Virus record (IMG/VR): IMGVR_UViG_3300009164_000064
Location: 1-64,000 of that record
Reading direction: 5' to 3' (one strand)
DNA from: a virus
Length of the DNA stretch: 64,000 bases
Shown here: piece by piece, positions 1-64,000 of the stretch
Layout of the letters: each line of letters starts with the position of its first letter
Position numbering within the stretch: the first letter of the stretch is position 1
Made by a program: the position numbers and the translations under genes
The notes under the pieces: generated by a model
What the model was told of the DNA's origin: nothing
Seen by the model: the letters and a program-made list of their open reading frames with translations, nothing else
The model's database searches: none

Positions 1-2
1 AC

Positions 3-30
3 ATTATATAACATTTGAAACATTATGCAA
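3..30 (-). promoter_or_regulatory. possible sigma70-type promoter at left edge
   Basis: On the minus strand TTGCAT is followed after 16 nt by a perfect -10 hexamer TATAAT, just downstream of the stop of the 226-residue gene. The -35 matches consensus only in its TTG half. It would drive a gene lying beyond the left edge of the window, where T4 synteny would place DNA polymerase (43). The call is weak because the -35 is poor. Confidence 0.3.
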
Positions 31-38
31 GAGGAAAA

Positions 39-719
39 TTAGTCCCAAAGTCCGAAATAGTACTTTGCGAAAAGTCTGTGTCCGTTTTTGATTCGTTCAT
101 AATGTGCTTTTTTCCCATCTTCGTCAACCCAATAAGCTGGTTTGCTTGGGTCTTTCTGGGGGTTCATTTTCAATTGTTTATAAGTTGAACCTTCGATTGC
201 TTCAAACGTCATATCAAGTTGATCACTGTTGTGGTGAAATTGATGATCATTTTGATCATCGTGTGTGCATTGTTCAAATGCCCAGATCATTTCATTCATA
301 ACCCAATCCCAACGATCATGATTATAATCGTCAGTGTCCCATTCATTTTCTTTATCAGGTGCGATTGTTGACTTTATATTGTCAGGAACATCTTCATCAT
401 CAATGTATGGGGAACCATGCTTTTTTTCTTTAAGTTTTAAAAGAACGGGATGAATAATCAATGCAAGAGTATGATCAGCGCCCCAAACATCATAATCATC
501 AATATGAATATCGATCTTACGCTTACGTCTATTTGACCAGCGGTTTAATGGACTAACAAAACGATATAGTTTATTAAAAAAACCAAATACAATCTTATCT
601 AGACGATCATAATCTTCCTCTTCAATATAAAGAGTTTTGTGTCGTAGTGAAGTATATGAATTTTCCCAACGACTAACAGGAATCAAATCATCTGAGTATG
701 GCCCAAGATTTACTTTCAT
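39..719 (-). CDS. conserved hypothetical phage protein (226 aa)
   Basis: Function unknown. The protein is acidic and rich in Asp, His and Trp. The central stretch around residues 70-100, with the motif IHIDDYDVWGADHTLALII, followed by an acidic DDEDVP segment, resembles a hypothetical family I associate with T4-like and other large phages; the name and role of that family are not known to me. No membrane segment or known catalytic motif is visible. The start ATG follows directly on the small membrane protein gene, whose stop it overlaps by 4 nt, so the two are translationally coupled in the regA-proximal small-gene cluster. Confidence 0.75.
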   Translation of the reverse strand: MKVNLGPYSDDLIPVSRWENSYTSLRHKTLYIEEEDYDRLDKIVFGFFNKLYRFVSPLNRWSNRRKRKIDIHIDDYDVWGADHTLALIIHPVLLKLKEKKHGSPYIDDEDVPDNIKSTIAPDKENEWDTDDYNHDRWDWVMNEMIWAFEQCTHDDQNDHQFHHNSDQLDMTFEAIEGSTYKQLKMNPQKDPSKPAYWVDEDGKKAHYERIKNGHRLFAKYYFGLWD

Positions 720-880
720 AAGTTAATATCATCCCAATCAATTTCATCAAGTCCCTTAGAGAGACGATAAAGGTTATAACTAACAAGAGCAGCAATACCA
801 GTAATACCGAATACAGCAAAGAATGCTGCTCTCTTGCCCCACTTTTTACTTTGCGTTTTTAACTTATCCTTGTCCATCAT
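716..880 (-). CDS. small single-span membrane protein (54 aa)
   Basis: A basic N-terminus with many Lys residues (MMDKDKLKTQSKKWGKR) is followed by one hydrophobic segment (AAFFAVFGITGIAALVSY) and an acidic tail (DEIDWDDINL), as in an inner-membrane protein with the N-terminus inside. A longer frame opens at 898, but the tandem ATGATG at 875-880 is preceded by AAGGTGGAG at an appropriate distance and is preferred. The gene overlaps the end of the upstream 92-residue gene and the start of the 226-residue gene, so it sits inside a coupled set. Function unknown. Confidence 0.65.
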   Translation of the reverse strand: MMDKDKLKTQSKKWGKRAAFFAVFGITGIAALVSYNLYRLSKGLDEIDWDDINL

Positions 881-1142
881 ACTCCACCTTGTGAACATAA
901 TTTTTTAGAACATGATCGTCATCAAAACGATCAACCAAATAAGGATGATCTTCGAAAAAAAGCACAGGAATTTCTTCGTCGGTTATTTCACGACAACTGA
1001 ATACATTTTCATCAATATGTTTTTGACTGAGTTCTTCAGCTTCGTTCATCACTACCACATCCTTAGCATGATCCATGCTTTCGCAATCTATTACAAAACG
1101 ATGACGAAACATTGAAACAGTCTCTACAAGATACTTTGGCAT
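864..1142 (-). CDS. conserved hypothetical T4-like phage protein (92 aa)
   Basis: A short acidic protein opening MPKYLVETVSMFRHRFVIDC with an EELSQKHIDENVFSCREI block in the middle. The pattern (YLVETVSxFRxRxVI, then SQKHxxExxxSxREI) is one I recognise from small uncharacterised proteins of cyanophages and related T4-like phages, near the replication genes. No catalytic motif is evident; the fold looks like a small alpha/beta domain. It overlaps the following membrane-protein gene. The start is the first ATG, 17 nt after the CCA end of a tRNA gene. Confidence 0.75.
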   Translation of the reverse strand: MPKYLVETVSMFRHRFVIDCESMDHAKDVVVMNEAEELSQKHIDENVFSCREITDEEIPVLFFEDHPYLVDRFDDDHVLKNYVHKVEYDGQG

Positions 1143-1159
1143 TTCACTTCCTCATTAAA

Positions 1160-1236
1160 TGGTAGGCGCAGTAGGATTCGAACCTACGATCAAGCCGTTA
1201 TGAGCGGCTGGCATTGGACCGCTATGCTATACGCCC
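1160..1236 (-). tRNA. tRNA with CAU anticodon (Ile2 or elongator Met)
   Basis: A 77-nt cloverleaf on the minus strand: 7-bp acceptor (GGGCGTA with TGCGCCT, allowing G-T pairs), 4-bp D stem GCAT/ATGC, anticodon stem AGCCG/CGGCT with loop CTCATAA, T arm GTAGG-TTCGAAT-CCTAC, and encoded CCA. The anticodon is CAU. The anticodon arm and variable region (CTCATAA followed by TTGATCG) look more like the AUA-reading tRNA-Ile2, whose C34 is changed to lysidine, than initiator Met, but Ile2 and elongator Met cannot be separated with certainty by eye. Confidence 0.93.
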
Positions 1237-1251
1237 ATTAAACTACATAAA

Positions 1252-1794
1252 TTAGAGATTGCTCTTGATCCACTCTAGGATGTTTTCAGGAGATGAAACA
1301 CCATATGGGTCTGTTTCGATATTGTCTGTCTTGCCTGGCTCAATGAACCACTTTTCAATCTTGCCATTATCAACAATAGCAGCATAACGCCATGAACGAA
1401 TACCGAAGCCAAGATTGTCCTTAGCAACAAGCATACCCATCTGTGATGTAAACTCAGCAGAGCCATCAGGAATTACAGCGACTTCTTCAAGGCACTGTTG
1501 TTTTGCCCATGCATTCATCACGAAAGCATCGTTGACGGAAACACAGTAAATCTTGTCGATACCAAGATCGTAGAACTCAGATGCGTTCTTTTCAAAGCTA
1601 GGTAGCTGCATAGTAGAGCATGTTGGGGTAAATGCGCCTGGCAGCGAGAATAGAACTACACGCTTACCTGCAAATAGATCAAACGTGTTTACGTCTTCCC
1701 AACGATAGGGATTAACATCTACACTGTAATAATCACGAACTCGTGTCTTAAAAATAACAGACGGGACTACTTTTGGTAGAAACTCTTCAAACAT
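1252..1794 (-). CDS. peroxiredoxin, Prx5-like (180 aa)
   Basis: A thioredoxin-fold peroxidase that reduces hydrogen or alkyl hydroperoxides. The family signature is clear: LPGAFTPTCS at residues 51-60 with the peroxidatic Cys59 and its PxxxTxxC context, followed by CVSVNDAFVMNAW typical of the Prx5/AhpE-like branch. Length (180) is normal for a single domain, and no glutaredoxin domain is fused. Resolving Cys candidates are few (the Cys of the YCVSV and QQCLEE segments). The gene overlaps the upstream zinc-ribbon gene by 8 nt. It is a host-derived auxiliary gene, plausibly protecting against oxidative stress during infection; that role is inference. Confidence 0.93.
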   Translation of the reverse strand: MFEEFLPKVVPSVIFKTRVRDYYSVDVNPYRWEDVNTFDLFAGKRVVLFSLPGAFTPTCSTMQLPSFEKNASEFYDLGIDKIYCVSVNDAFVMNAWAKQQCLEEVAVIPDGSAEFTSQMGMLVAKDNLGFGIRSWRYAAIVDNGKIEKWFIEPGKTDNIETDPYGVSSPENILEWIKSNL

Positions 1795-2029
1795 AATATT
1801 TCACCTCTTTTATATTAGAATAATGTACAATTTTTTGATCTGACTTTGCTCTTTCGAGACAAACATCACATACGTTAATCTCAAGATATGAACCATTCAT
1901 TGGATCAAAAAAGGTTGATCCATAGTGTCCACGTGTCATGAAAGTGGTAGCCTTATATGGCTGATTAGTACTATCAGGAATTGCTTCCTCAAGAACTCTA
2001 TCACAAACAATACACGGAACAGGTTTCAT
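1787..2029 (-). CDS. small zinc-ribbon-like protein (80 aa)
   Basis: Two CxxC pairs, CIVC at residues 6-9 and CDVC near residue 54, could form one zinc site in a short beta-rich domain. The remainder (TTFMTRGHYGSTFFDP and similar) shows nothing I recognise. Small proteins of this type are common in phages and may bind nucleic acid or protein. Translation is probably coupled to the peroxiredoxin gene, whose start lies inside the last codons here. The gene begins 17 nt after tRNA-Arg, so the tRNA, this gene and the peroxiredoxin likely share a transcript from the promoter at 2130-2158. Confidence 0.7.
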   Translation of the reverse strand: MKPVPCIVCDRVLEEAIPDSTNQPYKATTFMTRGHYGSTFFDPMNGSYLEINVCDVCLERAKSDQKIVHYSNIKEVKYYV

Positions 2030-2045
2030 AATCTCTCTTTCAAAA

Positions 2046-2121
2046 TGGCGTCCCTACGAGGACTCGAACCTCGACACCAGGTTTAGAAGACCCGTACTCT
2101 ATCCAGTTGAGCTATAGGGAC
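2046..2121 (-). tRNA. tRNA-Arg (anticodon UCU)
   Basis: A 76-nt cloverleaf: acceptor GTCCCTA/TAGGGAC, D arm GCTC-AACTGGATA-GAGT, anticodon stem CGGGT/ACCTG (one G-T pair) with loop CTTCTAA, T arm CGAGG-TTCGAGT-CCTCG, discriminator G and encoded CCA. Anticodon UCU reads AGA/AGG. AGA is frequent in AT-rich phage genes and usually rare in GC-rich hosts. Confidence 0.95.
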
Positions 2122-2129
2122 ATTGAGAC

Positions 2130-2158
2130 ACTATAGCGGTTCTTCACCATAATGTCAA
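2130..2158 (-). promoter_or_regulatory. sigma70-type promoter before tRNA-Arg
   Basis: Perfect -35 TTGACA (2153-2158), a 17-nt spacer and -10 TATAGT (2130-2135, five of six consensus bases) on the minus strand. Transcription would start within a few nucleotides of the first base of tRNA-Arg. It would serve tRNA-Arg, the zinc-ribbon gene, the peroxiredoxin and perhaps the tRNA with CAU anticodon. It lies in a true intergenic gap. Confidence 0.8.
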
Positions 2159-2166
2159 GTGTTATT

Positions 2167-2334
2167 TTAACCGATACGATTTAATCTATGAAGAAGATTT
2201 GTGATCTGACGTTCTTCAACAATAGTAAGAGAACCAGAACTATGAACGTAATATGCCAATGCCTCTTTGATAATGTTCATGTCAGCAGGAGCAAAGGTTC
2301 CACCCCTAGCTTCTTTTGGCTTAGTATTTTCCAT
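2167..2334 (-). CDS. small conserved-looking protein (55 aa)
   Basis: An open frame filling most of the gap between regA and the tRNA-Arg promoter. It starts at an ATG preceded by AAAGGA at good spacing and ends in TAA. The product begins MENTKPKEARGGTFAPADMN, then runs as an amphipathic helix-rich segment (IIKEALAYYVHSSGSLTIVE) to LLHRLNRIG. This resembles short helical phage proteins of unknown role. It overlaps no gene, is 15 nt after regA on the same strand and keeps the dense packing of the region, so I regard it as real. Function unknown. Confidence 0.7.
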   Translation of the reverse strand: MENTKPKEARGGTFAPADMNIIKEALAYYVHSSGSLTIVEERQITNLLHRLNRIG

Positions 2335-2348
2335 AACAAAATCCTTTA

Positions 2349-2747
2349 TTACTTTTTCTTACCAATATTATATTTTGGTGTCAATATCCATTCGTTCTTT
2401 TCTTTGTGCGATAGAATCTTAATCTGGTTCATAGGCGCACGAACTTCTTCTGCTTGATCATTATCAACAATCTTAAGCAATTCCCAATCCTGTAACAGAT
2501 TAGCAATCGTGTTTCTACGGCCCTTATCTTCATCAGAAAAGTTAGTTGGCTTACCATCAATGGCAAACATTTCTTTAAAATGAACGATGTAAAATTTGCC
2601 TTGCTTATGCAGGATATGGCAAGACTGATATAATGTCTTGTCCTTACGTGAGGCGATACCAATGCGAGTAAGTGTTTCTCTGACCTTTAGGAAATCATCT
2701 TCCTCGACTAACTGTATCTCTAAAAGAGTATCAATAATATTTCCCAT
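2349..2747 (-). CDS. regA: RegA translational repressor of early mRNAs
   Basis: RegA binds initiation regions of early phage mRNAs and blocks ribosome entry. The 132-residue product is close to T4 RegA (122), and the segment GKFYIVHFKEMFAIDGK followed by DxxRRNTIANLLQDWELLKIV matches the conserved core of that family. A lysine-rich end (HKEKNEWILTPKYNIGKKK) suits RNA binding. It lies directly downstream of the clamp-loader subunit gene 62 with a 2-nt gap, in the order 45-44-62-regA known from T4. The start has AAAGGTGG upstream, partly inside the end of 62. Confidence 0.9.
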   Translation of the reverse strand: MGNIIDTLLEIQLVEEDDFLKVRETLTRIGIASRKDKTLYQSCHILHKQGKFYIVHFKEMFAIDGKPTNFSDEDKGRRNTIANLLQDWELLKIVDNDQAEEVRAPMNQIKILSHKEKNEWILTPKYNIGKKK

Positions 2748-2749
2748 GT

Positions 2750-3136
2750 CTATCCACCTTTATTCAATCTTCTTTTTATTTCATTTATTTGTTGCGGTGA
2801 AAGTACGGATAAGGCGGCTTCAGCTTTCGCTGTATTATATTTGTAATATTCTTTTACTGCCTCAATATCAATATCTTCCAGTTTCTTCACCCATTTTGAA
2901 AATCTTTTTTTGGGTCTGACACTATTTAGTAGATACGAGTATTGTAGCTTTTTATCTGCATGGTTCATCACGTTCATTTCATTTGCATAAAATAAAGTGT
3001 CTGGGAAATATGATAATGACTTATTGGTGAGATATGAATTGTAAGAAGCCTCTGCTAACTCATCGTTTTCAGAACCTGTCATCATATCATTCTTGCCGTA
3101 TGTGATCGAAGTTACATAATCAAATGGGTTACTCAT
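2750..3136 (-). CDS. 62: clamp loader small subunit (gp62-like)
   Basis: Partner of gp44 in the complex that loads the sliding clamp. It is recognised by place (between 44 and regA) and by the pattern MSNPFDYVTSITYGKNDM, a tract YFPDTLFYANEMN, and a C-terminal RPKKRFSKWVKK segment, features I associate with gp62 of cyanophage-type T4-like phages. At 128 residues it is much shorter than T4 gp62 (187), as in other non-coliphage relatives. It overlaps the end of the 60-residue gene by 8 nt and is followed 2 nt later by regA, so translation of the set is probably coupled. Confidence 0.88.
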   Translation of the reverse strand: MSNPFDYVTSITYGKNDMMTGSENDELAEASYNSYLTNKSLSYFPDTLFYANEMNVMNHADKKLQYSYLLNSVRPKKRFSKWVKKLEDIDIEAVKEYYKYNTAKAEAALSVLSPQQINEIKRRLNKGG

Positions 3137-3311
3137 CTAAAATCCTTCTAGATTGTTCAAAGAAATAGTCAGTCAAGCCATCAACTTCATCAAATCTTTT
3201 TACAACTTTTAAACGCAGATTATCAATTTTACGGTCAAGCTTACGTCTATCACGCATCAACATCAATAAGTCTTTTACAATCTGTTCGTCTTCATACGTT
3301 ATCATCGTCAT
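3129..3311 (-). CDS. hypothetical helical protein between 44 and 62 (60 aa)
   Basis: The product MTMITYEDEQIVKDLLMLMR and onward is almost wholly helical and charged (RDRRKLDRKIDNLRLKVVKRFDE), probably a short coiled coil. The open frame extends up to 3386, but that part overlaps the upstream zinc-ribbon gene deeply, so I prefer the internal ATG at 3311. Its exact start is uncertain because no strong ribosome-binding site precedes it. It overlaps the start of 62 by 8 nt. An additional small gene between 44 and 62 is not present in T4. Function unknown. Confidence 0.6.
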   Translation of the reverse strand: MTMITYEDEQIVKDLLMLMRDRRKLDRKIDNLRLKVVKRFDEVDGLTDYFFEQSRRILDE

Positions 3312-3495
3312 CGTCCAACATATTGTTTCTTTCAAGGATATTAGCAGATTGCTCCATGACGTATGTGCATTTAGGACATACGTCATGGATTTCTAAAACA
3401 CCTTCAGCCGTATCAAGTTCAAATGTCATTGTCTTATGGTTAGGCTTGATTACACTTTCACATAAAGGACATTTCTTACGCTTCCACAAGCTCAT
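3292..3495 (-). CDS. small zinc-ribbon protein downstream of 44 (67 aa)
   Basis: Two zinc-ligand pairs, CPLC and CPKC, about 30 residues apart, form a classic zinc ribbon, followed by a helix and an acidic tail (MLDDDDDNV). The start chosen is the ATG in an ATGA overlap with the last codon of 44 (MSLWKRKKCPLC); a 12-residue longer frame exists but lies wholly inside 44. Placement in the clamp-loader operon suggests a link to replication or transcription, but that is inference. No family name recognised. Confidence 0.68.
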   Translation of the reverse strand: MSLWKRKKCPLCESVIKPNHKTMTFELDTAEGVLEIHDVCPKCTYVMEQSANILERNNMLDDDDDNV

Positions 3496-4433
3496 AGGTA
3501 TTCCAACTCTACCATCATCTCTGTCAAACATGCCATCAGATTGATTTCATGGTCTGCAACAAACGCAGCCTGATACTGGTACTTGGAGAGGATCAGGACC
3601 AACTGTGGAACAGAATTCTTTGCAACATGATCGCTGGCAGTATCATACAATGTACGGAAAACAGCAACGCTATCAGTATCAGAATTCTCTGCTACCCACT
3701 TACGAGCATTAGTGAATTCCTTGTCCTTCAGGAACCCGATAAGGGTCTTGACGGATGTTTCCTTGAGGCTAGCAAGGATACCACTGTCAATTCGTCCTGT
3801 AGCACTGTAACGCTGCAATTCATTAAGAACACGTCTCCAATCGGGATGGTGCTTCTTAATCAACTCAGCAATAACAGCCCTATCATATTCAATACCTTCA
3901 GCTTCAAGAATAGCACATGAACGCTTCATCATCTGCTTAGCAAGATCAGGAAGTTCATTCCTTGGAATCTTGAAGTCGATATTGACACAGCGTGAATTGG
4001 CAAGAGGACCAATGATGCGGTTCTTGAAGTTACACGTCAGAATGAAACCACAGTTCTTCGAAAACTCTTCCATGAAGTTACGAAGTGCTGGCTGTGTCGA
4101 GTTGGGGTTTAGGTAATCGGCTTCGTCAAGGATGACATACTTACGCATACCAGTAAAAGAAATAGATGAAGCAAACCTCATAATTTCATTGCGTAGCGTA
4201 TCAATGTTTCCGTTCAATGAGCCGTTGATAACAATATAATCAACACCAAGTTGTTCAAGCATAGCACGTGCTACCGTGGTCTTACCACAACCAGCAGGAC
4301 CAGATAACAGAAGGTTTGGAATATTCTTCTGATCAACAAATGCCTTAAATGTTTCTTTCAACTCAGCAGGAAGAATTGTTTCGTCAATAGTTTTTGGGCG
4401 ATGTTTTTCAACCCAGAGAAATTCTTCTAGCAT
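3492..4433 (-). CDS. 44: clamp loader ATPase large subunit (gp44)
   Basis: AAA+ ATPase that, with gp62, opens and loads the gp45 clamp on DNA. Walker A GPAGCGKT is at residues 45-52, Walker B ILDEAD at 101-106, and the SRC motif with its arginine finger (ANSRC) at about 145-149, in the usual RFC-like order, followed by the helical collar. Length 313 is close to T4 gp44 (319). The start MLEEFLWVEKHRPKT is typical of RFC small subunits. The gene follows a strong hairpin after 45 and overlaps the zinc-ribbon gene by 4 nt. Confidence 0.97.
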   Translation of the reverse strand: MLEEFLWVEKHRPKTIDETILPAELKETFKAFVDQKNIPNLLLSGPAGCGKTTVARAMLEQLGVDYIVINGSLNGNIDTLRNEIMRFASSISFTGMRKYVILDEADYLNPNSTQPALRNFMEEFSKNCGFILTCNFKNRIIGPLANSRCVNIDFKIPRNELPDLAKQMMKRSCAILEAEGIEYDRAVIAELIKKHHPDWRRVLNELQRYSATGRIDSGILASLKETSVKTLIGFLKDKEFTNARKWVAENSDTDSVAVFRTLYDTASDHVAKNSVPQLVLILSKYQYQAAFVADHEINLMACLTEMMVELEYL

Positions 4434-4449
4434 ATCAATTCTCCATAAT

Positions 4450-4515
4450 AAAAAAAGGTTTAAGAAACGTACTAAAGGTATATTCAGACTATACTTCTAG
4501 CACATTTCTTAAACC
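4450..4515 (-). terminator. long hairpin with U-tract between 45 and 44
   Basis: On the minus strand GGTTTAAGAAA (from 4515) pairs perfectly with TTTCTTAAACC (to 4457). Inside it, GTGCTAGAAGTATA pairs with TATACCTTTAGTAC with one mismatch and two G-U pairs around a 7-nt loop. Seven U residues follow (4456-4450). The roughly 25-bp stem plus U-tract has the form of an intrinsic terminator or attenuator, placed only 16 nt before the start of 44. It may reduce 44/62 expression relative to the clamp; it could also be an RNA-processing site. Confidence 0.75.
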
Positions 4516-4530
4516 AAAACAATCAGATTA

Positions 4531-5187
4531 CTACTTGAAGAAGCTGTCCTTCTCAATTGTAATCCAGTATTCAATGTCTTCACCAGAGAAATGCCCAAAT
4601 CCCTTTGAAGAGATAGCAACATCATAATCGCCTGGTAGAAGCCTAATGTTTTCAGCCATAAAAATCATGCTGAATTCACTGGTCGTTTCACCAACTACAA
4701 CACTATATCCAGTGGCTGTTGAGTCTTTGATATTCACAGTTTTTAGATAAATATTTTCACCATCTCCTACTACGGAAATATGTGAAGTACCAGCAATAGA
4801 AAGTCCTACCATAAGCTGAGCTAGAACTTCACTCTTAAGAGTAAATTCTACATCACGTGAAGGTAGAGCAATATCCTTTTCTGGTGGGATAAGGATCATG
4901 CTAGGATCAGCATATTGTACACTGAAGGTAGCGGGACCGCTCTTGATATTCAAATAATAATCTGTAGGGGTCAACTCAGGATCAGCAAACATAGATATTG
5001 CTTGTAGAAATTGCGATAGATCGTGGATGCAGAATGTGGCTTCGACTTCTGTGTCCAGAGTAGCCTTAGCCATTACATTCCTTGACTCTGACATGGTTTT
5101 AAGCACGTTGCCCTGCTTAAATTGAATGCCATTATTGATCGATCCAAAATTACGGATCACTTTTTGGGTTTTTGCACTAAACTTCAT
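4531..5187 (-). CDS. 45: DNA polymerase sliding clamp (gp45)
   Basis: Processivity clamp of the replisome, also needed in T4 to activate late transcription with gp55 and gp33. Assignment rests on position (directly before 44), length 218 (T4 gp45 is 228) and the clamp-like beta-rich pattern, including MKFSAKTQKVIRNFGSINNG at the N-terminus, DLSQFLQAISMF near residue 55 and the C-terminal region WITIEKDSFF. Two clamp domains of about 105 residues are consistent with the trimeric T4 clamp. It is followed by a hairpin that separates it from 44. Confidence 0.93.
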   Translation of the reverse strand: MKFSAKTQKVIRNFGSINNGIQFKQGNVLKTMSESRNVMAKATLDTEVEATFCIHDLSQFLQAISMFADPELTPTDYYLNIKSGPATFSVQYADPSMILIPPEKDIALPSRDVEFTLKSEVLAQLMVGLSIAGTSHISVVGDGENIYLKTVNIKDSTATGYSVVVGETTSEFSMIFMAENIRLLPGDYDVAISSKGFGHFSGEDIEYWITIEKDSFFK

Positions 5188-5206
5188 AATATATTACCTT
5201 TCAAAA

Positions 5207-6070
5207 TTACTTCTTTAGCTTCTTAAGCTGACTAGGATCAGCCGTAGCAGCAGCACCAATTTGTGCAAGGTCTACAAGAGAACCACCAAACACATACATA
5301 CCTACGTGTTGTAGTTGCATCCATGGGCATAGCCAAACATGCATACCAGCCTTACGTGTCCACTGACAGAACATATAATCTTCTGACAGGTAGCGATTCG
5401 TGTCTGGACAGATAGGTGTATCAAAGAATGCCATGATCTGTCTAGTGCCATCGAAATGTTCTGTGCGAACATGGTCAGGAGTGTATAGCTGCTTTGGATA
5501 AGAGACAGCAAACTTTTCAAAAGTCTGGCGGCGAATCATCATGAAACCAGTACCAGCCTCAAGAACTTCAACAGGCTCACCTAGTGGGATTGAACCAGTA
5601 CCATTAGCTGGATTGAAAACGTAGTCGCCTACATACTTTTCAAGGTTCTGTGGGTCTTCATCAGCAAAACCCTTATCAACGGCAGTCTTAATCTTTTCCC
5701 ATGAGATACACTTCTTAGGATATGGACCAGCGATGATATCATACTTGTCTTCATTTTCATCTTCGCTCTGTAGTGCTAGTAGGGCAATAACGTCTTGTGC
5801 ATTGAAACCGATATCGGAGTCAACAAACATAAGGTGAGTATCACCAGAACGCATAAACTCATCAGCGCAATAGTTACGAGCACGAGTGATTAGCGACTCA
5901 TTGAATAGGAAGTAGAAACGAATCTGAATTCCATAATGAGTACATAGTGCCGAAAGGTCTGCTACTGAACGTGCAAACATACCAGTACATTGTCCACCAT
6001 ACATTGGTGCAGCGAAGAATAGCTTACGTTCACGTAGCTTTTCGATTGGTACTTTAATCTCAATTCCCAT
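5207..6070 (-). CDS. GT-A type glycosyltransferase-like protein
   Basis: The N-terminal half shows a Rossmann-like start (RKLFFAAPMYGG), an ARNYCADEF segment and MFVDSDIGF at residues 81-89, whose DSD is a DxD motif that in GT-A enzymes binds the metal and nucleotide-sugar. The later EAGTGFMMIRR and LSEDYMFCQW segments resemble the acceptor-side motifs of the same fold (the latter like an ED catalytic motif). Proteins of this type occur in cyanophages and pelagiphages, as I recall. The target (phage DNA base, virion or host surface) is unknown. It lies 19 nt before 45 on the same transcript. Confidence 0.75.
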   Translation of the reverse strand: MGIEIKVPIEKLRERKLFFAAPMYGGQCTGMFARSVADLSALCTHYGIQIRFYFLFNESLITRARNYCADEFMRSGDTHLMFVDSDIGFNAQDVIALLALQSEDENEDKYDIIAGPYPKKCISWEKIKTAVDKGFADEDPQNLEKYVGDYVFNPANGTGSIPLGEPVEVLEAGTGFMMIRRQTFEKFAVSYPKQLYTPDHVRTEHFDGTRQIMAFFDTPICPDTNRYLSEDYMFCQWTRKAGMHVWLCPWMQLQHVGMYVFGGSLVDLAQIGAAATADPSQLKKLKK

Positions 6071-6075
6071 AATAA

Positions 6076-6720
6076 TTATACTTTCTTGTTAATAACAGTA
6101 GATAAATCCATAGCATCACCTGTTGCTGCATATGCAACAGTTGACCTAGTTAAATCAGAATACATTGCTGTACGTGAACTTAAATCGTTTAGATCGAAGT
6201 TACGAAGCTTGCCAGCAGCTAGACCGGAGCCAGCATTATACCTAGCAGCATCAAAGTTTGCACCAAGGAAGATGACTTCCCATCCCTTTTTGGTTACTTC
6301 AGCAACCTTTTCCTTGATCTTTGCTTGTGTATATTCCTTTGAGGTGTTTTCTTCACCATCAGTCAGAATAACAATAACCGTGCGCTTAGAATTCTTTTCT
6401 AGTGCAAGGTTAATAACGTGTCCAGCAGCATCATACAATGGTGTACCGCCAGCAGGATGTAGTACAGAAGGATCGATACGATCAAAATCAACAATATCAG
6501 CAGATTCAGCAAGGGAGTGAAGACGAACACTAGATGCGCCGCCATACATGCCGTCACTATCGAAAGCAACAATAGTGATATCGCCTTTGATCTTTTCCTT
6601 CTGTAGACCCTTAACATACTCGTTAAGAGAGTCAACAGCATTCGTCCACTTTTCACCGCCCATAGAACCTGAGCGGTCTAGAGCTACGAAAACTGATAGG
6701 TCTTTACTCTTCTTTGTCAT
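6076..6720 (-). CDS. von Willebrand factor A (vWA) domain protein
   Basis: A single vWA domain with a complete metal-ion-dependent adhesion site: ALDRSGSMGG with D15-S17-S19, T94 in GGTPLYDAAGH, and D122 in ILTDGEEN. No signal peptide or membrane segment is present, so it is probably cytoplasmic. Intracellular bacterial vWA proteins usually partner AAA+ ATPases or act in metal-linked assemblies; the neighbouring AAA+ gene is the clamp loader 44, but a link is speculation. Length 214 is that of one domain with short extensions. It sits between the glycosyltransferase-like gene and a DUF3310-like gene in the replication operon. Confidence 0.88.
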   Translation of the reverse strand: MTKKSKDLSVFVALDRSGSMGGEKWTNAVDSLNEYVKGLQKEKIKGDITIVAFDSDGMYGGASSVRLHSLAESADIVDFDRIDPSVLHPAGGTPLYDAAGHVINLALEKNSKRTVIVILTDGEENTSKEYTQAKIKEKVAEVTKKGWEVIFLGANFDAARYNAGSGLAAGKLRNFDLNDLSSRTAMYSDLTRSTVAYAATGDAMDLSTVINKKV

Positions 6721-6722
6721 AA

Positions 6723-7016
6723 TTAATCCTCTGTAGTTGGATGTTCAAGGTCATGAACGTGGAGTTGAATGATTGCGTAATGGATAACCTTCATAAGGTC
6801 TTTGCGCCATTCAACTGCATCGCCCTTCTTGCCATAACGCTGTGTATACTTCTGCATGTTACCAATACAAAAGCCAGTTCCATGACCACTATCAATAATG
6901 AATTCAGTAGCCTGAAATTTGTTTCGTGAGTAATGCTCACCATATGTAGCATTGATATAATCGGCAATCTCAACGAGAGACTGTCCTTCATTGTACTTGT
7001 ATTCAATCTTTTTCAT
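6723..7016 (-). CDS. DUF3310-like small phage protein
   Basis: The segment FCIGNMQKYTQRYGKK followed by WRKDLMKVIHYAI resembles the DUF3310 pattern (F-x-GN-x-x-KY-x-x-R-x-GKK, then a D-L-x-K-A-x-x-Y-L helix) found in many phages and sometimes annotated as nucleotide kinase without firm evidence. The preferred start is ATG at 7016 (MKKIEYKYNEG). A GTG 4 codons earlier overlaps the stop of the deformylase gene and is an alternative. Function unknown; the family context suggests nucleotide or DNA metabolism. Confidence 0.6.
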   Translation of the reverse strand: MKKIEYKYNEGQSLVEIADYINATYGEHYSRNKFQATEFIIDSGHGTGFCIGNMQKYTQRYGKKGDAVEWRKDLMKVIHYAIIQLHVHDLEHPTTED

Positions 7017-7017
7017 C

Positions 7018-7563
7018 TTATAGCCCACTACTCATTTGGTTCATAATAATACGAGTTTCGTTTGAAATCTTTGGAATAGTAATGCCCTTCTTGGCATTCT
7101 TCCTAGCTTGATCAAGATGAATCTTGTTAGCTCTTTTAGTGTAAAGTACACCATTGAGATGGTCAAGCTCATGTTGAAAAATACGTGCAGTCATTCCACT
7201 AAACTTTTCGGTAATGACATTGCCATTAGGCTCAGTATATCGAACACGAATATGCTGTGGGCGCTTAATCTTAACAAAAAGATTTGGCTGTGAAAGACAA
7301 CCTTCTTCAAGGACAATCAAGTCATCAGATACAGATAATAGGATGGGATTGAAACAGACAATGATTTGCTCTGCCAGCATCGCAAACGCACGATATGGTA
7401 AGCCAATCTGGTTAGCAGCAATACCAACACCACCCTTATCTAGCATAGTTTCTGCTAGATCATGAGCAAGTTGGATAGGGTCTGTTGGGGGGTTTTGGAA
7501 ATTAAACTTATCCAACTCTGTCTTGAGAATTGGATGATGTTTATCCACTAGTTCATGGATCAT
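7018..7563 (-). CDS. def: peptide deformylase
   Basis: Metal-dependent removal of the formyl group from the N-terminal methionine of nascent proteins. All three family motifs are present: GVGIAANQ (45-52), EGCLS (87-91) with the metal-binding Cys89, and QHELDH (130-135) with His131, Glu132 and His135. Length 181 is close to bacterial enzymes, and the C-terminus is longer than in the compact cyanophage version as I remember it. Phage deformylases are known auxiliary genes thought to sustain translation of phage or host proteins during infection. The gene overlaps the upstream 79-residue gene by one base. Confidence 0.95.
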   Translation of the reverse strand: MIHELVDKHHPILKTELDKFNFQNPPTDPIQLAHDLAETMLDKGGVGIAANQIGLPYRAFAMLAEQIIVCFNPILLSVSDDLIVLEEGCLSQPNLFVKIKRPQHIRVRYTEPNGNVITEKFSGMTARIFQHELDHLNGVLYTKRANKIHLDQARKNAKKGITIPKISNETRIIMNQMSSGL

Positions 7564-7802
7564 TATATACTCCTGTTCAAAACTTCATTAAATAATTCAT
7601 TGAGGTGTTCGTCTAGGTTAGGTACCTGTCGTACTCTTGCCAGCCAAACATCATATACAAGTGTATTTATACGATCAAAATTGGTGTTATCATCTTTTTT
7701 TGATACTTTATAATCTCTTTCTTCAAGTTCTTCGATCAATTCTTCATCATCAAAGTCTTCAAGACACACATCGATATTAACTGATACATTCTTATACGTC
7801 AT
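7563..7802 (-). CDS. hypothetical acidic protein (79 aa)
   Basis: A small acidic protein: an N-terminal beta strand (YKNVSVNIDVCLEDF), an acidic helix DDEELIEELEERDYKV, then a helical C-terminus ending in LNELFNEVLNRSI. The DDEELIEELEERGY-like helix is a theme in many small phage proteins without known function. It overlaps the 90-residue gene upstream by 4 nt and abuts the deformylase gene, so it is part of a coupled chain from 46. No catalytic motif is visible. Confidence 0.65.
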   Translation of the reverse strand: MTYKNVSVNIDVCLEDFDDEELIEELEERDYKVSKKDDNTNFDRINTLVYDVWLARVRQVPNLDEHLNELFNEVLNRSI

Positions 7803-8071
7803 ATTTTTTTCTCACGTGCAATAAAATATGGCTGAAACTCACGACATACAGTGAACTTACCAAGCAACTCAGGCTCATCTTCTAGTTCATCACGCTTCCA
7901 CAGATAGAACTCTAGCTCTGTAGCGTTTTCCCAATTACTGTTATCATCATACTCTCTGGCGCAATCTTCTACGACATTAGAGTAATCTTCATAATCATAT
8001 TGATGGTTCCATTCGAAATAATCATCAAAATTAGCATCATCTACTGTGTAATAAAACTTTCTCATTACCAT
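7799..8071 (-). CDS. hypothetical Tyr/Asp-rich protein (90 aa)
   Basis: Very rich in Asp, Glu and Tyr (for example DDANFDDYFEWNHQYDYEDY), probably a compact acidic domain; such acidic phage proteins can mimic DNA or inhibit host enzymes, but nothing specific supports that here. The start ATG at 8071 is preceded by AGGA at 4-nt spacing and overlaps the final codons of 46 by 7 nt. It occupies the place of the small 46.1/46.2 genes of T4. Unrecognised family. Confidence 0.65.
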   Translation of the reverse strand: MVMRKFYYTVDDANFDDYFEWNHQYDYEDYSNVVEDCAREYDDNSNWENATELEFYLWKRDELEDEPELLGKFTVCREFQPYFIAREKKI

Positions 8072-9768
8072 ACTATCCTACTAAAGTTTTTAACTTTTTT
8101 GAACTTAATCTCATGATCGAAACGATCTTTGACACGACTATTGTGTGAGATAACAAACACGTTAGAATCTTCCTGCTTACTGAGGATTTCAAACAACGCA
8201 TCTTCTGCTTCATCATCAGCAGGACCATCACACACTTCATCTAGGATCAACAGGTTTGTTGCCACTGAATTGCGTAGTCTTGCAACTTCACGCCATGTAA
8301 ACATCAGCGCCAAATCGATACGAAACTTCTCACCTTCAGAGAACGACTCATATGAGAATGTATCTCTAAAACGAGACTTTAACACTTCATTGAACTCTTC
8401 GTCAAGATTAAACTCACAAAGAAAGTCCATGTCAGCAAGATATTTGTTGATTGTCTTGTTGATGATAGGAATGTACTGTTGAACAATCTTGGTCTTGATA
8501 CCGCTATCCTTAAGGAACACGGCAGATACATCAAGGATTTCCTTGTGCTTTTTCATGATAGACAAGTTGTCTTTATGCTCTACCAGTTCAACCTTAGCGT
8601 TATCATAGTCGCTGTTATCTTCAATGGTGTTAGCAACATTACGTAGAGCAATAATTTCTTTGTTCAACTCAGCGATACTGCGATTGTATAGAGTGATCTT
8701 GGTGTTGCTATCTTGAATAGAACGATTTAACATGGTTATCTGTGTGTTAGTTGTTTCAATCTGATTGATACGATCATTCACATCCTTAAGCTTTTGCTTA
8801 AGATCATCAACCCCACCAGAAACTTCTTGAAGCTTACCGCTACGCTTTTCTACCACACTGCCCTTATAATCAGGATCAATATCTTGCTTACAGGTAGGAC
8901 ATTCATCATGGTTATTAAAGAAATCAATTTCCTTCTTCAACCCACGAATGCGTTCGTTTAAGGCAGAACCCATCTCAATGATTTTGTTCTTGCGCTTTGA
9001 TACTTTATCTTCGTCAGCAATCTCTTCTAGAAGCTCATTAACCTGAGACTGATATCCATTGATACCAACATTTAACAGGCAACAGTCTGCTTCAAGCTCC
9101 TGTACCTTGATTTCCTTCTGAGCGATTAGTTCTTCATTGTTTGCCTTGAGCGAATCAATATGCTTTTTATGAAGGGCAATCTTTTGCTCACATAATTCAA
9201 TCTCGTACTCTGTCTCTCTTATATGAGACTTGTTCTCTGAAATACGTGACTTCAGAATACCGTTCATAACAGAAAAGATTTGAATATCAAGATAGTCTTC
9301 TACGATCTTGCGGCGGTCAGGAGTTGTCAGGCGCATGAAAGGAATGTAGTTAGCAGAGCCAAGCACCACCACCTGAGTGAAGGTCTTGTGGTTCATCTTG
9401 ATATGGTTCTTTTCAAAGTTCTCTTGGTCTTCTCTAGCACCTTCCTTATCAAGCATCTTACCGTTGCATGTGATATCAAACACGGTTGGCTTCATACCAC
9501 GACGAATTTGATACTCTGTACCATTGATAGACATGTCAAGTTCCACCATCAAACCTTTGTTGGTGATAGTGTTCATTAGCTGCTTAAGAGTGATGTTGCG
9601 GAATGGCTTATTGAACAGCACGTAGCAAAGTGCATCAAGAATAGTAGACTTTCCGCTACCATTCTTGCCAGAGATAAGTGTTAGGTCATTACGGATCAGG
9701 TCAATCTCAGTGAATTGGTTCCCTGATGACAGAAAGTTTTGATATCGCAATTTCTTAAAAAGAATCAT
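8065..9768 (-). CDS. 46: recombination nuclease ATPase subunit (gp46, Rad50-like)
   Basis: With gp47 it resects DNA ends for recombination-dependent replication and host DNA breakdown. The domain order is the Rad50/SbcC one: Walker A GKNGSGKST at residues 34-42, a long coiled coil (about 170-290), a zinc hook CPTC near residue 295, returning coiled coil, ABC signature FSEGEKFR near residue 470, Walker B LLILDE with D-loop near 505, and the switch His in VISHNSR. Length 567 compares with 560 in T4. Three nucleotides separate it from 47. Confidence 0.97.
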   Translation of the reverse strand: MILFKKLRYQNFLSSGNQFTEIDLIRNDLTLISGKNGSGKSTILDALCYVLFNKPFRNITLKQLMNTITNKGLMVELDMSINGTEYQIRRGMKPTVFDITCNGKMLDKEGAREDQENFEKNHIKMNHKTFTQVVVLGSANYIPFMRLTTPDRRKIVEDYLDIQIFSVMNGILKSRISENKSHIRETEYEIELCEQKIALHKKHIDSLKANNEELIAQKEIKVQELEADCCLLNVGINGYQSQVNELLEEIADEDKVSKRKNKIIEMGSALNERIRGLKKEIDFFNNHDECPTCKQDIDPDYKGSVVEKRSGKLQEVSGGVDDLKQKLKDVNDRINQIETTNTQITMLNRSIQDSNTKITLYNRSIAELNKEIIALRNVANTIEDNSDYDNAKVELVEHKDNLSIMKKHKEILDVSAVFLKDSGIKTKIVQQYIPIINKTINKYLADMDFLCEFNLDEEFNEVLKSRFRDTFSYESFSEGEKFRIDLALMFTWREVARLRNSVATNLLILDEVCDGPADDEAEDALFEILSKQEDSNVFVISHNSRVKDRFDHEIKFKKVKNFSRIVW

Positions 9769-9771
9769 AGA

Positions 9772-10818
9772 TTAACCTACATACAAAGCTTCAGTGTACA
9801 GCCCTGTAAGATAATCGTCAAGCTCTACCTTATCTACTGTTACATCTGAAGAATTAATCACCTTACGTAGAATTCCTAGTGTGCTCTCAGCATCAACCAT
9901 CTCATCCTCTTCATCCATATTGAGAACAGTCTTTTGTTCAATAATGTTGAACTTAAAAGGATTTTGTTCTTCAATCTTATGAACAAATTGCTCATATTTC
10001 GTATCATTATTTCTACGTTCAACAACAAGCTTGATAGCAGCACCTTCCAATAGACTAAAATCAATATCCATATCCTTACTGTCATCATATGTAATGATGT
10101 GAAACATATGGAAGGGATTAGGAATAAAGGTCATTTCAAGGGTGTCTGTGTCAAACACATGAAATCCCTTCTGATCTTCGTAATCGGCCCATGTCATCTC
10201 ATATGGCGTACCAAGATAAGTGATATTGCCCTTTGAAGAGCGGTGATGATAGTGACCAGAATATACAGCACGAAACTTACTAAAGATATTGCTATCCATG
10301 CCCTTATTCATGATAGAACCACGATGCATCTCAAAACCAGCTAGCTCTAGGTGTCCGAAAACAACACCATTAGCATCAGCAGCATCAATCATCTTCATGC
10401 AGTCATCATAGTTTTCCTGACAAATCCATGGTAGGATCAACACAGGAAGATCATCGAAGGCCCATAGTGTTGGCGAAGAGAAAGCACGAATTTTTTGATA
10501 CCCATAGAGAAGGCTCTCTTGAGTATTGATCTTGATGCTATTGCGGTGAAAGCTATCGTGATTACCCACAAAGGTAAGTAGGGAGATATCCCTCTCATGC
10601 ATCACATCAAAGAAATATTCTTTGGCTAAGGTAAGGGACTTCAGGTTGATTTGCTTCTTGTTATCAAACAAGTCACCAACCTGAAGCACCCTATCAATGC
10701 AGTTCTCTTCCAGATATGGAAAAAACACTTCAGAGTAAAACTTCTTCATATGAGCATGAAAATGCTCCGAATCGTTTCTTACTCCGAAGTGTGTGTCACC
10801 AAGCACTGCAATTTTCAT
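9772..10818 (-). CDS. 47: recombination nuclease (gp47, Mre11-like)
   Basis: Calcineurin-like metallophosphoesterase subunit of the 46/47 complex. The five phosphoesterase motifs are visible: GDTHFG near residue 7, GDLFDN near 49, GNHDS near 86, GHLE near 155 and SGHYHH near 187, supplying the two-metal site ligands. Length 348 compares with 339 in T4. It is transcribed together with 46, and the short gap implies stoichiometric coupled translation. Confidence 0.97.
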   Translation of the reverse strand: MKIAVLGDTHFGVRNDSEHFHAHMKKFYSEVFFPYLEENCIDRVLQVGDLFDNKKQINLKSLTLAKEYFFDVMHERDISLLTFVGNHDSFHRNSIKINTQESLLYGYQKIRAFSSPTLWAFDDLPVLILPWICQENYDDCMKMIDAADANGVVFGHLELAGFEMHRGSIMNKGMDSNIFSKFRAVYSGHYHHRSSKGNITYLGTPYEMTWADYEDQKGFHVFDTDTLEMTFIPNPFHMFHIITYDDSKDMDIDFSLLEGAAIKLVVERRNNDTKYEQFVHKIEEQNPFKFNIIEQKTVLNMDEEDEMVDAESTLGILRKVINSSDVTVDKVELDDYLTGLYTEALYVG

Positions 10819-10821
10819 AAT

Positions 10822-10998
10822 CTACCTTCTTTTTTTATCTTGCTCTTTTCTAAAAGCGGCAAGAGCCTGTTCACAATATTCTTTAGTTACTTCTAGTACT
10901 TGTGCTCTATTAAACTTTTCGTTTTGTGAAGTACTACTATTACTTAATGCCTCTGCCATCTGTTGAACGATAGCAGGAACAGAATTAAACCTACTCAT
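10822..10998 (-). CDS. hypothetical protein between 55 and 47 (58 aa)
   Basis: A small helical protein, MSRFNSVPAIVQQMAEALSN, with a polar Ser/Thr/Asn linker and a basic C-terminal helix ending FRKEQDKKRR. The frame opens further up, but the ATG at 10998 overlaps the stop of 55 (ATGAG) and is the natural coupled start. The position next to gp55 and the size would permit a transcription co-factor such as a gp33 analogue, but no sequence similarity to gp33 is apparent, so this is only a possibility. Confidence 0.6.
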   Translation of the reverse strand: MSRFNSVPAIVQQMAEALSNSSTSQNEKFNRAQVLEVTKEYCEQALAAFRKEQDKKRR

Positions 10999-11548
10999 CT
11001 TCTTCATCTCCAAAAAAATTCTCTAATCCGGCTTTCTTCGTAGCCTTGGTTGTTGGTTTTGCATCATACTTTTCCGACAGACTTGATAATTTATCATAAT
11101 CCATGGTTACTATGAATGCATTAAAATGGCTCTGATCATCAGGGGCCATCTCAACCAAGGTGTTCATCACCAGAGAGTTTTCCATAGACTTGTACCTGAT
11201 GTACGATTGCTTTTTCTCTTTGTCAATGCGTCTTAGGAATGCATAGTACATGATTTGTGTAAAATATGCAAATGGGTTGCTTGACTTTTCAGGATCAAAG
11301 TTGTGTAGATATCTGAAACAATTTTCAATTGCATCGCCAATCATATCATCACGGTATGTGTATCCAATGAAGTTTCTATTGGTTGATAGGCGATTAGCAA
11401 TTAACCATACGCATTCACCAATATAGTTACTTGCAATCGGTGGTTCAAGTCCTGCTTCTTTTGCTTCTTTATACTTGTTAGTGTATATAATCATCTCTGC
11501 ATATAAACGCTTATTGTCTACATAGTGATTGTCTGTTGTTTTTTCCAT
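10991..11548 (-). CDS. 55: late transcription sigma factor (gp55)
   Basis: Directs host RNA polymerase to late promoters of the TATAAATA type. Length 185 equals T4 gp55. The central region, CVWLIANRLSTNRNFIGYTY then DDMIGDAIENCFRYLHNFDP and NPFAYFTQIMYYAFLRRIDK, is a reduced sigma70 region 2 that binds the core clamp and melts the -10 octamer. Matching octamers occur upstream of the structural genes in this same window. It lies between the Sm-like 141-residue gene and the 47/46 pair. Confidence 0.94.
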   Translation of the reverse strand: MEKTTDNHYVDNKRLYAEMIIYTNKYKEAKEAGLEPPIASNYIGECVWLIANRLSTNRNFIGYTYRDDMIGDAIENCFRYLHNFDPEKSSNPFAYFTQIMYYAFLRRIDKEKKQSYIRYKSMENSLVMNTLVEMAPDDQSHFNAFIVTMDYDKLSSLSEKYDAKPTTKATKKAGLENFFGDEEDE

Positions 11549-11557
11549 GTCGTTTCC

Positions 11558-11983
11558 TTAATTAACCGAGCCACTGCCGGGATTAAAATTACGAAGATGA
11601 AGTTCTTTCATAATTTTTTCTAAACTTGATTCAGACATGTGTTCATCAAGCTGAGCAGTAGCTTCTTTGATCTGTCTTTCAATTCTTTTCTTTGTATATT
11701 GTTTGGCAAATACAATTGCCTTTTGATAATACTCAGCCATAACTTTTGATGCTGGATAATATGTCATGACCGCCTTATTTGGAACAGTCATTAGATCATC
11801 ATCCGATAACATCATACCATCACGTAGTTTCATGGTAACTGTACCATACTCATCATATCCATCGACAATCGCCATTGGATTAGCAATGTTATAATATGGC
11901 ATATCATTTTTCGGAAATTCATCCGTACCATCAAGTGCGCCGATAAACTCTTCTCCAGAAATAAGTTTAAATACAAAAATCAT
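11558..11983 (-). CDS. hypothetical protein with Sm-like N-terminus (141 aa)
   Basis: The N-terminal 80 residues (FVFKLISGEEFIGALDG, then PMAIVDGYDEYGTVTMKLRD, then VPNKAVMTYYPASKVMAEYY) have the strand pattern of a small Sm/LSm-like barrel. I associate such proteins with T4-like cyanophages near uvsW and 55, without known function. A basic helix (KQYTKKRIERQIKEATAQL) and a polar tail follow. It overlaps the end of uvsW by 4 nt and precedes 55 by 9 nt. A role in RNA or transcription is a guess based on fold and neighbours. Confidence 0.65.
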   Translation of the reverse strand: MIFVFKLISGEEFIGALDGTDEFPKNDMPYYNIANPMAIVDGYDEYGTVTMKLRDGMMLSDDDLMTVPNKAVMTYYPASKVMAEYYQKAIVFAKQYTKKRIERQIKEATAQLDEHMSESSLEKIMKELHLRNFNPGSGSVN

Positions 11984-13461
11984 TTCAATTTTACCTTATA
12001 AATTTTATAATCAAATTTTTCTTGGTCGTAGATATTGACACGTTCTTCGAAGTGCTTTAGAGCAAAGTTCTTCTTAGCACCCTTGGTAAGGTTATCGACA
12101 ATATCATATAGATATGCCTCATCCTTATCCTTGTGTTGTCTCAACATACGTCCAATGGACTGTAGTACTTTGATCTTAGACTTCAGAGGTCCAGCAGCGA
12201 TCATATGATGCAATTTCTTAATAGAGACACCCGTACTTGTGGTACCAAGTGATGCAATAAGAATTGCGTTTTCTTCGTCTTCCATTGCTTTACGGATAGC
12301 CTCTCTATCCTTTACGCCTCCATCAATATAGAAAGCGTTGCTTTGGTCCTTGAGTGCTTCATGAAGAATTTTTCCATGGGCAACTAGACGAAAGAACAGT
12401 AATTTATTGCCCTTGAGAGATAACGCCAAGTTTCTGATGAAATTGGTTCTCTTCTGGTAATTGATTAGGAAATCCACTTCTTCTGCATATGTCTTTTTTC
12501 TGTTCTTCTGTTCAACAGGATCAAAGATAGGCTTATGGAATTCCTTGATAACTTCATCTGGATATTCAAGGACAATGCATTTGATTTTAATGTCTGATGC
12601 GTGTCCTTGATCAATTAATTCTCTGGTTGTTGTCGTAGTATGTGGTGGACCAAATAGTCCCTCAATGGTTGCTTTATTAAGTTCAATATTATCTAGCGTA
12701 CCTGTTGTACCAAATCTATATGGTGTATTTTCCATAGCAGATATAATTTTAATGAGAGATGTTGCCTTACAACCGTGCGCTTCATCTCCTATAACTACTT
12801 GAAACTGATTATACCATGGCTTTGGCATAGTCGATCTACCATTTTCAAGTGACTGCCATGTGGTGATAACAATATCAGCGTCGATATCATTATTTTTTTC
12901 TAGACCACCGATTGATGTTGCGATCTTTCCTTTGAACCCGTATGAGCGAATATCATCTTCAAACTGTGCTACTAGACCAGTTGAAGGTACAATGATCAGT
13001 GTCTTCTCGCTGTACCATGTAGCAATCAAGTAGATCATAAAAGACTTACCTGATGATGTTGGCGATAGAAGAGTTCTTCTGCGTGTTCTTAAACACTTTA
13101 CAACAGCCTCAACCTGATAGTCTCGTATTTCGAGCCATTCAGGGAGTTCCAATGCTTTAATATGTTCTAGTACTTCATTAACGGATACGTTATCGTATGT
13201 CAACTGTTTATCGAAAGAAAAACTATAACCTACACTATCGCAATACTTCTTGATGCGAAGAGCAAGACCAGCATATACAAGACCAGTAACATTATTTACT
13301 AATCGAATTTTTCCGTCCCAAAATTTATTCTTAAAATTTGGATGGTACTTATAGTTCTCTGCGAAGAATGTGAGCTTATCAGAAAGCTCCATTAAGATGC
13401 CAGAGTCGGCTCTTACTCTACAATGAACATCATTTATGTATTCAAGATGTACGTCACTCAT
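11980..13461 (-). CDS. uvsW: UvsW DNA/RNA-DNA helicase
   Basis: Superfamily 2 helicase that unwinds branched recombination intermediates and R-loops, switching T4 from origin- to recombination-dependent replication. Walker A SPTSSGKS is at residues 133-140, DEAH at 226-229, motif III-like FGTTGTL near 252, and motif VI QSIGRMLRQ near 445. The N-terminal 90 residues form the small UvsW accessory domain with the FKNKFWDGKIRL pattern. Length 493 compares with about 500 in T4. It follows uvsY by 3 nt. Confidence 0.96.
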   Translation of the reverse strand: MSDVHLEYINDVHCRVRADSGILMELSDKLTFFAENYKYHPNFKNKFWDGKIRLVNNVTGLVYAGLALRIKKYCDSVGYSFSFDKQLTYDNVSVNEVLEHIKALELPEWLEIRDYQVEAVVKCLRTRRRTLLSPTSSGKSFMIYLIATWYSEKTLIIVPSTGLVAQFEDDIRSYGFKGKIATSIGGLEKNNDIDADIVITTWQSLENGRSTMPKPWYNQFQVVIGDEAHGCKATSLIKIISAMENTPYRFGTTGTLDNIELNKATIEGLFGPPHTTTTTRELIDQGHASDIKIKCIVLEYPDEVIKEFHKPIFDPVEQKNRKKTYAEEVDFLINYQKRTNFIRNLALSLKGNKLLFFRLVAHGKILHEALKDQSNAFYIDGGVKDREAIRKAMEDEENAILIASLGTTSTGVSIKKLHHMIAAGPLKSKIKVLQSIGRMLRQHKDKDEAYLYDIVDNLTKGAKKNFALKHFEERVNIYDQEKFDYKIYKVKLK

Positions 13462-13464
13462 TCA

Positions 13465-13899
13465 TTAGCCACCACTTGTATATTTAATCCAATCGATTGC
13501 GTTTTTGATTTGAAATCCACGATTGGATAGGTTTTTGATAATAGATTCGAGCAGAGAAACCTTTTCGTGCTGGACACCAATCTTCAGGCTTAGCTGAATG
13601 ATATCATTGTCAGCATCAACATATTGCTGAACATCAGAACGAATTACCTTGCCAATTGCAGGTAGTTCCCAACCCTTCTCTTGCGTTTCATTTGTTGGAC
13701 CCTGAGTATAGAATTCATACTTCTCCAACTTTAGAAGCTTTAGTTCAGAATCATACTTACGAAGCAAAATCTTTTCGTTAGTATATATCTCGCTATATTT
13801 TTGATGCAGTGACGAAATCTTCAGAGATTCTTCGCCAAGGTCCATGCGGTCAATTTTGCTATCTTCAGCCCAAAAAGCGTAAATTGATTCGAGTTTCAT
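13465..13899 (-). CDS. uvsY: UvsY recombination mediator
   Basis: Loads the UvsX recombinase on single-stranded DNA coated by gp32. Recognised by length (144; T4 137), by its place directly before uvsW, and by the pattern MKLESIYAFWAEDSKIDRMD at the N-terminus, the LRKYDSELKLLKLEKYEFY helix in the middle, and the C-terminal SNRGFQIKNAIDW that matches the SRGFxIKxxxDW ending of T4 UvsY. A clean sigma70-type promoter lies immediately upstream, so uvsY-uvsW can be expressed before late transcription begins. Confidence 0.93.
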   Translation of the reverse strand: MKLESIYAFWAEDSKIDRMDLGEESLKISSLHQKYSEIYTNEKILLRKYDSELKLLKLEKYEFYTQGPTNETQEKGWELPAIGKVIRSDVQQYVDADNDIIQLSLKIGVQHEKVSLLESIIKNLSNRGFQIKNAIDWIKYTSGG

Positions 13900-13934
13900 A
13901 ATATATCCTTTAATGCGTCTCAGTTATTGAGACG

Positions 13935-13963
13935 ATCATAACATTGATTCGTTATGGTGTCAA
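13935..13963 (-). promoter_or_regulatory. uvsY: sigma70-type promoter before uvsY
   Basis: Perfect -35 TTGACA (13958-13963), 17-nt spacer, -10 TATGAT (13935-13940) on the minus strand, about 36 nt before the uvsY start. The -35 overlaps the stop of the gp3-like gene. The spacer contains an inverted repeat CATAAC/GTTATG, and a second small hairpin CGTCTC/GAGACG follows at the transcript start, without a U-tract. It separates the late gp3-like gene from the early or middle recombination genes. Confidence 0.82.
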
Positions 13964-14433
13964 TCCATCACATCAAAATAATATCTATTAAATCTAAAGC
14001 CTACAATTGAAGTAGCATACTGTATTTCGGGTAGTGTACTATCAAATTCAATAGGAGATAGTGAAATAGGAAATACGTCTGTAAACCTTACATGGATGTG
14101 TGGCTGTAGATTGTTATTAAGAATGAACACAGAACAGTCTGACTTAATATTACTATATTGACCTAGATCGTCAGGGTGTCCCAGATGTACCATCCAGTTA
14201 AAAATCTCAAGATAGTCAGCCATATTTTCACCAACCATAAATTTAATGGAAAGTTCATCGTATGTTATGTTACCTGCGCTGTAATATGGTACAAATGGCG
14301 TTGGAGATGCAATTGCACCTAGATTGATACCAGGAATAGTTACAGTCTGTGCACGATACTCTAACTCAGGTGTGATGCTCAGTTTGAACCTAAAATTCAG
14401 TTGAGATAGATTATTTTGATCTGGCATGAACAT
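13960..14433 (-). CDS. 3: tail-tube-fold protein, probable gp3-like tail terminator
   Basis: The pattern YRAQTVTIPGINLGAIA, then PTPFVPYYSAGNITYDELSI and KFMVGENMADYLEIFNWMVH, is the strand-and-helix signature of the T4 tail-tube superfamily and resembles the protein that cyanophage annotations place between 23 and uvsY as gp3 (tail completion). Length 157 compares with T4 gp3 at 176. By this reading it caps the tube and stops its polymerisation. A baseplate-tube junction protein of the same fold (gp54/gp48-like) is the main alternative. A perfect late octamer lies upstream at 14504-14511. Confidence 0.65.
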   Translation of the reverse strand: MFMPDQNNLSQLNFRFKLSITPELEYRAQTVTIPGINLGAIASPTPFVPYYSAGNITYDELSIKFMVGENMADYLEIFNWMVHLGHPDDLGQYSNIKSDCSVFILNNNLQPHIHVRFTDVFPISLSPIEFDSTLPEIQYATSIVGFRFNRYYFDVMD

Positions 14434-14448
14434 TTTGGTATTTTCCTC

Positions 14449-14477
14449 TTGACCAACCGAGTCGGTGTGGTTATAAT
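14449..14477 (+). promoter_or_regulatory. sigma70-type promoter for plus-strand island
   Basis: TTGACC (14449-14454), 17-nt spacer, perfect TATAAT (14472-14477) on the plus strand, about 50 nt before the first plus-strand gene. Five of six -35 bases and all -10 bases match. It is back-to-back with the late octamer at 14504-14511 on the opposite strand, so early rightward and late leftward transcription would overlap here. Confidence 0.8.
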
Positions 14478-14503
14478 AGATTTGTAGATATGAAAACTAA
14501 TAG

Positions 14504-14511
14504 TATTTATA
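14504..14511 (-). promoter_or_regulatory. late promoter octamer TATAAATA (gp3-like gene)
   Basis: A perfect T4 late octamer on the minus strand, 70 nt before the start codon of the gp3-like gene, in the divergent intergenic gap. Late genes in T4 are read by gp55-bearing polymerase from exactly this sequence. Confidence 0.8.
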
Positions 14512-14526
14512 TAGTAAGGAAATAAG

Positions 14527-14712
14527 ATGATTCGAATTCAAAGAATGAGAGACACAGGAAACTGGACGCAGATGAGCACTTGTTCAAAGACAAGTGATTC
14601 TATTTTAAATCATCTGATGGAAAGGGTTGCCAAACAGAAAATGAATGGCTATACTAATCGTGTCAGAGCAATTGATGATTCAGGTAATCTGATTAACTTC
14701 TATAGCGGATAA
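14527..14712 (+). CDS. hypothetical small protein (61 aa), plus strand
   Basis: First of three plus-strand genes. The ATG is preceded by AAGGAA at 5-nt spacing and by a sigma70 promoter. The product MIRIQRMRDTGNWTQMSTCS is basic and ends with AIDDSGNLINFYSG, a beta-hairpin-like finish. No family recognised. The promoter type and orientation opposite to the late structural block suggest early expression; small early proteins of T4-like phages often modify host functions, but this one gives no clue to its target. Confidence 0.68.
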   Translation: MIRIQRMRDTGNWTQMSTCSKTSDSILNHLMERVAKQKMNGYTNRVRAIDDSGNLINFYSG

Positions 14713-14733
14713 CACTGCTTTTGCAAAGGAAAT

Positions 14734-15060
14734 ATGATGAATAAAGAACAATATGATAATTTATATTATAGAGCAGCTTTTAGGGAATCTGGATACTGGT
14801 CATTACTAATGCATGTCAAGTATACGACAGGATCAACAAAGTTTATTTTTGATGATGAAAAAAGTGCACGTGATGCATACGAAGGAATGGCGGAAGCCTT
14901 AAAGAAAGATAAAAATTATTCAAATGAACGTGAGCGTACCTTTACGTTTACATCATATGGTAATTCTAGTACAACTGTTGATATATCTGATATTAGTTAT
15001 ATTAGCGTAAACGCTCCTACCAAACATTTATTTGAGGATGAAGAAATTGAAAATGCTTGA
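14734..15060 (+). CDS. hypothetical protein (108 aa), plus strand
   Basis: A strong AAAGGAAA ribosome-binding site precedes tandem ATGATG; either may start. The product has an alpha/beta pattern: MHVKYTTGSTKFIFDDEKSA, then a helix AYEGMAEALKKDK, then strands with FTFTSYGNSSTTVDIS and SYISVNAP. That order (strand, helix, strands) would suit a small protein-binding domain, but I recognise no family. It is transcribed with the 61-residue gene, 21 nt upstream, and overlaps the membrane-protein gene downstream. Confidence 0.72.
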   Translation: MMNKEQYDNLYYRAAFRESGYWSLLMHVKYTTGSTKFIFDDEKSARDAYEGMAEALKKDKNYSNERERTFTFTSYGNSSTTVDISDISYISVNAPTKHLFEDEEIENA

Positions 15061-15259
15061 AATTTTAAAATGGATTGGCACCATATGTGTGATTGTTGCA
15101 GCAGCATGTCGTGCATTTGAATTCCACTCCATCGATCTTATTTTGTCAATTATCGGAGCATCTGTCTGGGGATATGCTGCTTATAAGATGAATGATAAAC
15201 CATTGATGGTTGTTAATGGATTTATTACTGCCATTCTTATCTATGGTGTAGTAAAGTAA
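15038..15259 (+). CDS. small membrane protein with two or three spans (73 aa)
   Basis: A short basic N-terminus (MKKLKMLEILKWIG) leads into hydrophobic segments ICVIVAAACRAF, LILSIIGASVWGYAAY and MVVNGFITAILIYGVV, as in an integral inner-membrane protein. The start is uncertain: ATG at 15038 or the ATG at 15053, which overlaps the upstream stop; a TTG lies at 15032. It closes the plus-strand operon and is followed 10 nt later by a bidirectional terminator. A role in superinfection exclusion would fit size and topology but is speculation. Confidence 0.68.
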   Translation: MKKLKMLEILKWIGTICVIVAAACRAFEFHSIDLILSIIGASVWGYAAYKMNDKPLMVVNGFITAILIYGVVK

Positions 15260-15263
15260 TACA

Positions 15264-15307
15264 CAAAAAAAGGGGAGAGCCTTTTCGACTCTCCCCTTAA
15301 TTTTTTT
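15264..15307. terminator. bidirectional intrinsic terminator
   Basis: AAGGGGAGAG (15270-15279) pairs perfectly with CTCTCCCCTT (15289-15298) around a 9-nt loop. On the plus strand T residues follow at 15301-15307; on the minus strand the A-run at 15264-15271 reads as U. It therefore ends the plus-strand island and also the leftward late transcript after 23, whose stop is 18 nt away. Confidence 0.92.
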
Positions 15308-15325
15308 GTCCGTAGACAACCAAAC

Positions 15326-16711
15326 TTACATAAGGTTGTTAACGATCAGACGGCGATAGTACTGGTTTGTATCCTGAGCAACAACACCAGAAGATGCATC
15401 GGTTAGACCACGTGCAAATGGATTGGCTACCATACCGTATCGTGTCTTGAAGCCGATCTTTGGCTGGAATGTATCAGGGTTTACAGCACGAACCATTTGT
15501 AGTGGAACATATGGGCAGTAGAACAGACCAGCATCAAATGCTGAGCTACCCTTGTAACCAACTACTAGGTAGTTAGCACCAGCATATGGATCGATGTACA
15601 CACGTAGGCGACCATTAAGAACACCAGCGAAGGTATTGCCTGTGTCATCTACGTTTAGGTTGTTGCTGTTAAGAGCAGGGGCATAGTCAAGAACACCAGC
15701 CATTTGAAGGGCAGAAGCAACATCTGATGAACAGATGATGATATTACCCTTACCACGTCTTGTACCCTTGGCGATAGCGTTAGCTTCACGCTCAACTTGG
15801 AACATAAGACCCTTGAACTTTTCAACTGACCAACGACCATTTGAGTCGGTGTCAAGATCGAAAATACCAGCAGCAGTTGTACCTTCAGCAGCACCACGAA
15901 CAGCAGAAATAACAACTGTACGGATAACTTCACGGTTAATTTCAGCTAGAATTTCAGCAGATAGAATGTTTGAAAGTTCTGTTTCTGCGTCAAGACCGTG
16001 AATTGCCTTAAGGTCTTGTGCTAGTTCTAGTGAGTATTCTGCCTTTAGAGCACGGCTGTTAGCAGTTACAGAAACCTTCTCGATTGAGAAAGCCATTTCT
16101 GGGAATACTGTACCTGAGCCTAGACCTTCAGCAGCGGCAGTAGCAATACCACCACCAAAGTTGTATGCGTCTGTAGAAGCGTTGTTAATAGTTGTAGGAT
16201 ATAGACCTACGTTATTAGCAGCACCACCCATTGCTGAACCACTAGCATAACCAGCAGTAGTTGCTGACATGCCTGAAGAACCACCACGACCTGAGAATGC
16301 AGTATTTGCTTCACCGTAGAATGCTTCGTTACCGTCCTGTGCAGCATAACGTGCTCTCATTGCGAAGATAAGACCTGTTGGGCCTGTCATTGGCTGAACG
16401 CCGCAGATATCATAAGCAACGAGGTTAGGCATAGCACGACGAACTAGTGAGATAAGCACTGGATCGAATGTGTCAACTGCGCCAGCAGAAGCAGTTGATG
16501 AAGATGCGCCCATTGAGTTAACTGGTGCAGCTTCGCTAAGGAAGCCTGAGCCACCCATACCTGCTGAACGAGCTTCACGGATTGCATTTTCAGTATTTTC
16601 TAGAACTTGAGCAGTAACCGCTCTACGGTGACTGTCCTTGATTTCTGGAAGATCAGCGTGTTCAAGCACTGGCTTCCACTTGTTTTGAATTTCTTCAGCT
16701 AGATATGACAT
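15326..16711 (-). CDS. 23: major capsid protein (gp23)
   Basis: HK97-fold subunit of the head lattice. It opens with a propeptide (MSYLAEEIQNKWKPVLEHAD) and contains a T4-type protease site, FLSE followed by AAPV, so gp21 should cleave after Glu60 (Glu65 in T4). The region PNLVAYDICGVQPMTGPTGL and the C-terminal FQPKIGFKTRYGMVANPFAR are diagnostic of gp23. Length 461 compares with 521 in T4, as in the shorter cyanophage version. A perfect late octamer lies 45 nt upstream, and an intrinsic terminator follows. Confidence 0.98.
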   Translation of the reverse strand: MSYLAEEIQNKWKPVLEHADLPEIKDSHRRAVTAQVLENTENAIREARSAGMGGSGFLSEAAPVNSMGASSSTASAGAVDTFDPVLISLVRRAMPNLVAYDICGVQPMTGPTGLIFAMRARYAAQDGNEAFYGEANTAFSGRGGSSGMSATTAGYASGSAMGGAANNVGLYPTTINNASTDAYNFGGGIATAAAEGLGSGTVFPEMAFSIEKVSVTANSRALKAEYSLELAQDLKAIHGLDAETELSNILSAEILAEINREVIRTVVISAVRGAAEGTTAAGIFDLDTDSNGRWSVEKFKGLMFQVEREANAIAKGTRRGKGNIIICSSDVASALQMAGVLDYAPALNSNNLNVDDTGNTFAGVLNGRLRVYIDPYAGANYLVVGYKGSSAFDAGLFYCPYVPLQMVRAVNPDTFQPKIGFKTRYGMVANPFARGLTDASSGVVAQDTNQYYRRLIVNNLM

Positions 16712-16755
16712 TTGGTTTCTTCTCCCTTGAGTATAAAAGCTTGTTTCAGCTATTA

Positions 16756-16763
16756 TATTTATA
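16756..16763 (-). promoter_or_regulatory. 23: late promoter octamer TATAAATA (gene 23)
   Basis: A perfect octamer in the 65-nt gap between 22 and 23, 45 nt before the capsid start codon. This gives the capsid gene its own late promoter in addition to read-through from 22. Confidence 0.88.
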
Positions 16764-16776
16764 AAATTTTAGTTTT

Positions 16777-17862
16777 TCACTTGACAGACTTAGAAATTGC
16801 TTTCATGTAGTGCTGCATGTGAGCAGGTACGGCGGCTGTCTTGTCTTCGTCATCAACAGTGCCATCAATTTCTTCAGTGATGAAACCAGTTGACTTTGTT
16901 GTCTTCTTGTTGGAAATGTTTTCCTTCAAAATTGAAAGCTTTTTGTCATATGTTTTAGCATCAGTGAATTCGATGCCTTCAGCAAGTGTACGTAGCTTTT
17001 CAGATTGAATTGCAGAAAGACCTTCTGACATTTCATCTAGAGCAGCTTCACGAGTTGCTTCATCAATGATTGCTTGTAGTTCAAGCTTTGAATCGACTGT
17101 TTCGTTTAGCTTAGCCTTAACTTCTTCAAGTTCAGACTTCATCTCAGCAACTAGATCGATTTGTTCGTCTGGAACACGAATATAGTGTTCAGCAAATAGA
17201 CCATGTAGACCCTGAATGAAATCTTCAGCAATTTCTGCACGTAATGAATTCTCTACAGCAAGCCTGTTTTCTTCTAGCCATTCCTTGATTGCGTAATCAA
17301 GATACTGGTCAAGCTTTTCTGATAGGTCTTCAAACATATTGTTTGTTTCTTCTTGAAGCTTTGTTTCAAATTCTTCTTCAAGAGCAGCAACAGTTTCTTC
17401 AAATTCTTCCTGTAATTCGGCTTCCTTGAGAGTTGCACGAACAGCTACAGCAGCTTCAAATACAGTTGTTGCCTTTTCCTTAAATTCTTCTGAAAGGTCA
17501 TCGCTAGCGAACATATCATCGATATCTTCCTTAACAGCACCCTTCATAGCGATTGTTGCGGCATTCTTAGCAGCAGCGTCATTTGGAATGTTCGCAGCTT
17601 CTTGACCAATTGATGCAACAGTACGGTTATAAAGATCAGATAGGTCTTCCTTACCAAGCTGTGCAGCAAGCGCAGCAAAGGTAGCAAGCATCTGAGCCTT
17701 TGATTCTGTACCACCTGAACCAGCACCCGGATTAAGAGTGTCAGCAGCGGTAGCTTCGATAATTTCTCGTGAAGCCTCATCAAGATTGTCAAACTCTTCT
17801 TGTGAAAGATTTTCAGCAAACTCTAGAATTTCCGCTTCAGTCATAGTCTTTAGATCGACCAT
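16777..17862 (-). CDS. 22: prohead scaffold core protein (gp22)
   Basis: The assembly core around which the gp23 shell forms, later degraded by gp21. The sequence is strongly acidic and helical, with long coiled coil (LQEEFEETVAALEEEFETKL and following residues), as expected. Recognised by position between 21 and 23 and by the C-terminal EGIEFTDAKTYDKKLSILKE pattern. Length 361 exceeds T4 gp22 (269), as in cyanophage relatives. An octamer variant AATAAATA sits 27 nt upstream. Confidence 0.92.
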   Translation of the reverse strand: MVDLKTMTEAEILEFAENLSQEEFDNLDEASREIIEATAADTLNPGAGSGGTESKAQMLATFAALAAQLGKEDLSDLYNRTVASIGQEAANIPNDAAAKNAATIAMKGAVKEDIDDMFASDDLSEEFKEKATTVFEAAVAVRATLKEAELQEEFEETVAALEEEFETKLQEETNNMFEDLSEKLDQYLDYAIKEWLEENRLAVENSLRAEIAEDFIQGLHGLFAEHYIRVPDEQIDLVAEMKSELEEVKAKLNETVDSKLELQAIIDEATREAALDEMSEGLSAIQSEKLRTLAEGIEFTDAKTYDKKLSILKENISNKKTTKSTGFITEEIDGTVDDEDKTAAVPAHMQHYMKAISKSVK

Positions 17863-17888
17863 CTTTTACTCCTCTGTATAGTTTATAG

Positions 17889-17896
17889 TATTTATT
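17889..17896 (-). promoter_or_regulatory. 22: late promoter-like octamer AATAAATA (gene 22)
   Basis: Seven of eight bases match the late octamer, 27 nt before the start of 22, in the gap after 21. The spacing is like that of the perfect copies. Functional use is likely but not certain with the first base changed. Confidence 0.5.
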
Positions 17897-18572
17897 AAAA
17901 TGTAATCTTTGACAGTTTTGCCAAATAATTCTCGAAAATCTTGAGTCTTTTTGTTTCATCAAGTGATCTTGATATAACTGATTTCTCAATAGTCTTCTTG
18001 GTTTGTTCAGCTAGTTGGACAGCTTTCCATCCCATTCTCTCATCATAAATCCAATCAACAGACTCCATGACACCGTTAACAAATGCATTTGGCGCTGAAG
18101 GGTCAGCAACAATATCAGCAGCAGTAGCTAGCCTAAAATCGTTCTGAACTTCGTTGATACCTTCACTGTTAAGTTTTAGAGAACCCATGCCACGTGAAGA
18201 AACGCCTAAACGTGCACCAGATTCGATTAGTCCTTTGGCAATACCGCCCATTGGAGTATTAGTGATCAAAGCTTTACCAATATAGTCTGTTCCTTCTTTC
18301 TTAAGGGAAACAATACGGTGAGAAACACGATCAAGGTTGATTTGTGGACCGGGAGGATGATTAAGCTCACCCATAGCAGTCTTAGTATCGATAGATTCTT
18401 TTATGTAACGAGCAACTTCTTTGTCCATTACTTCTTCTGGATACATACGACCATTACGGTTTTTAATTGCAGATTGCAAAAAGATGCCTTCGATATAAAG
18501 GTTCTTTGTACCGTCCTCTTTTGCTTCTGAGACGTATTTAACGTCTTCTAATGTTTCTGTAATAAGTTTCAT
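17895..18572 (-). CDS. 21: prohead maturation protease (gp21)
   Basis: Serine protease that cleaves scaffold and gp23 during maturation. The T4 family motifs are visible: GELNHP with catalytic His72, and LGVSSRGMGS with the active-site Ser at 125/126. Length 225 compares with 212 in T4. The N-terminal region with NRNGRMYPEEV is typical of T4-type prohead proteases. It is flanked by 22 downstream and a 130-residue protein upstream. The C-terminal part (IEKSVISRSLDETKRLK) is a basic helical extension. Confidence 0.95.
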   Translation of the reverse strand: MKLITETLEDVKYVSEAKEDGTKNLYIEGIFLQSAIKNRNGRMYPEEVMDKEVARYIKESIDTKTAMGELNHPPGPQINLDRVSHRIVSLKKEGTDYIGKALITNTPMGGIAKGLIESGARLGVSSRGMGSLKLNSEGINEVQNDFRLATAADIVADPSAPNAFVNGVMESVDWIYDERMGWKAVQLAEQTKKTIEKSVISRSLDETKRLKIFENYLAKLSKITF

Positions 18573-18587
18573 TTATTATTTATCCTT

Positions 18588-18980
18588 TTAGTTCTGGAAG
18601 TATGCAGAGTTAGCAGTTAGATTTCCAACCTTTTGCACTTCAAGGAAACAATAGGCATTATTAGTGCCGATAAACTTAATACCCAGATTTGCTGATTGAT
18701 CGACAGTAAGAGCCATACCAGTACCAGCAAAATCAACATATGTTGAAGTGTCAACCGCCAAGACAAGATTTGCACCTCTATAAACAGCAAGACCACCGTC
18801 AGCAGCACTACCATCATGACCAAAGTATAGCTGCGTGATATAAGCACCAGATAGTACTTCATCACCAATAGCAATTGCGCTTACAGTACTATTACCTGTC
18901 ATAGTCAGGGTTGCATTTGCATTTGAAATATGAATACTGGCAGCAGTACCCTTTTTATTTGATGTAATAGTTACAGCCAT
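18588..18980 (-). CDS. putative head-associated protein (130 aa)
   Basis: An all-beta, Ala/Ser/Thr/Asn-rich protein without Cys pairs or catalytic motifs: MAVTITSNKKGTAASIHISN, then ITQLYFGHDGSAADGGLAVY and LAVDTSTYVDFAGTGMALTV. It lies between 21 and the 277-residue core-like gene, inside the head block, so a head decoration or structural role is likely. The strand-rich composition suits a capsid outer protein (Soc or Hoc analogue), but I recognise no named family. Its stop is 15 nt before 21 and its start overlaps the next gene by one base. Confidence 0.65.
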   Translation of the reverse strand: MAVTITSNKKGTAASIHISNANATLTMTGNSTVSAIAIGDEVLSGAYITQLYFGHDGSAADGGLAVYRGANLVLAVDTSTYVDFAGTGMALTVDQSANLGIKFIGTNNAYCFLEVQKVGNLTANSAYFQN

Positions 18981-19813
18981 TATTCACTCCCATTATTTTC
19001 TAAAGCAAAGTCGATGAGTTGGATGATACCTTCTCTGTCTTGACATGCATCAATCATTTTAAGTTGGTTGTCTTCATTAAGATTTGTGAATAATGAAAAA
19101 AGTAGAACAGTGTGGCCTTCAGAAAAACCTTCAAGTCTCTTGGCTAATCTTTCTTCCATTGTAAGTGCTTTAATATCAGCTACTTCAGGCATATACTTTT
19201 CGATGGTACGATTAATGATATCTTCTTTAGTATATGATGATTTAATTTTTTTAATTCTATCTCTTTCACTAGCATCATTTCTAGCACCATGAAACTTATA
19301 TGCTCTGTCTGCATTTTTTTTGTATTCTGGGCCAGGCGTTGCTGCTGCTTTATCGCTAGCTGAGTGCTGCGCTCTACTATATAATTCAGGCGATAGTTCG
19401 TCGAGTTGTTCAATTTCTTCTTTGGTCATTTGCTTTTTATCACGAATAGCCGCCATTTTCTGGAATGGCTTTTCACCATCGGGAAGATCAGCAATACGTG
19501 TCATCTTACCAACAGTAACCTTTGGCTTCTTCTTTTTCATGAAGTCAAGCATACCTTCGTCAATTAGTTCTTCTTCATTGACAAATTCATTTTCTTCATA
19601 TACTTTCTCATCAGCACCAAGATCATAACCATGACGTGTCTTTTTACGTTCAACGGCCTTAATATTCGTTGCCTTGAAAACATCGTCGCCATTAGCCTTA
19701 CCGTTGACTTCATTGCGATCTTTTATTTTAACAGTAACGTGCTTATCCACGAACTTTTGTTCATCTGGTGACTTTGGTCTGTAGACCTCAAACATGTCCT
19801 TAATCGTCTTCAT
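18980..19813 (-). CDS. prohead core-associated protein (possible gp68 position)
   Basis: A charged, helix-rich protein between 67 and 21, where T4 has gene 68. The N-terminal pattern FVDKHVTVKIKDRNEVNGK, then NGDDVFKATNIKAVERKKTR and HGYDLGADEKVYEE, resembles a conserved protein of cyanophage-like T4 relatives at this site. The middle has DELSPELYSRA and YKKNADRAYKFHGARND. The C-terminal 60 residues (HTVLLFSLFTNLNEDNQLKM) look like a separate helical domain. It is twice the length of T4 gp68 (141), so orthology is unproven. It overlaps 67 by 14 nt. Confidence 0.65.
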   Translation of the reverse strand: MKTIKDMFEVYRPKSPDEQKFVDKHVTVKIKDRNEVNGKANGDDVFKATNIKAVERKKTRHGYDLGADEKVYEENEFVNEEELIDEGMLDFMKKKKPKVTVGKMTRIADLPDGEKPFQKMAAIRDKKQMTKEEIEQLDELSPELYSRAQHSASDKAAATPGPEYKKNADRAYKFHGARNDASERDRIKKIKSSYTKEDIINRTIEKYMPEVADIKALTMEERLAKRLEGFSEGHTVLLFSLFTNLNEDNQLKMIDACQDREGIIQLIDFALENNGSE

Positions 19814-20081
19814 CTGTTCCGTCCTTTGTTTCTAAGTCTAAATCGTCTAGGTCCAGATCAATATCGTCTAGGTCAAGATCAGCAATGTCTACATCTAAAT
19901 CATCATTTTCAGCATCAGTATCTTCTGGTTGTTCTTCACCATAGATATCCTGAGCTAGCTCAACTTTTTTGTCGGCAATTGCATCAGAAGCCTTTTGGCG
20001 AAGAAGCGTGTCTAGCGTATCAGCAAAATCCACAGGATTCTTATTAATAGCCAGACCAATTAAATCAGCAGTGTCAGTCAT
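19800..20081 (-). CDS. 67: prohead core protein gp67-like
   Basis: A short helical N-terminus (LRQKASDAIADKKVELAQDI) is followed by EEQPEDTDAENDD and a long run of Asp/Leu repeats (DLDLDDIDLDLDDLDLE). T4 gp67 (80 residues) has the same plan: a helix with xAIxxEKxxIAxx then EGEEPEDEDED. The site between 20 and 21 also agrees. It would form part of the degradable core controlling head shape. An octamer variant GATAAATA lies 31 nt upstream. Confidence 0.85.
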   Translation of the reverse strand: MTDTADLIGLAINKNPVDFADTLDTLLRQKASDAIADKKVELAQDIYGEEQPEDTDAENDDLDVDIADLDLDDIDLDLDDLDLETKDGTDEDD

Positions 20082-20111
20082 AATTTTCTTCCTTTAATCA
20101 ATTAGATTATA

Positions 20112-20119
20112 TATTTATC
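20112..20119 (-). promoter_or_regulatory. 67: late promoter-like octamer GATAAATA (gene 67)
   Basis: Seven of eight bases match the late octamer, 31 nt before the gp67-like start, in the short gap after 20. Weak because the first base differs and the context is AT-rich. Confidence 0.35.
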
Positions 20120-21737
20120 ACTTTGTTTTTTTAGGTGGAGCATATGCATATTCTGTTCCACTAGTTGTATCTGCTGGAGGAACATACGAATACTCATCGC
20201 CACCAGCACCATCTGTTTGTCCACCGCCATCAGGCATCTGAGGTTCTGGTGGATTATACTGAGGGTTTTCCATTTCAGCGACAATCTGCTCATTAATCTC
20301 TTCAATTTCTTCATCTGTCTGTCTTAGAACTTGTCTTCTAACCCATTCGTGTGAGAAATACTTTCCAGTATAATTATCAATTTGTTGTAAAGCAGCTAAA
20401 CGATTATTTAAAACTTCTGCTTCTTTCAATTCAGCAAAGTAATTGTCTTGTGAGAACTTAAAGCGAACAACATTCTTGATTTCATCCCATTCTTCAGGAG
20501 TGATAATTCCCTTTAAGATAAGTTGGCGCTCAAGAATTTTTGAGAAAAGAGTTGAGAACTTGATACGAAGTCTGTTAATAAATTTAGCAAACTTCACTTC
20601 ATCACGTGTGATTTCTGTTGCTCTACCAAAGTTAAACTGCGCCTCTGGATCAAGGCGGCTAATAGGAACATTCAATGACTTATACAGCTTCTTTTGGAAG
20701 TAGATAACGTCATCCATCTGACCAAGGTTTTGTCCACCTGGTAGAGTTGTAATTTCTGTTCCCTTACCACCTTCACGGCGAGGTAGCCAAAAATCTTCTA
20801 GCATGGTCATGAACTTACGATCATCTCTGATTTCGCCAGTGGCGCTATCGTAGACCAGTTTGTTCTTGAACTTAGTCATGATATCACGTAGATATTGTTC
20901 AGCCTTCATCTTAGGAAGGTTGCCAACGTCAATATAGAAAATACGGCGTTCTGGTGCACGACTGATACGATAAATGACCAGTGAGTCTTCCATGGAACGA
21001 AGTTGGTTTAGTGGCTTGATTGCCTTATGAAGATATGATTGAACCAAGTCACCATTTAATGAGGTGATGCCTGAAGTACAATGGACAATAGAGTCCTTAG
21101 CAATCTTTAGGCCACCAATGTTATTTGTTGGGATAGAAGAGTTACCAGAAGTCTTGGAAAATCCTTTATCACTGTAGATGTAGTATTCACTACTAGTCTT
21201 ATTCGCTGTTTGGTTATCCTGAAGTTTCTTTTTTCTTACTTCACGAACTTTACGAATCTTACGTGGATCAATATATCTTAATTCTTGAATGCCAAGATTT
21301 TGTTGTTTTTCATCAATAATTGCATGGTAGTATAACCTACCATCAACATACCAACGACGAAATACTTCATATGATAACTGATTGAATTCAAGCAGATTGA
21401 GTACTTCTTTAAATTCTTCAATAAAAATTTTCTTTACTTTATCAGACAACTCTGGAAGATCATCAAGTATTAATTCAACAGGTTCCACTTCTGGCTCCTG
21501 TGTAATAACTTCGTTGACAATATCATCAATTGCCATATCAACTTCAGGGTGCATTGACATTTCACGGTACTTATTTACTAGTTCCGCTTCTGTTCTAATG
21601 GAGCCGTCCAAATCAACATAGGTACCATATACGCCACCTTCAGCTACAACAACGGCCCCATCGTCTGTTTGCTTTGGAGCAAAAGAGATGGGTTCCGGTG
21701 TTTTTTTCTTTATTTCAAAACCAAATAATTCAGCCAC
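20118..21737 (-). CDS. 20: portal vertex protein (gp20)
   Basis: Dodecameric portal through which DNA is packaged and to which the neck attaches. Length 539 (T4 524). Typical segments: SMHPEVDMAIDDIVNEVI, ELRYIDPRKIRKVREV, RAPERRIFYIDVGNLPKMKA, GGKGTEITTLPGGQNLGQMD and NVPISRLDPEAQFNFGRATE, all characteristic of T4-type portals. The C-terminal tail is Pro/Gly/Tyr-rich with a repeated EYxYxPP motif (DEYSYVPP, TEYAYAPP), longer than the core fold needs. It follows the tail-tube gene 19 by 21 nt. Confidence 0.97.
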   Translation of the reverse strand: MAELFGFEIKKKTPEPISFAPKQTDDGAVVVAEGGVYGTYVDLDGSIRTEAELVNKYREMSMHPEVDMAIDDIVNEVITQEPEVEPVELILDDLPELSDKVKKIFIEEFKEVLNLLEFNQLSYEVFRRWYVDGRLYYHAIIDEKQQNLGIQELRYIDPRKIRKVREVRKKKLQDNQTANKTSSEYYIYSDKGFSKTSGNSSIPTNNIGGLKIAKDSIVHCTSGITSLNGDLVQSYLHKAIKPLNQLRSMEDSLVIYRISRAPERRIFYIDVGNLPKMKAEQYLRDIMTKFKNKLVYDSATGEIRDDRKFMTMLEDFWLPRREGGKGTEITTLPGGQNLGQMDDVIYFQKKLYKSLNVPISRLDPEAQFNFGRATEITRDEVKFAKFINRLRIKFSTLFSKILERQLILKGIITPEEWDEIKNVVRFKFSQDNYFAELKEAEVLNNRLAALQQIDNYTGKYFSHEWVRRQVLRQTDEEIEEINEQIVAEMENPQYNPPEPQMPDGGGQTDGAGGDEYSYVPPADTTSGTEYAYAPPKKTK

Positions 21738-21758
21738 ATTATATCCTAACTTATCAAA

Positions 21759-22361
21759 TTACTTTAATTCTGGTCCGGGACCCGAACCATCTCCACCTTC
21801 ATTCTTGGAATCAATTTCATACCAATCATATGCAAATGTAACTTGGAATTTTTCAACTTGATCTGTTGCTGCCCAATCAAGTTCAATTTGTGTAATTTCA
21901 ATTGGGAACATATTTTTAAACGTATACGAACGGAGTATTTTTGGATTGCTCTTTGGACCGTTTTTACTATATTGCTTTACAGTAGCATTTGCTTTATAGT
22001 TACTTGGTTCTGTTGATCCAAAAGTATTTAAGTTTCCTTCAAGTGAATTGATCTTATTGTGCCATTCTTCCATGATCTTACGAATAGCAAAGTCTTCATC
22101 ATTTAGAATTGTTACTCCCCACATATCGAAGGTTCTATCCCCTGCAATCTTAATTTTACGACCCATGTATGAAATTTCAATGGGCTGTATAGCTGATTGT
22201 GGGATTGTTGTTGATTCAACAAGAAATTCTGATAGATTGTTTAATGATCCACCATTAGTAAGCCCACCAGTAGGTGCATGTAATGCTACGCTGAAAAGCG
22301 TATTACGAGCACCACCGAATTTTAATGCCTTTGAAGCAAAATCGTTAATTGAAAATGCCAT
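21759..22361 (-). CDS. 19: tail tube protein (gp19)
   Basis: Monomer of the inner tail tube. The pattern STTIPQSAIQPIEISYMGRK, then FDMWGVTILNDEDFAIRKIM and EEWHNKINSLEGN, and near the C-terminus FPIEITQIELDW, is that of T4 gp19. Length 200 exceeds T4 (163), with an extra glycine-rich tail (GGDGSGPGPELK). It lies 35 nt after the sheath gene, with a perfect late octamer in the gap. Confidence 0.95.
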   Translation of the reverse strand: MAFSINDFASKALKFGGARNTLFSVALHAPTGGLTNGGSLNNLSEFLVESTTIPQSAIQPIEISYMGRKIKIAGDRTFDMWGVTILNDEDFAIRKIMEEWHNKINSLEGNLNTFGSTEPSNYKANATVKQYSKNGPKSNPKILRSYTFKNMFPIEITQIELDWAATDQVEKFQVTFAYDWYEIDSKNEGGDGSGPGPELK

Positions 22362-22382
22362 GTTTTGTGTTCTCCTTTAGTT

Positions 22383-22390
22383 TATTTATA
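22383..22390 (-). promoter_or_regulatory. 19: late promoter octamer TATAAATA (gene 19)
   Basis: A perfect octamer 22 nt before the tube start codon, in the 18-19 gap. It would let the tube be made in excess over the sheath. Confidence 0.85.
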
Positions 22391-22396
22391 ACTGTT

Positions 22397-24538
22397 TTAG
22401 CCGACAATCTCAGAGAACTCAATGCCACTTCTAACTGCAACAAAGTTTAGTTGAATGTAGTTAATCGAACGTGCTGGCTTGACATAAATGTCACCAACGA
22501 AGCGATTGCTATCTACAACTTGTGCAGTATTGTTAGAAGCATCACAAATTATCTTAAAGTCATAGATACCACGGCGACCTTGAACATCTCTTAGGAAAGG
22601 TTCGACGAGGTTGCGGAACTGTGCACGTGTGAATTCATCGTTGAATTCAAACATTGATGACTGAGCAGCAATAGCAATTGTCTTTTCAAGAACAATAAAC
22701 AGTCTACGAACATTGATACGATCAAAAGCACTTGGCTTAGCTAGAAGTGTCTTGTCTCCATTTAGGAATGTTCCTTGACCTTGTTGTGAAATAACAGGGT
22801 TGACACCATTCTTGTAAAGCAAGTCTCTTTGAGCCTTGTTTGGATTAAATGCTAGTCTAATAACATTCTTAATCTGACCACGTGTTGTGCCAGCAGGTGA
22901 GTACCATGGATCACGTGTAGCATCTGTACGTACACATAGACCAGCAATATCACCATTGAGTGGGATATAACGATATACGTCATTATACTTGTCATACTGA
23001 TACTTGTATCCAGAATCCAAGACTGCAAATGATGATGGTCTTACAGAATTTCTGAAAGCAACTACATCTTCAGCAGCATTTAATGGGTTATTGACAACAT
23101 CATTAATGTCTGGTGATACGAATACAACACAATCTTTACGAACATCAGCAATATTATCAATAACATAGTTTGCTAGTTGTTCTTTGTTTACACCACCACG
23201 TGGTTTACCAGTGATGACAAGTGAAATGTCAGCTTCTTCAGGAGTAATAAACAAGTCATATGCTCTTGCTAGATCAGCAAACTTAACACCAGTATTTGCA
23301 TCTTCTGATTCATCCTTATCAGCACCATTAACAAATGATAATGTCATTGGAGCAGGAAGAGCAACAGCATTTGATGAAGCAACATTGAATGTAGTGTTTG
23401 AAGCAGCACCAGCACGATCAGCACCAGCCCAAATATAATTTGAACGGTCATTGATGACGTTCTTGTAGAAGTTGGAAGTACCATCTGATAACTTAGCATC
23501 AGTTGCACGTGATACGCCTGAGAATACCTCAAGAACTGTACCTGGTGAGCTTGTGAAACCACCATCTTCATCAATAACGACAACGTGTAGTTCATCTAGT
23601 TGTGTTAATACATTATTGGTCTGTGCAGCAATGTCACCATTTGTTGCAACATATGTTGAACGGCCAGGAGCCGCATCAACTTGTGTGTAATATTCCCAAT
23701 AACGTGTTACGTGTTGTGAAGAAACATCAGTTGAAAGCTTGAATGGTTGTTCAAATTTAAATGTAATTGAAGCAGAGCCAGTGTTAAGACCAGCAACATT
23801 TGCTACAGTAATTGTCTTACCAAGAATTTTAAGCGCCTGTGTTCCAGTAGAAGTACTACCAACAAGAATATAGTCACCTACACTGAATTTATTTGCTACA
23901 ATAACTGCATTAGCATATGGTGTTGATCCAGCAAAGTTATTTGCATTTGGATTATACAGGTTAATAGTACCAAATGTGCTACCAACAGTAACCTCAAACT
24001 TTGTATTTGCAGTTGTAAAGTTTGAATCAATTAGAGCAACATTTGTTGAGTATTGAGTTGGGTTATCGCAGACAGATACCTTTAGGCTGTTACCAAGAGC
24101 GCCTGGGCAACGAGCAACATATGTAACCTCTGAGGCATTGATTGTTGCTTGCTTTGTTGTAAAGTCATATTCATTCAGAACAGTATAAATTGCGTTTGCA
24201 CTAACAGTAGCTGTGCTATTAGCAACAGCAATAGCTGAAGTTGTTAGGCTTGAGTTAGCTGCACGACTAATGTATAGTGCGTTTGAATATGAAAGAAAGT
24301 TAGCTGCTGTGAAGAAGGTTTCTGGGTTAATTGAAGTTGGCCTACCAAACTTAGCAACCAGATCATTTTCAGAAGTAACTAGTGTGCGAACGCCCACTGG
24401 TCCCCAACGAAATACACCAGCAAACGCACCAACTGTAGTATCTACAGCAGGTGTTGTTGTTGTAAGATCGATTTCTGAAATATTGATGCCGGGGCTAATT
24501 TGAAAACCACCACCTGAACCAAAATTTTGTACGGCCAT
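22397..24538 (-). CDS. 18: contractile tail sheath protein (gp18)
   Basis: Sheath subunit that contracts on infection. The N-terminus FQISPGINISEIDLTTTTPA, then VGAFAGVFRWGPVGVRTLVT, is the standard T4-family start, and the C-terminal half (YRYIPLNGDIAGLCVRTDAT, then NPVISQQGQGTFLNGDKTLL and NVRRLFIVLEKTIAIAAQ) forms the conserved sheath core and the donor strand. Length 713 (T4 659). The middle domain is Thr/Asn/Ala-rich and probably exposed. A perfect late octamer lies upstream. Confidence 0.97.
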   Translation of the reverse strand: MAVQNFGSGGGFQISPGINISEIDLTTTTPAVDTTVGAFAGVFRWGPVGVRTLVTSENDLVAKFGRPTSINPETFFTAANFLSYSNALYISRAANSSLTTSAIAVANSTATVSANAIYTVLNEYDFTTKQATINASEVTYVARCPGALGNSLKVSVCDNPTQYSTNVALIDSNFTTANTKFEVTVGSTFGTINLYNPNANNFAGSTPYANAVIVANKFSVGDYILVGSTSTGTQALKILGKTITVANVAGLNTGSASITFKFEQPFKLSTDVSSQHVTRYWEYYTQVDAAPGRSTYVATNGDIAAQTNNVLTQLDELHVVVIDEDGGFTSSPGTVLEVFSGVSRATDAKLSDGTSNFYKNVINDRSNYIWAGADRAGAASNTTFNVASSNAVALPAPMTLSFVNGADKDESEDANTGVKFADLARAYDLFITPEEADISLVITGKPRGGVNKEQLANYVIDNIADVRKDCVVFVSPDINDVVNNPLNAAEDVVAFRNSVRPSSFAVLDSGYKYQYDKYNDVYRYIPLNGDIAGLCVRTDATRDPWYSPAGTTRGQIKNVIRLAFNPNKAQRDLLYKNGVNPVISQQGQGTFLNGDKTLLAKPSAFDRINVRRLFIVLEKTIAIAAQSSMFEFNDEFTRAQFRNLVEPFLRDVQGRRGIYDFKIICDASNNTAQVVDSNRFVGDIYVKPARSINYIQLNFVAVRSGIEFSEIVG

Positions 24539-24581
24539 TTATATCTCCTTTGAAAGATTTTTTGCATGTTCTACATGATTA

Positions 24582-24589
24582 TATTTATA
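24582..24589 (-). promoter_or_regulatory. 18: late promoter octamer TATAAATA (gene 18)
   Basis: A perfect octamer 44 nt before the sheath start codon, in the 62-nt gap after the terminase gene 17. Confidence 0.88.
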
Positions 24590-24600
24590 AAATAACGGAA

Positions 24601-26226
24601 TTAGAAGAACATGAATTCTCTGGACGGATTTCGAACTAAATCGATAATATCATCATCGGGCTGACCATCATCCATAAACCCAAATGGAACCAGATCATTT
24701 TCTAACTCTTCTTCTGTTTTGTCTCTTAATTTCATCAAGGTATTAATATCTGTCAATTCTCTGAAGTACTGTTGATCAGTCATCCATGCAAATAGTACTA
24801 GACCCATTACCAAATCGTCATTACATCCCTGTTCAGCTTCGTATGATATGCCCTTTTTAGAAAAACGTGACAATTCATGGATGGTGTCATGATCATTAAT
24901 AATTAATTGTCTTTGTTCGATAAGAAGCTTGAGCATAGAACAACCAATAGCCTTTACAGTCTTAGTTGTTCTGATACCCCTATCAATACCGCTTCCTTTG
25001 CCAAAGCCAGTTGATATTCTTTTTCCTCTTGCACCAGCATTTTCAGTATATACAATTGTTTCACATTCATAATCATAATATAATGAGTCAGCAACTTGTG
25101 CGCCTACATCATTAATTTCTACAAGGATTGTAGCATTGTTATATGCTTTTGAAGTCCTATATATAGTCCCGCTGTAATCTAGCGGTGTTACCATATTGTT
25201 TTTGTATGTACATACTTGTTGATATGGCATAGTAGTAACATCAATTACTTGAAAAGCAGAATAGTCTAATCCCTTTCCTCTTGATACGTCAACAACAATG
25301 ACATAGCTACAATCTTTAACTGGATCATAGTATTTATTCAAACCATCATGTGAGGTTAGAGCAGCCTGAGATACAAGTGTTTTTAGGACAGCACCTGAAA
25401 TGAGTGTGCCTGATGAACCTTGAAACTGACATTCAAATTCCTGAGCAAACTTCTCAAGATCAAAGTCCATAGCAGCGATGGTTTCCTTGTACCATGCTTC
25501 ACCACGACCAGGCACACGTTGCCAAGGAACTTCAACATACTGATAACCATTTGTGCCATTTTCAGCACCATTACAAGTTTTGTAAAAGTGATTTAGACCA
25601 TTTGGAGTAGATGTAAAGAGAATCTTTGTTGTTTCACCAGATGATATAGTTGGGAAAACAGAAGCAAAGAATTCATCCCAATTTTCAACGAATGCAGCCT
25701 CATCGATGTATAGTAGTGAGATTGACTTACCACGAATAGCTGAAGAGCTTGTAGCAGCCGCTAGAACCTTACAACCATTCTCTAGTTCAATTGAACCCTT
25801 GTTCCACTCCACAACGCCTTGCTGTAGCCAATCAGGAAGGCTTTCATATGATAACTTGATACGATCAAGGATTTCACGTGCAGCATCGCCCTTGTTAGCT
25901 AGAAGAGCAACTGTCTTATGCTCATTAAACAGAATGTAATGAAGAATGATTGCAGCCGCTGTGGTAGTCTTACCAGCCTGACGTGATGTAACAACCGTAA
26001 CACGACGATTGTTCGTAACCTTTGTCATGATTTCTTTTTGATAATCGTAAAGTACAATAGGAATCAAACCACGGTCAACGTGTACGATTTGAATGTACTT
26101 CTCAGCAAAATAAATTGGGTCATCTTTACATTTGATGAACTCCTGAAGCATTTCAGCAGACCATTGAATCTGCCTTCTTGCCTTCTTTAAATTTACATTA
26201 CCATTATAACCTTTACTTATTATCAT
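24601..26226 (-). CDS. 17: terminase large subunit (gp17)
   Basis: Packaging motor with an N-terminal ATPase and C-terminal nuclease. Walker A SRQAGKTT at residues 81-88; Walker B LLYIDEAAF near 172-180; coupling motif LFTSTPNG near 205. The RNase H-type nuclease has VVDVSRGKGLDYSAF (first Asp), EINDVGAQVAD and NDDLVMGLVLFAW (last Asp pair). Length 541 (T4 610), lacking some T4 extension. It overlaps the 16-like gene by 14 nt, as in other T4 relatives. Confidence 0.97.
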   Translation of the reverse strand: MIISKGYNGNVNLKKARRQIQWSAEMLQEFIKCKDDPIYFAEKYIQIVHVDRGLIPIVLYDYQKEIMTKVTNNRRVTVVTSRQAGKTTTAAAIILHYILFNEHKTVALLANKGDAAREILDRIKLSYESLPDWLQQGVVEWNKGSIELENGCKVLAAATSSSAIRGKSISLLYIDEAAFVENWDEFFASVFPTISSGETTKILFTSTPNGLNHFYKTCNGAENGTNGYQYVEVPWQRVPGRGEAWYKETIAAMDFDLEKFAQEFECQFQGSSGTLISGAVLKTLVSQAALTSHDGLNKYYDPVKDCSYVIVVDVSRGKGLDYSAFQVIDVTTMPYQQVCTYKNNMVTPLDYSGTIYRTSKAYNNATILVEINDVGAQVADSLYYDYECETIVYTENAGARGKRISTGFGKGSGIDRGIRTTKTVKAIGCSMLKLLIEQRQLIINDHDTIHELSRFSKKGISYEAEQGCNDDLVMGLVLFAWMTDQQYFRELTDINTLMKLRDKTEEELENDLVPFGFMDDGQPDDDIIDLVRNPSREFMFF

Positions 26227-26632
26227 TATCTTTATTCTTCATGTTCTCAAGCATTTGCTGAAGTTCAGCAGTTGAACCAACAAATAGATTGTTGATTGTC
26301 TGTCCACTTTCAGCATCTGGTTTCTTAGCTATTAATTTTGCTTTTTTGGCTTGTAAATCAACCAGACCCATGCTAATATCAGCATATGTTTTGATCATTG
26401 CATTCAATACTTCATATGCTTTAGGATGCTGTGACTGTTGAGCAATAGTGAGCATGTCTTGAACCGCTGTCTGGCTAAGATCGATAGCGTTGTTTAGGTT
26501 TGTATGGACCTTTTCAATATCTTCTTCTACCTGTTCATTATCTGTTTGAACAACAGCAGGAACATTAGTTTGATAATCATCAAATTGTGCCATTGGGTTT
26601 AGCCCTAAAGCATTATCTAAATATTTTGACAT
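26213..26632 (-). CDS. 16: terminase small subunit (gp16-like)
   Basis: DNA-recognition partner of gp17. Position between 15 and 17, length 139 (T4 164), and the helical coiled-coil pattern (DIEKVHTNLNNAIDLSQTAV, then HPKAYEVLNAMIKTYADI and LVDLQAKKAKL) match the T4 gp16 core. The C-terminus (VGSTAELQQMLENMKNKDND) is polar and charged. It abuts 15 with a one-base overlap and overlaps 17 by 14 nt, so the three are coupled. Confidence 0.9.
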   Translation of the reverse strand: MSKYLDNALGLNPMAQFDDYQTNVPAVVQTDNEQVEEDIEKVHTNLNNAIDLSQTAVQDMLTIAQQSQHPKAYEVLNAMIKTYADISMGLVDLQAKKAKLIAKKPDAESGQTINNLFVGSTAELQQMLENMKNKDNDNK

Positions 26633-27690
26633 TAGTTATTCTCATATAGATTAATGATGAAACCAAAATCTGTATTGGATTGAATTGTATTATAATTCTT
26701 AAGATTATATGTTGGAATTCTTGCAATACTTGTAATGGTTCCTGATGCACCAGAAGTTGCACCAAAAACGGTGTTTCCAACACCAAGTGATCCATGAACA
26801 GTACTTGTGTTTACGTGTGTAGAATTTCCATCCTTCATATATATGAAGTTTGCAGTATCAAGATATACTTTTTCAGTTTGAATGAAATTACCAGCAACAC
26901 CACTTAGTCTATATTGGAAAATAGCATTATTTGAATTTGCTGGCTGACCATTAGCATATTGAGCAGGGAAGATTTCTAGTCTTGTACCTGATGGCGAGTT
27001 GTTCTGTGTTGCATATTCCATAAGAACATTACCTGGTGGGATACTGATATTTGCATCAATTTCCTTGATGATGCCAGTATTTGCAGAGATTGATGGACCA
27101 AAGAAGTATCCCTTGAGGGTAAAATTCAATGTCCAGATGATGGCTCTGCGATTCATGAAGTCGCCTTCATATGTGTCTTCACAAACAATATTATCTAGTG
27201 TGATAGGAATATCATGCTTGATACCCATCTCTGGAACAAGATTGAGGGTTGCAGACCACATAGGATTGAAGTATGGGAGAATTTGTTCAATAATGTATGT
27301 ACCGTCTTCAGCATTCTTTACCATGATCGATAGTGTCATGTCGATATTGTATGGCACTGGCATATATTGATAAAGAACTCCTGTAGGATCGCTTGGATCA
27401 GGAGCAGTTATCTTATTTGTCATTGGAAGTTTTCTGGTGGAATCATAAGTTACACCAGTAATTTCAAATGACATACGTGGAAGTTGCGTAGCAATAGGAC
27501 GATTTAGATCAGGGTTGCCATCAAGACGTGCAAGAAACTTCTCACGAGGACCATAGTTTAATGGTACCTTCATGTTCTGAATAAGATTGCCGCCACTATC
27601 ATATCTCTTCACCCAAATGTTGTTGAACAGGGTGCCAAAATAAATGATGTACTTTCTTAGAGTACCGTGACCAAAAGTATATCCAAACAT
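26632..27690 (-). CDS. 15: tail sheath stabiliser / terminator (gp15)
   Basis: Ring that ends the sheath and connects the tail to the neck. Place (14-15-16-17) and the pattern KYIIYFGTLFNNIWVKRYD, then MPVPYNIDMTLSIMVKNAED and ILPYFNPMWSATLNLVPEMG, are those of T4 gp15. Length 352 exceeds T4 (272); the last 100 residues carry extra sequence including a GSLGVGNTVFGATSGASG stretch like modules found in phage fibre proteins, perhaps an added surface domain. It follows 14 by a one-base overlap. Confidence 0.92.
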   Translation of the reverse strand: MFGYTFGHGTLRKYIIYFGTLFNNIWVKRYDSGGNLIQNMKVPLNYGPREKFLARLDGNPDLNRPIATQLPRMSFEITGVTYDSTRKLPMTNKITAPDPSDPTGVLYQYMPVPYNIDMTLSIMVKNAEDGTYIIEQILPYFNPMWSATLNLVPEMGIKHDIPITLDNIVCEDTYEGDFMNRRAIIWTLNFTLKGYFFGPSISANTGIIKEIDANISIPPGNVLMEYATQNNSPSGTRLEIFPAQYANGQPANSNNAIFQYRLSGVAGNFIQTEKVYLDTANFIYMKDGNSTHVNTSTVHGSLGVGNTVFGATSGASGTITSIARIPTYNLKNYNTIQSNTDFGFIINLYENN

Positions 27691-28355
27691 TAGACGTTAC
27701 CTTGACTGAAAGGATCGACATTGGACCAATCTATAATTCCAGCGCCTTCTTGCTGAAACTCTACGTTTGTCTCAAATACATCAAGCATAGCATTTTCATA
27801 TGCATTATCATTTGTGACATTTGCAACGCTATACTTCTCTTCGATTGCATCAATCTCAGCATTACCCGTACTGAAACGCTCATTTGAGTATTCCCATACA
27901 TCACAAGAAATATCCCAAATCTGTAGCTCTCCCATTTGATAGAAGATAGCAGTCTGATTGACATACTTAATGACAAACATCTTTTTCATCATTGTTGAAT
28001 AGACAAGATCACCTTCACGTGGTCTTTGAATATCTGGACGCTGTGCTGCAATCTCGTTACCAAATGATCTACGTGCAATGCTGAAGGTAGCACTATCACG
28101 CACTTCAAGATTAAACTTGGAGAGGAATTGACCATCACCTTCATAGCTGTCGAATGACTTGATATACATGTCAAACTCAAATACTTCATTGTATGTTGAT
28201 AGTTTATCTTCACCGTAGATATCATCTTTGGTTACGAGTGTGCGTGGAAGATAATAGACTGTGTGTCCATAGATAGAAATGGATTCGACAACAAGAGACT
28301 CAATAAGGTCTTGTTCGCCATAATTATTGAAGTTGTCGAAATAAACGCTTGGCAT
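27690..28355 (-). CDS. 14: neck protein (gp14)
   Basis: Head completion/neck protein that joins portal-side gp13 to the tail. The pattern LIESLVVESISIYGHTVYYL, then PRTLVTKDDIYGEDKLSTYN and EFDMYIKSFDSYEGDGQFLS, is typical of T4-like gp14. Length 221 (T4 256). Three nucleotides follow the stop of 13, and 15 begins at its end, so the neck genes are tightly coupled. Confidence 0.93.
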   Translation of the reverse strand: MPSVYFDNFNNYGEQDLIESLVVESISIYGHTVYYLPRTLVTKDDIYGEDKLSTYNEVFEFDMYIKSFDSYEGDGQFLSKFNLEVRDSATFSIARRSFGNEIAAQRPDIQRPREGDLVYSTMMKKMFVIKYVNQTAIFYQMGELQIWDISCDVWEYSNERFSTGNAEIDAIEEKYSVANVTNDNAYENAMLDVFETNVEFQQEGAGIIDWSNVDPFSQGNV

Positions 28356-28358
28356 GAA

Positions 28359-29102
28359 TTATCCAACCATATCTGAAACAGGAAGTGAATAACTTGAAAT
28401 CATTTCTGCTTCCATTTTTTCAATTTCAGCCTGAGCATCATTGAAAATCTTTTCTCCATTAAACTGTACACCACCGGGTAATTGCATACCAGTAAACTTA
28501 GTAAGATTTGATCCCCACTGATACTTGATCTTAGCTGTGGCATAGTTTTGAAGCCAACGATCAGACCAAACTTGTGTGTATTCGTTTGGATCAACAATCT
28601 CATAGGCTTCGACTAGAAGATATTCACCAACATTAGTTTTTTTCCAATCCATATCAACATACAGACGATCCTTGTGTCGATTATAGCGAATTGGCTGTTG
28701 ACCAACAAGCAACTCTGCAATAAGAGAAAGGTGTTCCATGGCCATATAGTATGGAACCATAGAAACGCTTGTTAATGAATAAAGATCGTTTAGAGCAATC
28801 TGATATCTAATATTAAAAAGATCATCCGAACGAATGCTAGGATCAGCAATAGGAAATACTCTTACCGCACCAATGATATTTTCTGGTAAAGTAATGTATT
28901 TGTCTGCTACGTTATTTGCAGTTATTTGCTGCTTGTAGTAAATCTTCTCAGTACCATCAAAGTGATAATCCCAATAATAACGAAGAGTTTCATCAATACG
29001 ATCATCCACTTGATCATCATCGACATTAATTTCGATTACTGGCTTACCAAGCTTACGTAAGCAATATTCTTTGAATTCTGGTCTTGTTGTTGGAACTGCC
29101 AT
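28359..29102 (-). CDS. 13: neck protein (gp13)
   Basis: Head-completion protein. Recognised by position at the start of the 13-14-15 set and by the pattern RPEFKEYCLRKLGKPVIEIN, then DDQVDDRIDETLRYYWDYHF and DGTEKIYYKQQIT, found in gp13 of cyanophage-like phages. Length 247 (T4 309). An octamer variant AATAAATA lies 26 nt upstream. The whisker gene wac, next to 13 in T4, is not seen; a sulfotransferase-like gene and a polyglycine adhesin take that place. Confidence 0.92.
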   Translation of the reverse strand: MAVPTTRPEFKEYCLRKLGKPVIEINVDDDQVDDRIDETLRYYWDYHFDGTEKIYYKQQITANNVADKYITLPENIIGAVRVFPIADPSIRSDDLFNIRYQIALNDLYSLTSVSMVPYYMAMEHLSLIAELLVGQQPIRYNRHKDRLYVDMDWKKTNVGEYLLVEAYEIVDPNEYTQVWSDRWLQNYATAKIKYQWGSNLTKFTGMQLPGGVQFNGEKIFNDAQAEIEKMEAEMISSYSLPVSDMVG

Positions 29103-29127
29103 TGCTTAATCCTACTTGGTTTTCTTA

Positions 29128-29135
29128 TATTTATT
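29128..29135 (-). promoter_or_regulatory. 13: late promoter-like octamer AATAAATA (gene 13)
   Basis: Seven of eight bases match, 26 nt before the gp13 start codon, at the junction with the sulfotransferase-like gene. Spacing agrees with the perfect copies elsewhere. Confidence 0.5.
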
Positions 29136-29955
29136 CGAATGTATATCCGAATGTTTCCAAATCTTCAGCATATCTCTGTGTTATCAGATCATATGCTTCA
29201 TTGGTGTATTGAGTTTTATAGTCATCAACCGTTGCACTATTAATTTTTGTATCGTATAACTTGAACTTTTCGAAGTCTCCACCAATGTTATTGCAGATTG
29301 TCTCCATGGCATTTGTTCTGCCTTCATATTTAAAGACATTGCACACGACTGAATTACTCTCATCAACAAAATAAGATTTCTGTGTTCGAATATTACTATT
29401 TGGCCATACAACCGTATCACGAATATTGATAACCCAATCACTAAATGAAGTGCCTATGTTCAATTTTCTTTCATCAAAAACCAAACTGTTCATTTTGACC
29501 ATTAGACTATAGAGGCTATATTCTCTGTCATACGGATTTCTAACAAATCCAAAAACATAAGGATTTGTTAGTGAAATGTGTTGAGCGATTTCAATGTAGT
29601 TAGAATGCCTACTTCTTCTTTCTGGTATGTCTGATGGTATTCTCAGCGTCTTTCCTTCACAACATTTGTTTAAGAAAAGACTCAATCCAGTACCACTTGT
29701 TCTTGGATTATGGATGAATATATAAGGATTTTCTTCTCTATAAATGGCATTTCCAGTAATTGCAGCCGCAAAAGTTTCATTTTGTCTATTGAAAAAATTA
29801 ATTGCTGCTTCGATATTTTCGTCTTTCAACAGAATACCATTATCATCACAAATTGCAGGAATTGAAAAGTTTACTTCTTCGTATTTACTACGAATAGTTC
29901 CTTTAAAATGACCTGAGCCATCAGCAATAAGACTATAATTTAATACTGTTGTCAT
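29131..29955 (-). CDS. sulfotransferase-like protein (PAPS-dependent family)
   Basis: Sulfotransferases move sulfate from PAPS to a sugar or other acceptor. Two family signatures are seen in order: a 5'-phosphosulfate-binding loop-like IFIHNPRTSGTGLSLFL at residues 79-95 (compare the usual F-x-H-x-PKTGGTS), and a 3'-phosphate-binding-like VFGFVRNPYDREYSLYS at 134-150. The C-terminus (RYAEDLETFGYTF) has the usual Y-x-x-D-x-x-x-FGY ending. The loop has Arg for the usual Lys, a conservative change. The N-terminal 75 residues are unrelated and look like a separate domain. It overlaps the polyglycine adhesin gene by 4 nt, so it may modify phage fibres or host surface glycans. Confidence 0.82.
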   Translation of the reverse strand: MTTVLNYSLIADGSGHFKGTIRSKYEEVNFSIPAICDDNGILLKDENIEAAINFFNRQNETFAAAITGNAIYREENPYIFIHNPRTSGTGLSLFLNKCCEGKTLRIPSDIPERRSRHSNYIEIAQHISLTNPYVFGFVRNPYDREYSLYSLMVKMNSLVFDERKLNIGTSFSDWVINIRDTVVWPNSNIRTQKSYFVDESNSVVCNVFKYEGRTNAMETICNNIGGDFEKFKLYDTKINSATVDDYKTQYTNEAYDLITQRYAEDLETFGYTFE

Positions 29956-32402
29956 GTAAATGTTACCACTTTTGTTGCGCCAGTAAATACATTTGATTCA
30001 CTTGTGAACCAAAGCCAAGATGTTGATGTTCCGCCTGAATAAATAGCATCAACTCGATTGAAAGCTGTATTACCAACAGTCATTGTGGTCCAGTTATTTG
30101 ATCCTGAACCATTTGCTGTAAATGTAACAGTATTACCGGCATAAAGTTCGTTATACTCAAAATACAAAGATTTAATTGCAGCACCAGAACTCACATTGAA
30201 TGTTCCATCACTGATTGAGCCATATGTAAAGTTTACTGTATCATATCCATAATAATATTGGTTATATGGAAAATAAAATGTTCCATATACAGTAGAACTA
30301 CCAATAGTAACGGTCTGAGTATCTAGAATAGCTTGTGTACCGTAGAAATTACGAAGACTGATAGTTCCGCTTGATGGTACAGAACCATATGTTCCAGTTG
30401 TATTAGCAGCGACATATGTACCACCAGCATAATATTCATTTATACTGATTGGGACACTACCACCAAATATTTGCTGAATATTGTAGAGCGAAATCGATCC
30501 ATTAGCAGTGTATTGTGGAAATGCGTATGGTACGTACTGGATGATTACAGCACCAGCAGCACCATTACCAGCAGCAGTAGTTGGACTACCACCACCGCCG
30601 CCACCGCCGCCACCACCAATAAATCCACCAGCAGCGCCCACACCAGCAGCAATACCACCACCACCGCCGCCACCAGAACCATATAAAGTTCCACCAACTG
30701 TATTTGCAAATTCTACTCCAGCGCCACCAACGGTAGCACTAGCAGTAGCTGTAGTTCCACCAAATCCACCAGAACTTGAGGCGGGTACTAAACCATCAAA
30801 GCCAAGACCACCAGTTCCCTGTAAACCAAATCCTAAGTTTGGTCCATTTACGCCACCACCTTGACCACCAACATAACCATATATATTGATACTTCCAATC
30901 TTGCCAACACCACCATCACTTAAAATAGAAGCACTCGAACCACCGCCACCGCCACAAGTAGCAGCAGTTCCAATACCATTACCACCAGCACCACCACTTT
31001 TCTTTGTGGTTCCTACGCCAGATGCAGCAGCACCGCCAGAGCCACCAGCCCCACCAGTACCAGCAGTTCCTCCACTACCACCTTTTGCAAGAACACCATC
31101 GGTAGATGATGATGGTACTGATGCAGAAACTCTACTCACCCAAGTATCACCACCAGAAGCACCAGAAGTATTATTTGCAGTAGCACCAGAACCACCAGCG
31201 CCAATTGAATAGTAAAGAGTGTTTCCGCCTGATAAGCCACCAATTAAATTCATGTCGGTCACACCAGATAGTGCACCACCGCCACCACCTGCACCGCCAC
31301 CAAAAGCAGCACGAGCACCACCACCACCAGCACCAAATGCCATGATAGTAGCGCCGCTATTAGTCCAATCATTTGGAACAGTCCAAGTTGATCCTGAAGT
31401 AATAACAACAGTTTTTATTTTTGGTAATGTTGTGTATGTAACAATGATACCACCGGAACCACCAGCCCCGCCATTAGCACTGGTAGAAGCACTAGTAGCA
31501 GAACCACCGCCACCGCCACCACCTGAACCTAGCATATCAGCAGCACCACCAGAATTAGGAGTAGAAGTTGATGTTCCACCACCACCACCGCCGCCGCCTG
31601 AAGTGCCAATTACACCACTAATTGTGCTAATAACTCCAGTGTTAGCGCCACCAGCGCCGCCCATGCCAGCATTTGTGCCACTGGTAGAACCACCGCCACC
31701 ACCACCGCCACCGCCTAGTGTTCCAGCAAAACCAGCACTAGTAGCAGCACCACCAGCAGCAGTACCAGCAATAAGATTTTGACCACCAGCACCACCTGAC
31801 GTTGACGTAGAGGAAGTACCAGCAGTTAGGTATCCACCGCCGCCGCCACCACCATAGCTTGATGCAGCACCACCAGCAGAACCAGTATATTCATTACTAC
31901 CAGCAGAACCGCCACCGCCACCACCATGAGAAGTTGATGTACCACCAGCGCCGCCTGATTTACTTATAACATAAAAGCCATTAGCAAAATTGCCACCTGC
32001 ACCACCAGTGCCATTTGAAGCACCACCACCACCTGATCCACCTTTAGCAAGTATGCCAGTATTATTTGATGTTGGTGGAGTATTAGTTGAGGTACTTGTA
32101 GAAGTATTCCAATTTACCCAAGTATCACCTCCTGCTGCACCATCAGTAGAATTTGATGATGCACCAGCGCCACCAGCGCCAATAGAATAATAGATAGGTG
32201 CGCCTGGCACTGCTGTAAATGATGATAATGACACAGCACCACCGCCACCGCCACCGCCACCAGTTGCAGAAGTTCCGCTAGTTCTTCTACCGCCACCACC
32301 GCCACCACCATAACAGTAGATAGACATTAAAGTAGTTGAATCATAGTCAGTAGGTACTTGCCAGACAGTTCCGCTACGTAGAAAGATATATTTTGTTGCC
32401 AT
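29952..32402 (-). CDS. polyglycine-rich tail adhesin (816 aa)
   Basis: Most of the protein is two copies of one unit. Each opens with a strand module (TVWQVPTDYDSTTLMSIYCY; STWTVPNDWTNSGATIMAFG), then many glycine runs of five to nine residues. Each shares PIYYSIGAGGAGAS / TLYYSIGAGGSGAT and DTWV ... ILAKGGSGG. Such glycine-rich motifs form polyglycine-II sandwiches in T4-like adhesins (Salmonella phage S16 gp38). The C-terminal 180 residues are beta-rich (SISLYNIQQIFGGSVPISIN, then GTISLRNFYGT). It lacks a membrane segment or signal. I infer a receptor-binding tip. The start overlaps the stop of a 43-residue gene (TAATG). Confidence 0.82.
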   Translation of the reverse strand: MATKYIFLRSGTVWQVPTDYDSTTLMSIYCYGGGGGGGRRTSGTSATGGGGGGGGAVSLSSFTAVPGAPIYYSIGAGGAGASSNSTDGAAGGDTWVNWNTSTSTSTNTPPTSNNTGILAKGGSGGGGASNGTGGAGGNFANGFYVISKSGGAGGTSTSHGGGGGGSAGSNEYTGSAGGAASSYGGGGGGGYLTAGTSSTSTSGGAGGQNLIAGTAAGGAATSAGFAGTLGGGGGGGGGSTSGTNAGMGGAGGANTGVISTISGVIGTSGGGGGGGGTSTSTPNSGGAADMLGSGGGGGGGSATSASTSANGGAGGSGGIIVTYTTLPKIKTVVITSGSTWTVPNDWTNSGATIMAFGAGGGGARAAFGGGAGGGGGALSGVTDMNLIGGLSGGNTLYYSIGAGGSGATANNTSGASGGDTWVSRVSASVPSSSTDGVLAKGGSGGTAGTGGAGGSGGAAASGVGTTKKSGGAGGNGIGTAATCGGGGGSSASILSDGGVGKIGSINIYGYVGGQGGGVNGPNLGFGLQGTGGLGFDGLVPASSSGGFGGTTATASATVGGAGVEFANTVGGTLYGSGGGGGGGIAAGVGAAGGFIGGGGGGGGGGSPTTAAGNGAAGAVIIQYVPYAFPQYTANGSISLYNIQQIFGGSVPISINEYYAGGTYVAANTTGTYGSVPSSGTISLRNFYGTQAILDTQTVTIGSSTVYGTFYFPYNQYYYGYDTVNFTYGSISDGTFNVSSGAAIKSLYFEYNELYAGNTVTFTANGSGSNNWTTMTVGNTAFNRVDAIYSGGTSTSWLWFTSESNVFTGATKVVTFT

Positions 32403-32533
32403 TACTTCTTATCTTCGCTTTTTGGTTGATATTTACATTCGTAAATTTTTCGATAAGTTTTTTCTAGAGCAATCGTGCTCCAAAATTTATTATCTATTTC
32501 TTTTATATCTTTGTCATACAATTTTTTAGTCAC
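32402..32533 (-). CDS. tiny basic protein (43 aa, GTG start)
   Basis: A frame that exactly fills the gap between the adhesin and the 300-residue gene. It begins at GTG, overlapping the last codons of the upstream gene, with GAAGAG six bases before, and ends TAA sharing bases with the ATG of the adhesin (TAATG). The product is VTKKLYDKDIKEIDNKFWST and onward, basic and helical, ending PKSEDKK. The two exact overlaps argue it is real and that it couples translation. An assembly or chaperone role for the adhesin is only a guess. Confidence 0.6.
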   Translation of the reverse strand: MTKKLYDKDIKEIDNKFWSTIALEKTYRKIYECKYQPKSEDKK

Positions 32534-33428
32534 TGATCACTCTTCTATATGCCTTGACAGTAATAATTTCTTTGGTATCGTAATTGAATGTGATGCCATA
32601 CGTCCATGTAAAACCAGGCTTATCTTCAACAGAAGTATATGGAATATTATGATGTGCACAGAAATCAATAATTTGATTTTCAGGAACAGTACAATAGCAA
32701 TCAATGTATGGTTCTACGGTGCCATCAATACGATGAAGTCTTGCAAAGAAAGCATTTTCAATATTTGGAATTACTGGTAATAAAGAAGCATCAAGTGATG
32801 TTCCTTTAAATACTACTTTCAACATAATTTCTTTTGTGACGATATTATGCTTTAATCCGTACCAACAGTACATATCTGGATACATCTCTTCAGTAACTTG
32901 GTACTTGGCTAGAAGTTCCTTTGACGGAAATGCCATTTCATACCAACTGATAGATTCATTTGTGTATGGAGGTCTATATCCATCATATGTACCAATAAAG
33001 TTTGTTGAAACACTTTCAAAATCTACATCAGAATCTGGAAAATTTTCTTTGAGTAGTGCTAAAACAGGTGCCGCTTCTGGTATAGAAATAGAAATATCTT
33101 CACGAACCATAACACCATTAACATACACATGATCGTGAATTTTAGCAGCTTCAGGATTTGCAGAAAAGGCTTGATTAATATTATCGCCAATAGTTGTAAC
33201 ATCAACCTGCACAGGCTCTGGAAATGGTTGTGGATTAGGATTATAGAATTCCGTACCATTCCAAACCCATCCTATATCACAAAATTTACCATCAGAAACG
33301 TCAACGAGATAGCATCCGTTTTGAGCAGGTTCAGTTGGTGGAGCAACAATGATGTTGACCACTACATTATCTTCAAGACGTACTACGGCTGAACGATCAT
33401 TCACAATTCCACCAAATTGATATTCCAT
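32526..33428 (-). CDS. fibre-associated protein with assembly-like N-terminus (300 aa)
   Basis: The N-terminal 70 residues (VRLEDNVVVNIIVAPPTEPA, then GCYLVDVSDGKFCDIGWVWN and GTEFYNP) carry the C-x-IGWxW-x-GTEF pattern common to small phage fibre or assembly proteins. The rest, with EDISISIPEAAPVLALLKEN and a Tyr/Phe-rich C-terminal domain (YGLKHNIVTKEIMLKVVFKG, then FNYDTKEIITVKAYRR), is unrecognised. The location between large fibre genes supports a structural or accessory role. An octamer variant CATAAATA lies 32 nt upstream. Confidence 0.65.
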   Translation of the reverse strand: MEYQFGGIVNDRSAVVRLEDNVVVNIIVAPPTEPAQNGCYLVDVSDGKFCDIGWVWNGTEFYNPNPQPFPEPVQVDVTTIGDNINQAFSANPEAAKIHDHVYVNGVMVREDISISIPEAAPVLALLKENFPDSDVDFESVSTNFIGTYDGYRPPYTNESISWYEMAFPSKELLAKYQVTEEMYPDMYCWYGLKHNIVTKEIMLKVVFKGTSLDASLLPVIPNIENAFFARLHRIDGTVEPYIDCYCTVPENQIIDFCAHHNIPYTSVEDKPGFTWTYGITFNYDTKEIITVKAYRRVISD

Positions 33429-33459
33429 GTTTTATATTCTCCAAATATATTTCTATATC

Positions 33460-33467
33460 TATTTATG
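33460..33467 (-). promoter_or_regulatory. late promoter-like octamer CATAAATA
   Basis: Seven of eight bases match, 32 nt before the 300-residue gene, overlapping the stop codon of the 38-residue gene. Confidence 0.35.
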
Positions 33468-33579
33468 CCTGAGCTTCTGACCATCTCAAAAGAACGTGAC
33501 CCTGAGCAGTACCTGTTGCATTATTGGCAACTGGTACTGAAATTGCAGATATTACGCTTTTCAATGTAACGTCAGCCAT
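33463..33579 (-). CDS. tiny protein downstream of large fibre (38 aa)
   Basis: Open frame in the gap after the 1563-residue fibre gene: it begins ATGGCTGA, overlapping that gene's final codons (the same overlap as at 40179-40186), with AGGA just upstream. The product is MADVTLKSVISAISVPVANN, then ATGTAQGHVLLRWSEAQA, weakly beta. Its composition (many Ala/Val, no Cys) suits a small structural or folded peptide. The overlap and ribosome-binding site favour reality; function unknown. Confidence 0.55.
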   Translation of the reverse strand: MADVTLKSVISAISVPVANNATGTAQGHVLLRWSEAQA

Positions 33580-36500
33580 TGTCCTGTTCCTTATTTATTA
33601 ATGCTTTAACAAGTTCTTTCAACTCATCAATCTGTGTCTGTTGATCCTTGATTGCTTCAATAAGAAGTGGTACAATGCGATCATATCTAACTGTTAGATA
33701 GTTTTCGCCTGTCTTGCTTCCACCATCCTTACCAATATCAAATGGAGCACGTGCAACAGCATCTGGAATAATCTTTTCAATTTCCTGAGCAATAACACCA
33801 TGTTCGTGGATTTGACCGGGAATAAAATCATATTTATCACAAAGTTCCTTATCCCAATCGAAGGTATAACCACCAATTTGTTGAATTTTCTTGATAGGTT
33901 CTTCAATTGGAGTAATGTTCTTCTTCAAACGTCTATCTGAAGAATATGCAGTGATGTTTCCTGTGTGTGTCAATCCAGTTGTATTAGCAGACATGTAGTT
34001 GGTTGTACCACCATACCATTTAAACTGTTCAGTATTAGTTTGAGTACCAAACCACATAGTACCGCTTTCAACACCAATAGCCATACCAGCAGATGATGCA
34101 CTGATGCTATCGTAAATAACAAGCTTTACGCCAGCACTATATGAAGTGAATGCAGGAGCAGCAACACCACCAGCACCCCACATGATACGATTTGAAGTAG
34201 CATTTGAAAAAACAATAGAATTTGCACCAACAGATGATGTAATTGTACCTGTCATAGTACCACCAGCAAGTGGTAGCTTAGTAGAGTCTGTCGCACTAGC
34301 AGCAGAAGCAACACTCAACTGGTTTTCATTTTTACCATAGGCATATGTCGCATTATTAGCAGTAAATGTTGTACCAGTTCCTGTTAATCCTGTACCAGCA
34401 CCAGTAAAACTTGTAGCACTAAATGCACCAGTGTATGTAAGAGCACCAGTTCCCGCTCTACCTAACTTACTAGTTGAATCGGCATTACCAAATATAATAT
34501 ATCCATTATTTGCACTTTGCTGTCCTCTAATAGACATTGTATCGGCAACATTAATATCACCAATCCAAACATCATCACCAACTTTAAAATTTGTACCACT
34601 ACCATTATTAGTTGCAGCTACAGTATCTGCCGTTAGTGTTGTAAAAGCACCAGTGTTTGCTACTGTTGAACCGATAGCACCAGCAGTTTCCCATCTTCTA
34701 CTAGCAAGATATGAAGCATTGTTGGCAGCGCCTGTAATATCAATACCCCACGTACCAGAAGCATTAGTACCTGTTGTTGATGGAGCACCCACTGTGTTAT
34801 AGCTGATCGTTACAGCAGCAGAACCATTAAATGTATTACCAGATGCTGCACCAGAACCGCCGTTATTAAATGTAACAGCGTTTGTTGTATTACCACTACC
34901 AGCAGAAACTGATCCCCAGAATACACCGCTGCCATTTGAGGTCAGAACAAGGCCATTAGCACCCAGAACGCCGTTAGCATAAATACCGCCCTTAAAGTTG
35001 GTATTGCCATTTAATACAGTGTTGGCAGAAGCAGTCAATGTAGTAAATGCACCAGTATTTGCTACTGTTGAACCAATGGCACCAGCAGTTTCCCATGTAC
35101 GACCTTGTAGATATGTCGAGTTATTAGCTGTTGCAGCAGTACCACTCAATGAGGCAGCAGTGGCAACTGACAACTGACTTTCCTGCTTACCATATGCATA
35201 TGATGCACTATTTGCATAGGTTGCATTATTAGCAGTTAAAGTACCAATCGTTGATGTATCGACAGTTCTTGTCCACGATCCACCATTATGTGCTTTATAC
35301 CAAAGACCATTGCTATCTGTTCCCATCAAAGAGAACCCTCTTGTAGCGACATCACCAGCACCCATACCAAACCAATAACCAATGGCTGTCATACCTGATG
35401 GAACATTTGTTGAGGATGATATGTTAACAAATCTTGTTTCATATAGTGATGGCTGAGTGTTTAGATCATATCCATAATATGTTCTACCACCATTCATTGA
35501 AGCATATGAAATAACTTGACCAGCAGTTGCTGTTACCGTATTAGCAACACCGCCAGATTGGTTTGTAGTAAGAGTAGTGAAAGCACCAGTGTTGGCTACT
35601 GTTGAGCCGATAGTACCAGCAGTTTGCCATGTTCTGTCTTGTAAATAATTTGCATTATTACCAGATGCGCCACCAGCAGAAACTGATCCCCAAAATACAG
35701 ATGTACCATTTGATGTTAGGACAAGTCCATTAGCACCAAGAGAATTATTAGCATATATACCACCAGCAAAAAAGCTGTTACCATTATGAACAGTATTTCC
35801 AGAAATAGTAAGGATAGTAAACGCACCAGTGTTGGCTGTTGTTGCGCCAATTGGTCCTTGGAAACCCGCACTTCCTATTGTTGCCCAAGAGGTTAATGCA
35901 GTTGAATCGCCTGTTTTTTGACCAAATACTATTGAATCTGATGTATTTGGAACACCGAGTTGGAACCCTGCATTCGTGATTGCCAAACGCAAAGTTGTAG
36001 TAACGCTGTCGGTAAACTTTGCTATAGTACTGCCATTGGTTGTGGCAGTTGGTCCTACAAAAGTAGGAACATTCGATAGTACCATACTTCCGGTTCCAGT
36101 GACCGAATTGGCTAAGGCAACACCCGCATATGTTAGAGCGCCATTCAGAGCAGTGTTAGCAGAAGCAGTAAGAGTTGTGAATGCACCAGTATTAGCTACT
36201 GTCGAGCCAATCGCACCAGCAGTTTCCCATGTTCTTGCTTGTAAGTATGTTGAGTTGTTTGCAGTTGCAACAGTGCCACTTACTGATACAGCAGACGCAA
36301 CACTTAGCTGACTTTCTTGCTTACCGTAAGCATACAACGAGTTATTCGCTGTAGTTGCAAAAGTAGCATTGGCCGCTATAGAAACTGATAACTGGCTTTC
36401 CTGCTTACCATATGCATATAGTGAATTATTTGCAGTTGTTGCAAAAGTAGCATTGGCAGATGTAGAGATTGAACCCCAGAATACAGATGTTCCGTTTGAG

Positions 36501-38263
36501 GTCAGAACAAGGCCATTTGCACCTAATGAGTTATTTGCATATACACCACCAGCAAAGAAGCTGTTACCGTTATGAATAGTATTGCCAGAAATTGTAAGAA
36601 TAGTATGTACTGCGGTATTAGCTACAGTCGATCCGATAGCACCAGCAGTTTCCCAGATACGTCCCTGTAGATATGTTGAGTTGTTTGCTGATGCAGCAGT
36701 ACCACTTATTGATACAGCAGACGCAACACTTAGCTGACTTTCTTGTTTACCATATGCATACAACGAATTATTTGCAGTTGTTGCAAAAGTAGCATTTGCT
36801 GCTATAGCAACTGATAGCTGACTTTCTTGTTTACCATATGCATATAGTGAGTTGTTAGCTGTGGTAGCAAAGGTAGCATTGGCCGCTGCACTTACAGACA
36901 ACTGGCTCTCTTGTTTTCCATAAACATATGATGCACTATTGGCATATAGTGCATTGTTCGCATTTGCCACAGTTCCTGAGATAGATGAAGCGTTTGCCCA
37001 ATAACTGGCAGTGCCGTTTGAGAACAATGCTTGACCAGATGTACCGAATGATCCATTAGCAACAACACCACCATTAAAATAACTATTACCATTATGAATG
37101 GTATTACCAGAAATTATTAATGTTGTAAACGCACCAGTATTTGCTACTGTTGAACCAATGGCACCAGCAGTTTCCCATGTTCTTGCTTGTAGATAGGTAG
37201 CATTATTAGCAGTTGTCGCTGTGCCAGAAGAGACTGATCCCCAAAATACACCAGTGCCGTTTGATGTTAGGACAAGTCCATTAGCACCAAGAGAACTATT
37301 TGCGTAAATACCACCATTAAAGAATGAATTTCCATTATGAATGGTATTACCAGAAATTATTAATGTTGTAAACGCACCAGTATTTGCTACTGTTGAACCA
37401 ATGGCACCAGCAGTTTCCCATGTTCTTGCTTGTAAGTATGTTGAGTTGTTTGCAGTTGCAACAGTGCCACTTACTGATACAGCAGACGCAACGCTTAACT
37501 GGCTTTCCTGCTTACCATATGCATAAATTGTATCATTTGCAGTTGTTGCAAATACTGCGTTAGCAACATACAACTGACTTTCTTGTTTACCATTAAAACG
37601 AAGAGCATTGTTAGCTGTGGTTGCAAAAGTAGCATTTGCTGCTATAGCAACACTTAACTGGCTTTCCTGCTTACCATAAACGTATAGCGAGTTATTCGCT
37701 GTTGTTGCAAAAGAAGAGTTAGCAACAGAGGAAACATTTGCCCAATAACTGGCAGTACCGTTTGAGAACAATGCTTGACCAGATGTACCGAATGATCCAT
37801 TAGCAACAACACCACCATTAAAATAACTATTACCATTATAAACAGTATTGCCAGAAATAGTAAGAGTTGTAAACGCACCAGTATTAGCTACTGTTGAACC
37901 GATAGCACCAGCAGTTTCCCATGTACGACCTTGTAGATAGGTAGCATTATTAGCAGTTGTCGCTGTGCCAGAAGAGACTGATCCCCAAAATACACCAGTA
38001 CCATTTGATGTTAGGACAAGTCCATTAGCACCAAGAGAACTATTTGCGTAAATACCACCATTAAAGAATGAATTTCCATTATGAACAGTGTTGGCAGTAA
38101 TAGTTAATGATGTAAAGGCACCAGAATTCGCACTGACACCACCACCCGTCACGAATAAACCGAGTGTGTTGCCTACTGTATTTAGTGCTGTGTTACCAAG
38201 AAACAAATAACCATCAATAGATGTATTACCATATACTCTTGTACCACCAAGTAATTTTGCCAT
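33572..38263 (-). CDS. giant modular tail fibre with S74 chaperone domain (1563 aa)
   Basis: A long fibre built of two kinds of repeated module: AYGKQESQLSVA-type units with ATFATTANNSLY linkers (about ten copies), and TGAFTTLTISGNTVHNGNSF plus GANGLVLTSNGTGVFWGS units. Near the C-terminus AYSSDRRLKKNITPI with the following YDFIPGQIHEHGVIAQEIE is the S74 intramolecular chaperone, which trimerises the fibre and cuts itself off before a Ser-Asp; the SDxRLKKNI catalytic region is intact. A tip just before it (FSNATSNRIMWGAGGVAAPA and following) is likely receptor-binding. Near-identical 346-nt direct repeats lie at 36996-37341 and 37740-38085. TATAAATA occurs 81 nt upstream. Confidence 0.93.
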   Translation of the reverse strand: MAKLLGGTRVYGNTSIDGYLFLGNTALNTVGNTLGLFVTGGGVSANSGAFTSLTITANTVHNGNSFFNGGIYANSSLGANGLVLTSNGTGVFWGSVSSGTATTANNATYLQGRTWETAGAIGSTVANTGAFTTLTISGNTVYNGNSYFNGGVVANGSFGTSGQALFSNGTASYWANVSSVANSSFATTANNSLYVYGKQESQLSVAIAANATFATTANNALRFNGKQESQLYVANAVFATTANDTIYAYGKQESQLSVASAVSVSGTVATANNSTYLQARTWETAGAIGSTVANTGAFTTLIISGNTIHNGNSFFNGGIYANSSLGANGLVLTSNGTGVFWGSVSSGTATTANNATYLQARTWETAGAIGSTVANTGAFTTLIISGNTIHNGNSYFNGGVVANGSFGTSGQALFSNGTASYWANASSISGTVANANNALYANSASYVYGKQESQLSVSAAANATFATTANNSLYAYGKQESQLSVAIAANATFATTANNSLYAYGKQESQLSVASAVSISGTAASANNSTYLQGRIWETAGAIGSTVANTAVHTILTISGNTIHNGNSFFAGGVYANNSLGANGLVLTSNGTSVFWGSISTSANATFATTANNSLYAYGKQESQLSVSIAANATFATTANNSLYAYGKQESQLSVASAVSVSGTVATANNSTYLQARTWETAGAIGSTVANTGAFTTLTASANTALNGALTYAGVALANSVTGTGSMVLSNVPTFVGPTATTNGSTIAKFTDSVTTTLRLAITNAGFQLGVPNTSDSIVFGQKTGDSTALTSWATIGSAGFQGPIGATTANTGAFTILTISGNTVHNGNSFFAGGIYANNSLGANGLVLTSNGTSVFWGSVSAGGASGNNANYLQDRTWQTAGTIGSTVANTGAFTTLTTNQSGGVANTVTATAGQVISYASMNGGRTYYGYDLNTQPSLYETRFVNISSSTNVPSGMTAIGYWFGMGAGDVATRGFSLMGTDSNGLWYKAHNGGSWTRTVDTSTIGTLTANNATYANSASYAYGKQESQLSVATAASLSGTAATANNSTYLQGRTWETAGAIGSTVANTGAFTTLTASANTVLNGNTNFKGGIYANGVLGANGLVLTSNGSGVFWGSVSAGSGNTTNAVTFNNGGSGAASGNTFNGSAAVTISYNTVGAPSTTGTNASGTWGIDITGAANNASYLASRRWETAGAIGSTVANTGAFTTLTADTVAATNNGSGTNFKVGDDVWIGDINVADTMSIRGQQSANNGYIIFGNADSTSKLGRAGTGALTYTGAFSATSFTGAGTGLTGTGTTFTANNATYAYGKNENQLSVASAASATDSTKLPLAGGTMTGTITSSVGANSIVFSNATSNRIMWGAGGVAAPAFTSYSAGVKLVIYDSISASSAGMAIGVESGTMWFGTQTNTEQFKWYGGTTNYMSANTTGLTHTGNITAYSSDRRLKKNITPIEEPIKKIQQIGGYTFDWDKELCDKYDFIPGQIHEHGVIAQEIEKIIPDAVARAPFDIGKDGGSKTGENYLTVRYDRIVPLLIEAIKDQQTQIDELKELVKALINKEQDNG
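36996..37341 (-). repeat. 346-nt direct repeat, copy A, inside fibre gene
   Basis: Nearly identical to 37740-38085, spaced exactly 744 nt (248 codons), so both copies are in the same frame. It encodes fibre modules NGTASYWANxSS, SFGTSGQALFSNG and ANSSLGANGLVLTSNGTGVF, joined by the GAFTTL linker. Length and near-identity mark a recent duplication or gene conversion. Confidence 0.85.
37740..38085 (-). repeat. 346-nt direct repeat, copy B, inside fibre gene
   Basis: Partner of 36996-37341; only scattered base changes were seen over the length compared by eye. Recombination between A and B would delete or add 248 codons without breaking the frame. Confidence 0.85.
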
Positions 38264-40186
38264 TTATATTATTCCTGTAACTTCGTCTAGTGAACCAGCA
38301 ATCATTAATGTACCATTACTGTATAATCTTCTTGCTAACCCACTATTTATAGGGTTTATAGTTACTTCATCAAAGGTTTTAGAATATGCAATCCCTGTAT
38401 TACTTATACTATATGCTGTTGATCCAGTTAATGTAATTTCGTCAAATGATCCAGATACAAGCAAAGTTCCGTTAGAGTACAATCTGGAAACTTTGGGAAT
38501 ATAGGTAAAAACAAACCCTGTGTTATTACCATAGTTTGCGTTGGTGTATGGAGAGGCTGTAAGCGCAAACACCGTAGAGGCTGGGCTGGCATTGAGATAG
38601 GAAATAAGGCAGTTATAAAGGTAGAGCGTTCCCGCTCCTACATATACAATATCTTGTGCAACACCAGTAACACCTGTTGTAAGCTGCTGACTAAAGCCTG
38701 AATCAGTATCGCTATAGATATTTTTAAGTTTATTAGCTTCTGAGCCAGTGCCTATGAATTTTATAGTCCCACGATCTGTCCCAACCGCCTTAATAGTAGT
38801 GCCAAATCCCTGAACTGTAAGCGTTTGAAGTTGCCCCGAATACAACTCAATGTTTGAGTAATCTGAGGGTGGCGTTGGTCCTTGTAGCCCCGCCTGATTA
38901 CTGTCATCGTAAAAAACATAGTTAATACTTCCGTATGTTAGTATCGAACCTGTTCCAAGTATGTTTAATGGCGCTCTATAATTTGCCCCTTCAGCGTTAA
39001 ACGCTTGTCTAACATCCCATTTAGCGGTAGCAGAATTACCATTAAGAACAAATGTGCCACCAGAGCCAAAATTTACTGTAGCTAGCGAATCAGTCTGCCA
39101 GCTATAAGTAAACAGTGGTGTACGGAGCATGAAACCGTTTAAATCCAACGTCATACCGGGCTGCAACTGAAAACCAGTGGCAGTGGATTTGAGTGTTAGC
39201 TCATTTGTCAATTTGTATGTGCTGGTACTTGATGCAAAAGATAGATTCAGATTTAGTGCGTCAGCCCACCCCCCACTTAGTTTCCTAGTGATATTGCTGT
39301 TGTTACTTAAATCCATCCTACCTGCTGGGACAGCATGTCCACCGATCTGCACATCGCCATAGCAAACAAGGTTCCCGCTAGAGCCGTAGTTTAATGCTCC
39401 GGTAAAATTAGGTGTATTAAAATTACCTACAGCGCCTGTGGTTATAGTTACAGTTCCGGCTCCGTTTAATGTTACTGGAACGGCATAAAAATTTTGAGAT
39501 GCGCTTATATTTATGGTACGGCCTGATATTGTTGATGGATTGGATAGGATGACTTGACCGTTATTTTGATTTGTCATCGTGCCTGTCCACGTTGATGCTG
39601 CTACAACAGTGCCACTTGCGGCGGAAACCGATATTGTACCGCTAGTACCAAAATCAATATTACCACCCGTCCATGTAGTTGTAGCGGCAGTAATATTAGA
39701 GGTATTGCATAGTAGCGTACCAGCCGTCAGTGTCAATGCGCCTGTTGTAGTCACATTGCTGCTTAATGATAAGTTAAGATCAGATAAGTTTAGAGTAATG
39801 CCGCATGTTAAACTTGATCCGCTGCTAAGCGTAGCCGTCCCTGTGGTAGCACCCGCAAAGTTCATAGCTCCTGTAGCTGTCCACGTTATACCCGATCCGA
39901 TAGATACCGTAGCGCCGCCAGTGAAAGTCCATGCGCTTGCTCCAGTAAATGTCAGAGTACCAGCAGAAGGGTTTGACATTGTAACACCAGCTAAAGCTGT
40001 CGCAACGCTTCTTGTTACTGTGTAAGATGCACCACTTCCCGCAGGATTGGAGTTGGCATCGAAGAAGACGAGATCGCTAGCGCCTGGTACTGAAGCACCG
40101 CCAGTACCCCCAGATGTATTCGCCCACTTAGTACCTACTGTTGCGTTCCACGTGTTGGTACCGCCTACCCAATAACGATCAGCCAT
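38264..40186 (-). CDS. beta-solenoid-like surface protein (640 aa)
   Basis: The start MADRYWVGGTNTWNATVGTK followed by WANTSGGTGGASVPGASDLVFF is a conserved N-terminal block I recall from phage surface proteins of other phages. The body is Thr/Ser/Ala/Gly-rich strand repeats, as in a right-handed beta-solenoid. Two near-identical C-terminal repeats occur: SRLYSNGTLLVSGSFDEIT and RRLYSNGTLMIAGSLDEVT. GC content and codon choice (frequent CCG/GCG/CGC) look higher than in the neighbouring fibre genes, suggesting horizontal arrival. It ends one base before the giant fibre gene. Probable virion surface or moron protein. Confidence 0.75.
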   Translation of the reverse strand: MADRYWVGGTNTWNATVGTKWANTSGGTGGASVPGASDLVFFDANSNPAGSGASYTVTRSVATALAGVTMSNPSAGTLTFTGASAWTFTGGATVSIGSGITWTATGAMNFAGATTGTATLSSGSSLTCGITLNLSDLNLSLSSNVTTTGALTLTAGTLLCNTSNITAATTTWTGGNIDFGTSGTISVSAASGTVVAASTWTGTMTNQNNGQVILSNPSTISGRTINISASQNFYAVPVTLNGAGTVTITTGAVGNFNTPNFTGALNYGSSGNLVCYGDVQIGGHAVPAGRMDLSNNSNITRKLSGGWADALNLNLSFASSTSTYKLTNELTLKSTATGFQLQPGMTLDLNGFMLRTPLFTYSWQTDSLATVNFGSGGTFVLNGNSATAKWDVRQAFNAEGANYRAPLNILGTGSILTYGSINYVFYDDSNQAGLQGPTPPSDYSNIELYSGQLQTLTVQGFGTTIKAVGTDRGTIKFIGTGSEANKLKNIYSDTDSGFSQQLTTGVTGVAQDIVYVGAGTLYLYNCLISYLNASPASTVFALTASPYTNANYGNNTGFVFTYIPKVSRLYSNGTLLVSGSFDEITLTGSTAYSISNTGIAYSKTFDEVTINPINSGLARRLYSNGTLMIAGSLDEVTGII

Positions 40187-40496
40187 TGACTATTCCCAAC
40201 TCTGTTTTTTTATTGGCGATCCATTCATCGAACTTTTGTTGCTTCATAGCTTCAATTTCAGAGTCAGCCAACCCATGGTCTTCAGGGAGCCATAGCGTGA
40301 GTCCGTAAAGCCCATACTCAGTTGCAATTTCGGATGTAAACGGAAGCCATATCATTGATACAGCAATCCAATCAGAAAGCATCTGTTGCTTTATAGCTTC
40401 AATTTCAGAGTCAGACAACCCATGGTCTTCTGGTAATTGAATGATATCATGATATGGACCGTAGCGAGTTTCAAATTCAAAGTGAATGGTGATCAT
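40179..40496 (-). CDS. small protein with internal tandem duplication (105 aa)
   Basis: Two similar halves: YGPYHDIIQLPEDHGLSDSE, then IEAIKQQMLSDWIAV; and YGLYGLTLWLPEDHGLADSE, then IEAMKQQKFDEWIAN. The LPEDHGLxDSEIEAxKQQ core is shared, so a unit of about 50 residues was duplicated within the gene. Each unit is strand then helix. No known family. Its stop overlaps the start of the beta-solenoid gene (ATGGCTGA), suggesting the two travel or act together, perhaps as accessory or chaperone and surface protein; this is inference. Confidence 0.65.
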   Translation of the reverse strand: MITIHFEFETRYGPYHDIIQLPEDHGLSDSEIEAIKQQMLSDWIAVSMIWLPFTSEIATEYGLYGLTLWLPEDHGLADSEIEAMKQQKFDEWIANKKTELGIVNG

Positions 40497-40506
40497 AATT
40501 TATTCC

Positions 40507-40989
40507 TCAACCAAACACAGTATCTAGACTGTTTGTTGTTGCATTATAATATTCATAAACTACACTTATATTAGTTGAATTTGAAAAACCAACACGACCA
40601 CCAACATAAATGTTGTTTGAAACACCAACACCACCAGTGACAGTAATAGCACCAGTTACAGCATTACCAGATGGTGTTTGATTTGTGAATGAATGTGTAT
40701 TGGTCCATACAAATGATGCTGCTGCATTAACGCCACTACCACTTGCGCTTACAGAACCCCAAAATACACCAGTACCATTTGATGTTAGGACAAGTCCATT
40801 AGCACCTAATGAGTTGTTAGCGTAGATACCACCATAAAAGAATGAATTTCCATTATGAACAGTATTGCCAGAAATTAACACAGAATTACTAAATGTAGTG
40901 TTACCAGCAATTATACCAGCACCATTAGCAAACTCAATATTAGGCGTGATTATGCCACTTTTAACTATAAACTTTTTATCGTTTGCCAC
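40507..40989 (-). CDS. short tail fibre paralogue (160 aa)
   Basis: N-terminal MANDKKFIVKSGIITPNIEF followed by ANG matches the start of the 774-residue fibre (MANDKRFIVKNGLSAPTVRF), so these share an attachment domain. One SGNTVHNGNSFFYGGIYANN-GANGLVLTSNGTGVFWGS module follows, then the end TGGVGVSNNIYVGGRVGFSN and VVYEYYNATTNSLDTVFG, a tip I associate with short cyanophage-type fibres. It lacks the repeat arrays. It appears complete, a minimal fibre rather than a fragment. Confidence 0.8.
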   Translation of the reverse strand: MANDKKFIVKSGIITPNIEFANGAGIIAGNTTFSNSVLISGNTVHNGNSFFYGGIYANNSLGANGLVLTSNGTGVFWGSVSASGSGVNAAASFVWTNTHSFTNQTPSGNAVTGAITVTGGVGVSNNIYVGGRVGFSNSTNISVVYEYYNATTNSLDTVFG

Positions 40990-41030
40990 TGATTCACTTT
41001 CCTCTAGTTGGCGATGTTATTATATATGAT

Positions 41031-43355
41031 TTAAATCAAGAATAGTTGCTCAGATACTCTAAATGCGATAGTGTTGGCTGAAGAAGGAGTTGCAAGAATT
41101 CTTACACTATTACTTACAATATCTACTTCATATGTAGCTAATACCGTTGGACCTGTGAAAAGCATACCGTACTCAATTGCTGAAGCAACACTATTATCAT
41201 GAGCAACTAAAAGTTCAGTTACATGACGGCGAGTGGTTGATGTTTCAGTTGCCTGAATGTAAATCTTCGCACTACCATATGTATTAGCACTGAATTCAGA
41301 AATTTGAACCTGAGCAATAGCAGATGCGGTATTTGAATCACCAGATAAATGAACAATATTTTTTACTGAGATGTAGTTGGTTGCGTTAGCAATTGCAAAT
41401 GATGCGTTTGTGAAGGCACCAGTATTAGCAGTTACACTACCAATAGGAAGTGGAGCTTGCCATGTTGCACCTTGCAGAGCAAGTGTATTAGCAGATGTTG
41501 TTGCAAAGGCAGCATTAGCTACTGATAGCTGGCTTTCCTGCTTACCATATGCATATAGTGCGTTGTTGGCAGTTGTAGCAAACACAGCATTTGCAACGTA
41601 AAGCTGACCTTCTTGCTTACCATTTAGATAGGTAGAATTGTTAGCATTCGCAACAGTACCAGAGACGTTGTTAGCATTAGTCCAGTAGATCGCTGTTCCG
41701 TTTGATGCTAGAACTTGACCAGCAGTACCAGCACTACTATTGGCAATAAGACCAGCATTAAATACTGCATTGGCATTAAATGTAGCAACACCAGATGTGA
41801 TCAGTGTTGTAAACGCACCAGTGTTAGCGGTTACGGTACCAATAGGAAGTGGAGCTTGCCATGTTGCGCCCTGAAGAGCAGCAGAGTTGGCGGTATTTGC
41901 TACTGATAGCTGACTTTCTTGCTTACCGTTTAATCTTAGCGCATTATTTGCATCTGTAGCAAATACGGCATTCGCAACATAAAGCTGACTTTCCTGCTTA
42001 CCATTTAAACGTAGAGCATTGTTGGCATCAGTAGCAAAGACAGCATTAGCAACATACAACTGGCTTTCTTGCTTTCCGTTTAGACGGAGAGCATTATTTG
42101 CATCTGTAGCAAATACAGCGTTGGCAACGTAAAGCTGACTTTCTTGCTTACCATTCAAACGCAGAGCGTTGTTAGCTGTACCACTATAATTGTTAGCGTC
42201 AATAGTTCCTACATAGCTTGCGGCATTACCAAGTCTTAGAGTATTAACAGATAGATTAGCATATGAAAGTGATGCATCAGTTGTAATAATAATATTATTA
42301 TTTACAGAGGCTTCGTCCCCATATGTTGAAATGAGGATATATTCTTTATTTGTTGGGTTTCTGACTAGACCTGTGTGGTTGTTTGTATTGCCAGAGCCGT
42401 TATAATGTGCTAGAAAACCAGTCCATAGAGTATCAGATACAGTATTATTTACAGCAAGCTTAATAATTGGATCGATGACACTAAGTGTCTGGATGTTTGA
42501 AGAAACAAGGTTTCCAGTTAGAATTAGGTTTCCAGCAATACTAATATTACCAGTGAACGTACCATTTGCAAAGGTCACATCATCTGTTGTACGAACATTT
42601 TGGTTCATACGGAAAGGCAGACGAGGTTCTGCTAATGTGCCAGTTGAGATATTTGTGGCATTAGTATAGAATTGGCTATTTGCACCATTTAAATATAGTG
42701 CGTTGTTTGCAGTATCAGCAAACGTAGCATTAGCAACGAAGCTGCCAGCAACACTACCAGCAACTGTTGCATAAACAGCGTTAGCAACATATAGTTGACT
42801 TTCTTGCTTACCATTCAAACGAAGAGCATTGTTTGCAGTATCGGCAAAGACCGCATTCGCACCATTGGTTGAATATGCAGCATTGGCTACTGATAGCTGA
42901 GATTCTTGCTTACCATTAAGACGCAGAGCATTATTGGCATCAGTAGCAAAGACAGCATTGGCAACATAAAGCTGAGATTCTTGCTTACCGTTTAGTCGTA
43001 ATGAGTTATTGGCTGTTGTGGCAAATACGGCATTGGCAACATAGAGTTGGCTCTCTTGTTTACCATAAACAAATGATGCGTTATTAGCAGTGGCTTCATA
43101 GAATGTTGAATTGATCATGACACTAGAAGTGCCAAAGGCAATATCACCATTGACAGTCAATACACTAGAAGTACCAGCTACCGCCGAATCATTGATAGTG
43201 ATCAACGTACCAAAGGCAGTATTACCGACTATCTTAAGTGTACCATCAGTGCCGTAGTTAAAGTCTAATACAGCAGTCGTGTTGCTACCGTTAGCAAACC
43301 TAACTGTAGGTGCGCTAAGGCCATTCTTAACTATAAATCTTTTATCATTTGCCAT
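41031..43355 (-). CDS. modular tail fibre (774 aa)
   Basis: N-terminal attachment block MANDKRFIVKNGLSAPTVRF, then two arrays of LNGKQESQLYVANAVFATDA units of 25 residues; four units at 41910-42178 are in perfect 75-nt register. A central domain (RLPFRMNQNVRTTDDVTFAN, then LSVIDPIIKLAVNN and HTGLVRNPTNKEYIL) and the C-terminal tip (HVTELLVAHDNSVASAIEYG, then YEVDIVSNSVRILATP) are shared in plan with the 1080-residue paralogue. No self-cleaving chaperone domain is seen; the tip is probably stable on its own. A perfect late octamer precedes it at 43398-43405. Confidence 0.9.
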   Translation of the reverse strand: MANDKRFIVKNGLSAPTVRFANGSNTTAVLDFNYGTDGTLKIVGNTAFGTLITINDSAVAGTSSVLTVNGDIAFGTSSVMINSTFYEATANNASFVYGKQESQLYVANAVFATTANNSLRLNGKQESQLYVANAVFATDANNALRLNGKQESQLSVANAAYSTNGANAVFADTANNALRLNGKQESQLYVANAVYATVAGSVAGSFVANATFADTANNALYLNGANSQFYTNATNISTGTLAEPRLPFRMNQNVRTTDDVTFANGTFTGNISIAGNLILTGNLVSSNIQTLSVIDPIIKLAVNNTVSDTLWTGFLAHYNGSGNTNNHTGLVRNPTNKEYILISTYGDEASVNNNIIITTDASLSYANLSVNTLRLGNAASYVGTIDANNYSGTANNALRLNGKQESQLYVANAVFATDANNALRLNGKQESQLYVANAVFATDANNALRLNGKQESQLYVANAVFATDANNALRLNGKQESQLSVANTANSAALQGATWQAPLPIGTVTANTGAFTTLITSGVATFNANAVFNAGLIANSSAGTAGQVLASNGTAIYWTNANNVSGTVANANNSTYLNGKQEGQLYVANAVFATTANNALYAYGKQESQLSVANAAFATTSANTLALQGATWQAPLPIGSVTANTGAFTNASFAIANATNYISVKNIVHLSGDSNTASAIAQVQISEFSANTYGSAKIYIQATETSTTRRHVTELLVAHDNSVASAIEYGMLFTGPTVLATYEVDIVSNSVRILATPSSANTIAFRVSEQLFLI
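41910..42178 (-). repeat. tandem 75-nt units in fibre gene (four copies)
   Basis: Units start at 41910, 41985, 42060 and 42135, each coding GKQESQLxVANAVFATDANN. Protein sequence is almost unchanged while third codon positions differ from unit to unit, for example in the codons for Leu and Arg. Confidence 0.85.
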
Positions 43356-43397
43356 TTGCCAATTGTCCCTTTAGGAAAGTTAGTTTGTTTTCTTGTT

Positions 43398-43405
43398 TAT
43401 TTATA
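43398..43405 (-). promoter_or_regulatory. late promoter octamer TATAAATA (774-aa fibre)
   Basis: A perfect octamer 43 nt before the fibre start, in the 56-nt gap after the 1080-residue fibre. Confidence 0.82.
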
Positions 43406-43411
43406 CGATCA

Positions 43412-46400
43412 TCATGCTAGAAACAGGTTCTGTATGATTTTAAATGTTGTTGTGTTTGATGAAACTGGAGTTGCAAGAATTCTGACATTACCCGAAAGAA
43501 TATCAATATTAAATGTTGCTAGTGCAGTGTTTCCTGTTTGTATGACACCATATTCAGTAGCAACAACATTCGTTCCATCATGAGATAAAAGTATTTCGCT
43601 AATATGTCTGAAATTGTTATGAGTGTCTGTTACTTCGATGATCAACTTACCACCAGTATATGTGCCAGTAGAAAACTCTATAATATTTGCAGGTGTCATA
43701 CCCGATACAGTGATCTTACCAAGGCCCATCATGTGAGCAACACTAGCAAAAGCAATGTGTGAAGTTACATTAGCGTAAACAAACTTACCCGTATTAGCAG
43801 TTATTGCGCCAATAGCAGCAGGGGATTCCCATGTATATCCTTGCAAATAGCTTGCATTGTTTGATGCAGATGTATACAGCGATGAGTTAACATTTAACTG
43901 GTTTTCATTTTTACCAAATGCACGATAAGAATTGTTTGATGTTGCCGCAAAATATGTTGAATTAATAACCGTAGTATTGCCTAAAAAGATATAATCATTT
44001 GCAACAATATTTGTTTTTACATATAAAGTATTTGCTTGAAGAGCAACAAACTTACCATCATTTGGTGTTGTATTACCAATTGATGCTGGTTCTTCCCAAG
44101 TCTTAAACTGTAAAGATAATGCATTATTTGAACTTACTGAACTTGATAGTAATGTAAAATATGCTGTATTAACGTATAGACCTGAGCTATTAGCAACAAG
44201 ACCGTCTTTGGCATTAACTGCAACATCATCAGTATTTACAGAAATACCAGCACCAGCACCAACATAAAGAATTCCGCTATCAGTGAAAGGACCACCGACC
44301 AAACCAGAACCACCATCAACACTTGTTACTGTACCAACAAATTGATCTTGAGTATCAATGACAACGTATGATGAATTTGAGAATACTTTAGCAGTACCAT
44401 TACCAACTAATACAACATCATTGTTGACGTTGTTTGCATTGTATAGACGCATAACACCGACTGTGGTATTAGCCACAGATTGATAATAATAAATTGCACC
44501 TTGATCTTGTTTCCAGTATATTCCACCAGAACCATTTGAAGCTAGAACTTGATCAGTGGAACCAAATGTTCCATTAGCCTTAACACCACCATTGATGATG
44601 ATATCTTGGAATGTCCATGTGTTCGATACAGAGACTGAGCTTGAAGTATTAACACTGCCTTGTGGTAATACATTCCAAGGAAGTGTACCAGTGCTGATGT
44701 TTGTCGCATTGGTAAAATATGATGAAGTTAATCCATTCAGATAGTTTGTATTATTAGAAAATAATGAACTATTTGATGTATTTGAATATGAAACAGAGAG
44801 TTGGCTTTCTTGCTTACCATTAAGATAAAGAGAATTATTAGCTGTTGTTGAAAAGACTGCGTTAGCAACAGATAGTTGACTTTCTTGTTTTCCATAAACG
44901 TAGGTTGCATTGTTTGCTGTACCAGAATATGATCCAACACCAATAGTTGAAAATACAGTACCATTACCAAGCTTGATACTATTGACTGCTAGGTTAGCAT
45001 ATGTAAATGATGGATCAGTAATAACAATAATATTATTATTGACAGAAGCTTCATCAGCATATGTTGACATAAGAATATATTCTTTTGTCGATGGATTTCT
45101 AACAAGACCAGTATGGTTATTTGTATAACCAGAGCCACTATAGTGAGTTACAAAACCACTCCATAGAGTATCAGCACTATTATTAGCACCCAATTTAATC
45201 ATTGGGTCAAGGACGCTCAATGATTGTACGTTTGTTGAGTATAGGTTTCCAGAAAGAATTAAATCACCACCAACAGTAATATTGCCAGTGAATGAACCAT
45301 TTGCAAATGTTACACTATCAGTTGTGCGAAGGTTCTGATCCATTCTAAATGGTAGACGAGCTTCTGCTAGTGTACCAGTTGAGATGTTATTTGCATTTGT
45401 ATAGTATGCTGAGTTAAACCCACCAAGATACTGAGCAGTGTTCGCATTAAGTGCGCTCTCTGCCTTACCATTAAGATAATTTGCTACGTTTGCATATAGT
45501 GCCGAATTAGCAGCAAGAGCACTTTCAGCTTTACCATTAAGATAATTGGCTACATTCGCATAAAGAGCAGAGTTAGCTGCCAGTGCGCTCTCTGCCTTAC
45601 CATTAAGATAGTTAGCAATATTTGCATATAGCGCCGAATTAGCAGTATAAGCAAATTGAGCATTTGTTGCATAAGTTGCTGAGTTAGCTGCTAGTGCGCT
45701 CTCTGCCTTACCATTAAGATAATTAGCAACATTGGCCGTGTATGAAAACTGAGCATTCGTTGCATAGGTAGCTGAGTTAGCATTTAGTGAAGTCTCTGAT
45801 TTACCACCATACGAATATAGAGCCGCATTAGCAATCCCTGCATATGTCGCATAGTTTGCATAGAGAGCAGAGTTTGTGCTAAGAGCACTTGGGGCAACAC
45901 CGTTTAGATAATTAGCACTATTTGCAGTGTAAGCAAACTGAGCGTTGGTTGCATATGTTGCACTATTGGCATTAAGAGAGGTTTCAGACTTACCGCCATA
46001 TGAGTACAAGGCAGCATTTGCAATACCAGCATATGTCGCATAGTTAGCGTAAAGAGCAGAGTTGGCTGCTAACGCACTCTCTGCCTTACCATTAAGATAG
46101 TTGGCGACATTGGCCGTATAGGCAAATTGTGCATTCGTTGCATAGGTAGCTGAGTTGGCATTCAGAGATGTTTCTGCTTTACCATTATATGCATACAGTG
46201 CAGTATTAGCGATCCCTGCATATGTTGCGTAATTGGCATACAAAGAAGAGTTTGCAGCTAGTGCGCTCTCTGCCTTACCATTAAGATATTTGGCGACATT
46301 AGCAGTGTAAGCAAACTGAGCATTGGTAGAATATGTTGCTGAGTTTGCATTAAGAGCAGTTTCTGCTTTACCATTATATGCATATAAAGCAGTGTTGGCA

Positions 46401-46654
46401 ATGTTTGCATAATTTGCCTGATTGGCATAGAGCGCCGAATTGGCATTAAGTGATGATTCAGATTTCCCATTAAAAGCATAAAGTGCGTTATTGGCTGTAC
46501 CAGTAAAGAACGAGGAATTGACCTTACCGCCACCAATAGACACAGTGTTACTAACACTAATGTTGTTAGCATTCACGTCAAGGTTAGCGTTTACAAATGT
46601 ATTGTTGCCGACCTGAAGGCCGTCTTTTACTTTAAAGGTCATTCCTCGTCCCAA
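43412..46654 (-). CDS. modular tail fibre (1080 aa)
   Basis: N-terminal MGRGMTFKVKDGLQVGNNTF is a variant of the attachment block. The first half is many YLNGKAESALAANSALYANY-type units with AYNGKAETALNANSATY and AQFAYTANVANYL between, a related but distinct repeat from KQESQL. The central domain RLPFRMDQNLRTTDSVTFAN through HTGLVRNPSTKEYIL, the KQESQL units and the C-terminal tip (HISEILLSHDGTNVVATEYG, then FNIDILSGNVRILATP) parallel the 774-residue fibre. A module VDGGSGLVGGPFTDSGILYV with GAGISVNTDDVAVNAKDGLV recurs in the 1495-residue fibre. No catalytic domain seen. Confidence 0.9.
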   Translation of the reverse strand: MGRGMTFKVKDGLQVGNNTFVNANLDVNANNISVSNTVSIGGGKVNSSFFTGTANNALYAFNGKSESSLNANSALYANQANYANIANTALYAYNGKAETALNANSATYSTNAQFAYTANVAKYLNGKAESALAANSSLYANYATYAGIANTALYAYNGKAETSLNANSATYATNAQFAYTANVANYLNGKAESALAANSALYANYATYAGIANAALYSYGGKSETSLNANSATYATNAQFAYTANSANYLNGVAPSALSTNSALYANYATYAGIANAALYSYGGKSETSLNANSATYATNAQFSYTANVANYLNGKAESALAANSATYATNAQFAYTANSALYANIANYLNGKAESALAANSALYANVANYLNGKAESALAANSALYANVANYLNGKAESALNANTAQYLGGFNSAYYTNANNISTGTLAEARLPFRMDQNLRTTDSVTFANGSFTGNITVGGDLILSGNLYSTNVQSLSVLDPMIKLGANNSADTLWSGFVTHYSGSGYTNNHTGLVRNPSTKEYILMSTYADEASVNNNIIVITDPSFTYANLAVNSIKLGNGTVFSTIGVGSYSGTANNATYVYGKQESQLSVANAVFSTTANNSLYLNGKQESQLSVSYSNTSNSSLFSNNTNYLNGLTSSYFTNATNISTGTLPWNVLPQGSVNTSSSVSVSNTWTFQDIIINGGVKANGTFGSTDQVLASNGSGGIYWKQDQGAIYYYQSVANTTVGVMRLYNANNVNNDVVLVGNGTAKVFSNSSYVVIDTQDQFVGTVTSVDGGSGLVGGPFTDSGILYVGAGAGISVNTDDVAVNAKDGLVANSSGLYVNTAYFTLLSSSVSSNNALSLQFKTWEEPASIGNTTPNDGKFVALQANTLYVKTNIVANDYIFLGNTTVINSTYFAATSNNSYRAFGKNENQLNVNSSLYTSASNNASYLQGYTWESPAAIGAITANTGKFVYANVTSHIAFASVAHMMGLGKITVSGMTPANIIEFSTGTYTGGKLIIEVTDTHNNFRHISEILLSHDGTNVVATEYGVIQTGNTALATFNIDILSGNVRILATPVSSNTTTFKIIQNLFLA

Positions 46655-46683
46655 TTAATCAGAGGTTGATTTTATGTTATTAT

Positions 46684-46691
46684 TATTTATT
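46684..46691 (-). promoter_or_regulatory. late promoter-like octamer AATAAATA (1080-aa fibre)
   Basis: Seven of eight bases match, 30 nt before the 1080-residue fibre start, overlapping the stop of the 388-residue gene. Confidence 0.4.
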
Positions 46692-47856
46692 ATATCATTC
46701 TTCTGAACTTATAGGAATAATTGTTTGATGCTCTATTAGAAGTAGCAGCTATCTGAAGCACCATGTCAATATCAACATTTGCGCTTCTATAAATTCTCAA
46801 AAACAAAGTACCAGAAACATCTGGTGTGGCACGATGAAGAAGAATTTCATCACCCGTTTGATTATTAGTGTTGTTTGGATACCAAGACATTACACCAGTG
46901 ACAATCTCGTTGAGTGGAGACACCATCTGAAGCATATAGGAACCAATTGGAAGTATAACTGAATTAATACCAGTATCTGTCCATTCTGTGGTGACTGCAC
47001 GTGTGTCTGTGACAGTCAGAATTTGATCAATATTGGTCCCCTGAGTAGGGATCAGACCACTATGTTGAATTGTGGTGAATACCGCTGTATTTGGTGTTGT
47101 TGTACCGATTGCACCAGGGTTAGCCCAACCGCCACCACCAACAAGGTATAAGGCTGAGTTGGCATTGATCTGACTTTCTTGCTTACCATAAGCATAGGTA
47201 CTGTTATTAGACGCAATCGCACTAGAAGCAATCGTTGCATAATATGCACTATTAACATTAAGATTACCAGCACCAACGCCGCCCAATAAAAGAGCATATG
47301 TGGCCACATTAGCATATAGGGCAGTGTTTGCATCAAGTGCGCTCTCTGCTTTACCATTTAGATAGTTAGCAATGTTGGCATATGTAGCAGAATTTGCACT
47401 AAGAGTTGCAATATAATTTGTGTTGACTGTGAGAGTTACAACACCAGTAGAACCACCACCAGAAAGACCATCACCAGCAATAACGCCATTGATTGTGCCA
47501 GAGCCTAGTGATGACCAGTAAACTGATGAGCCGTTTGATGTTAGAACTCTACCATTAGCACCAAGACTACCATTGGCACTGATCTTGTTAGTAAATAAAG
47601 TATTTGATACAGTTAGATTGGTGAGGTTGGTAAGAGGACGAATTTCATAGAGTTGGTTGTTCGCATTGTAGATGATCATTGCGCCATCTACAAGGCTTAC
47701 AGCATTTACATTTGGAATATCAGTGAGACTACGAAATTCATAAATCTGATTTCTAACTGTAATTGGGTCAGTAACAGTTAACTTACCGTCAAACTTTTTT
47801 ACGGTAACGTCGAAATTTGATTTAGATAACGTAACTCTGATATCTTTTAATTCCAT
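46690..47856 (-). CDS. modular tail fibre with distinct tip (388 aa)
   Basis: An N-terminal domain (MELKDIRVTLSKSNFDVTVK, then FRSLTDIPNVNAVSLVDGAM) unlike the others, then a GTINGVIAGDGLSGGGSTGV block and units of both repeat classes (YLNGKAESALDANTALYANV and AYGKQESQINANSALY). The C-terminal 120 residues (LIPTQGTNIDQILTVTDTRA, then LPIGSYMLQMVSPLNEIVTG and TPDVSGTLFLRIYRSAN) form a tip not shared by other fibres here. Its start overlaps the stop of the Ig-like gene by one base. Together this looks like a short fibre with separate receptor specificity. Confidence 0.85.
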   Translation of the reverse strand: MELKDIRVTLSKSNFDVTVKKFDGKLTVTDPITVRNQIYEFRSLTDIPNVNAVSLVDGAMIIYNANNQLYEIRPLTNLTNLTVSNTLFTNKISANGSLGANGRVLTSNGSSVYWSSLGSGTINGVIAGDGLSGGGSTGVVTLTVNTNYIATLSANSATYANIANYLNGKAESALDANTALYANVATYALLLGGVGAGNLNVNSAYYATIASSAIASNNSTYAYGKQESQINANSALYLVGGGGWANPGAIGTTTPNTAVFTTIQHSGLIPTQGTNIDQILTVTDTRAVTTEWTDTGINSVILPIGSYMLQMVSPLNEIVTGVMSWYPNNTNNQTGDEILLHRATPDVSGTLFLRIYRSANVDIDMVLQIAATSNRASNNYSYKFRRMI

Positions 47857-48185
47857 TACCTAGTTACCTGTGGTGTTACGGTTACGATCCCCTCAACAAT
47901 TCTAAGCTTTGTGTTAGAACTTGAAGTCAATTCACAATCATAAACATATCGACCAGGTGAGATATAATTTGAGGTATTTGCTGACATTGATAGAGTGACT
48001 TCACCAGTGTTTGCAGTAATGAGAACACCAAACGAATATGAAGTTAGTGATGTGTAATGCTTACGCATCTGTGCAGCCCCTGTGAAGCCTGTTAAGGCAA
48101 CCGGAGAATTATTTGCGTCCTTGACATTGACAGTAACTTCGTAGTCGCTTCCTTGATCAATTACGATGTTTGTTTTAATGGCCAT
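47856..48185 (-). CDS. Ig-like tail protein (109 aa)
   Basis: Pattern IDQGSDYEVTVNVKDANNSP, then ALTGFTGAAQMRKHYTS, GEVTLSMSANTS, and RYVYDCELTSSSNTKLRIVE, ending GIVTVTPQVTR, is a small beta-sandwich that occurs beside tail fibres in many phages and resembles the BppU-type collar/linker domain. It probably attaches or spaces the downstream fibre. No enzymatic residues. An octamer variant GATAAATA lies 34 nt upstream, and a perfect-consensus promoter faces away from it at 48229-48257. Confidence 0.82.
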   Translation of the reverse strand: MAIKTNIVIDQGSDYEVTVNVKDANNSPVALTGFTGAAQMRKHYTSLTSYSFGVLITANTGEVTLSMSANTSNYISPGRYVYDCELTSSSNTKLRIVEGIVTVTPQVTR

Positions 48186-48218
48186 TCGATTACTCTTCGT
48201 CTAATAGGGTGTCTTTAG

Positions 48219-48226
48219 TATTTATC
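48219..48226 (-). promoter_or_regulatory. late promoter-like octamer GATAAATA (Ig-like gene)
   Basis: Seven of eight bases match, 34 nt before the Ig-like start, three bases from the rightward sigma70 promoter. Confidence 0.4.
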
Positions 48227-48228
48227 TA

Positions 48229-48257
48229 TTGACAACCACAGCGAATCTCGTTATAAT
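48229..48257 (+). promoter_or_regulatory. perfect sigma70 promoter, antisense into heme-oxygenase-like gene
   Basis: TTGACA (48229-48234), 17-nt spacer, TATAAT (48252-48257): all twelve consensus bases match on the plus strand. The only sense-strand genes here run leftward, so the transcript (start near 48264) would be antisense to the 3' end of the heme-oxygenase-like gene and beyond. I found no plus-strand gene or clear terminator directly downstream. Minus-strand genes start on its left. Confidence 0.8.
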
Positions 48258-48277
48258 CGATATGTCGTAATTAAATA

Positions 48278-48793
48278 CTATACTGTATATAGAGATTCAA
48301 TCTCATCCATGACATTCAACAAAGCCTGAAAGCAGTCTCTAGCTTCTTGTGTGATATCATCACGAGTACGAAAAGTTTGGAGAACAGCAAGCGATTCTTT
48401 ACGATCATCCCATTCTAAATGAAGTGTGGGGAAGCCTTCTAGTCTTCTTCTCATGATTTCACCACCCATTAGATGAGCACCTGTGAGAACATAAGCAGCA
48501 CCAGCAATAGATTTTTCGGTTCTTAAAGATGCAACATAATCAGCAGCAGCTTTAAAAAGTTTAACTTCAGGTTCATGATCCATCGCCTGAAGGTCTTTAA
48601 AAATTCTGTGTGTACGAGAAATGCATTCAGGCATTTGGGGATCAATTGCAGAGTGAATTTGGTACAAGGCCATTAACCAAGCCTTGTACCAAATCCTATG
48701 TGGTTTACCTGTTGCCATAGCACCGCCTACAGCGTGTGCTTCACAAGCATGATGTAGGTCACGTGTTGATTCCCATAACGGTTTAGTTGTCAT
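48278..48793 (-). CDS. heme oxygenase-like protein
   Basis: Heme oxygenases open heme to biliverdin, iron and CO. The N-terminal WESTRDLHHACEAHAVGGAM aligns with the family's T-x-x-x-H-x-x-x-E helix: His14 and Glu18 take the places of the proximal heme ligand His25 and Glu29 of human HO-1. KAWLMALYQIHSAID matches the next helix (xxYHxYxALE). YVLTGAHLMGGEIMRRRL resembles the distal helix (YVLEGSTLGGRVLxRRL of bacterial BphO-type enzymes), with one extra residue before the GG pair. Length 171 is right for the compact bacterial form. No membrane tail. It lies alone among fibre genes; a non-enzymatic relative of the same helical fold cannot be excluded. Confidence 0.75.
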   Translation of the reverse strand: MTTKPLWESTRDLHHACEAHAVGGAMATGKPHRIWYKAWLMALYQIHSAIDPQMPECISRTHRIFKDLQAMDHEPEVKLFKAAADYVASLRTEKSIAGAAYVLTGAHLMGGEIMRRRLEGFPTLHLEWDDRKESLAVLQTFRTRDDITQEARDCFQALLNVMDEIESLYTV

Positions 48794-48806
48794 TATATAA
48801 TCCTAT

Positions 48807-51800
48807 TTATTTTGATTTTAATTCTTCGATTTCAGCTTTTAGTTCCTTGATGGCTTCAATAAGCAGACCGACAATGTTACCATAGGCAACAGTCTTGATA
48901 CCCTTTGAATCTTCTTGAACAACTTCAGGAAGAACTGCTTCAATCTCTTGAGCGATAACACCAGTATAGCGTTTATCACTTTCAATGTCAGTTCTTTCAA
49001 AGGTAACACCACGAATTTGTGATACTTTGTCAAGAGCATTAGGAATGACTTCAATGTTTTTCTTGATTTTAATATCAGAATATGCAGTGATGTTGCCTGA
49101 TGCAGTAATTGCACCATAAACGTATAGACCACGAGAACCAGCCTGACCAATTTCTACTTGTGCACCGATAGCAGACTTAATGCTATATCCTGAGCCACCA
49201 TCATTTACACCAAAAATACCACTTCCGCTAAGATCAAAACTACTTTCAGCAGCAATACCAATATTGATACCACCATTCCATGTGATATTACTTGACCAAA
49301 CAGTTGAACTTGGAATTGTAGCCCATGTCTGATCACCTCTTAGGTAAGAGGTAGAATCAGCAGTACCAGTTGCTAGACGTGCAGTTGGTACAAGGCCAGC
49401 ATTTAGATTAGTAGCATTTGTATAATATGCACCATTCTGACTGTTAAGAAGAGCAGCATTTGCAGCATTATTTGGAGTGATAGTAGCAATATAAGCCGCA
49501 TTCACTGTAATAGTGTTAGCATTATTACTCAGACCAGTACTAAATGTGTATGATCCACCACTGCCACCACCACCAGTAATACTGATAGGCCATGTATTAC
49601 CATAATCAGTACCATCAATTGTTAGTCTTAATGATGATTGTCCGTTAACACTATTTGACCAACCGATCTTTACAGCATTTGTACCTTGACCAGTTCCTGT
49701 TCCTTGTTGAACAGGAGTATAACCTAGACGTGCTGGAATATCAGCATAATATGTTCCGGTTTGACTATTGAGTAAACCAACATTAAGCTGAGTTTCTTGC
49801 TTACCGTATGCAGAGGTTGCATTATTAGCAGTTGCTACAGAAAGTTGACTTTGCTGTATGCCATATGCATATGATGCATTGTTGGCAAGATCAGCATAAG
49901 AAACTACCAACTGGCTTTCCTGCTTACCATTTAAACGTAGAGCATTATTTGCAGTTGTAGCAAAACCAGCATTCGCAGAAGTTGTTGCTATAGTTGCTGA
50001 AGCAACCGCCAATTGACTTTCCTGCTTACCGTATGCATGTGTTGAGTTGTTAGAAGTTGCAATACTTCCAAGGACATTCTGTGCAGTTGTTGCAAACACT
50101 GCATTTGCAACAGACAGTTGGCTTTCTTGCTTACCGTATGCATATGTTGAGTTGTTAGCTAGGCTGATCGAACCAAGAACACTATTAGCTACCGTAGCAA
50201 ACACCGCATTGGCAACATATAGCTGGCTTTCCTGTTTGCCGTTTACATAGATAGAATTGTTTACACTTAGTTGCCCTTGCTGTTTACCATATGCATATGC
50301 TGCATTGTTGGCAGTTTCAATTAATCCAAGAACACTATTAGCTACTGTAGCAAATACAGCATTAGCAACATATAATTGGCTTTCCTGCTTACCATATGCA
50401 TAAGTTGCATTATTAGATGTGGCTACACTTAGTTGACTTTCTTGCTTACCATATGCATATGTTGCATTATTAGCTAGGCTGATCGAACCAAGAACACTAT
50501 TAGCTACTGTAGCAAATACGGCATTAGCAACTCTTAATTGAGATTCTTGTTTACCGTTTACGTAAACAGAATTGTTTACGCTTAATTGAGATTCTTGCTT
50601 ACCATATGCATATGTTGCATTATTAGCAGTTTCAATTGATCCAAGAACATTTTGAGCAGTTGTTGCAAAGACAGCATTAGCAACTCTTAATTGAGATTCT
50701 TGTTTACCATAAGCATATGTTGAGTTATTTGCAACAAGAGCACTGTTAGCATTAAGTTGACCTTCTATCTTGCTATTCAAATAAGTTGCATTATTAGCAA
50801 TTGCAATTAAACTTAGTGTTCTAATGAAATCATTATTAACGTATAGACCAGAAGCATTTGCAATAAGACCGTCTTTGGCATTAACTGCAACGTCATCAGT
50901 ATTAACAGAGATACCAGCACCAGAGCCTACAGCAAGTGTACCGCTGACAGTTATTGGAGAACCAACTAATCCATTGCCACTTGTGATGCTTGTTACAGTA
51001 CCACTATATTGATCCTGTGTTGCAAATACAATTTGTGATGTATTAGATGACACAACAGTTGTACCACGACCAACAAAAAGAACATCATTATTAGATAATG
51101 TTGAACTTGTAAGACGTAGGATACCAACATTTTGAACAGTATTAGAAACACCGATTAGCTTGTATATTGTTTTTGTGTCACCAGACCAATATACGTATGA
51201 TCCGTTTGTAGATAGAACTTGATCAGCAGTACCAAATGTACCATTAGCAAAAATTCCAGTAATCACCGCATTGGCAATTATTGCTTTTCCTACATTAGCA
51301 GTTGAAATTCTTAATACGCCAGTTGATGGTACGAATGAAAGCCCTCCATCAGCAACAGCAGCATTAGCCCATGATCCAGTTACGCTGTTAGACATTGGGA
51401 AATACCAAGTACTAGTACTAGTATTATTCTGTGTTAGTGGTAAAGCAATACCCGGTGGGTTTGAAGTCCAGTATATGCCAGTACTATTTGATGCGAGAAT
51501 TTGACCAAATGTACCAACAGAACCATTAGCAATTAAAACACCAATTTGTGATCTATTAACTGTTGTATTGGAGAAGAATGCGCTGTTTGCAACATCAGCA
51601 CCAATAACTAATGGAGAAGCCCATGTGCGTCCTGCAAGATATGTAGAGTTGTTTGCAATCAACGCAACATTAGCATAATTAGAATTATTAGCAATGTAGG
51701 CAAACTGTGAATTTGTTGCATAAACAGAAGCATTGACGCTTAACTGCGCTTCTTGCTTTCCATATGCATATGTTGCATTGTTTGAAGTGATCGTAGCAAT

Positions 51801-53294
51801 ATATGCAGTATTTACAAACGTCCCATCTCCATTAGCAGTAATTCCACTATTAGCATTCACTTGATAATGTGTATTATTTGATGATAAACCATAACCAGCA
51901 CGTGGAGCAACAGTTAAACTATTTTCCCAATAAATTCCAGCGCCGTTTGAAACTAGAACTTGACCAATACCGCCTACTGATCCATTAGCAAATAACTTAT
52001 TGATATAACTGTTACTGCTTACTATAATATCAGTAAACGCACCTTGATTGGCGGTTAGTGTCCCAGTTGATGGTGTGAATGATAGACGAGTATCAGAAAT
52101 GACAGCATTTGTCCAATCACCGCTTGCACTATTTGACATTGGAAGATAATACTTAATTGAAGAAGTATTATCTTTTGCAATTGGTAAAAATGGTGCATAC
52201 CAATAAGTACCACCAGCACCATTAGCAGCTAGGAACTGACGAGCAGTACCGCTTGAACCACCCGCAATAAGAGTATTAATTGTCAATTTATCAATAGTTG
52301 CTACGTTTGCAATCAATCTACCATCAATTGTAATTTCACCATTTGCATTAGCAGTAAGGAATGCAGTTGTTGTATTAATATTTTGAGAATTTGTTGAGAT
52401 GACAGTATTAGCTTTACCAATAACAAGTTGCTTAGTATTTTCTTCCCAATACAAAACTACATTGTAATCACTATTTGAAGGAGATGTGTAACGCTGAAAA
52501 ACAAATCCAATATCATTGAATGGAGTTGCTTGACCATCATTTAAAATAATAAAAGTATTGTTTGTTGTGGTGATTGAAGTATTGACAACAGTCATTGTGC
52601 CATTGACAGTAAGATTATTAAGTACTGTCACGTTTGTGAAAATACCATTGCTTGCAACAGAGGTACCAATGTTGGCAGGTGATGCCCATGTACGACCTAG
52701 AAGAAAGCTTGAGTTGTTTGCAGCACTTACAGAAAGTTGGCTCTCCTGCTTACCATAAGCATAGGTAGAATTATTTGAAAGAGCAGAGTTAGCAACCGAT
52801 AGTTGAGCTTCTTGTTTACCATAAGCATAGGTAGAGTTATTTGAAAGAGCAGAGTTAGCAACAGAAAGTTGGCTCTCCTGCTTACCATAAGCATAGGTAG
52901 AGTTATTTGCTGTTACAGAAAGTGATGCGGAAACTGAGTTTATGGCAAATGTAGCAGCATTAACAGAAAGCTGAGCTTCTTGTTTACCATAAGCATATGT
53001 TGAGTTATTTGCAGTATATGCAAAAGTTGCGTTGGTTGAGTATACTGAATTGTTAACAGAAAGTTGACTTTGCTGTTTTCCATTCATGAATAAAGTATTA
53101 TTTCCTGTAAAGGAAAAATCAACATTTGCTGACTGTATTAAACTCCAAACGCTTCCATTTGAAAAATATATTTGTTTGTCGGTGTGATATATAATCATAC
53201 CACCATAAAGTGATGGATTAAGCGTACCTTTGTCTATAGGATTTGCTTGCCCAATAAAATTATTTTTGCCTGAATTATATTTTAATCCACTCAC
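48807..53294 (-). CDS. giant modular tail fibre with S74 chaperone domain (1495 aa)
   Basis: The N-terminus MSGLKYNSGKNNFIGQANPI differs from other fibres. Many AYGKQESQLSVANAVFATTA units with NVLGSIETANNATYAY spacers follow; central blocks LTVNGTMTVVNTSITTTNNT and DIGFVFQRYTSPSNSDYNVV form a discrete domain, and SLRLTIDGTDYGNTWPISIT a later one. The C-terminus ITAYSDIKIKKNIEVIP, then RYTGVIAQEIEAVLPEVV, is an S74 self-cleaving chaperone, shorter than in the 1563-residue fibre, ending in a trimeric coiled coil (LIEAIKELKAEIEELKSK). Cleavage is expected just before the Ser-Asp. Confidence 0.92.
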   Translation of the reverse strand: MSGLKYNSGKNNFIGQANPIDKGTLNPSLYGGMIIYHTDKQIYFSNGSVWSLIQSANVDFSFTGNNTLFMNGKQQSQLSVNNSVYSTNATFAYTANNSTYAYGKQEAQLSVNAATFAINSVSASLSVTANNSTYAYGKQESQLSVANSALSNNSTYAYGKQEAQLSVANSALSNNSTYAYGKQESQLSVSAANNSSFLLGRTWASPANIGTSVASNGIFTNVTVLNNLTVNGTMTVVNTSITTTNNTFIILNDGQATPFNDIGFVFQRYTSPSNSDYNVVLYWEENTKQLVIGKANTVISTNSQNINTTTAFLTANANGEITIDGRLIANVATIDKLTINTLIAGGSSGTARQFLAANGAGGTYWYAPFLPIAKDNTSSIKYYLPMSNSASGDWTNAVISDTRLSFTPSTGTLTANQGAFTDIIVSSNSYINKLFANGSVGGIGQVLVSNGAGIYWENSLTVAPRAGYGLSSNNTHYQVNANSGITANGDGTFVNTAYIATITSNNATYAYGKQEAQLSVNASVYATNSQFAYIANNSNYANVALIANNSTYLAGRTWASPLVIGADVANSAFFSNTTVNRSQIGVLIANGSVGTFGQILASNSTGIYWTSNPPGIALPLTQNNTSTSTWYFPMSNSVTGSWANAAVADGGLSFVPSTGVLRISTANVGKAIIANAVITGIFANGTFGTADQVLSTNGSYVYWSGDTKTIYKLIGVSNTVQNVGILRLTSSTLSNNDVLFVGRGTTVVSSNTSQIVFATQDQYSGTVTSITSGNGLVGSPITVSGTLAVGSGAGISVNTDDVAVNAKDGLIANASGLYVNNDFIRTLSLIAIANNATYLNSKIEGQLNANSALVANNSTYAYGKQESQLRVANAVFATTAQNVLGSIETANNATYAYGKQESQLSVNNSVYVNGKQESQLRVANAVFATVANSVLGSISLANNATYAYGKQESQLSVATSNNATYAYGKQESQLYVANAVFATVANSVLGLIETANNAAYAYGKQQGQLSVNNSIYVNGKQESQLYVANAVFATVANSVLGSISLANNSTYAYGKQESQLSVANAVFATTAQNVLGSIATSNNSTHAYGKQESQLAVASATIATTSANAGFATTANNALRLNGKQESQLVVSYADLANNASYAYGIQQSQLSVATANNATSAYGKQETQLNVGLLNSQTGTYYADIPARLGYTPVQQGTGTGQGTNAVKIGWSNSVNGQSSLRLTIDGTDYGNTWPISITGGGGSGGSYTFSTGLSNNANTITVNAAYIATITPNNAANAALLNSQNGAYYTNATNLNAGLVPTARLATGTADSTSYLRGDQTWATIPSSTVWSSNITWNGGINIGIAAESSFDLSGSGIFGVNDGGSGYSIKSAIGAQVEIGQAGSRGLYVYGAITASGNITAYSDIKIKKNIEVIPNALDKVSQIRGVTFERTDIESDKRYTGVIAQEIEAVLPEVVQEDSKGIKTVAYGNIVGLLIEAIKELKAEIEELKSK

Positions 53295-53297
53295 TTA

Positions 53298-53741
53298 TCA
53301 ATACTCCGGGTATGTTTCACGCTGATTAATAATATATGTAAAGTGCACGACAGCATGGTTTGCAGATGGGCTACCTGTGTTACTATCACAAGCAATTTGT
53401 AATTTTTCACCTGTCATCAGAATTTGTCTATCTAAAGAAATGTAAAGAAAGTCATTTGTTGGAACAGGAGCAGACTTTATAATATTATAGGTGTGACTAT
53501 CAGTACTAACAACTCTCGCAGAAACAGTGATATCAGCAGTATGCTGATTGGTTACTACAAGACCTGTCATGATGGCAGCAGTATTTACAAAGCTTTCAGG
53601 AATAGGACCATTGGCACGAATCTTCCAGCGAGGAACATCAAGGATAGTGAAGAAGCTGGAACCCTGTAGTTCCATGCGTGTAACTTCAAATAAATTTAGT
53701 GGTGGTTTCGCTGTTTCAATAACTGTATTACTTAAAGCCAA
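53298..53741 (-). CDS. putative tail structural protein (147 aa)
   Basis: An all-beta, sandwich-like protein: ELQGSSFFTILDVPRWKIRA, then AAIMTGLVVTNQHTADITVS and DFLYISLDRQILMTGEKLQI, ending VVHFTYIINQRETYPEY. The pattern resembles small virion proteins between baseplate and fibre genes of cyanophage-like phages; no function known. It is flanked by 3-nt and 1-nt gaps by the 1495-residue fibre and the beta-helix protein, implying co-expression with them. It may serve as an adaptor between fibre and baseplate; that is inference. Confidence 0.65.
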   Translation of the reverse strand: MALSNTVIETAKPPLNLFEVTRMELQGSSFFTILDVPRWKIRANGPIPESFVNTAAIMTGLVVTNQHTADITVSARVVSTDSHTYNIIKSAPVPTNDFLYISLDRQILMTGEKLQIACDSNTGSPSANHAVVHFTYIINQRETYPEY

Positions 53742-53742
53742 T

Positions 53743-55731
53743 TTAGCCTCCTATTCCGACGATTAATGGAAGAACAATGTTTTGCACACCACGAGAGAAA
53801 GCTTGTCCTTCAATAACGCTTCTTTCGAAATCTACTCTGATATCTTCACCTAGATATGTATCACCTTGTTCTGTGGAGAATGTAGCAAACACAACACCAC
53901 CATCTGACTTGTATATAGCAGTCTTAGGATCAGGGGCTTGAGACGTACCACGTTGTGAATATGGAAGTGAATTGTAGTTAACACCAGAACCAGCATATGA
54001 GAACTGTTCGCCTGATGCTTCAATACGTGAACGGAATGTAGTGACATATGGAGTGACGTTTGCAACAACAGTTGAAATTAGTGAAAGTAATTCACCCACC
54101 ATAGTTGTAGAACCAGTTTCACCGCCAAAATATCCTGATGATCTTGCTACAATTTCTTGACGAAGTTGTTCCCAACAATCAATATAGATTTGTTTATATG
54201 CTGTATTAGCAATAAATTCTACTTGACCATTAACTGAATTTGATGAAAACAAACCATATGTAAAGTAAGTTGCGCCCTTATCTTGTCCGCTCTTTAGATC
54301 GTCTACTAATTCATTAATCAGTGTGCGTGTGTCACGGCTAGTAAGGTTTGCTAACGCAGAAGTATTTATATAAGTATTATAGTTATTAACTGTTGGATAC
54401 CTTGTTGTCATCAAATTAGATACGATACTATCGATATCGTTGTTGACATAATTAGCAAAGACAGGAGCAGTTTTTAAATTACTTGGATTTAAAACACCAT
54501 TAATTTTAACAGCATAACGGAAACTTGTAGCTGCAAAGGCATAGTCACCAAATGAACAGTTTGAGTTAGTAATTGTTACCTGACCACCAAGGTGGGTCCA
54601 TACACCAACTCTTGACCAGTTGGTAAATACAGAAACCAACTGTAGAATAGCATCATTAACAATAGCGTAACCAACACCATTAGGATTAATTGCTGTGAAA
54701 GAGTCAACAACGATTGATCTTAGTGGACTATCTGGATCAAGAACTGAAGCATCAGCATAGATGTTGCCTTGACCTACAGGCACAAAAGGATTGCCAGTAT
54801 TACGATCAATTGGTGCAGTCATTTGATTGTAAGTAAAATTATGAATTGATGAGCAGTCTGCTATGTACGGTGAGCGAGTGATAATCGCACCAGGATTAAA
54901 TGCAAACGCATAACCCTTCTTTGGTGGACCACTAACAGCATCAACATCCATCGTAGACCATATGGCCTTTTCATGCTTCATGCCGCTAAATGAGAAACCA
55001 CGAACCTTGATACCACTATTAACAAGGAACATATTGTTCTGTTCTTGACCAGCAGGTAATCTTAGTGTGGTTACACGAAGATCATACCCATATAGCGCAC
55101 AATTTTTTGGAATTACTGTATTTGGTTGAACTTCATATTCACCTGGGTGAACAACAACAATACACGATTCGCCAGTAGCGGCAGCAGCAGTCAGAGCAGC
55201 GCCAATGGTTGCCTTTGACTTATACAAGCTTGTGCCACTGTGAGTATCATTACCACCCATAGTAACGTAGAATGTGCGCTCAATTGATTTGTTAGGTGTG
55301 ATTTGTGATAGTAGTGCTTGAAGGATGCCAGTATTTGACCATGATCCTGTACCAGAACCACCAACCTTTAAATAAAAGTCATTTTTTAATACTGTAGGAT
55401 CGTTATATACTAAGGCAAGTGAATCAGCAGCATAATAGAGATTAGCATTTAAAACTGAGGTATTAGCAACAAACCAATCAACTTGTCCAAGACCAGCAGC
55501 AGAAAGCACATCAATAGCCGATTCAAGACCATTGACTTTTGGAATATCTATGTTACCGACAATAATCTTACCAAGCTTGTCAACAGCAAACTTACTGAAA
55601 CCTGCAATTTGCAAGTCAATAAGTCGTGAGTTAACAGCAGAGTTAATGTCCGATACATCCATTTTAATAGCGGTATACTGGAGACTGTTGTCATTCCATG
55701 TATCCGTCATACCATAAATTTTAGTTGACAC
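53743..55731 (-). CDS. pectin-lyase-like beta-helix tail protein (662 aa)
   Basis: The N-terminal 100 residues anchor it (MSTKIYGMTDTWNDNSLQYT, then VDKLGKIIVGNIDIPKVNG). From about 155 the sequence YVTMGGNDTHSGTSLYKSKA, then TIGAALTAAAATGESCIVVV and HPGEYEVQPNTVIPKNCALY, is the standard opening of a right-handed parallel beta-helix of phage tailspikes. The helix continues with GVGYAIVNDAILQLVSVFTN and GVWTHLGGQVTITNSNCSFG. Catalytic residues for polysaccharide cleavage cannot be assigned by eye. The C-terminal region has a helical block (YWDCWEQL-like, IDCWEQLRQEIVARS). Confidence 0.8.
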   Translation of the reverse strand: MSTKIYGMTDTWNDNSLQYTAIKMDVSDINSAVNSRLIDLQIAGFSKFAVDKLGKIIVGNIDIPKVNGLESAIDVLSAAGLGQVDWFVANTSVLNANLYYAADSLALVYNDPTVLKNDFYLKVGGSGTGSWSNTGILQALLSQITPNKSIERTFYVTMGGNDTHSGTSLYKSKATIGAALTAAAATGESCIVVVHPGEYEVQPNTVIPKNCALYGYDLRVTTLRLPAGQEQNNMFLVNSGIKVRGFSFSGMKHEKAIWSTMDVDAVSGPPKKGYAFAFNPGAIITRSPYIADCSSIHNFTYNQMTAPIDRNTGNPFVPVGQGNIYADASVLDPDSPLRSIVVDSFTAINPNGVGYAIVNDAILQLVSVFTNWSRVGVWTHLGGQVTITNSNCSFGDYAFAATSFRYAVKINGVLNPSNLKTAPVFANYVNNDIDSIVSNLMTTRYPTVNNYNTYINTSALANLTSRDTRTLINELVDDLKSGQDKGATYFTYGLFSSNSVNGQVEFIANTAYKQIYIDCWEQLRQEIVARSSGYFGGETGSTTMVGELLSLISTVVANVTPYVTTFRSRIEASGEQFSYAGSGVNYNSLPYSQRGTSQAPDPKTAIYKSDGGVVFATFSTEQGDTYLGEDIRVDFERSVIEGQAFSRGVQNIVLPLIVGIGG

Positions 55732-55761
55732 TCTTGCTTCCTCTTATCTTTATTCTTTATG

Positions 55762-55769
55762 TATTTATT
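55762..55769 (-). promoter_or_regulatory. late promoter-like octamer AATAAATA (beta-helix gene)
   Basis: Seven of eight bases match, 31 nt before the start of the 662-residue gene, in the gap after the assembly chaperone gene. Confidence 0.45.
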
Positions 55770-55778
55770 AAACCTAAA

Positions 55779-56147
55779 TCAAACATTTGGTGCTTTTGGC
55801 CAAACAACTTCATTTGGATCAGAAAAACTTGTTGTAATGTCTCGTAACGCTTGTCTATATTCAGCCCATGCTGTTTTGTTTCCCGGCCAATCTGGCATTT
55901 GAGTATAATCAGACTGTGAAAGCAACTTGTTTCTAGTTTTCCTAATCATTCCCCAAGAAGCTTGATGTTGTCTTGGTTTGAGAACTAATTCTCCATCTTC
56001 AAGAACTAGGATATTTCCTTCTTCATTCATACTAAAAAGAAAGTGTTTATATTCATCTTCTGTAATCTCAATTGCATCATCAGGAATTGGAACCCCTGCT
56101 TCACTATTATAAAATCCCTCACTACTCACACTAAAATAAATTGTCAT
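55779..56147 (-). CDS. tail fibre assembly chaperone
   Basis: The N-terminal MTIYFSVSSEGFYNSEAGVP with IPDDAIEITEDEYKHFL, and the C-terminal MIRKTRNKLLSQSDYTQMPD with AWAEYRQALRDITTSF and EVVWPKAP, are the two halves of the common phage tail-fibre assembly/chaperone family. These proteins help fold or trimerise the adjacent fibre tip and may stay attached. Length 122 is normal. It lies between the gp53-type fibre and the beta-helix protein, 3 nt from the former, so the gp53-type fibre is the likely client. Confidence 0.88.
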   Translation of the reverse strand: MTIYFSVSSEGFYNSEAGVPIPDDAIEITEDEYKHFLFSMNEEGNILVLEDGELVLKPRQHQASWGMIRKTRNKLLSQSDYTQMPDWPGNKTAWAEYRQALRDITTSFSDPNEVVWPKAPNV

Positions 56148-56150
56148 AAA

Positions 56151-57548
56151 TTAAAAGCCCATTGCAATCCACCAAGCAGTTGTGTTTACGTTTTCTGTTG
56201 TCCAAGTTTGGAAGTATGAAGACCCTACTGTGATTACTGTGGTTGAGTTTTCTGAAGCACTATTATCACCAACTTTAACGCCACCAGAAACAGTCACAGC
56301 AACATTTATAGTAGAGAATACTTGAGGAAAATATACAATTCCATAACTATCTTGCTTTGATGGCATTGATCCCCATTGTAATAGCATTCCATTTGGTAGT
56401 TTTACCCAATTTCCAGTACTTCCTGTTGTACTACCAACACCCACACCAGTACCAGTAGTAAAATCAGATAGCTTTACGTATGAATCGCTTGGAATTAAAA
56501 TTTCTTTGGCATTAATTGTACCATTTGATCCAAGTGTGATAGCATTCGTACCAGACTTGTTGCCGCTATAAACCTTAACACCATTTGTGAAGCGATGTGA
56601 AGAGAAGCCATCATTTAGATCGACAATATCGCCATCACCAGAGATAATAATACCGCCACCAGAAGCATTTCCAGTTGATACAGTTAAGCTTCCTGATAGT
56701 GAGGCAGCAGTAGCAGAAAAACCACTAGTACCAGACCATGACCATAGACCAGTACTGTCTACTGTGGCTGTACCATATGTGGTTGAGCCAAGATAATCAG
56801 TTACTCTAAACTTTGCATTACCTCCATTGGCACCACGAAGATTCAAACCACCTATAGTTCCTGTTGCAGGAGTAAATGATTCAATATATCCAGCAGTACG
56901 GAATGCAGTGCCATTGAGAGAAAAGGTAGGATCACCAGTAATAGAATATGATGCTGCCGACAATGTGGTAAATGCACCAGTATTAGCAACAGAAGAGCCG
57001 ATACCAGCAGGAGCCGCCCATGTCTTTGATAAAAGCGTTGCAGAATTAGCAGAATTAAGTGTAGAAATGTATGTTGGATCAACAGAGACACCAGCAGCAC
57101 CAACTGTAATACCTGTGCTTGCTCTCACTGAGAGATTACCATTCATTGTTACATCGCCAATTATACCATCACCACCCTGTACTCTCGTAACAGTACCAAG
57201 ACCAGCGTCAGTCCAATATAGACCAGTTGTACCAATAGCTAAAATTTGGCCAGTTGTTCCGATTTTATTATTGGCAATGATCTTGATAGATGGACCAAAG
57301 GTAAATGATGTTGTATTGGCATAGATACCATCACCAACTTGAAAAGAAGCTGATGAGTAAAATGTGTTTGTATTAAACCTGCCGTATAGAGTAGAGTTAC
57401 GATTATTAGTAGGCGAACCAGTAACACCACTAGTGCTATTAGCAGTGAGAACTTCACTAGAAAATGCTTCTAAAAGTTGATTGGTACGTGCAATCCACGA
57501 ACCAAATGTATCTACCTGAATGTCAACATTTGCGACTTGTCTAGCCAT
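56151..57548 (-). CDS. tail fibre with gp53-like receptor-binding C-terminus (465 aa)
   Basis: N-terminal ANVDIQVDTFGSWIARTNQL with LLEAFSSEVLTANS is the attachment start typical of cyanophage-type fibres. The shaft contains NGTIGTTGQILAIGTTGLYW and TGAFTTLSAA modules shared with the other fibres, and a DSTGLWSWSGTSGFSATAAS stretch. The C-terminal 95 residues, starting WVKLPNGMLLQWGSMPSKQ with IVYFPQVFSTINVAVTV and ending AWWIAMGF, fit the gp53-like fibre tip domain of several phages (VKLPNGMLIQWG, FP, W-x-AIG). This is the best candidate for a primary receptor-binding fibre in the window. Confidence 0.87.
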   Translation of the reverse strand: MARQVANVDIQVDTFGSWIARTNQLLEAFSSEVLTANSTSGVTGSPTNNRNSTLYGRFNTNTFYSSASFQVGDGIYANTTSFTFGPSIKIIANNKIGTTGQILAIGTTGLYWTDAGLGTVTRVQGGDGIIGDVTMNGNLSVRASTGITVGAAGVSVDPTYISTLNSANSATLLSKTWAAPAGIGSSVANTGAFTTLSAASYSITGDPTFSLNGTAFRTAGYIESFTPATGTIGGLNLRGANGGNAKFRVTDYLGSTTYGTATVDSTGLWSWSGTSGFSATAASLSGSLTVSTGNASGGGIIISGDGDIVDLNDGFSSHRFTNGVKVYSGNKSGTNAITLGSNGTINAKEILIPSDSYVKLSDFTTGTGVGVGSTTGSTGNWVKLPNGMLLQWGSMPSKQDSYGIVYFPQVFSTINVAVTVSGGVKVGDNSASENSTTVITVGSSYFQTWTTENVNTTAWWIAMGF

Positions 57549-57735
57549 AATTCTTCCCGTTTAATACTTGTTTAAGTAAATTTTTGACTTCAGTGAGTTC
57601 GCATTCTAACGAATACATTTTTTCTTGAAAGCTTTCCGCTTTCTTTTTTTCCTCACGTCTCGACAAAATCATTTTATAATAGTTATCATCTTTATTTATG
57701 ATAGCGCCAGTATTGTCATCTCTCATGAATGTCAT
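57541..57735 (-). CDS. small coiled-coil protein (64 aa)
   Basis: The opening MRDDNTGAIINKDDNYYKMI with LSRREEKKKAES leads to a heptad helix SLECELTEVKNLLKQVLNG. This resembles a short conserved protein found beside baseplate or fibre genes of cyanophage-like phages. The start overlaps the stop of the 875-residue gene by ATGA, and its stop overlaps the gp53-type fibre gene by 8 nt, so it is coupled to both. A chaperone or trimerisation partner is possible; function unknown. Confidence 0.72.
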   Translation of the reverse strand: MTFMRDDNTGAIINKDDNYYKMILSRREEKKKAESFQEKMYSLECELTEVKNLLKQVLNGKNYG

Positions 57736-60359
57736 GCTGATACGCCTAATACTTGGATTTGATCAATCTTTGGCACAACAAATGTTGAGTCTGATAGGAA
57801 TACAATTTTAATTTGCATTGAATCAAAACTATCAATTTCAACAAGTCCATTGTTATAATATCTTGAAATATTATTATTCATTGGATTATTAAAAGCAATG
57901 TTTGGATATTTCATCTTTGCAATTGACATACCATTACTGGAAACACTATTGCTTGTTATAACCGATCCAAGAATAATTGATGTATCTTTTACTTCCTTGG
58001 CCACTGCAATTGTATAGTTTTCTGGAAAAATTGAGCTATAAATTTTGATTACGTCATTATTAGCAAGATATGCTTTTGGATTAACACCATATGCTAATGC
58101 TGTATTACTTCCAAATGTTGTTGAAAATACACCGAGAACACTAATACCTTCTGAAGACGATGGAAGACCCAATTCATATTCAATGAAATTGTTTTGGTCT
58201 TCACTTGAGCTATATGTGTTAATGCTTGTTATGTATTCAAGTGGTGTCCATGACTTATCATCAAATGGTTCTGGGTCTTGTGAATTGTAAACTTTAGCAT
58301 ATACCTTGATATCTGTTCCTAGTGGACGATATGCTGTCATAAACATACGAATGTCTTCAGCGAAATGTTCTTTGGTGAAATCTATCTTTTTGGCAATATG
58401 TCGTGCAACAGCAATACCATTACCATTAACTTCACTGTCAATTAGAACACCATTCGAAGTTACAACATAAGTATTTGAAATTGTGTTCTTCATTGAGTAC
58501 AAGTCAATTTGACCACCTTCGATAGAAGGTGATGTATAATAATTTGAATCAGCAGCGTTCAATTGAAGATGAGCATCAATTTTAATAGACTTATTATTTA
58601 ACAATAGTGATGTATTGCTGTATAGATTATTATTTAAAATTTCTTGTGAGCGAGAAAGAATATGTGCATCATACTTATTAAGATTTTTTACACGAATATC
58701 GTTAATTTCAACTCTTTCGTTTTTGTTTGAAAAGCTATATGCGTCACCAGATTTAGCAGCAGCAGCAAAGTTGATATCAATCTTACCAGCAGCAGGTGTT
58801 TTAATATCACCCTTAATTTTAATTCTATCAATTGATAAAGTATCAATTGAATAGATGTTAGCCGATGCATTTGAATCAATGCCAATAATGGTATTGTTTA
58901 TATCAAAATATAAAGTATTTGCTGTTGAGTAATTCAAGTATAGCTTATTAGCCAATTCATCCTTGTAGTATACCTTACCAACAACAGTCTTAAGATAACT
59001 AGAGCCAGTATTTGTAAATGGAACAGGATTCTTCATTACCATGGATGTGTTGTTTGATACAGACTTAACAAACACAACTTCTTTCTTTGTGCCATCTCCA
59101 AGAACAACAATTGGATCACCTTCTACAAGTGTGGTAAAGTTTGTACCAATACCATTAATAACGCTTGAGCCTCTTACTACTGATATCAGACCGCTGTTGT
59201 ATGCATTATTCTTGTATACCCATTCACCACCAATGAAATTGCCTGTGCGACCTTCAATTGTGAAGAATTCATAGTTGGCATTAACAAATGTCTTGGTTGT
59301 CTGAGTTTCAGTATACTTTGCAGCATTGATCTTGAATTTAAGATCGGTATCAGATAATGCCTTGAACACATCTGAGTTGTTTTTCAAGTACATTTTGCCG
59401 TCCTTCACGATATTACTACCAGGCGAAGGGTTATTGGTACCTACAATCTTGTCTCCTGTTTTGTTTACCCAGAATTCATATGAAGGATCATCACATGAGA
59501 TTACGATACCATAGAACTTACCTGTGGCAAGCTTAACTGGCTTATTGAAACCAAAGGTGACAGAAGTAGAAGCATCGCCAAAGGCATATACTTCATCATA
59601 TTCTTTTCGTGAAATAGATTCTACGTAGCACTTTGAAAGAACTGGTTGATCATTCTCAACATCACAGATTTTTACGGTAATACCTGGTTTTAGATTACCA
59701 GAAATGTTTTTTGATGGATTTGGTTTTGCCTTAACATAAAGCTCAATTGATGTAATTGATACTTGGCTTGACTTACCGACGATATCAGGATCGGCATAGA
59801 ATGTTTGAATAATATTATATTCTGGTGTGGTAAAATAGTCAGTTGCCGAAGTTGATGTTGATGTTGCTGTTACAACAGGAGTATTCTGTAGAGCAATCTG
59901 ACCAGCAACTGGTGTCTTTTTAAAGTAGACATACATGGCTTCACGAACATATAACGGAAGATTAATATTAACAGTAGCAGTTGAAGAATTGTCTGTAGTC
60001 TTTACAGTAAGAACTTTTGGACCAGCAATGAGTGAAGCAATCGCAGCAGCCTTTTCAATATCCGTTGTTGGAATGATTGAAGGCGAGAAGTAAAAAGTAA
60101 ATGTAATCATACCATAAAGATTTGATAACAGACCTTCACCCAATAGGCGACTGTCTTGCTTACACATACTTGTAACATCTACTCCCTCAAGATATACTTT
60201 GTGAACTGTGCCGGGTTTCAGACCATATACAGAAGTCTGAATTGCCTGTTCAGCAAGGATATAATTCGAGTTGATAAACTCTGTAGGAAACACATTAGGA
60301 ATACCATAGATTCCTAAGTTGTAGTAGTAGTACAGTGAGTTTAAAATATTAATAGTCAT
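57732..60359 (-). CDS. large baseplate/fibre virion structural protein (875 aa)
   Basis: The N-terminal 125 residues (IQTSVYGLKPGTVHKVYLEG, VDVTSMCKQ, then LYGMITFTFYFSPSI) form a domain seen in large tail proteins of cyanophage-type T4 relatives. The middle has many strand repeats (SSQVSITSIELYVKAKPNPS, SVTFGFNKPVKLATGKFYGI) and a GNFIGGEWVYKNNAYNSGLI segment; the C-terminal part carries MFMTAYRPLGTDIKVYAKVY, NSQD, then SWTPLEYITSINTYSS and FLSDSTFVVPKIDQIQVLG. I recognise no T4 counterpart by sequence. A baseplate-peripheral or long-fibre attachment role is inferred from position. Confidence 0.72.
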   Translation of the reverse strand: MTINILNSLYYYYNLGIYGIPNVFPTEFINSNYILAEQAIQTSVYGLKPGTVHKVYLEGVDVTSMCKQDSRLLGEGLLSNLYGMITFTFYFSPSIIPTTDIEKAAAIASLIAGPKVLTVKTTDNSSTATVNINLPLYVREAMYVYFKKTPVAGQIALQNTPVVTATSTSTSATDYFTTPEYNIIQTFYADPDIVGKSSQVSITSIELYVKAKPNPSKNISGNLKPGITVKICDVENDQPVLSKCYVESISRKEYDEVYAFGDASTSVTFGFNKPVKLATGKFYGIVISCDDPSYEFWVNKTGDKIVGTNNPSPGSNIVKDGKMYLKNNSDVFKALSDTDLKFKINAAKYTETQTTKTFVNANYEFFTIEGRTGNFIGGEWVYKNNAYNSGLISVVRGSSVINGIGTNFTTLVEGDPIVVLGDGTKKEVVFVKSVSNNTSMVMKNPVPFTNTGSSYLKTVVGKVYYKDELANKLYLNYSTANTLYFDINNTIIGIDSNASANIYSIDTLSIDRIKIKGDIKTPAAGKIDINFAAAAKSGDAYSFSNKNERVEINDIRVKNLNKYDAHILSRSQEILNNNLYSNTSLLLNNKSIKIDAHLQLNAADSNYYTSPSIEGGQIDLYSMKNTISNTYVVTSNGVLIDSEVNGNGIAVARHIAKKIDFTKEHFAEDIRMFMTAYRPLGTDIKVYAKVYNSQDPEPFDDKSWTPLEYITSINTYSSSEDQNNFIEYELGLPSSSEGISVLGVFSTTFGSNTALAYGVNPKAYLANNDVIKIYSSIFPENYTIAVAKEVKDTSIILGSVITSNSVSSNGMSIAKMKYPNIAFNNPMNNNISRYYNNGLVEIDSFDSMQIKIVFLSDSTFVVPKIDQIQVLGVSA

Positions 60360-60377
60360 TGCTCTAACTTAACCTTT

Positions 60378-63300
60378 TTACTTTAAATTATATGGATAAT
60401 TGTAATACGGTAATACATAACCGTGACCAAGATATCCCCAATATGATTGGATATAGTTTATATATGGGTTGCGTAATAGAAGGTTAATTTCTGTGTCAGT
60501 TGGATACATTAACTTATAGCCAAATGTACCTGATTTACCTTCACCTCCAAATAAACCACCACCATGTTTCTTACCCTTATACACTCTTACCTTATAGTAT
60601 TGACCTTTGCTTGTATTATGTGCAAACAAAATTTTAAATTGATCTTCAAGGAAACCGCCAACTGGACCATAGTTCTTTCTTTCGAGAGAACCCGGATGCT
60701 CAATTTTTCTATTTCCATTCAAGCTTAGTTGACGATTTGTTATATCAGCATTAGTAATTGCTAAAGCATCAGATGATGATTTTACTGAAATCCATGGACC
60801 ATCAGAAGTCTTGCTCTGGAAAAATTCAACAGCAATATTGTTATCACGTGAGTTAATATAAAATTCAACTGGACCAGTTAATGAAGAGAAGGTATAAAAG
60901 AATTCTTCATAGACATATGGTGAACTATCGCTATTTGCACGGTTACGCTCATATTGTACCACACTAGCAATTGTTTGTGTTACGGTTGGAATTGGTGGAA
61001 CTGTTACTACAGGACCATCAGTAGCACGTGTCTGACCAGTAAATAAAATTTCATTATACGGTAGCTCTAGAGTTGAATCAGGAGACTCTGTAATAATGTT
61101 GATTTCGCTTAATGGTGGTGATAGATAACCATCAACAATTGTTGCTCTGTATGCAGGGTTTGATACGTCTGCATATTTATAGTCCTCGAAACCATCTACA
61201 AAGAAGCCAAACTTAAAGCGATCAATACCATCAAAACCGGGGATTGCACGTTTCTGAGCGATTGCTTCAGTAAGAGTCAATGATGTATAATATTCTAAGT
61301 CTTGAATTCTCTTTTCAAGCTTACCAATTTGCTCCATGGTATAACCACGTGGTTGTGTGATAAGCTTATCAACCGCAGTTAGTGTAGTCTTAATTCTGTA
61401 GTTATCAAGACGCTTAGCAGAATATTTTTCATTTGCAATCTTTGTATCAACAATTGCAACAGTACCTGATGATAGTTGATATGGAACTGAAGGATATGGT
61501 GGAACCTTTAGAAGATTAATCGTAAGTGAATTATCTGGTTGTGTTGGTTCAATGTTAGTTCCAACTTGACCTTTAATAATGTGAAACTCATTTGTTTCAT
61601 CAATTACAACACGATCAATACGACCTTGATAATACTCTACAGTTGAAGTCAACTGTGAATCTGGTGCAGGGAATAGCTTGTTTGTTGTATTGGCAAAACG
61701 TAGACCAGCAGTTTGTTCTAATGGATTAATTGGTGCATTAAGTGGACTGGTGCTTGGAGTTGCAGTTTTATTTGAGTATGGGCGGAAGTCAAATTGATCA
61801 CGTAGATCGTAATATTTTCCTCTATTGCCATATACTTCAGGAATTTCAAGAGTATTAATTGTTGTTGCAGATTGAGCTAGTGTGATGGTATCATCAATCA
61901 AGTATGTACCAGAATTGCCGCCAATCTTCACACCTTCGCTTGTTACTGAGAAGTAATCAATAGAAGCTAGAAGAACATCTGTGTTAGCAATTGTTAAATA
62001 TGAATTTGGCTTTTGAACTAAGTATGAAATACCATAGAAGTCTTCGTTCTGGTTATGATCAACATAAAAGTATTGTGTTACGTCTTCAGCAATTGCGTCA
62101 GTTGGAACAAAAGTTGTGTTTGCATTTGCTCTGTAAACCTTATTGAGGCGGAATACGTCAGGCACACCTAACGCCCATGGACCGTCATTCTTATCTACGT
62201 TTGAAGCAGTATTGATACGAACATACCTGTTTCTGTTTACAGTTTTACCAACAGCCGCTGCTGATGACCTTACGTTATATGAAACAGAAGTCTGAACAGC
62301 GACATTGGTTGTCATGTTCATTGTGACTGTCAGAAGCCTATTAGTTCCGTCAACAACCATTGTTCTATCAGAACGATCAAATGAGATTGGAACATTCTTA
62401 GGGAATATTAGACCATATGTGCCAGTAGTAATACCAGTAGCAGCATTTGATACTAGAACTAGTTGTGTGGAGTTGGCAATATAGCTAACTTGACCTAGAT
62501 AGCCAGTACTTACGGTTAGGAAGTCGCCAGCACGAAGTTCTGTAGTAAAGTCAGCAGAGCCGCCACCGTTAACAAATGTTGAATTTACGTTTGAACTAAC
62601 ATTACCCAAAAGGTCAGTACTATTCTTGAATGTTGCAAGTGGAGTGATGATCACATCTCTTTCCTGCACACTATTGAGTGATCCGGTATAAGGAAATGCA
62701 CCATCACCAAGAGAGATTGTCATCTGACCAGTTGTGGCAAGATTATAAGTATTAACAGTACGATATATGTATGAAACATTATTTGCCTTCTTCACGGCTG
62801 GATTACCAGCATAGAAGATAAGTGAAGAAATGTCATTATCCTTAAGAACAGCATTACCGTTCTCTAGAACGATATCAGCAATACCCTTGTTTACGCCATC
62901 ATAAAATATTGAACGTAGATTAGAAAAGTTTGTACCTACAGATAGATTGATATCAAATAGATAAATTCTATATGTACCAGAAGCACTACCGACTGTTCCA
63001 GAATCATATACGACTGAGCGAATACGTGCTGTACCAACAGCAACAGCAGGTGGAATAGGAGTTGCACCAGCACGACCAGCAGTATAGTACTGATATGGAA
63101 GATTATGTAGAGTTACAAGATCACCATAGTTAAATTGAAAATTTCCACAATACTCTTTAACAGTGACATAGTTACCATAGTTTAATGAAATGTTTGCAGG
63201 ATTGGCTGAGTAGAAGTCAGTACCTTTATCAACGCCAATTTCATAGTTGTTATTTGTTGATACACGTTTACCATTGATGTATGCCACACCAGGGTCAATA

Positions 63301-64000
63301 ATTATATTAAATTGTGATGCTTCATTAGCAGTAGTATTTACTGACTTAGTGTTCAATACGAATTGATCTAGAACATAGTTGCCAGAAGTTTCATATTGAC
63401 GCTGAGCAATATAGTTGCCAATCTTATTATAGACTGTCTGACGGTTTTGCTTGTATGGTTCACCGCCGCTAAATTCTGCAATGTATAGGAAGTCTTCACG
63501 TAGATCAGCTTCAGCCTTTGTCAATGTGACAAGCTTAGGAGTTAGCTGTAGACGATTAGCGCCCGGTGCAGTATGGTTAGGAGAGCCAGTTGCATTGTCA
63601 AGAAGTGATGTATCTTGATTAGAATTGATGATTGCTTCATTTGTTTCAAAACCAACCGAAACACCATCAGGAGCATTTGAGTACTTTTCAACGATAACCA
63701 ATTCAGGGACAACACGTGAGAAGTAGCCCTTCTGATAGATAACACCTTCACCAACAGTCATGGCATAAGCAGAACCAACTGGAGTTTCACCAGCACCAGC
63801 AACAGTAATATTTGTTAGATAATTTTGTGCTGTAAAATTGGCGATTGAAATTTGATTTTGAGGTGCTGTAGTTGATGAAACGGCAACATAAGGTTGAATG
63901 TAATATCCACTGCCCTTTTGTGTTACGTTTACGCTTTTGATAATTCCTAAAGGACCAAGAACAAGAGATGCACGAGCAGCACTACCAATAACCTCAGTAA
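60378..64000 (-). CDS. large DUF4815-like virion structural protein, partial at right edge
   Basis: The frame stays open to base 64000: reading back from the Met codon at 63761 there is no stop, and residues such as EVIGSAARASLVLGPLGIIK and SVNVTQKGSGYYIQPYVAVS precede it, so that Met is internal and the gene starts outside the window. The region MTVGEGVIYQKGYFSRVVPE, then LIVEKYSNAPDGVSVGFETN and AEADLREDFLYIAEFSGGEP, resembles DUF4815 proteins of cyanomyovirus tails. The C-terminus (VEFYINSRDNNIAVEFFQS, then PYINYIQSYWGYLGHGYV) is Tyr-rich. It is the first seen member of the coupled baseplate/fibre set; at least 1206 residues are visible. Confidence 0.85.
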   Translation of the reverse strand, partial: TEVIGSAARASLVLGPLGIIKSVNVTQKGSGYYIQPYVAVSSTTAPQNQISIANFTAQNYLTNITVAGAGETPVGSAYAMTVGEGVIYQKGYFSRVVPELVIVEKYSNAPDGVSVGFETNEAIINSNQDTSLLDNATGSPNHTAPGANRLQLTPKLVTLTKAEADLREDFLYIAEFSGGEPYKQNRQTVYNKIGNYIAQRQYETSGNYVLDQFVLNTKSVNTTANEASQFNIIIDPGVAYINGKRVSTNNNYEIGVDKGTDFYSANPANISLNYGNYVTVKEYCGNFQFNYGDLVTLHNLPYQYYTAGRAGATPIPPAVAVGTARIRSVVYDSGTVGSASGTYRIYLFDINLSVGTNFSNLRSIFYDGVNKGIADIVLENGNAVLKDNDISSLIFYAGNPAVKKANNVSYIYRTVNTYNLATTGQMTISLGDGAFPYTGSLNSVQERDVIITPLATFKNSTDLLGNVSSNVNSTFVNGGGSADFTTELRAGDFLTVSTGYLGQVSYIANSTQLVLVSNAATGITTGTYGLIFPKNVPISFDRSDRTMVVDGTNRLLTVTMNMTTNVAVQTSVSYNVRSSAAAVGKTVNRNRYVRINTASNVDKNDGPWALGVPDVFRLNKVYRANANTTFVPTDAIAEDVTQYFYVDHNQNEDFYGISYLVQKPNSYLTIANTDVLLASIDYFSVTSEGVKIGGNSGTYLIDDTITLAQSATTINTLEIPEVYGNRGKYYDLRDQFDFRPYSNKTATPSTSPLNAPINPLEQTAGLRFANTTNKLFPAPDSQLTSTVEYYQGRIDRVVIDETNEFHIIKGQVGTNIEPTQPDNSLTINLLKVPPYPSVPYQLSSGTVAIVDTKIANEKYSAKRLDNYRIKTTLTAVDKLITQPRGYTMEQIGKLEKRIQDLEYYTSLTLTEAIAQKRAIPGFDGIDRFKFGFFVDGFEDYKYADVSNPAYRATIVDGYLSPPLSEINIITESPDSTLELPYNEILFTGQTRATDGPVVTVPPIPTVTQTIASVVQYERNRANSDSSPYVYEEFFYTFSSLTGPVEFYINSRDNNIAVEFFQSKTSDGPWISVKSSSDALAITNADITNRQLSLNGNRKIEHPGSLERKNYGPVGGFLEDQFKILFAHNTSKGQYYKVRVYKGKKHGGGLFGGEGKSGTFGYKLMYPTDTEINLLLRNPYINYIQSYWGYLGHGYVLPYYNYPYNLK

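Follow-up and report, generated by a model that had tools for sequence, protein, structure and literature searches.

A probable mobile cassette lies antisense between gp23 and the gp3-like gene

Three small plus-strand genes located between the major capsid gene gp23 and a gp3-like gene probably form a mobile, swappable accessory cassette of a T4-like phage, docked antisense in a cargo slot that is common at the gp23/gp3-like junction. On sequence evidence, the island is a genuine insertion of the early type. It belongs to a known kind, the mobile accessory cassettes of T4-type phages, for which promoter-linked gene shuffling is already published, and its distinctive details are a pair of interlocked promoters and a shared terminator.

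The window analyzed here is a stretch of 64,000 nucleotides, part of a 72,525-base IMG/VR virus record, and is a fragment of a T4-like phage. Its genes run leftward and include those of a T4-type head and tail block (gp21 protease, gp22 scaffold, gp23 capsid, gp3-like, uvsY, uvsW). A script-made map of 59 genes over the 64 kb placed only two genes on the plus strand, and both are part of the island (ORF2 and ORF3). The script did not pick the first island gene, ORF1, which has little length and a low score; it is supported by other evidence. The right flank of the slot is gp23 (15326-16711, minus strand) and the left flank is the gp3-like gene of the tail-tube family (13960-14433, minus strand), both assigned by family match. 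Among named phage records the closest capsid is that of Stenotrophomonas phage DLP6, which is 67% identical, and the DNA from 13400 to 16400 had no near match in phage records. An earlier note on this DNA had described the surrounding block as transcribed only leftward and only by late promoters. The leftward direction holds, but the block is not purely late, since a motif scan placed a sigma70-type site (TTGACA-17-TATGAT, 13963-13935, minus strand) upstream of uvsY. Similar sites are also present in records G001 and G002.

The gp23-gp3 slot holds different cargo in different relatives

The slot was compared among the best 80 loci listed by gp23 identity, near-duplicates included. The distance between gp23 and gp3 was measurable in 67 of these, with cut contigs and loci lacking a gp3 match left out. 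By comparison among the loci listed, the usual gap contains the gp23 terminator followed by the gp3 late promoter. The gap was empty (at most 147 bp, with the terminator hairpin inside) in 45 of the 67 measured among the best 80 listed and enlarged (at least 229 bp) in the other 22. The octamer NATAAATA is directed toward gp3 in 42 of the 45 empty gaps listed and in the opposite direction in none of them. The earlier note had proposed an early-type island inserted between late genes, to be compared with relatives for presence or absence, and had held that an island conserved and essential for virion assembly in all relatives would speak against it. Because the gap is empty in 45/67 of the measured loci listed, the island is not conserved in all relatives, and it is supported as an accessory insertion. 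No empty-slot member was found in the immediate clade of the window, so the insertion is deduced from more distant relatives.

Eleven of the 22 enlarged gaps listed contain in-line cargo, oriented in the direction of gp23; in L011 it includes a GIY-YIG-like gene and in L034 a gene for a homing endonuclease. A gene for a Bmp-type substrate-binding protein is also found in-line in the slot (L071:3611-4675, 182 bits; also L073). The best bacterial relatives of this protein, with identities of 71-75% for the top matches listed, come from Alphaproteobacteria and include Pelagibacteraceae, which suggests that the gene was probably acquired from a SAR11-like host as an auxiliary gene. Antisense cargo fills six of the 22 enlarged gaps listed (the window, L091, L092, L025, L027, and L047) and is also present in L024 and L093, where both contigs end before gp3. 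Such cargo includes a 2OG-Fe(II) oxygenase gene (L025:2117-2728, also in L024 and L027). In L047 three small genes make up an antisense island independent of the others (7403-8380), and a TTGACA-17-TATGGT site is located near gp3. The last five of the 22 listed (L021, L041, L058, L076, and L080) have no clear gene and were counted as enlarged, not as in-line or antisense. The antisense count leaves out L056, L070, and L055. Two of these, L056 and L070, were considered as antisense islands and rejected because their leftward genes continue as an extended block and gp3 is not close by. In both, gp23 is convergent with this long leftward gene block and is not followed by gp3.

In the window, the island is located between the gp3-like gene and a hairpin at 15270-15298 that by position is the gp23 terminator. 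The hairpin has 12 pairs, T-tracts on both strands and strong predicted folding (z-scores of -4.7 on the plus strand and -6.5 on the minus strand), in agreement with the bidirectional terminator described previously. It is retained in 4/4 same-site phages (the window, L091, L092, and L093). A search of Rfam gave a single match, far under its cut-off. A T-run of at least five on the island side is present in 7/8 antisense-cargo loci, compared to 10/45 empty gaps and 2/11 in-line loci among those listed, a contrast between cargo types that is only suggestive because the antisense loci come from some three lineages.

Early and late promoters face each other at the start of the island

A sigma70-type (early-type) promoter, TTGACC-17-TATAAT, is located at 14449-14477 on the plus strand and agrees with the consensus at 11 of 12 positions. 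The number of promoter-like sites in the window is not above chance, with 33 observed and 43 expected in shuffles. Across the window, L092, L091, and L093, the hexamers are invariant at 11/12 positions, compared to 5/17 for the spacer. Since the count alone is no better than shuffles, it is the conservation of the hexamers on which we judge the promoter to be real. A perfect late octamer for the gp3-like gene, TATAAATA, is located at 14511-14504 on the minus strand and is also present in the same-site relatives. Both elements had been recognized in the earlier note, which described them as back-to-back. This geometry is ruled out by the coordinates, which instead give a facing, interlocked pair: the promoters are convergent, each within the transcript leader of the other, and the early promoter of the island reaches into the gp3 leader. 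By standard spacing rules, we infer that rightward transcripts start at approximately 14484 and leftward ones at approximately 14498, the latter from the usual spacing between the T4 late consensus and the transcription start. With these starts the 5' ends of the two transcripts would overlap, and two polymerases could presumably hardly occupy the promoter pair at 14449-14511 together. No late octamer in the direction of the island was found ahead of ORF1.

A second copy of this promoter type (TTGACA-17-TATAAT, 48229-48257, plus strand) is found in a gap between two minus-strand genes (48213-48277), and no plus-strand gene follows it. Outside the hexamers, the two promoters are alike at 42/77 positions. 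The background for this comparison was a set of 376 promoter-like positions that included both compared promoters, and its mean of 21.1, standard deviation of 4.0 and maximum of 36 exclude both. The interval matching the 48229 region is about 30 bp in the relative G001, compared to about 100 bp in the window, approximately 70 bp shorter, so the 48229 copy looks like an insertion. A heme-oxygenase-like gene (48278-48793, minus strand; PF01126, 25.0 bits with a cut-off of 23) lies amid large tail-fibre-like genes.

In phage contigs that have ORF3 in another location, the early-promoter motif was also counted per strand, allowing at most one mismatch and with a reversed pattern as control. There it is strand-biased and exceeds the control, with forward/reverse counts of 12/0 in G006 (control 0/1), 2/11 in G004 (control 2/0), and 1/7 in G005 (control 0/1). 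G004 and G006 have promoter sites in common and are not independent. ORF3 is found in those contigs near a gene read as dCMP deaminase, amid other small genes. No gp23 was found in them, so their kinship to the window phage is putative.

Genes are exchanged behind a constant promoter and first gene

Three small plus-strand genes had been described in the island, and ORFs of 61, 108, and 68 amino acids are indeed present. ORF1 (14527-14712, plus strand, 61 amino acids) is the constant first gene and is 84-85% identical in the three same-site relatives, with dN/dS of 0.09-0.27. ORF2 (14734-15060, plus strand, 108 amino acids) is variable; it is 59% identical in L093, with dN/dS of 0.34, and is lacking in L091 and L092. 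ORF3 (15053-15259, plus strand, 68 amino acids) has dN/dS of 0.05-0.30 where computable, and its start overlaps the end of ORF2 by 8 bp. The 68-amino-acid start was our choice, and the ORF listing has a longer version from a TTG start. For all three, dN/dS is below 0.35 wherever computable, indicating purifying selection, and the opposite-frame codon scores at the island ORFs are strongly negative. Good ribosome-binding sites, another feature expected from the earlier note, are present ahead of ORF1 and ORF2 (AAGGA-type), but the site ahead of ORF3 is weaker.

The exchange of genes is evident within a clade of four phages, in which gp23 of the relatives is 85-88% identical to that of the window and the flanks are collinear. 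The constant ORF1 is followed by ORF2 and ORF3 in the window, by a 60-amino-acid gene (Z) and ORF3 in L092, by two other genes (X and Y) in L091, and by ORF2 and X in L093. When L092 and L091 are aligned to the window as DNA, the match ends at or just past the ORF1 stop and begins again at ORF3 or the hairpin. Behind a constant promoter and ORF1 the downstream genes are exchanged, one of them, Z, with its own sigma70-like site, which is found upstream of Z in L092 and again in another context in L214. Searches of Pfam, PHROGs, PADLOC, and NCBIfam gave no informative family for ORF1 or ORF2, and none of the three ORFs had a match in phage records. A search of viral contigs with ORF2 found no relative; L093, which was retrieved through ORF1, nonetheless holds one.

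ORF3 belongs to DUF6552 and is remotely SemiSWEET-like

The last island gene had been called a membrane protein, and this is upheld by prediction, as ORF3 is hydrophobic with three predicted helices. It matches DUF6552 (Pfam PF20189) at 34.3 bits, above the curated cut-off of 27, and the family is matched by all eight phage members. DUF6552 is also chromosomal in Alphaproteobacteria: of 385 genomes belonging to the same class as one titled Pelagibacteraceae, 20 have a match above the cut-off. The neighbors of the bacterial genes vary between genomes, and a function from bacterial gene neighborhood was dropped for this reason. ORF3 had no match in plasmids. Peptide patterns from ORF3 found nothing in genome contigs; the family profile did find the members in Alphaproteobacteria.

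A profile of phage and bacterial DUF6552 members listed six PDB sequences at E of at most 10, with E from 0.002 to 0.96. Three of these are named SemiSWEET, one MtN3/saliva family, one "chemical transport protein," and one "uncharacterized." The alignment of DUF6552 with SemiSWEET by hhalign gave a probability of 67%, compared to 0.5% for a reversed control, and the profile alignment covers helices 2-3 only. The PQ motif in helix 1 is defining for SemiSWEET, and it is absent from 15/15 aligned DUF6552 members. Foldseek gave no significant match for ORF3; it lists the SemiSWEET chains 5uhq and 4rng, not above unrelated bundles. Matches to MIT domains and designed bundles were set aside as a common three-helix shape (Foldseek E above 1), and a SWEET match is not separable from these by fold alone. 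ORF3 thus appears to be remotely SWEET-like, and not a SemiSWEET. Our literature search found no paper on DUF6552, a small membrane-protein family common to phages and Alphaproteobacteria and remotely SemiSWEET-like that is brought to attention here.

Proposed function of the cassette and alternative explanations

Insertion between the gp23 terminator and the gp3 late promoter leaves neither structural gene broken. Early in infection, host sigma70 polymerase would read the island rightward from 14449-14477 and stop at the gp23 hairpin, whose island-side T-tract would prevent antisense transcription into gp23. Late in infection, leftward transcription by modified polymerase would begin at 14511-14504. 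This should silence the island, since the two promoters overlap and are directed at each other. The cargo proteins may tune host physiology early, with ORF3 as a putative member of the small membrane-protein family DUF6552, also in Alphaproteobacteria and remotely like the SemiSWEET half-transporters. The natural series of empty slots, in-line cargo, and antisense cargo with swapped genes offers a way to ask how a lytic phage can take up genes next to essential structural ones and leave those undisturbed, and the facing early and late promoters provide a case for how both use one stretch of DNA over time. A more far-reaching version is doubtful: the gp23-gp3 junction of T4-like phages would be a widespread, transcriptionally insulated cargo port with docking between the capsid terminator and the gp3 late promoter, face-to-face early and late promoters would auto-silence the cargo, a promoter cassette of approximately 80 bp would move independently of genes, as in the 48229 copy, and one docked gene would encode a small SWEET-like membrane transporter acting early in infection.

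Early-type promoters with small variable genes are typical of host-takeover or exclusion functions, and both features of the island fit such functions, as does a predicted hydrophobic, three-helix ORF3. Host takeover or superinfection exclusion, raised in the earlier note, in which the proteins reprogram the host and the membrane protein ORF3 blocks competing phages, is accordingly a possible role on sequence grounds, but we consider it unlikely. The database searches with ORF1 and ORF2 gave no informative match, and the chromosomal occurrence of DUF6552 in Alphaproteobacteria fits an auxiliary host-like protein at least equally well. The location of the island amid head and tail genes, together with a promoter count not above shuffles, could instead indicate minor virion or assembly genes that are on the opposite strand by chance and expressed late. 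This is the most improbable of the explanations, as there is no late octamer in the direction of the island ahead of ORF1, the hexamers of the sigma70 promoter are conserved, phages whose capsids are 85-88% identical carry different genes here, and the slot is empty in 45/67 relatives among the loci listed. Facing promoters with overlapping leaders would also be expected if the island were mainly regulatory, so that rightward RNA interfered with the expression of gp23 or gp3 and the ORFs were incidental. Purifying selection on all three ORFs makes this very unlikely, and the strong hairpin with its island-side T-tract would halt rightward RNA ahead of gp23. Antisense control of gp23 by island RNA was rejected because the hairpin lies between them.

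The island resembles other accessory cassettes of T4-type phages

The PeSL (promoter early stem loop) elements of T4-type phages reportedly act as mobile regulatory cassettes (Arbiol 2010, Comeau 2014). Passages in papers citing that work tie the early promoter and stem-loop of PeSL to gene shuffling in T4-type phages, and the island in the window likewise has an early promoter and a stem-loop. A further PeSL-like trait is that its promoter element is repeated in the genome and apparently mobile, with the sister copy at 48229 and the shorter matching interval in G001. In contrast to PeSL, reportedly one composite unit of adjacent elements, the promoter (14449) and hairpin (15270) of the window are approximately 800 bp apart, one at each end of the island, and the hairpin is that of the gp23 terminator.

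The T4 homing endonuclease gene segD, between genes 23 and 24, is likewise antisense directly behind gp23. One review stresses that it is oriented against genes 23 and 24 and states that no promoter was found for it (PMC2988022); other literature covered is PMC4503421, PMC4177764, PMC2993671, and PMC5349666. The window island differs from segD in having a conserved promoter and no endonuclease. Among the papers listed in our literature searches, no title or abstract opening described an insertion between gp23 and gp3, which is weak evidence of absence.

The same gp23-gp3 slot is occupied by six antisense small genes each in the Sinorhizobium phages phiN3 (PHIN3_58 to 63) and phiM12. The proteins of these islands are not clearly similar to ORF1-3 (best E of 0.03 by tblastn). 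An octamer-like CATAAATA is retained ahead of gp3 in phiN3, as in the slot of the window, but unlike the window phiN3 has no comparable sigma70 site at the start of its island. Another plus-strand run of small genes within the leftward structural block is found in phiM12 beside gp19 (L100, KF381361, 32704-35146).

Follow-up and report, generated by a model that had tools for sequence, protein, structure and literature searches.

What does a sulfotransferase-like gene do between the gp13 neck gene and the gene for a glycine-rich tail adhesin, and what would its product sulfate? The locus lies within the first 64,000 nucleotides of the IMG/VR virus record IMGVR_UViG_3300009164_000064 (this stretch is called the window below); the full record, perhaps a fragment, is 72.5 kb long and carries T4-type neck, terminase and clamp genes. 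The first-pass annotation had placed the gene here from the letters alone, and ORF and PHROG matches confirmed its position exactly (Table 1). Among isolates, the window gp13 is nearest to those of phages of Stenotrophomonas (68%), Caulobacter (57%) and Sinorhizobium (53%). In T4 the corresponding place is occupied by wac. The window also contains a heme oxygenase-like ORF among tail fibre genes (48278-48793, minus strand), which scores 25.0 bits against PF01126 (cut-off 23) and found no match in PHROG or NCBIfam, and peroxiredoxin-like and peptide deformylase-like ORFs (1252-1794 and 7018-7563, minus strand) next to the genes for clamp and clamp loader. On the plus strand, long ORFs rich in proline (30508-31782) were dismissed as a composition artefact, since they are simply the glycine-rich adhesin gene read from the opposite strand.

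Table 1 Features of the sulfotransferase locus in window coordinates (L090 is the gp13-anchored contig used for comparison)
Feature	Coordinates	Strand	Basis or remark
gp13 neck protein gene, downstream flank	28359..29102	-	PHROG 211 head-tail adaptor, E 8e-42
Sulfotransferase gene, 274 aa	29131..29955	-	ORF with ATG start, PHROG 3347, fold
N-terminal segment, residues 1-75	29731..29955	-	Not in relatives; modelled at low confidence as three strands and one helix
5'-PSB loop, residues 80-92 FIHNPRTSGTGLS, basic residue R85	29680..29718	-	Conservation; PMC6637879
H117, proposed catalytic base	29605..29607	-	82/87 relatives; aligned on SULT THL His
3'-PB motif, residues 135-149 FGFVRNPYDREYSLY, R139 and S147	29509..29553	-	Conservation
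Adhesin stop/sulfotransferase start overlap (ATGA), proposed site of translational coupling	29952..29955	-	Sequence
Glycine-rich tail adhesin, 816 aa	29952..32402	-	Gly_rich_2 (sub-threshold), composition
Adhesin C-terminal tip, residues 694-816, candidate substrate	29955..30323	-	Missing in L090 along with the sulfotransferase
1,236-bp module, adhesin tip and sulfotransferase	29104..30339	-	No L090 counterpart

The ORF is no chance reading frame, as it matches PHROG 3347 (E 2.7e-17), has hundreds of relatives and is modelled with a sulfotransferase fold. A profile search, on which the first-pass annotation had made its identification depend, aligned residues 73-274 with positions 6-218 of the 219 in the PHROG 3347 profile, and the identification stands on this match and on the fold. 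Against Pfam PF03567 (Sulfotransfer_2) the window protein scores 17.1 bits, below the curated cut-off of 22 bits, and is therefore assigned to PHROG 3347 rather than counted as a Pfam member; all 64 aligned proteins (the window protein and 63 viral relatives) match the Sulfotransfer_2 model with E up to 0.01. Neither an NCBIfam search nor a PDB search with the window protein sequence alone gave a match. The family profile of the relatives reached SULT enzymes in the PDB, in which the THL-motif His aligns with the conserved His of the profile. An AlphaFold model (mean pLDDT 75) is mostly at 80-95 in the core and poor in residues 1-70. When its core was compared with the PDB by VIA-align, the best 50 re-aligned matches were all sulfotransferases, headed by heparan sulfate 6-O-sulfotransferase (Z 10.9, 3.7 Å over 181 residues). 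Foldseek of the model against the PDB returned no E below 0.001, so the fold claim is based on VIA-align and on the viral protein library, where the best Foldseek E was 4e-9 and the named matches included sulfotransferases of Ralstonia phage RSL1 and Prochlorococcus phage P-SSM7. Sequence and model together give good support to the prediction that the window protein belongs to the PAPS-dependent sulfotransferases, in the Sulfotransfer_2/PHROG 3347 group.

Residue conservation was counted over 87 relatives. The two PAPS-binding signatures and the FGY ending that had been read off at first pass were all recovered, the signatures at residues 80-92 (FIHNPRTSGTGLS) and 135-149 (FGFVRNPYDREYSLY), and the ending in the C-terminus ETFGYTFE, with F269 in 77/87, G270 in 45/87, Y271 in 83/87 and F273 in 70/87 relatives. 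R139 and S147 are each present in 86/87, and H117 is located between the two motifs, giving a basic 5'-PSB residue, a base, and the 3'-PB Arg and Ser. All three residues named essential for sulfotransferase activity in work on RaxST (PMC6637879) are present in the window sulfotransferase. Activity had been doubted in the first-pass annotation on the ground that Arg takes the place of the usual Lys. Position 85 is Lys in 71/87 relatives and Arg in 13/87 (either one in 84/87); in RaxST the basic 5'-PSB residue is Arg-11 (PMC6637879), and R79 and R78 have this role in human TPST1 and TPST2 (PMC5562738). Since Arg occurs naturally in relatives, RaxST and the TPSTs, it does not point to inactivity; the doubt falls away, and we rejected the candidate reading of the substitution as inactivating. 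Position 90 is a mild departure, being Gly in the window protein and Ser in 74/87 relatives. On its residues, the window sulfotransferase is predicted to be catalytically active.

The 4-nt overlap with the adhesin gene, also noted earlier, can be read directly in the sequence as ATGA. No Shine-Dalgarno sequence is evident on inspection upstream of the sulfotransferase start, which together with the overlap makes coupled translation likely. The adhesin is 29% Gly and contains eleven runs of 5 or more Gly. The sulfotransferase domain occupies residues ~73-274 of its protein and follows an extra N-terminal addition of about 72-75 residues, for which a scan of viral contigs found a relative only in a second strain (L001).

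Among the gp13-anchored contigs, L090 has the gp13 nearest to that of the window (90%). Its adhesin is of the same type, with 56% identity over residues 1-693, and lacks the last ~120 residues; L090 also lacks the sulfotransferase. The two DNAs run parallel up to 30340 and again from 29103, and in between the window holds 1,236 bp (adhesin residues ~688-816 and the whole sulfotransferase) against 81 unrelated bp in L090. Given this single gap, the tip and the enzyme came or went as a unit, or stepwise at one place. The adhesin becomes a candidate substrate because this close relative without the enzyme is also without the tip.

Phage sulfotransferases are widespread, with at least 290 relatives from one scan. 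The best IMG/VR relatives (L011-L014) are 33-36% identical over residues ~68-274, share NPRTGGTN and FGFVRNPYDREYS with the window sulfotransferase, lack the N-terminal segment, and form one clade with it (100/91; bootstrap not fully settled). The gene order in L011 is putative fibre, sulfotransferase, gp13, gp14, gp15, terminase and sheath. As in L011, the enzyme of L012-L014 stands directly behind a related putative fibre gene, and there a collagen-like tail fibre and further genes separate it from gp13. None of the genes directly upstream of the enzyme in L011-L014 matched a PHROG family, so that their fibre label reflects position and sequence character; they are not homologous to the window adhesin tip. 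Tyr-richness, a feature of the tip, was considered as a general mark of enzyme-adjoining fibres and discarded, as it was not found in the L011-L014 proteins. L012 carries a second, very divergent sulfotransferase-like gene directly before gp13 (7547-8179; weak PHROG 3347 match, E 1.9e-5), which overlaps the preceding putative fibre-like gene by 4 nt.

The stretch before gp13 was surveyed in 80 gp13-anchored contigs chosen regardless of sulfotransferases. It is hypervariable across these contigs and collects unrelated genes. PF03567-like sulfotransferases occurred in 0/80 of the loci, which led us to abandon the notion that enzymes of this type are a regular feature of the site across the clade. 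Sulfotransfer_1/3 enzymes above the Pfam cut-offs were found in the pre-gp13 stretch of L105, L121, L128 and L151, 2OG-Fe oxygenases in that of L107 and L121, and glycosyltransferases of GlcNAc, family-25 and family-2 kinds in L121, L128 and L108 (sub-threshold in L151). In L014, the island contains a collagen-like tail fibre together with a 2OG-Fe oxygenase and a glycosyltransferase. These contents suggest that pre-gp13 islands house fibre-modifying enzymes. Upstream of gp13 in L105, L121, L122 and L123, a Sulfotransfer_1 gene and a GlcNAc-type glycosyltransferase gene (PF11397) lie near fibre-like genes; the L121-L123 clusters add a 2OG-Fe oxygenase, a possible series of hydroxylation, glycosylation and sulfation.

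We put at somewhat under an even chance (about 45%) the reading in which enzyme and adhesin are produced together and the adhesin, or a glycan that it carries, becomes sulfated by the enzyme. Translation of the sulfotransferase would be coupled to that of the tail adhesin by way of the ATGA overlap, presumably at a late stage of infection, and newly made adhesin would be sulfated in the cytoplasm, either on hydroxyl groups of the tip or on an adhesin glycan. Nascent virion proteins should be within reach of the enzyme, as it has no obvious signal sequence and is probably cytoplasmic. Sulfation would place more negative charge on the receptor-contacting surface and may thereby alter receptor binding. 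The adhesin reading is favoured by family, fold and the residues R85, H117, R139 and S147, by the gene overlap and the joint absence of tip and enzyme in L090, by the L011-L014 enzymes, whose genes too come immediately after a putative fibre gene within the pre-gp13 island, and by the contents of this island elsewhere, where tail fibres occur with other sulfotransferases, 2OG-Fe oxygenases and glycosyltransferases. Still more tentatively, the tip and its own sulfotransferase may transfer between phages as one module, with which a virus sulfates its own receptor-binding protein. Several observations count against the adhesin reading: the genes upstream of the L011-L014 enzymes are unrelated to the window tip and without PHROG match, tip-like domains in L109, L114, L115 and L097 have no PF03567-type enzyme nearby, the L011-L014 proteins do not share the Tyr-richness of the tip, and a single deletion may explain why tip and enzyme are both missing from the one relative.

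A further point against it, that most phage relatives are situated among glycan genes, leads to the main rival, which we regard as less likely: a polysaccharide on the host surface (LPS O-antigen, capsule or exopolysaccharide precursor) would be sulfated while infection proceeds, hiding the receptor and thereby stopping progeny or competing phages from adsorbing to infected cells or debris. The top fold matches are carbohydrate sulfotransferases acting on heparan sulfate, and relatives in phages and plasmids adjoin glycosyltransferase, epimerase and flippase genes, as sulfation of a polysaccharide would lead one to expect; no glycan gene is recognised beside the enzyme in this record, however, and the gene overlap and the paired absence in L090 tie the enzyme to the adhesin instead. 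A virion substrate is thus favoured over host polysaccharide, based on gene association only. The hypervariable island and its unrelated genes, like the broad substrate range of the sulfotransferase superfamily, would also suit an improbable case in which adjacency to the adhesin is coincidental and the substrate is another virion protein (e.g. the large fibre at 33572-38263), a host metabolite or a lipid, but members of the same clade lie directly behind a fibre-like gene both in the window and in L011-L014. Least probable of all, we think, is that the sulfotransferase fold is inactive and has been kept for another task, such as a structural one or that of a chaperone for the fibre, in which the N-terminal segment would do the binding. 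The Pfam score under the cut-off, Gly at position 90 and the extra N-terminal segment itself would agree with such a role, yet the residues named essential are intact and the ORF is identical in the second strain, where the remaining 4.7 kb carries 8 substitutions; this identity is weak evidence because the strains are so close.

Sulfated virion proteins of phages are, to our knowledge, without precedent; the open-access literature searched yielded no example of them and no paper linking a phage sulfotransferase to a tail adhesin. A phage-borne sulfotransferase is in itself not new, given PHROG 3347 and many annotated phage genes; those found in the literature are named as annotations only, and a 2023 paper states that the function of sulfotransferases in phage genomes remains unclear (PMC10580990). 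What is unusual is the setting, with the enzyme joined to an adhesin gene. This arrangement, and a relative lacking both tip and enzyme, make substrate and effect directly testable. If adhesins are sulfated, receptor prediction from bare protein sequence would mislead.

Compared with known systems, the window enzyme resembles other PHROG 3347/PF03567 phage proteins (e.g. of Synechococcus phage ACG-2014f) in domain, motifs, core length and being phage-borne, whereas they lie among glycan genes and it is coupled to an adhesin, has Arg in place of Lys and begins with 72 additional residues. PHROG 3347 bears the name 'Galactose-3-O-sulfotransferase', in which the acceptor specificity is annotation only. 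AAY80_051 of Stenotrophomonas phage DLP6, the isolate with the nearest gp13 (68%), is ~25% identical over the C-terminal 62% and likewise has Arg at the Lys position, but is encoded near the DNA polymerase gene, outside the neck/fibre region. Heparan sulfate 6-O- and 2-O-sulfotransferases (PDB 5t03 and 3f5f) have a similar core fold (Z 10.9 and 10.2) at 13-15% identity, and differ in being Golgi enzymes of eukaryotes, with substrate clefts of their own. RaxST and TPST1/2, whose substrates are tyrosines, share with the window enzyme only the basic 5'-PSB Arg, the 3'-PB Ser and a catalytic base between the motifs. The metagenomic T4-like phages L011-L014 have no N-terminal segment and a preceding gene unrelated to the window tip, but carry an enzyme of the same clade, behind a putative fibre gene and in the same pre-gp13 island as in the window.
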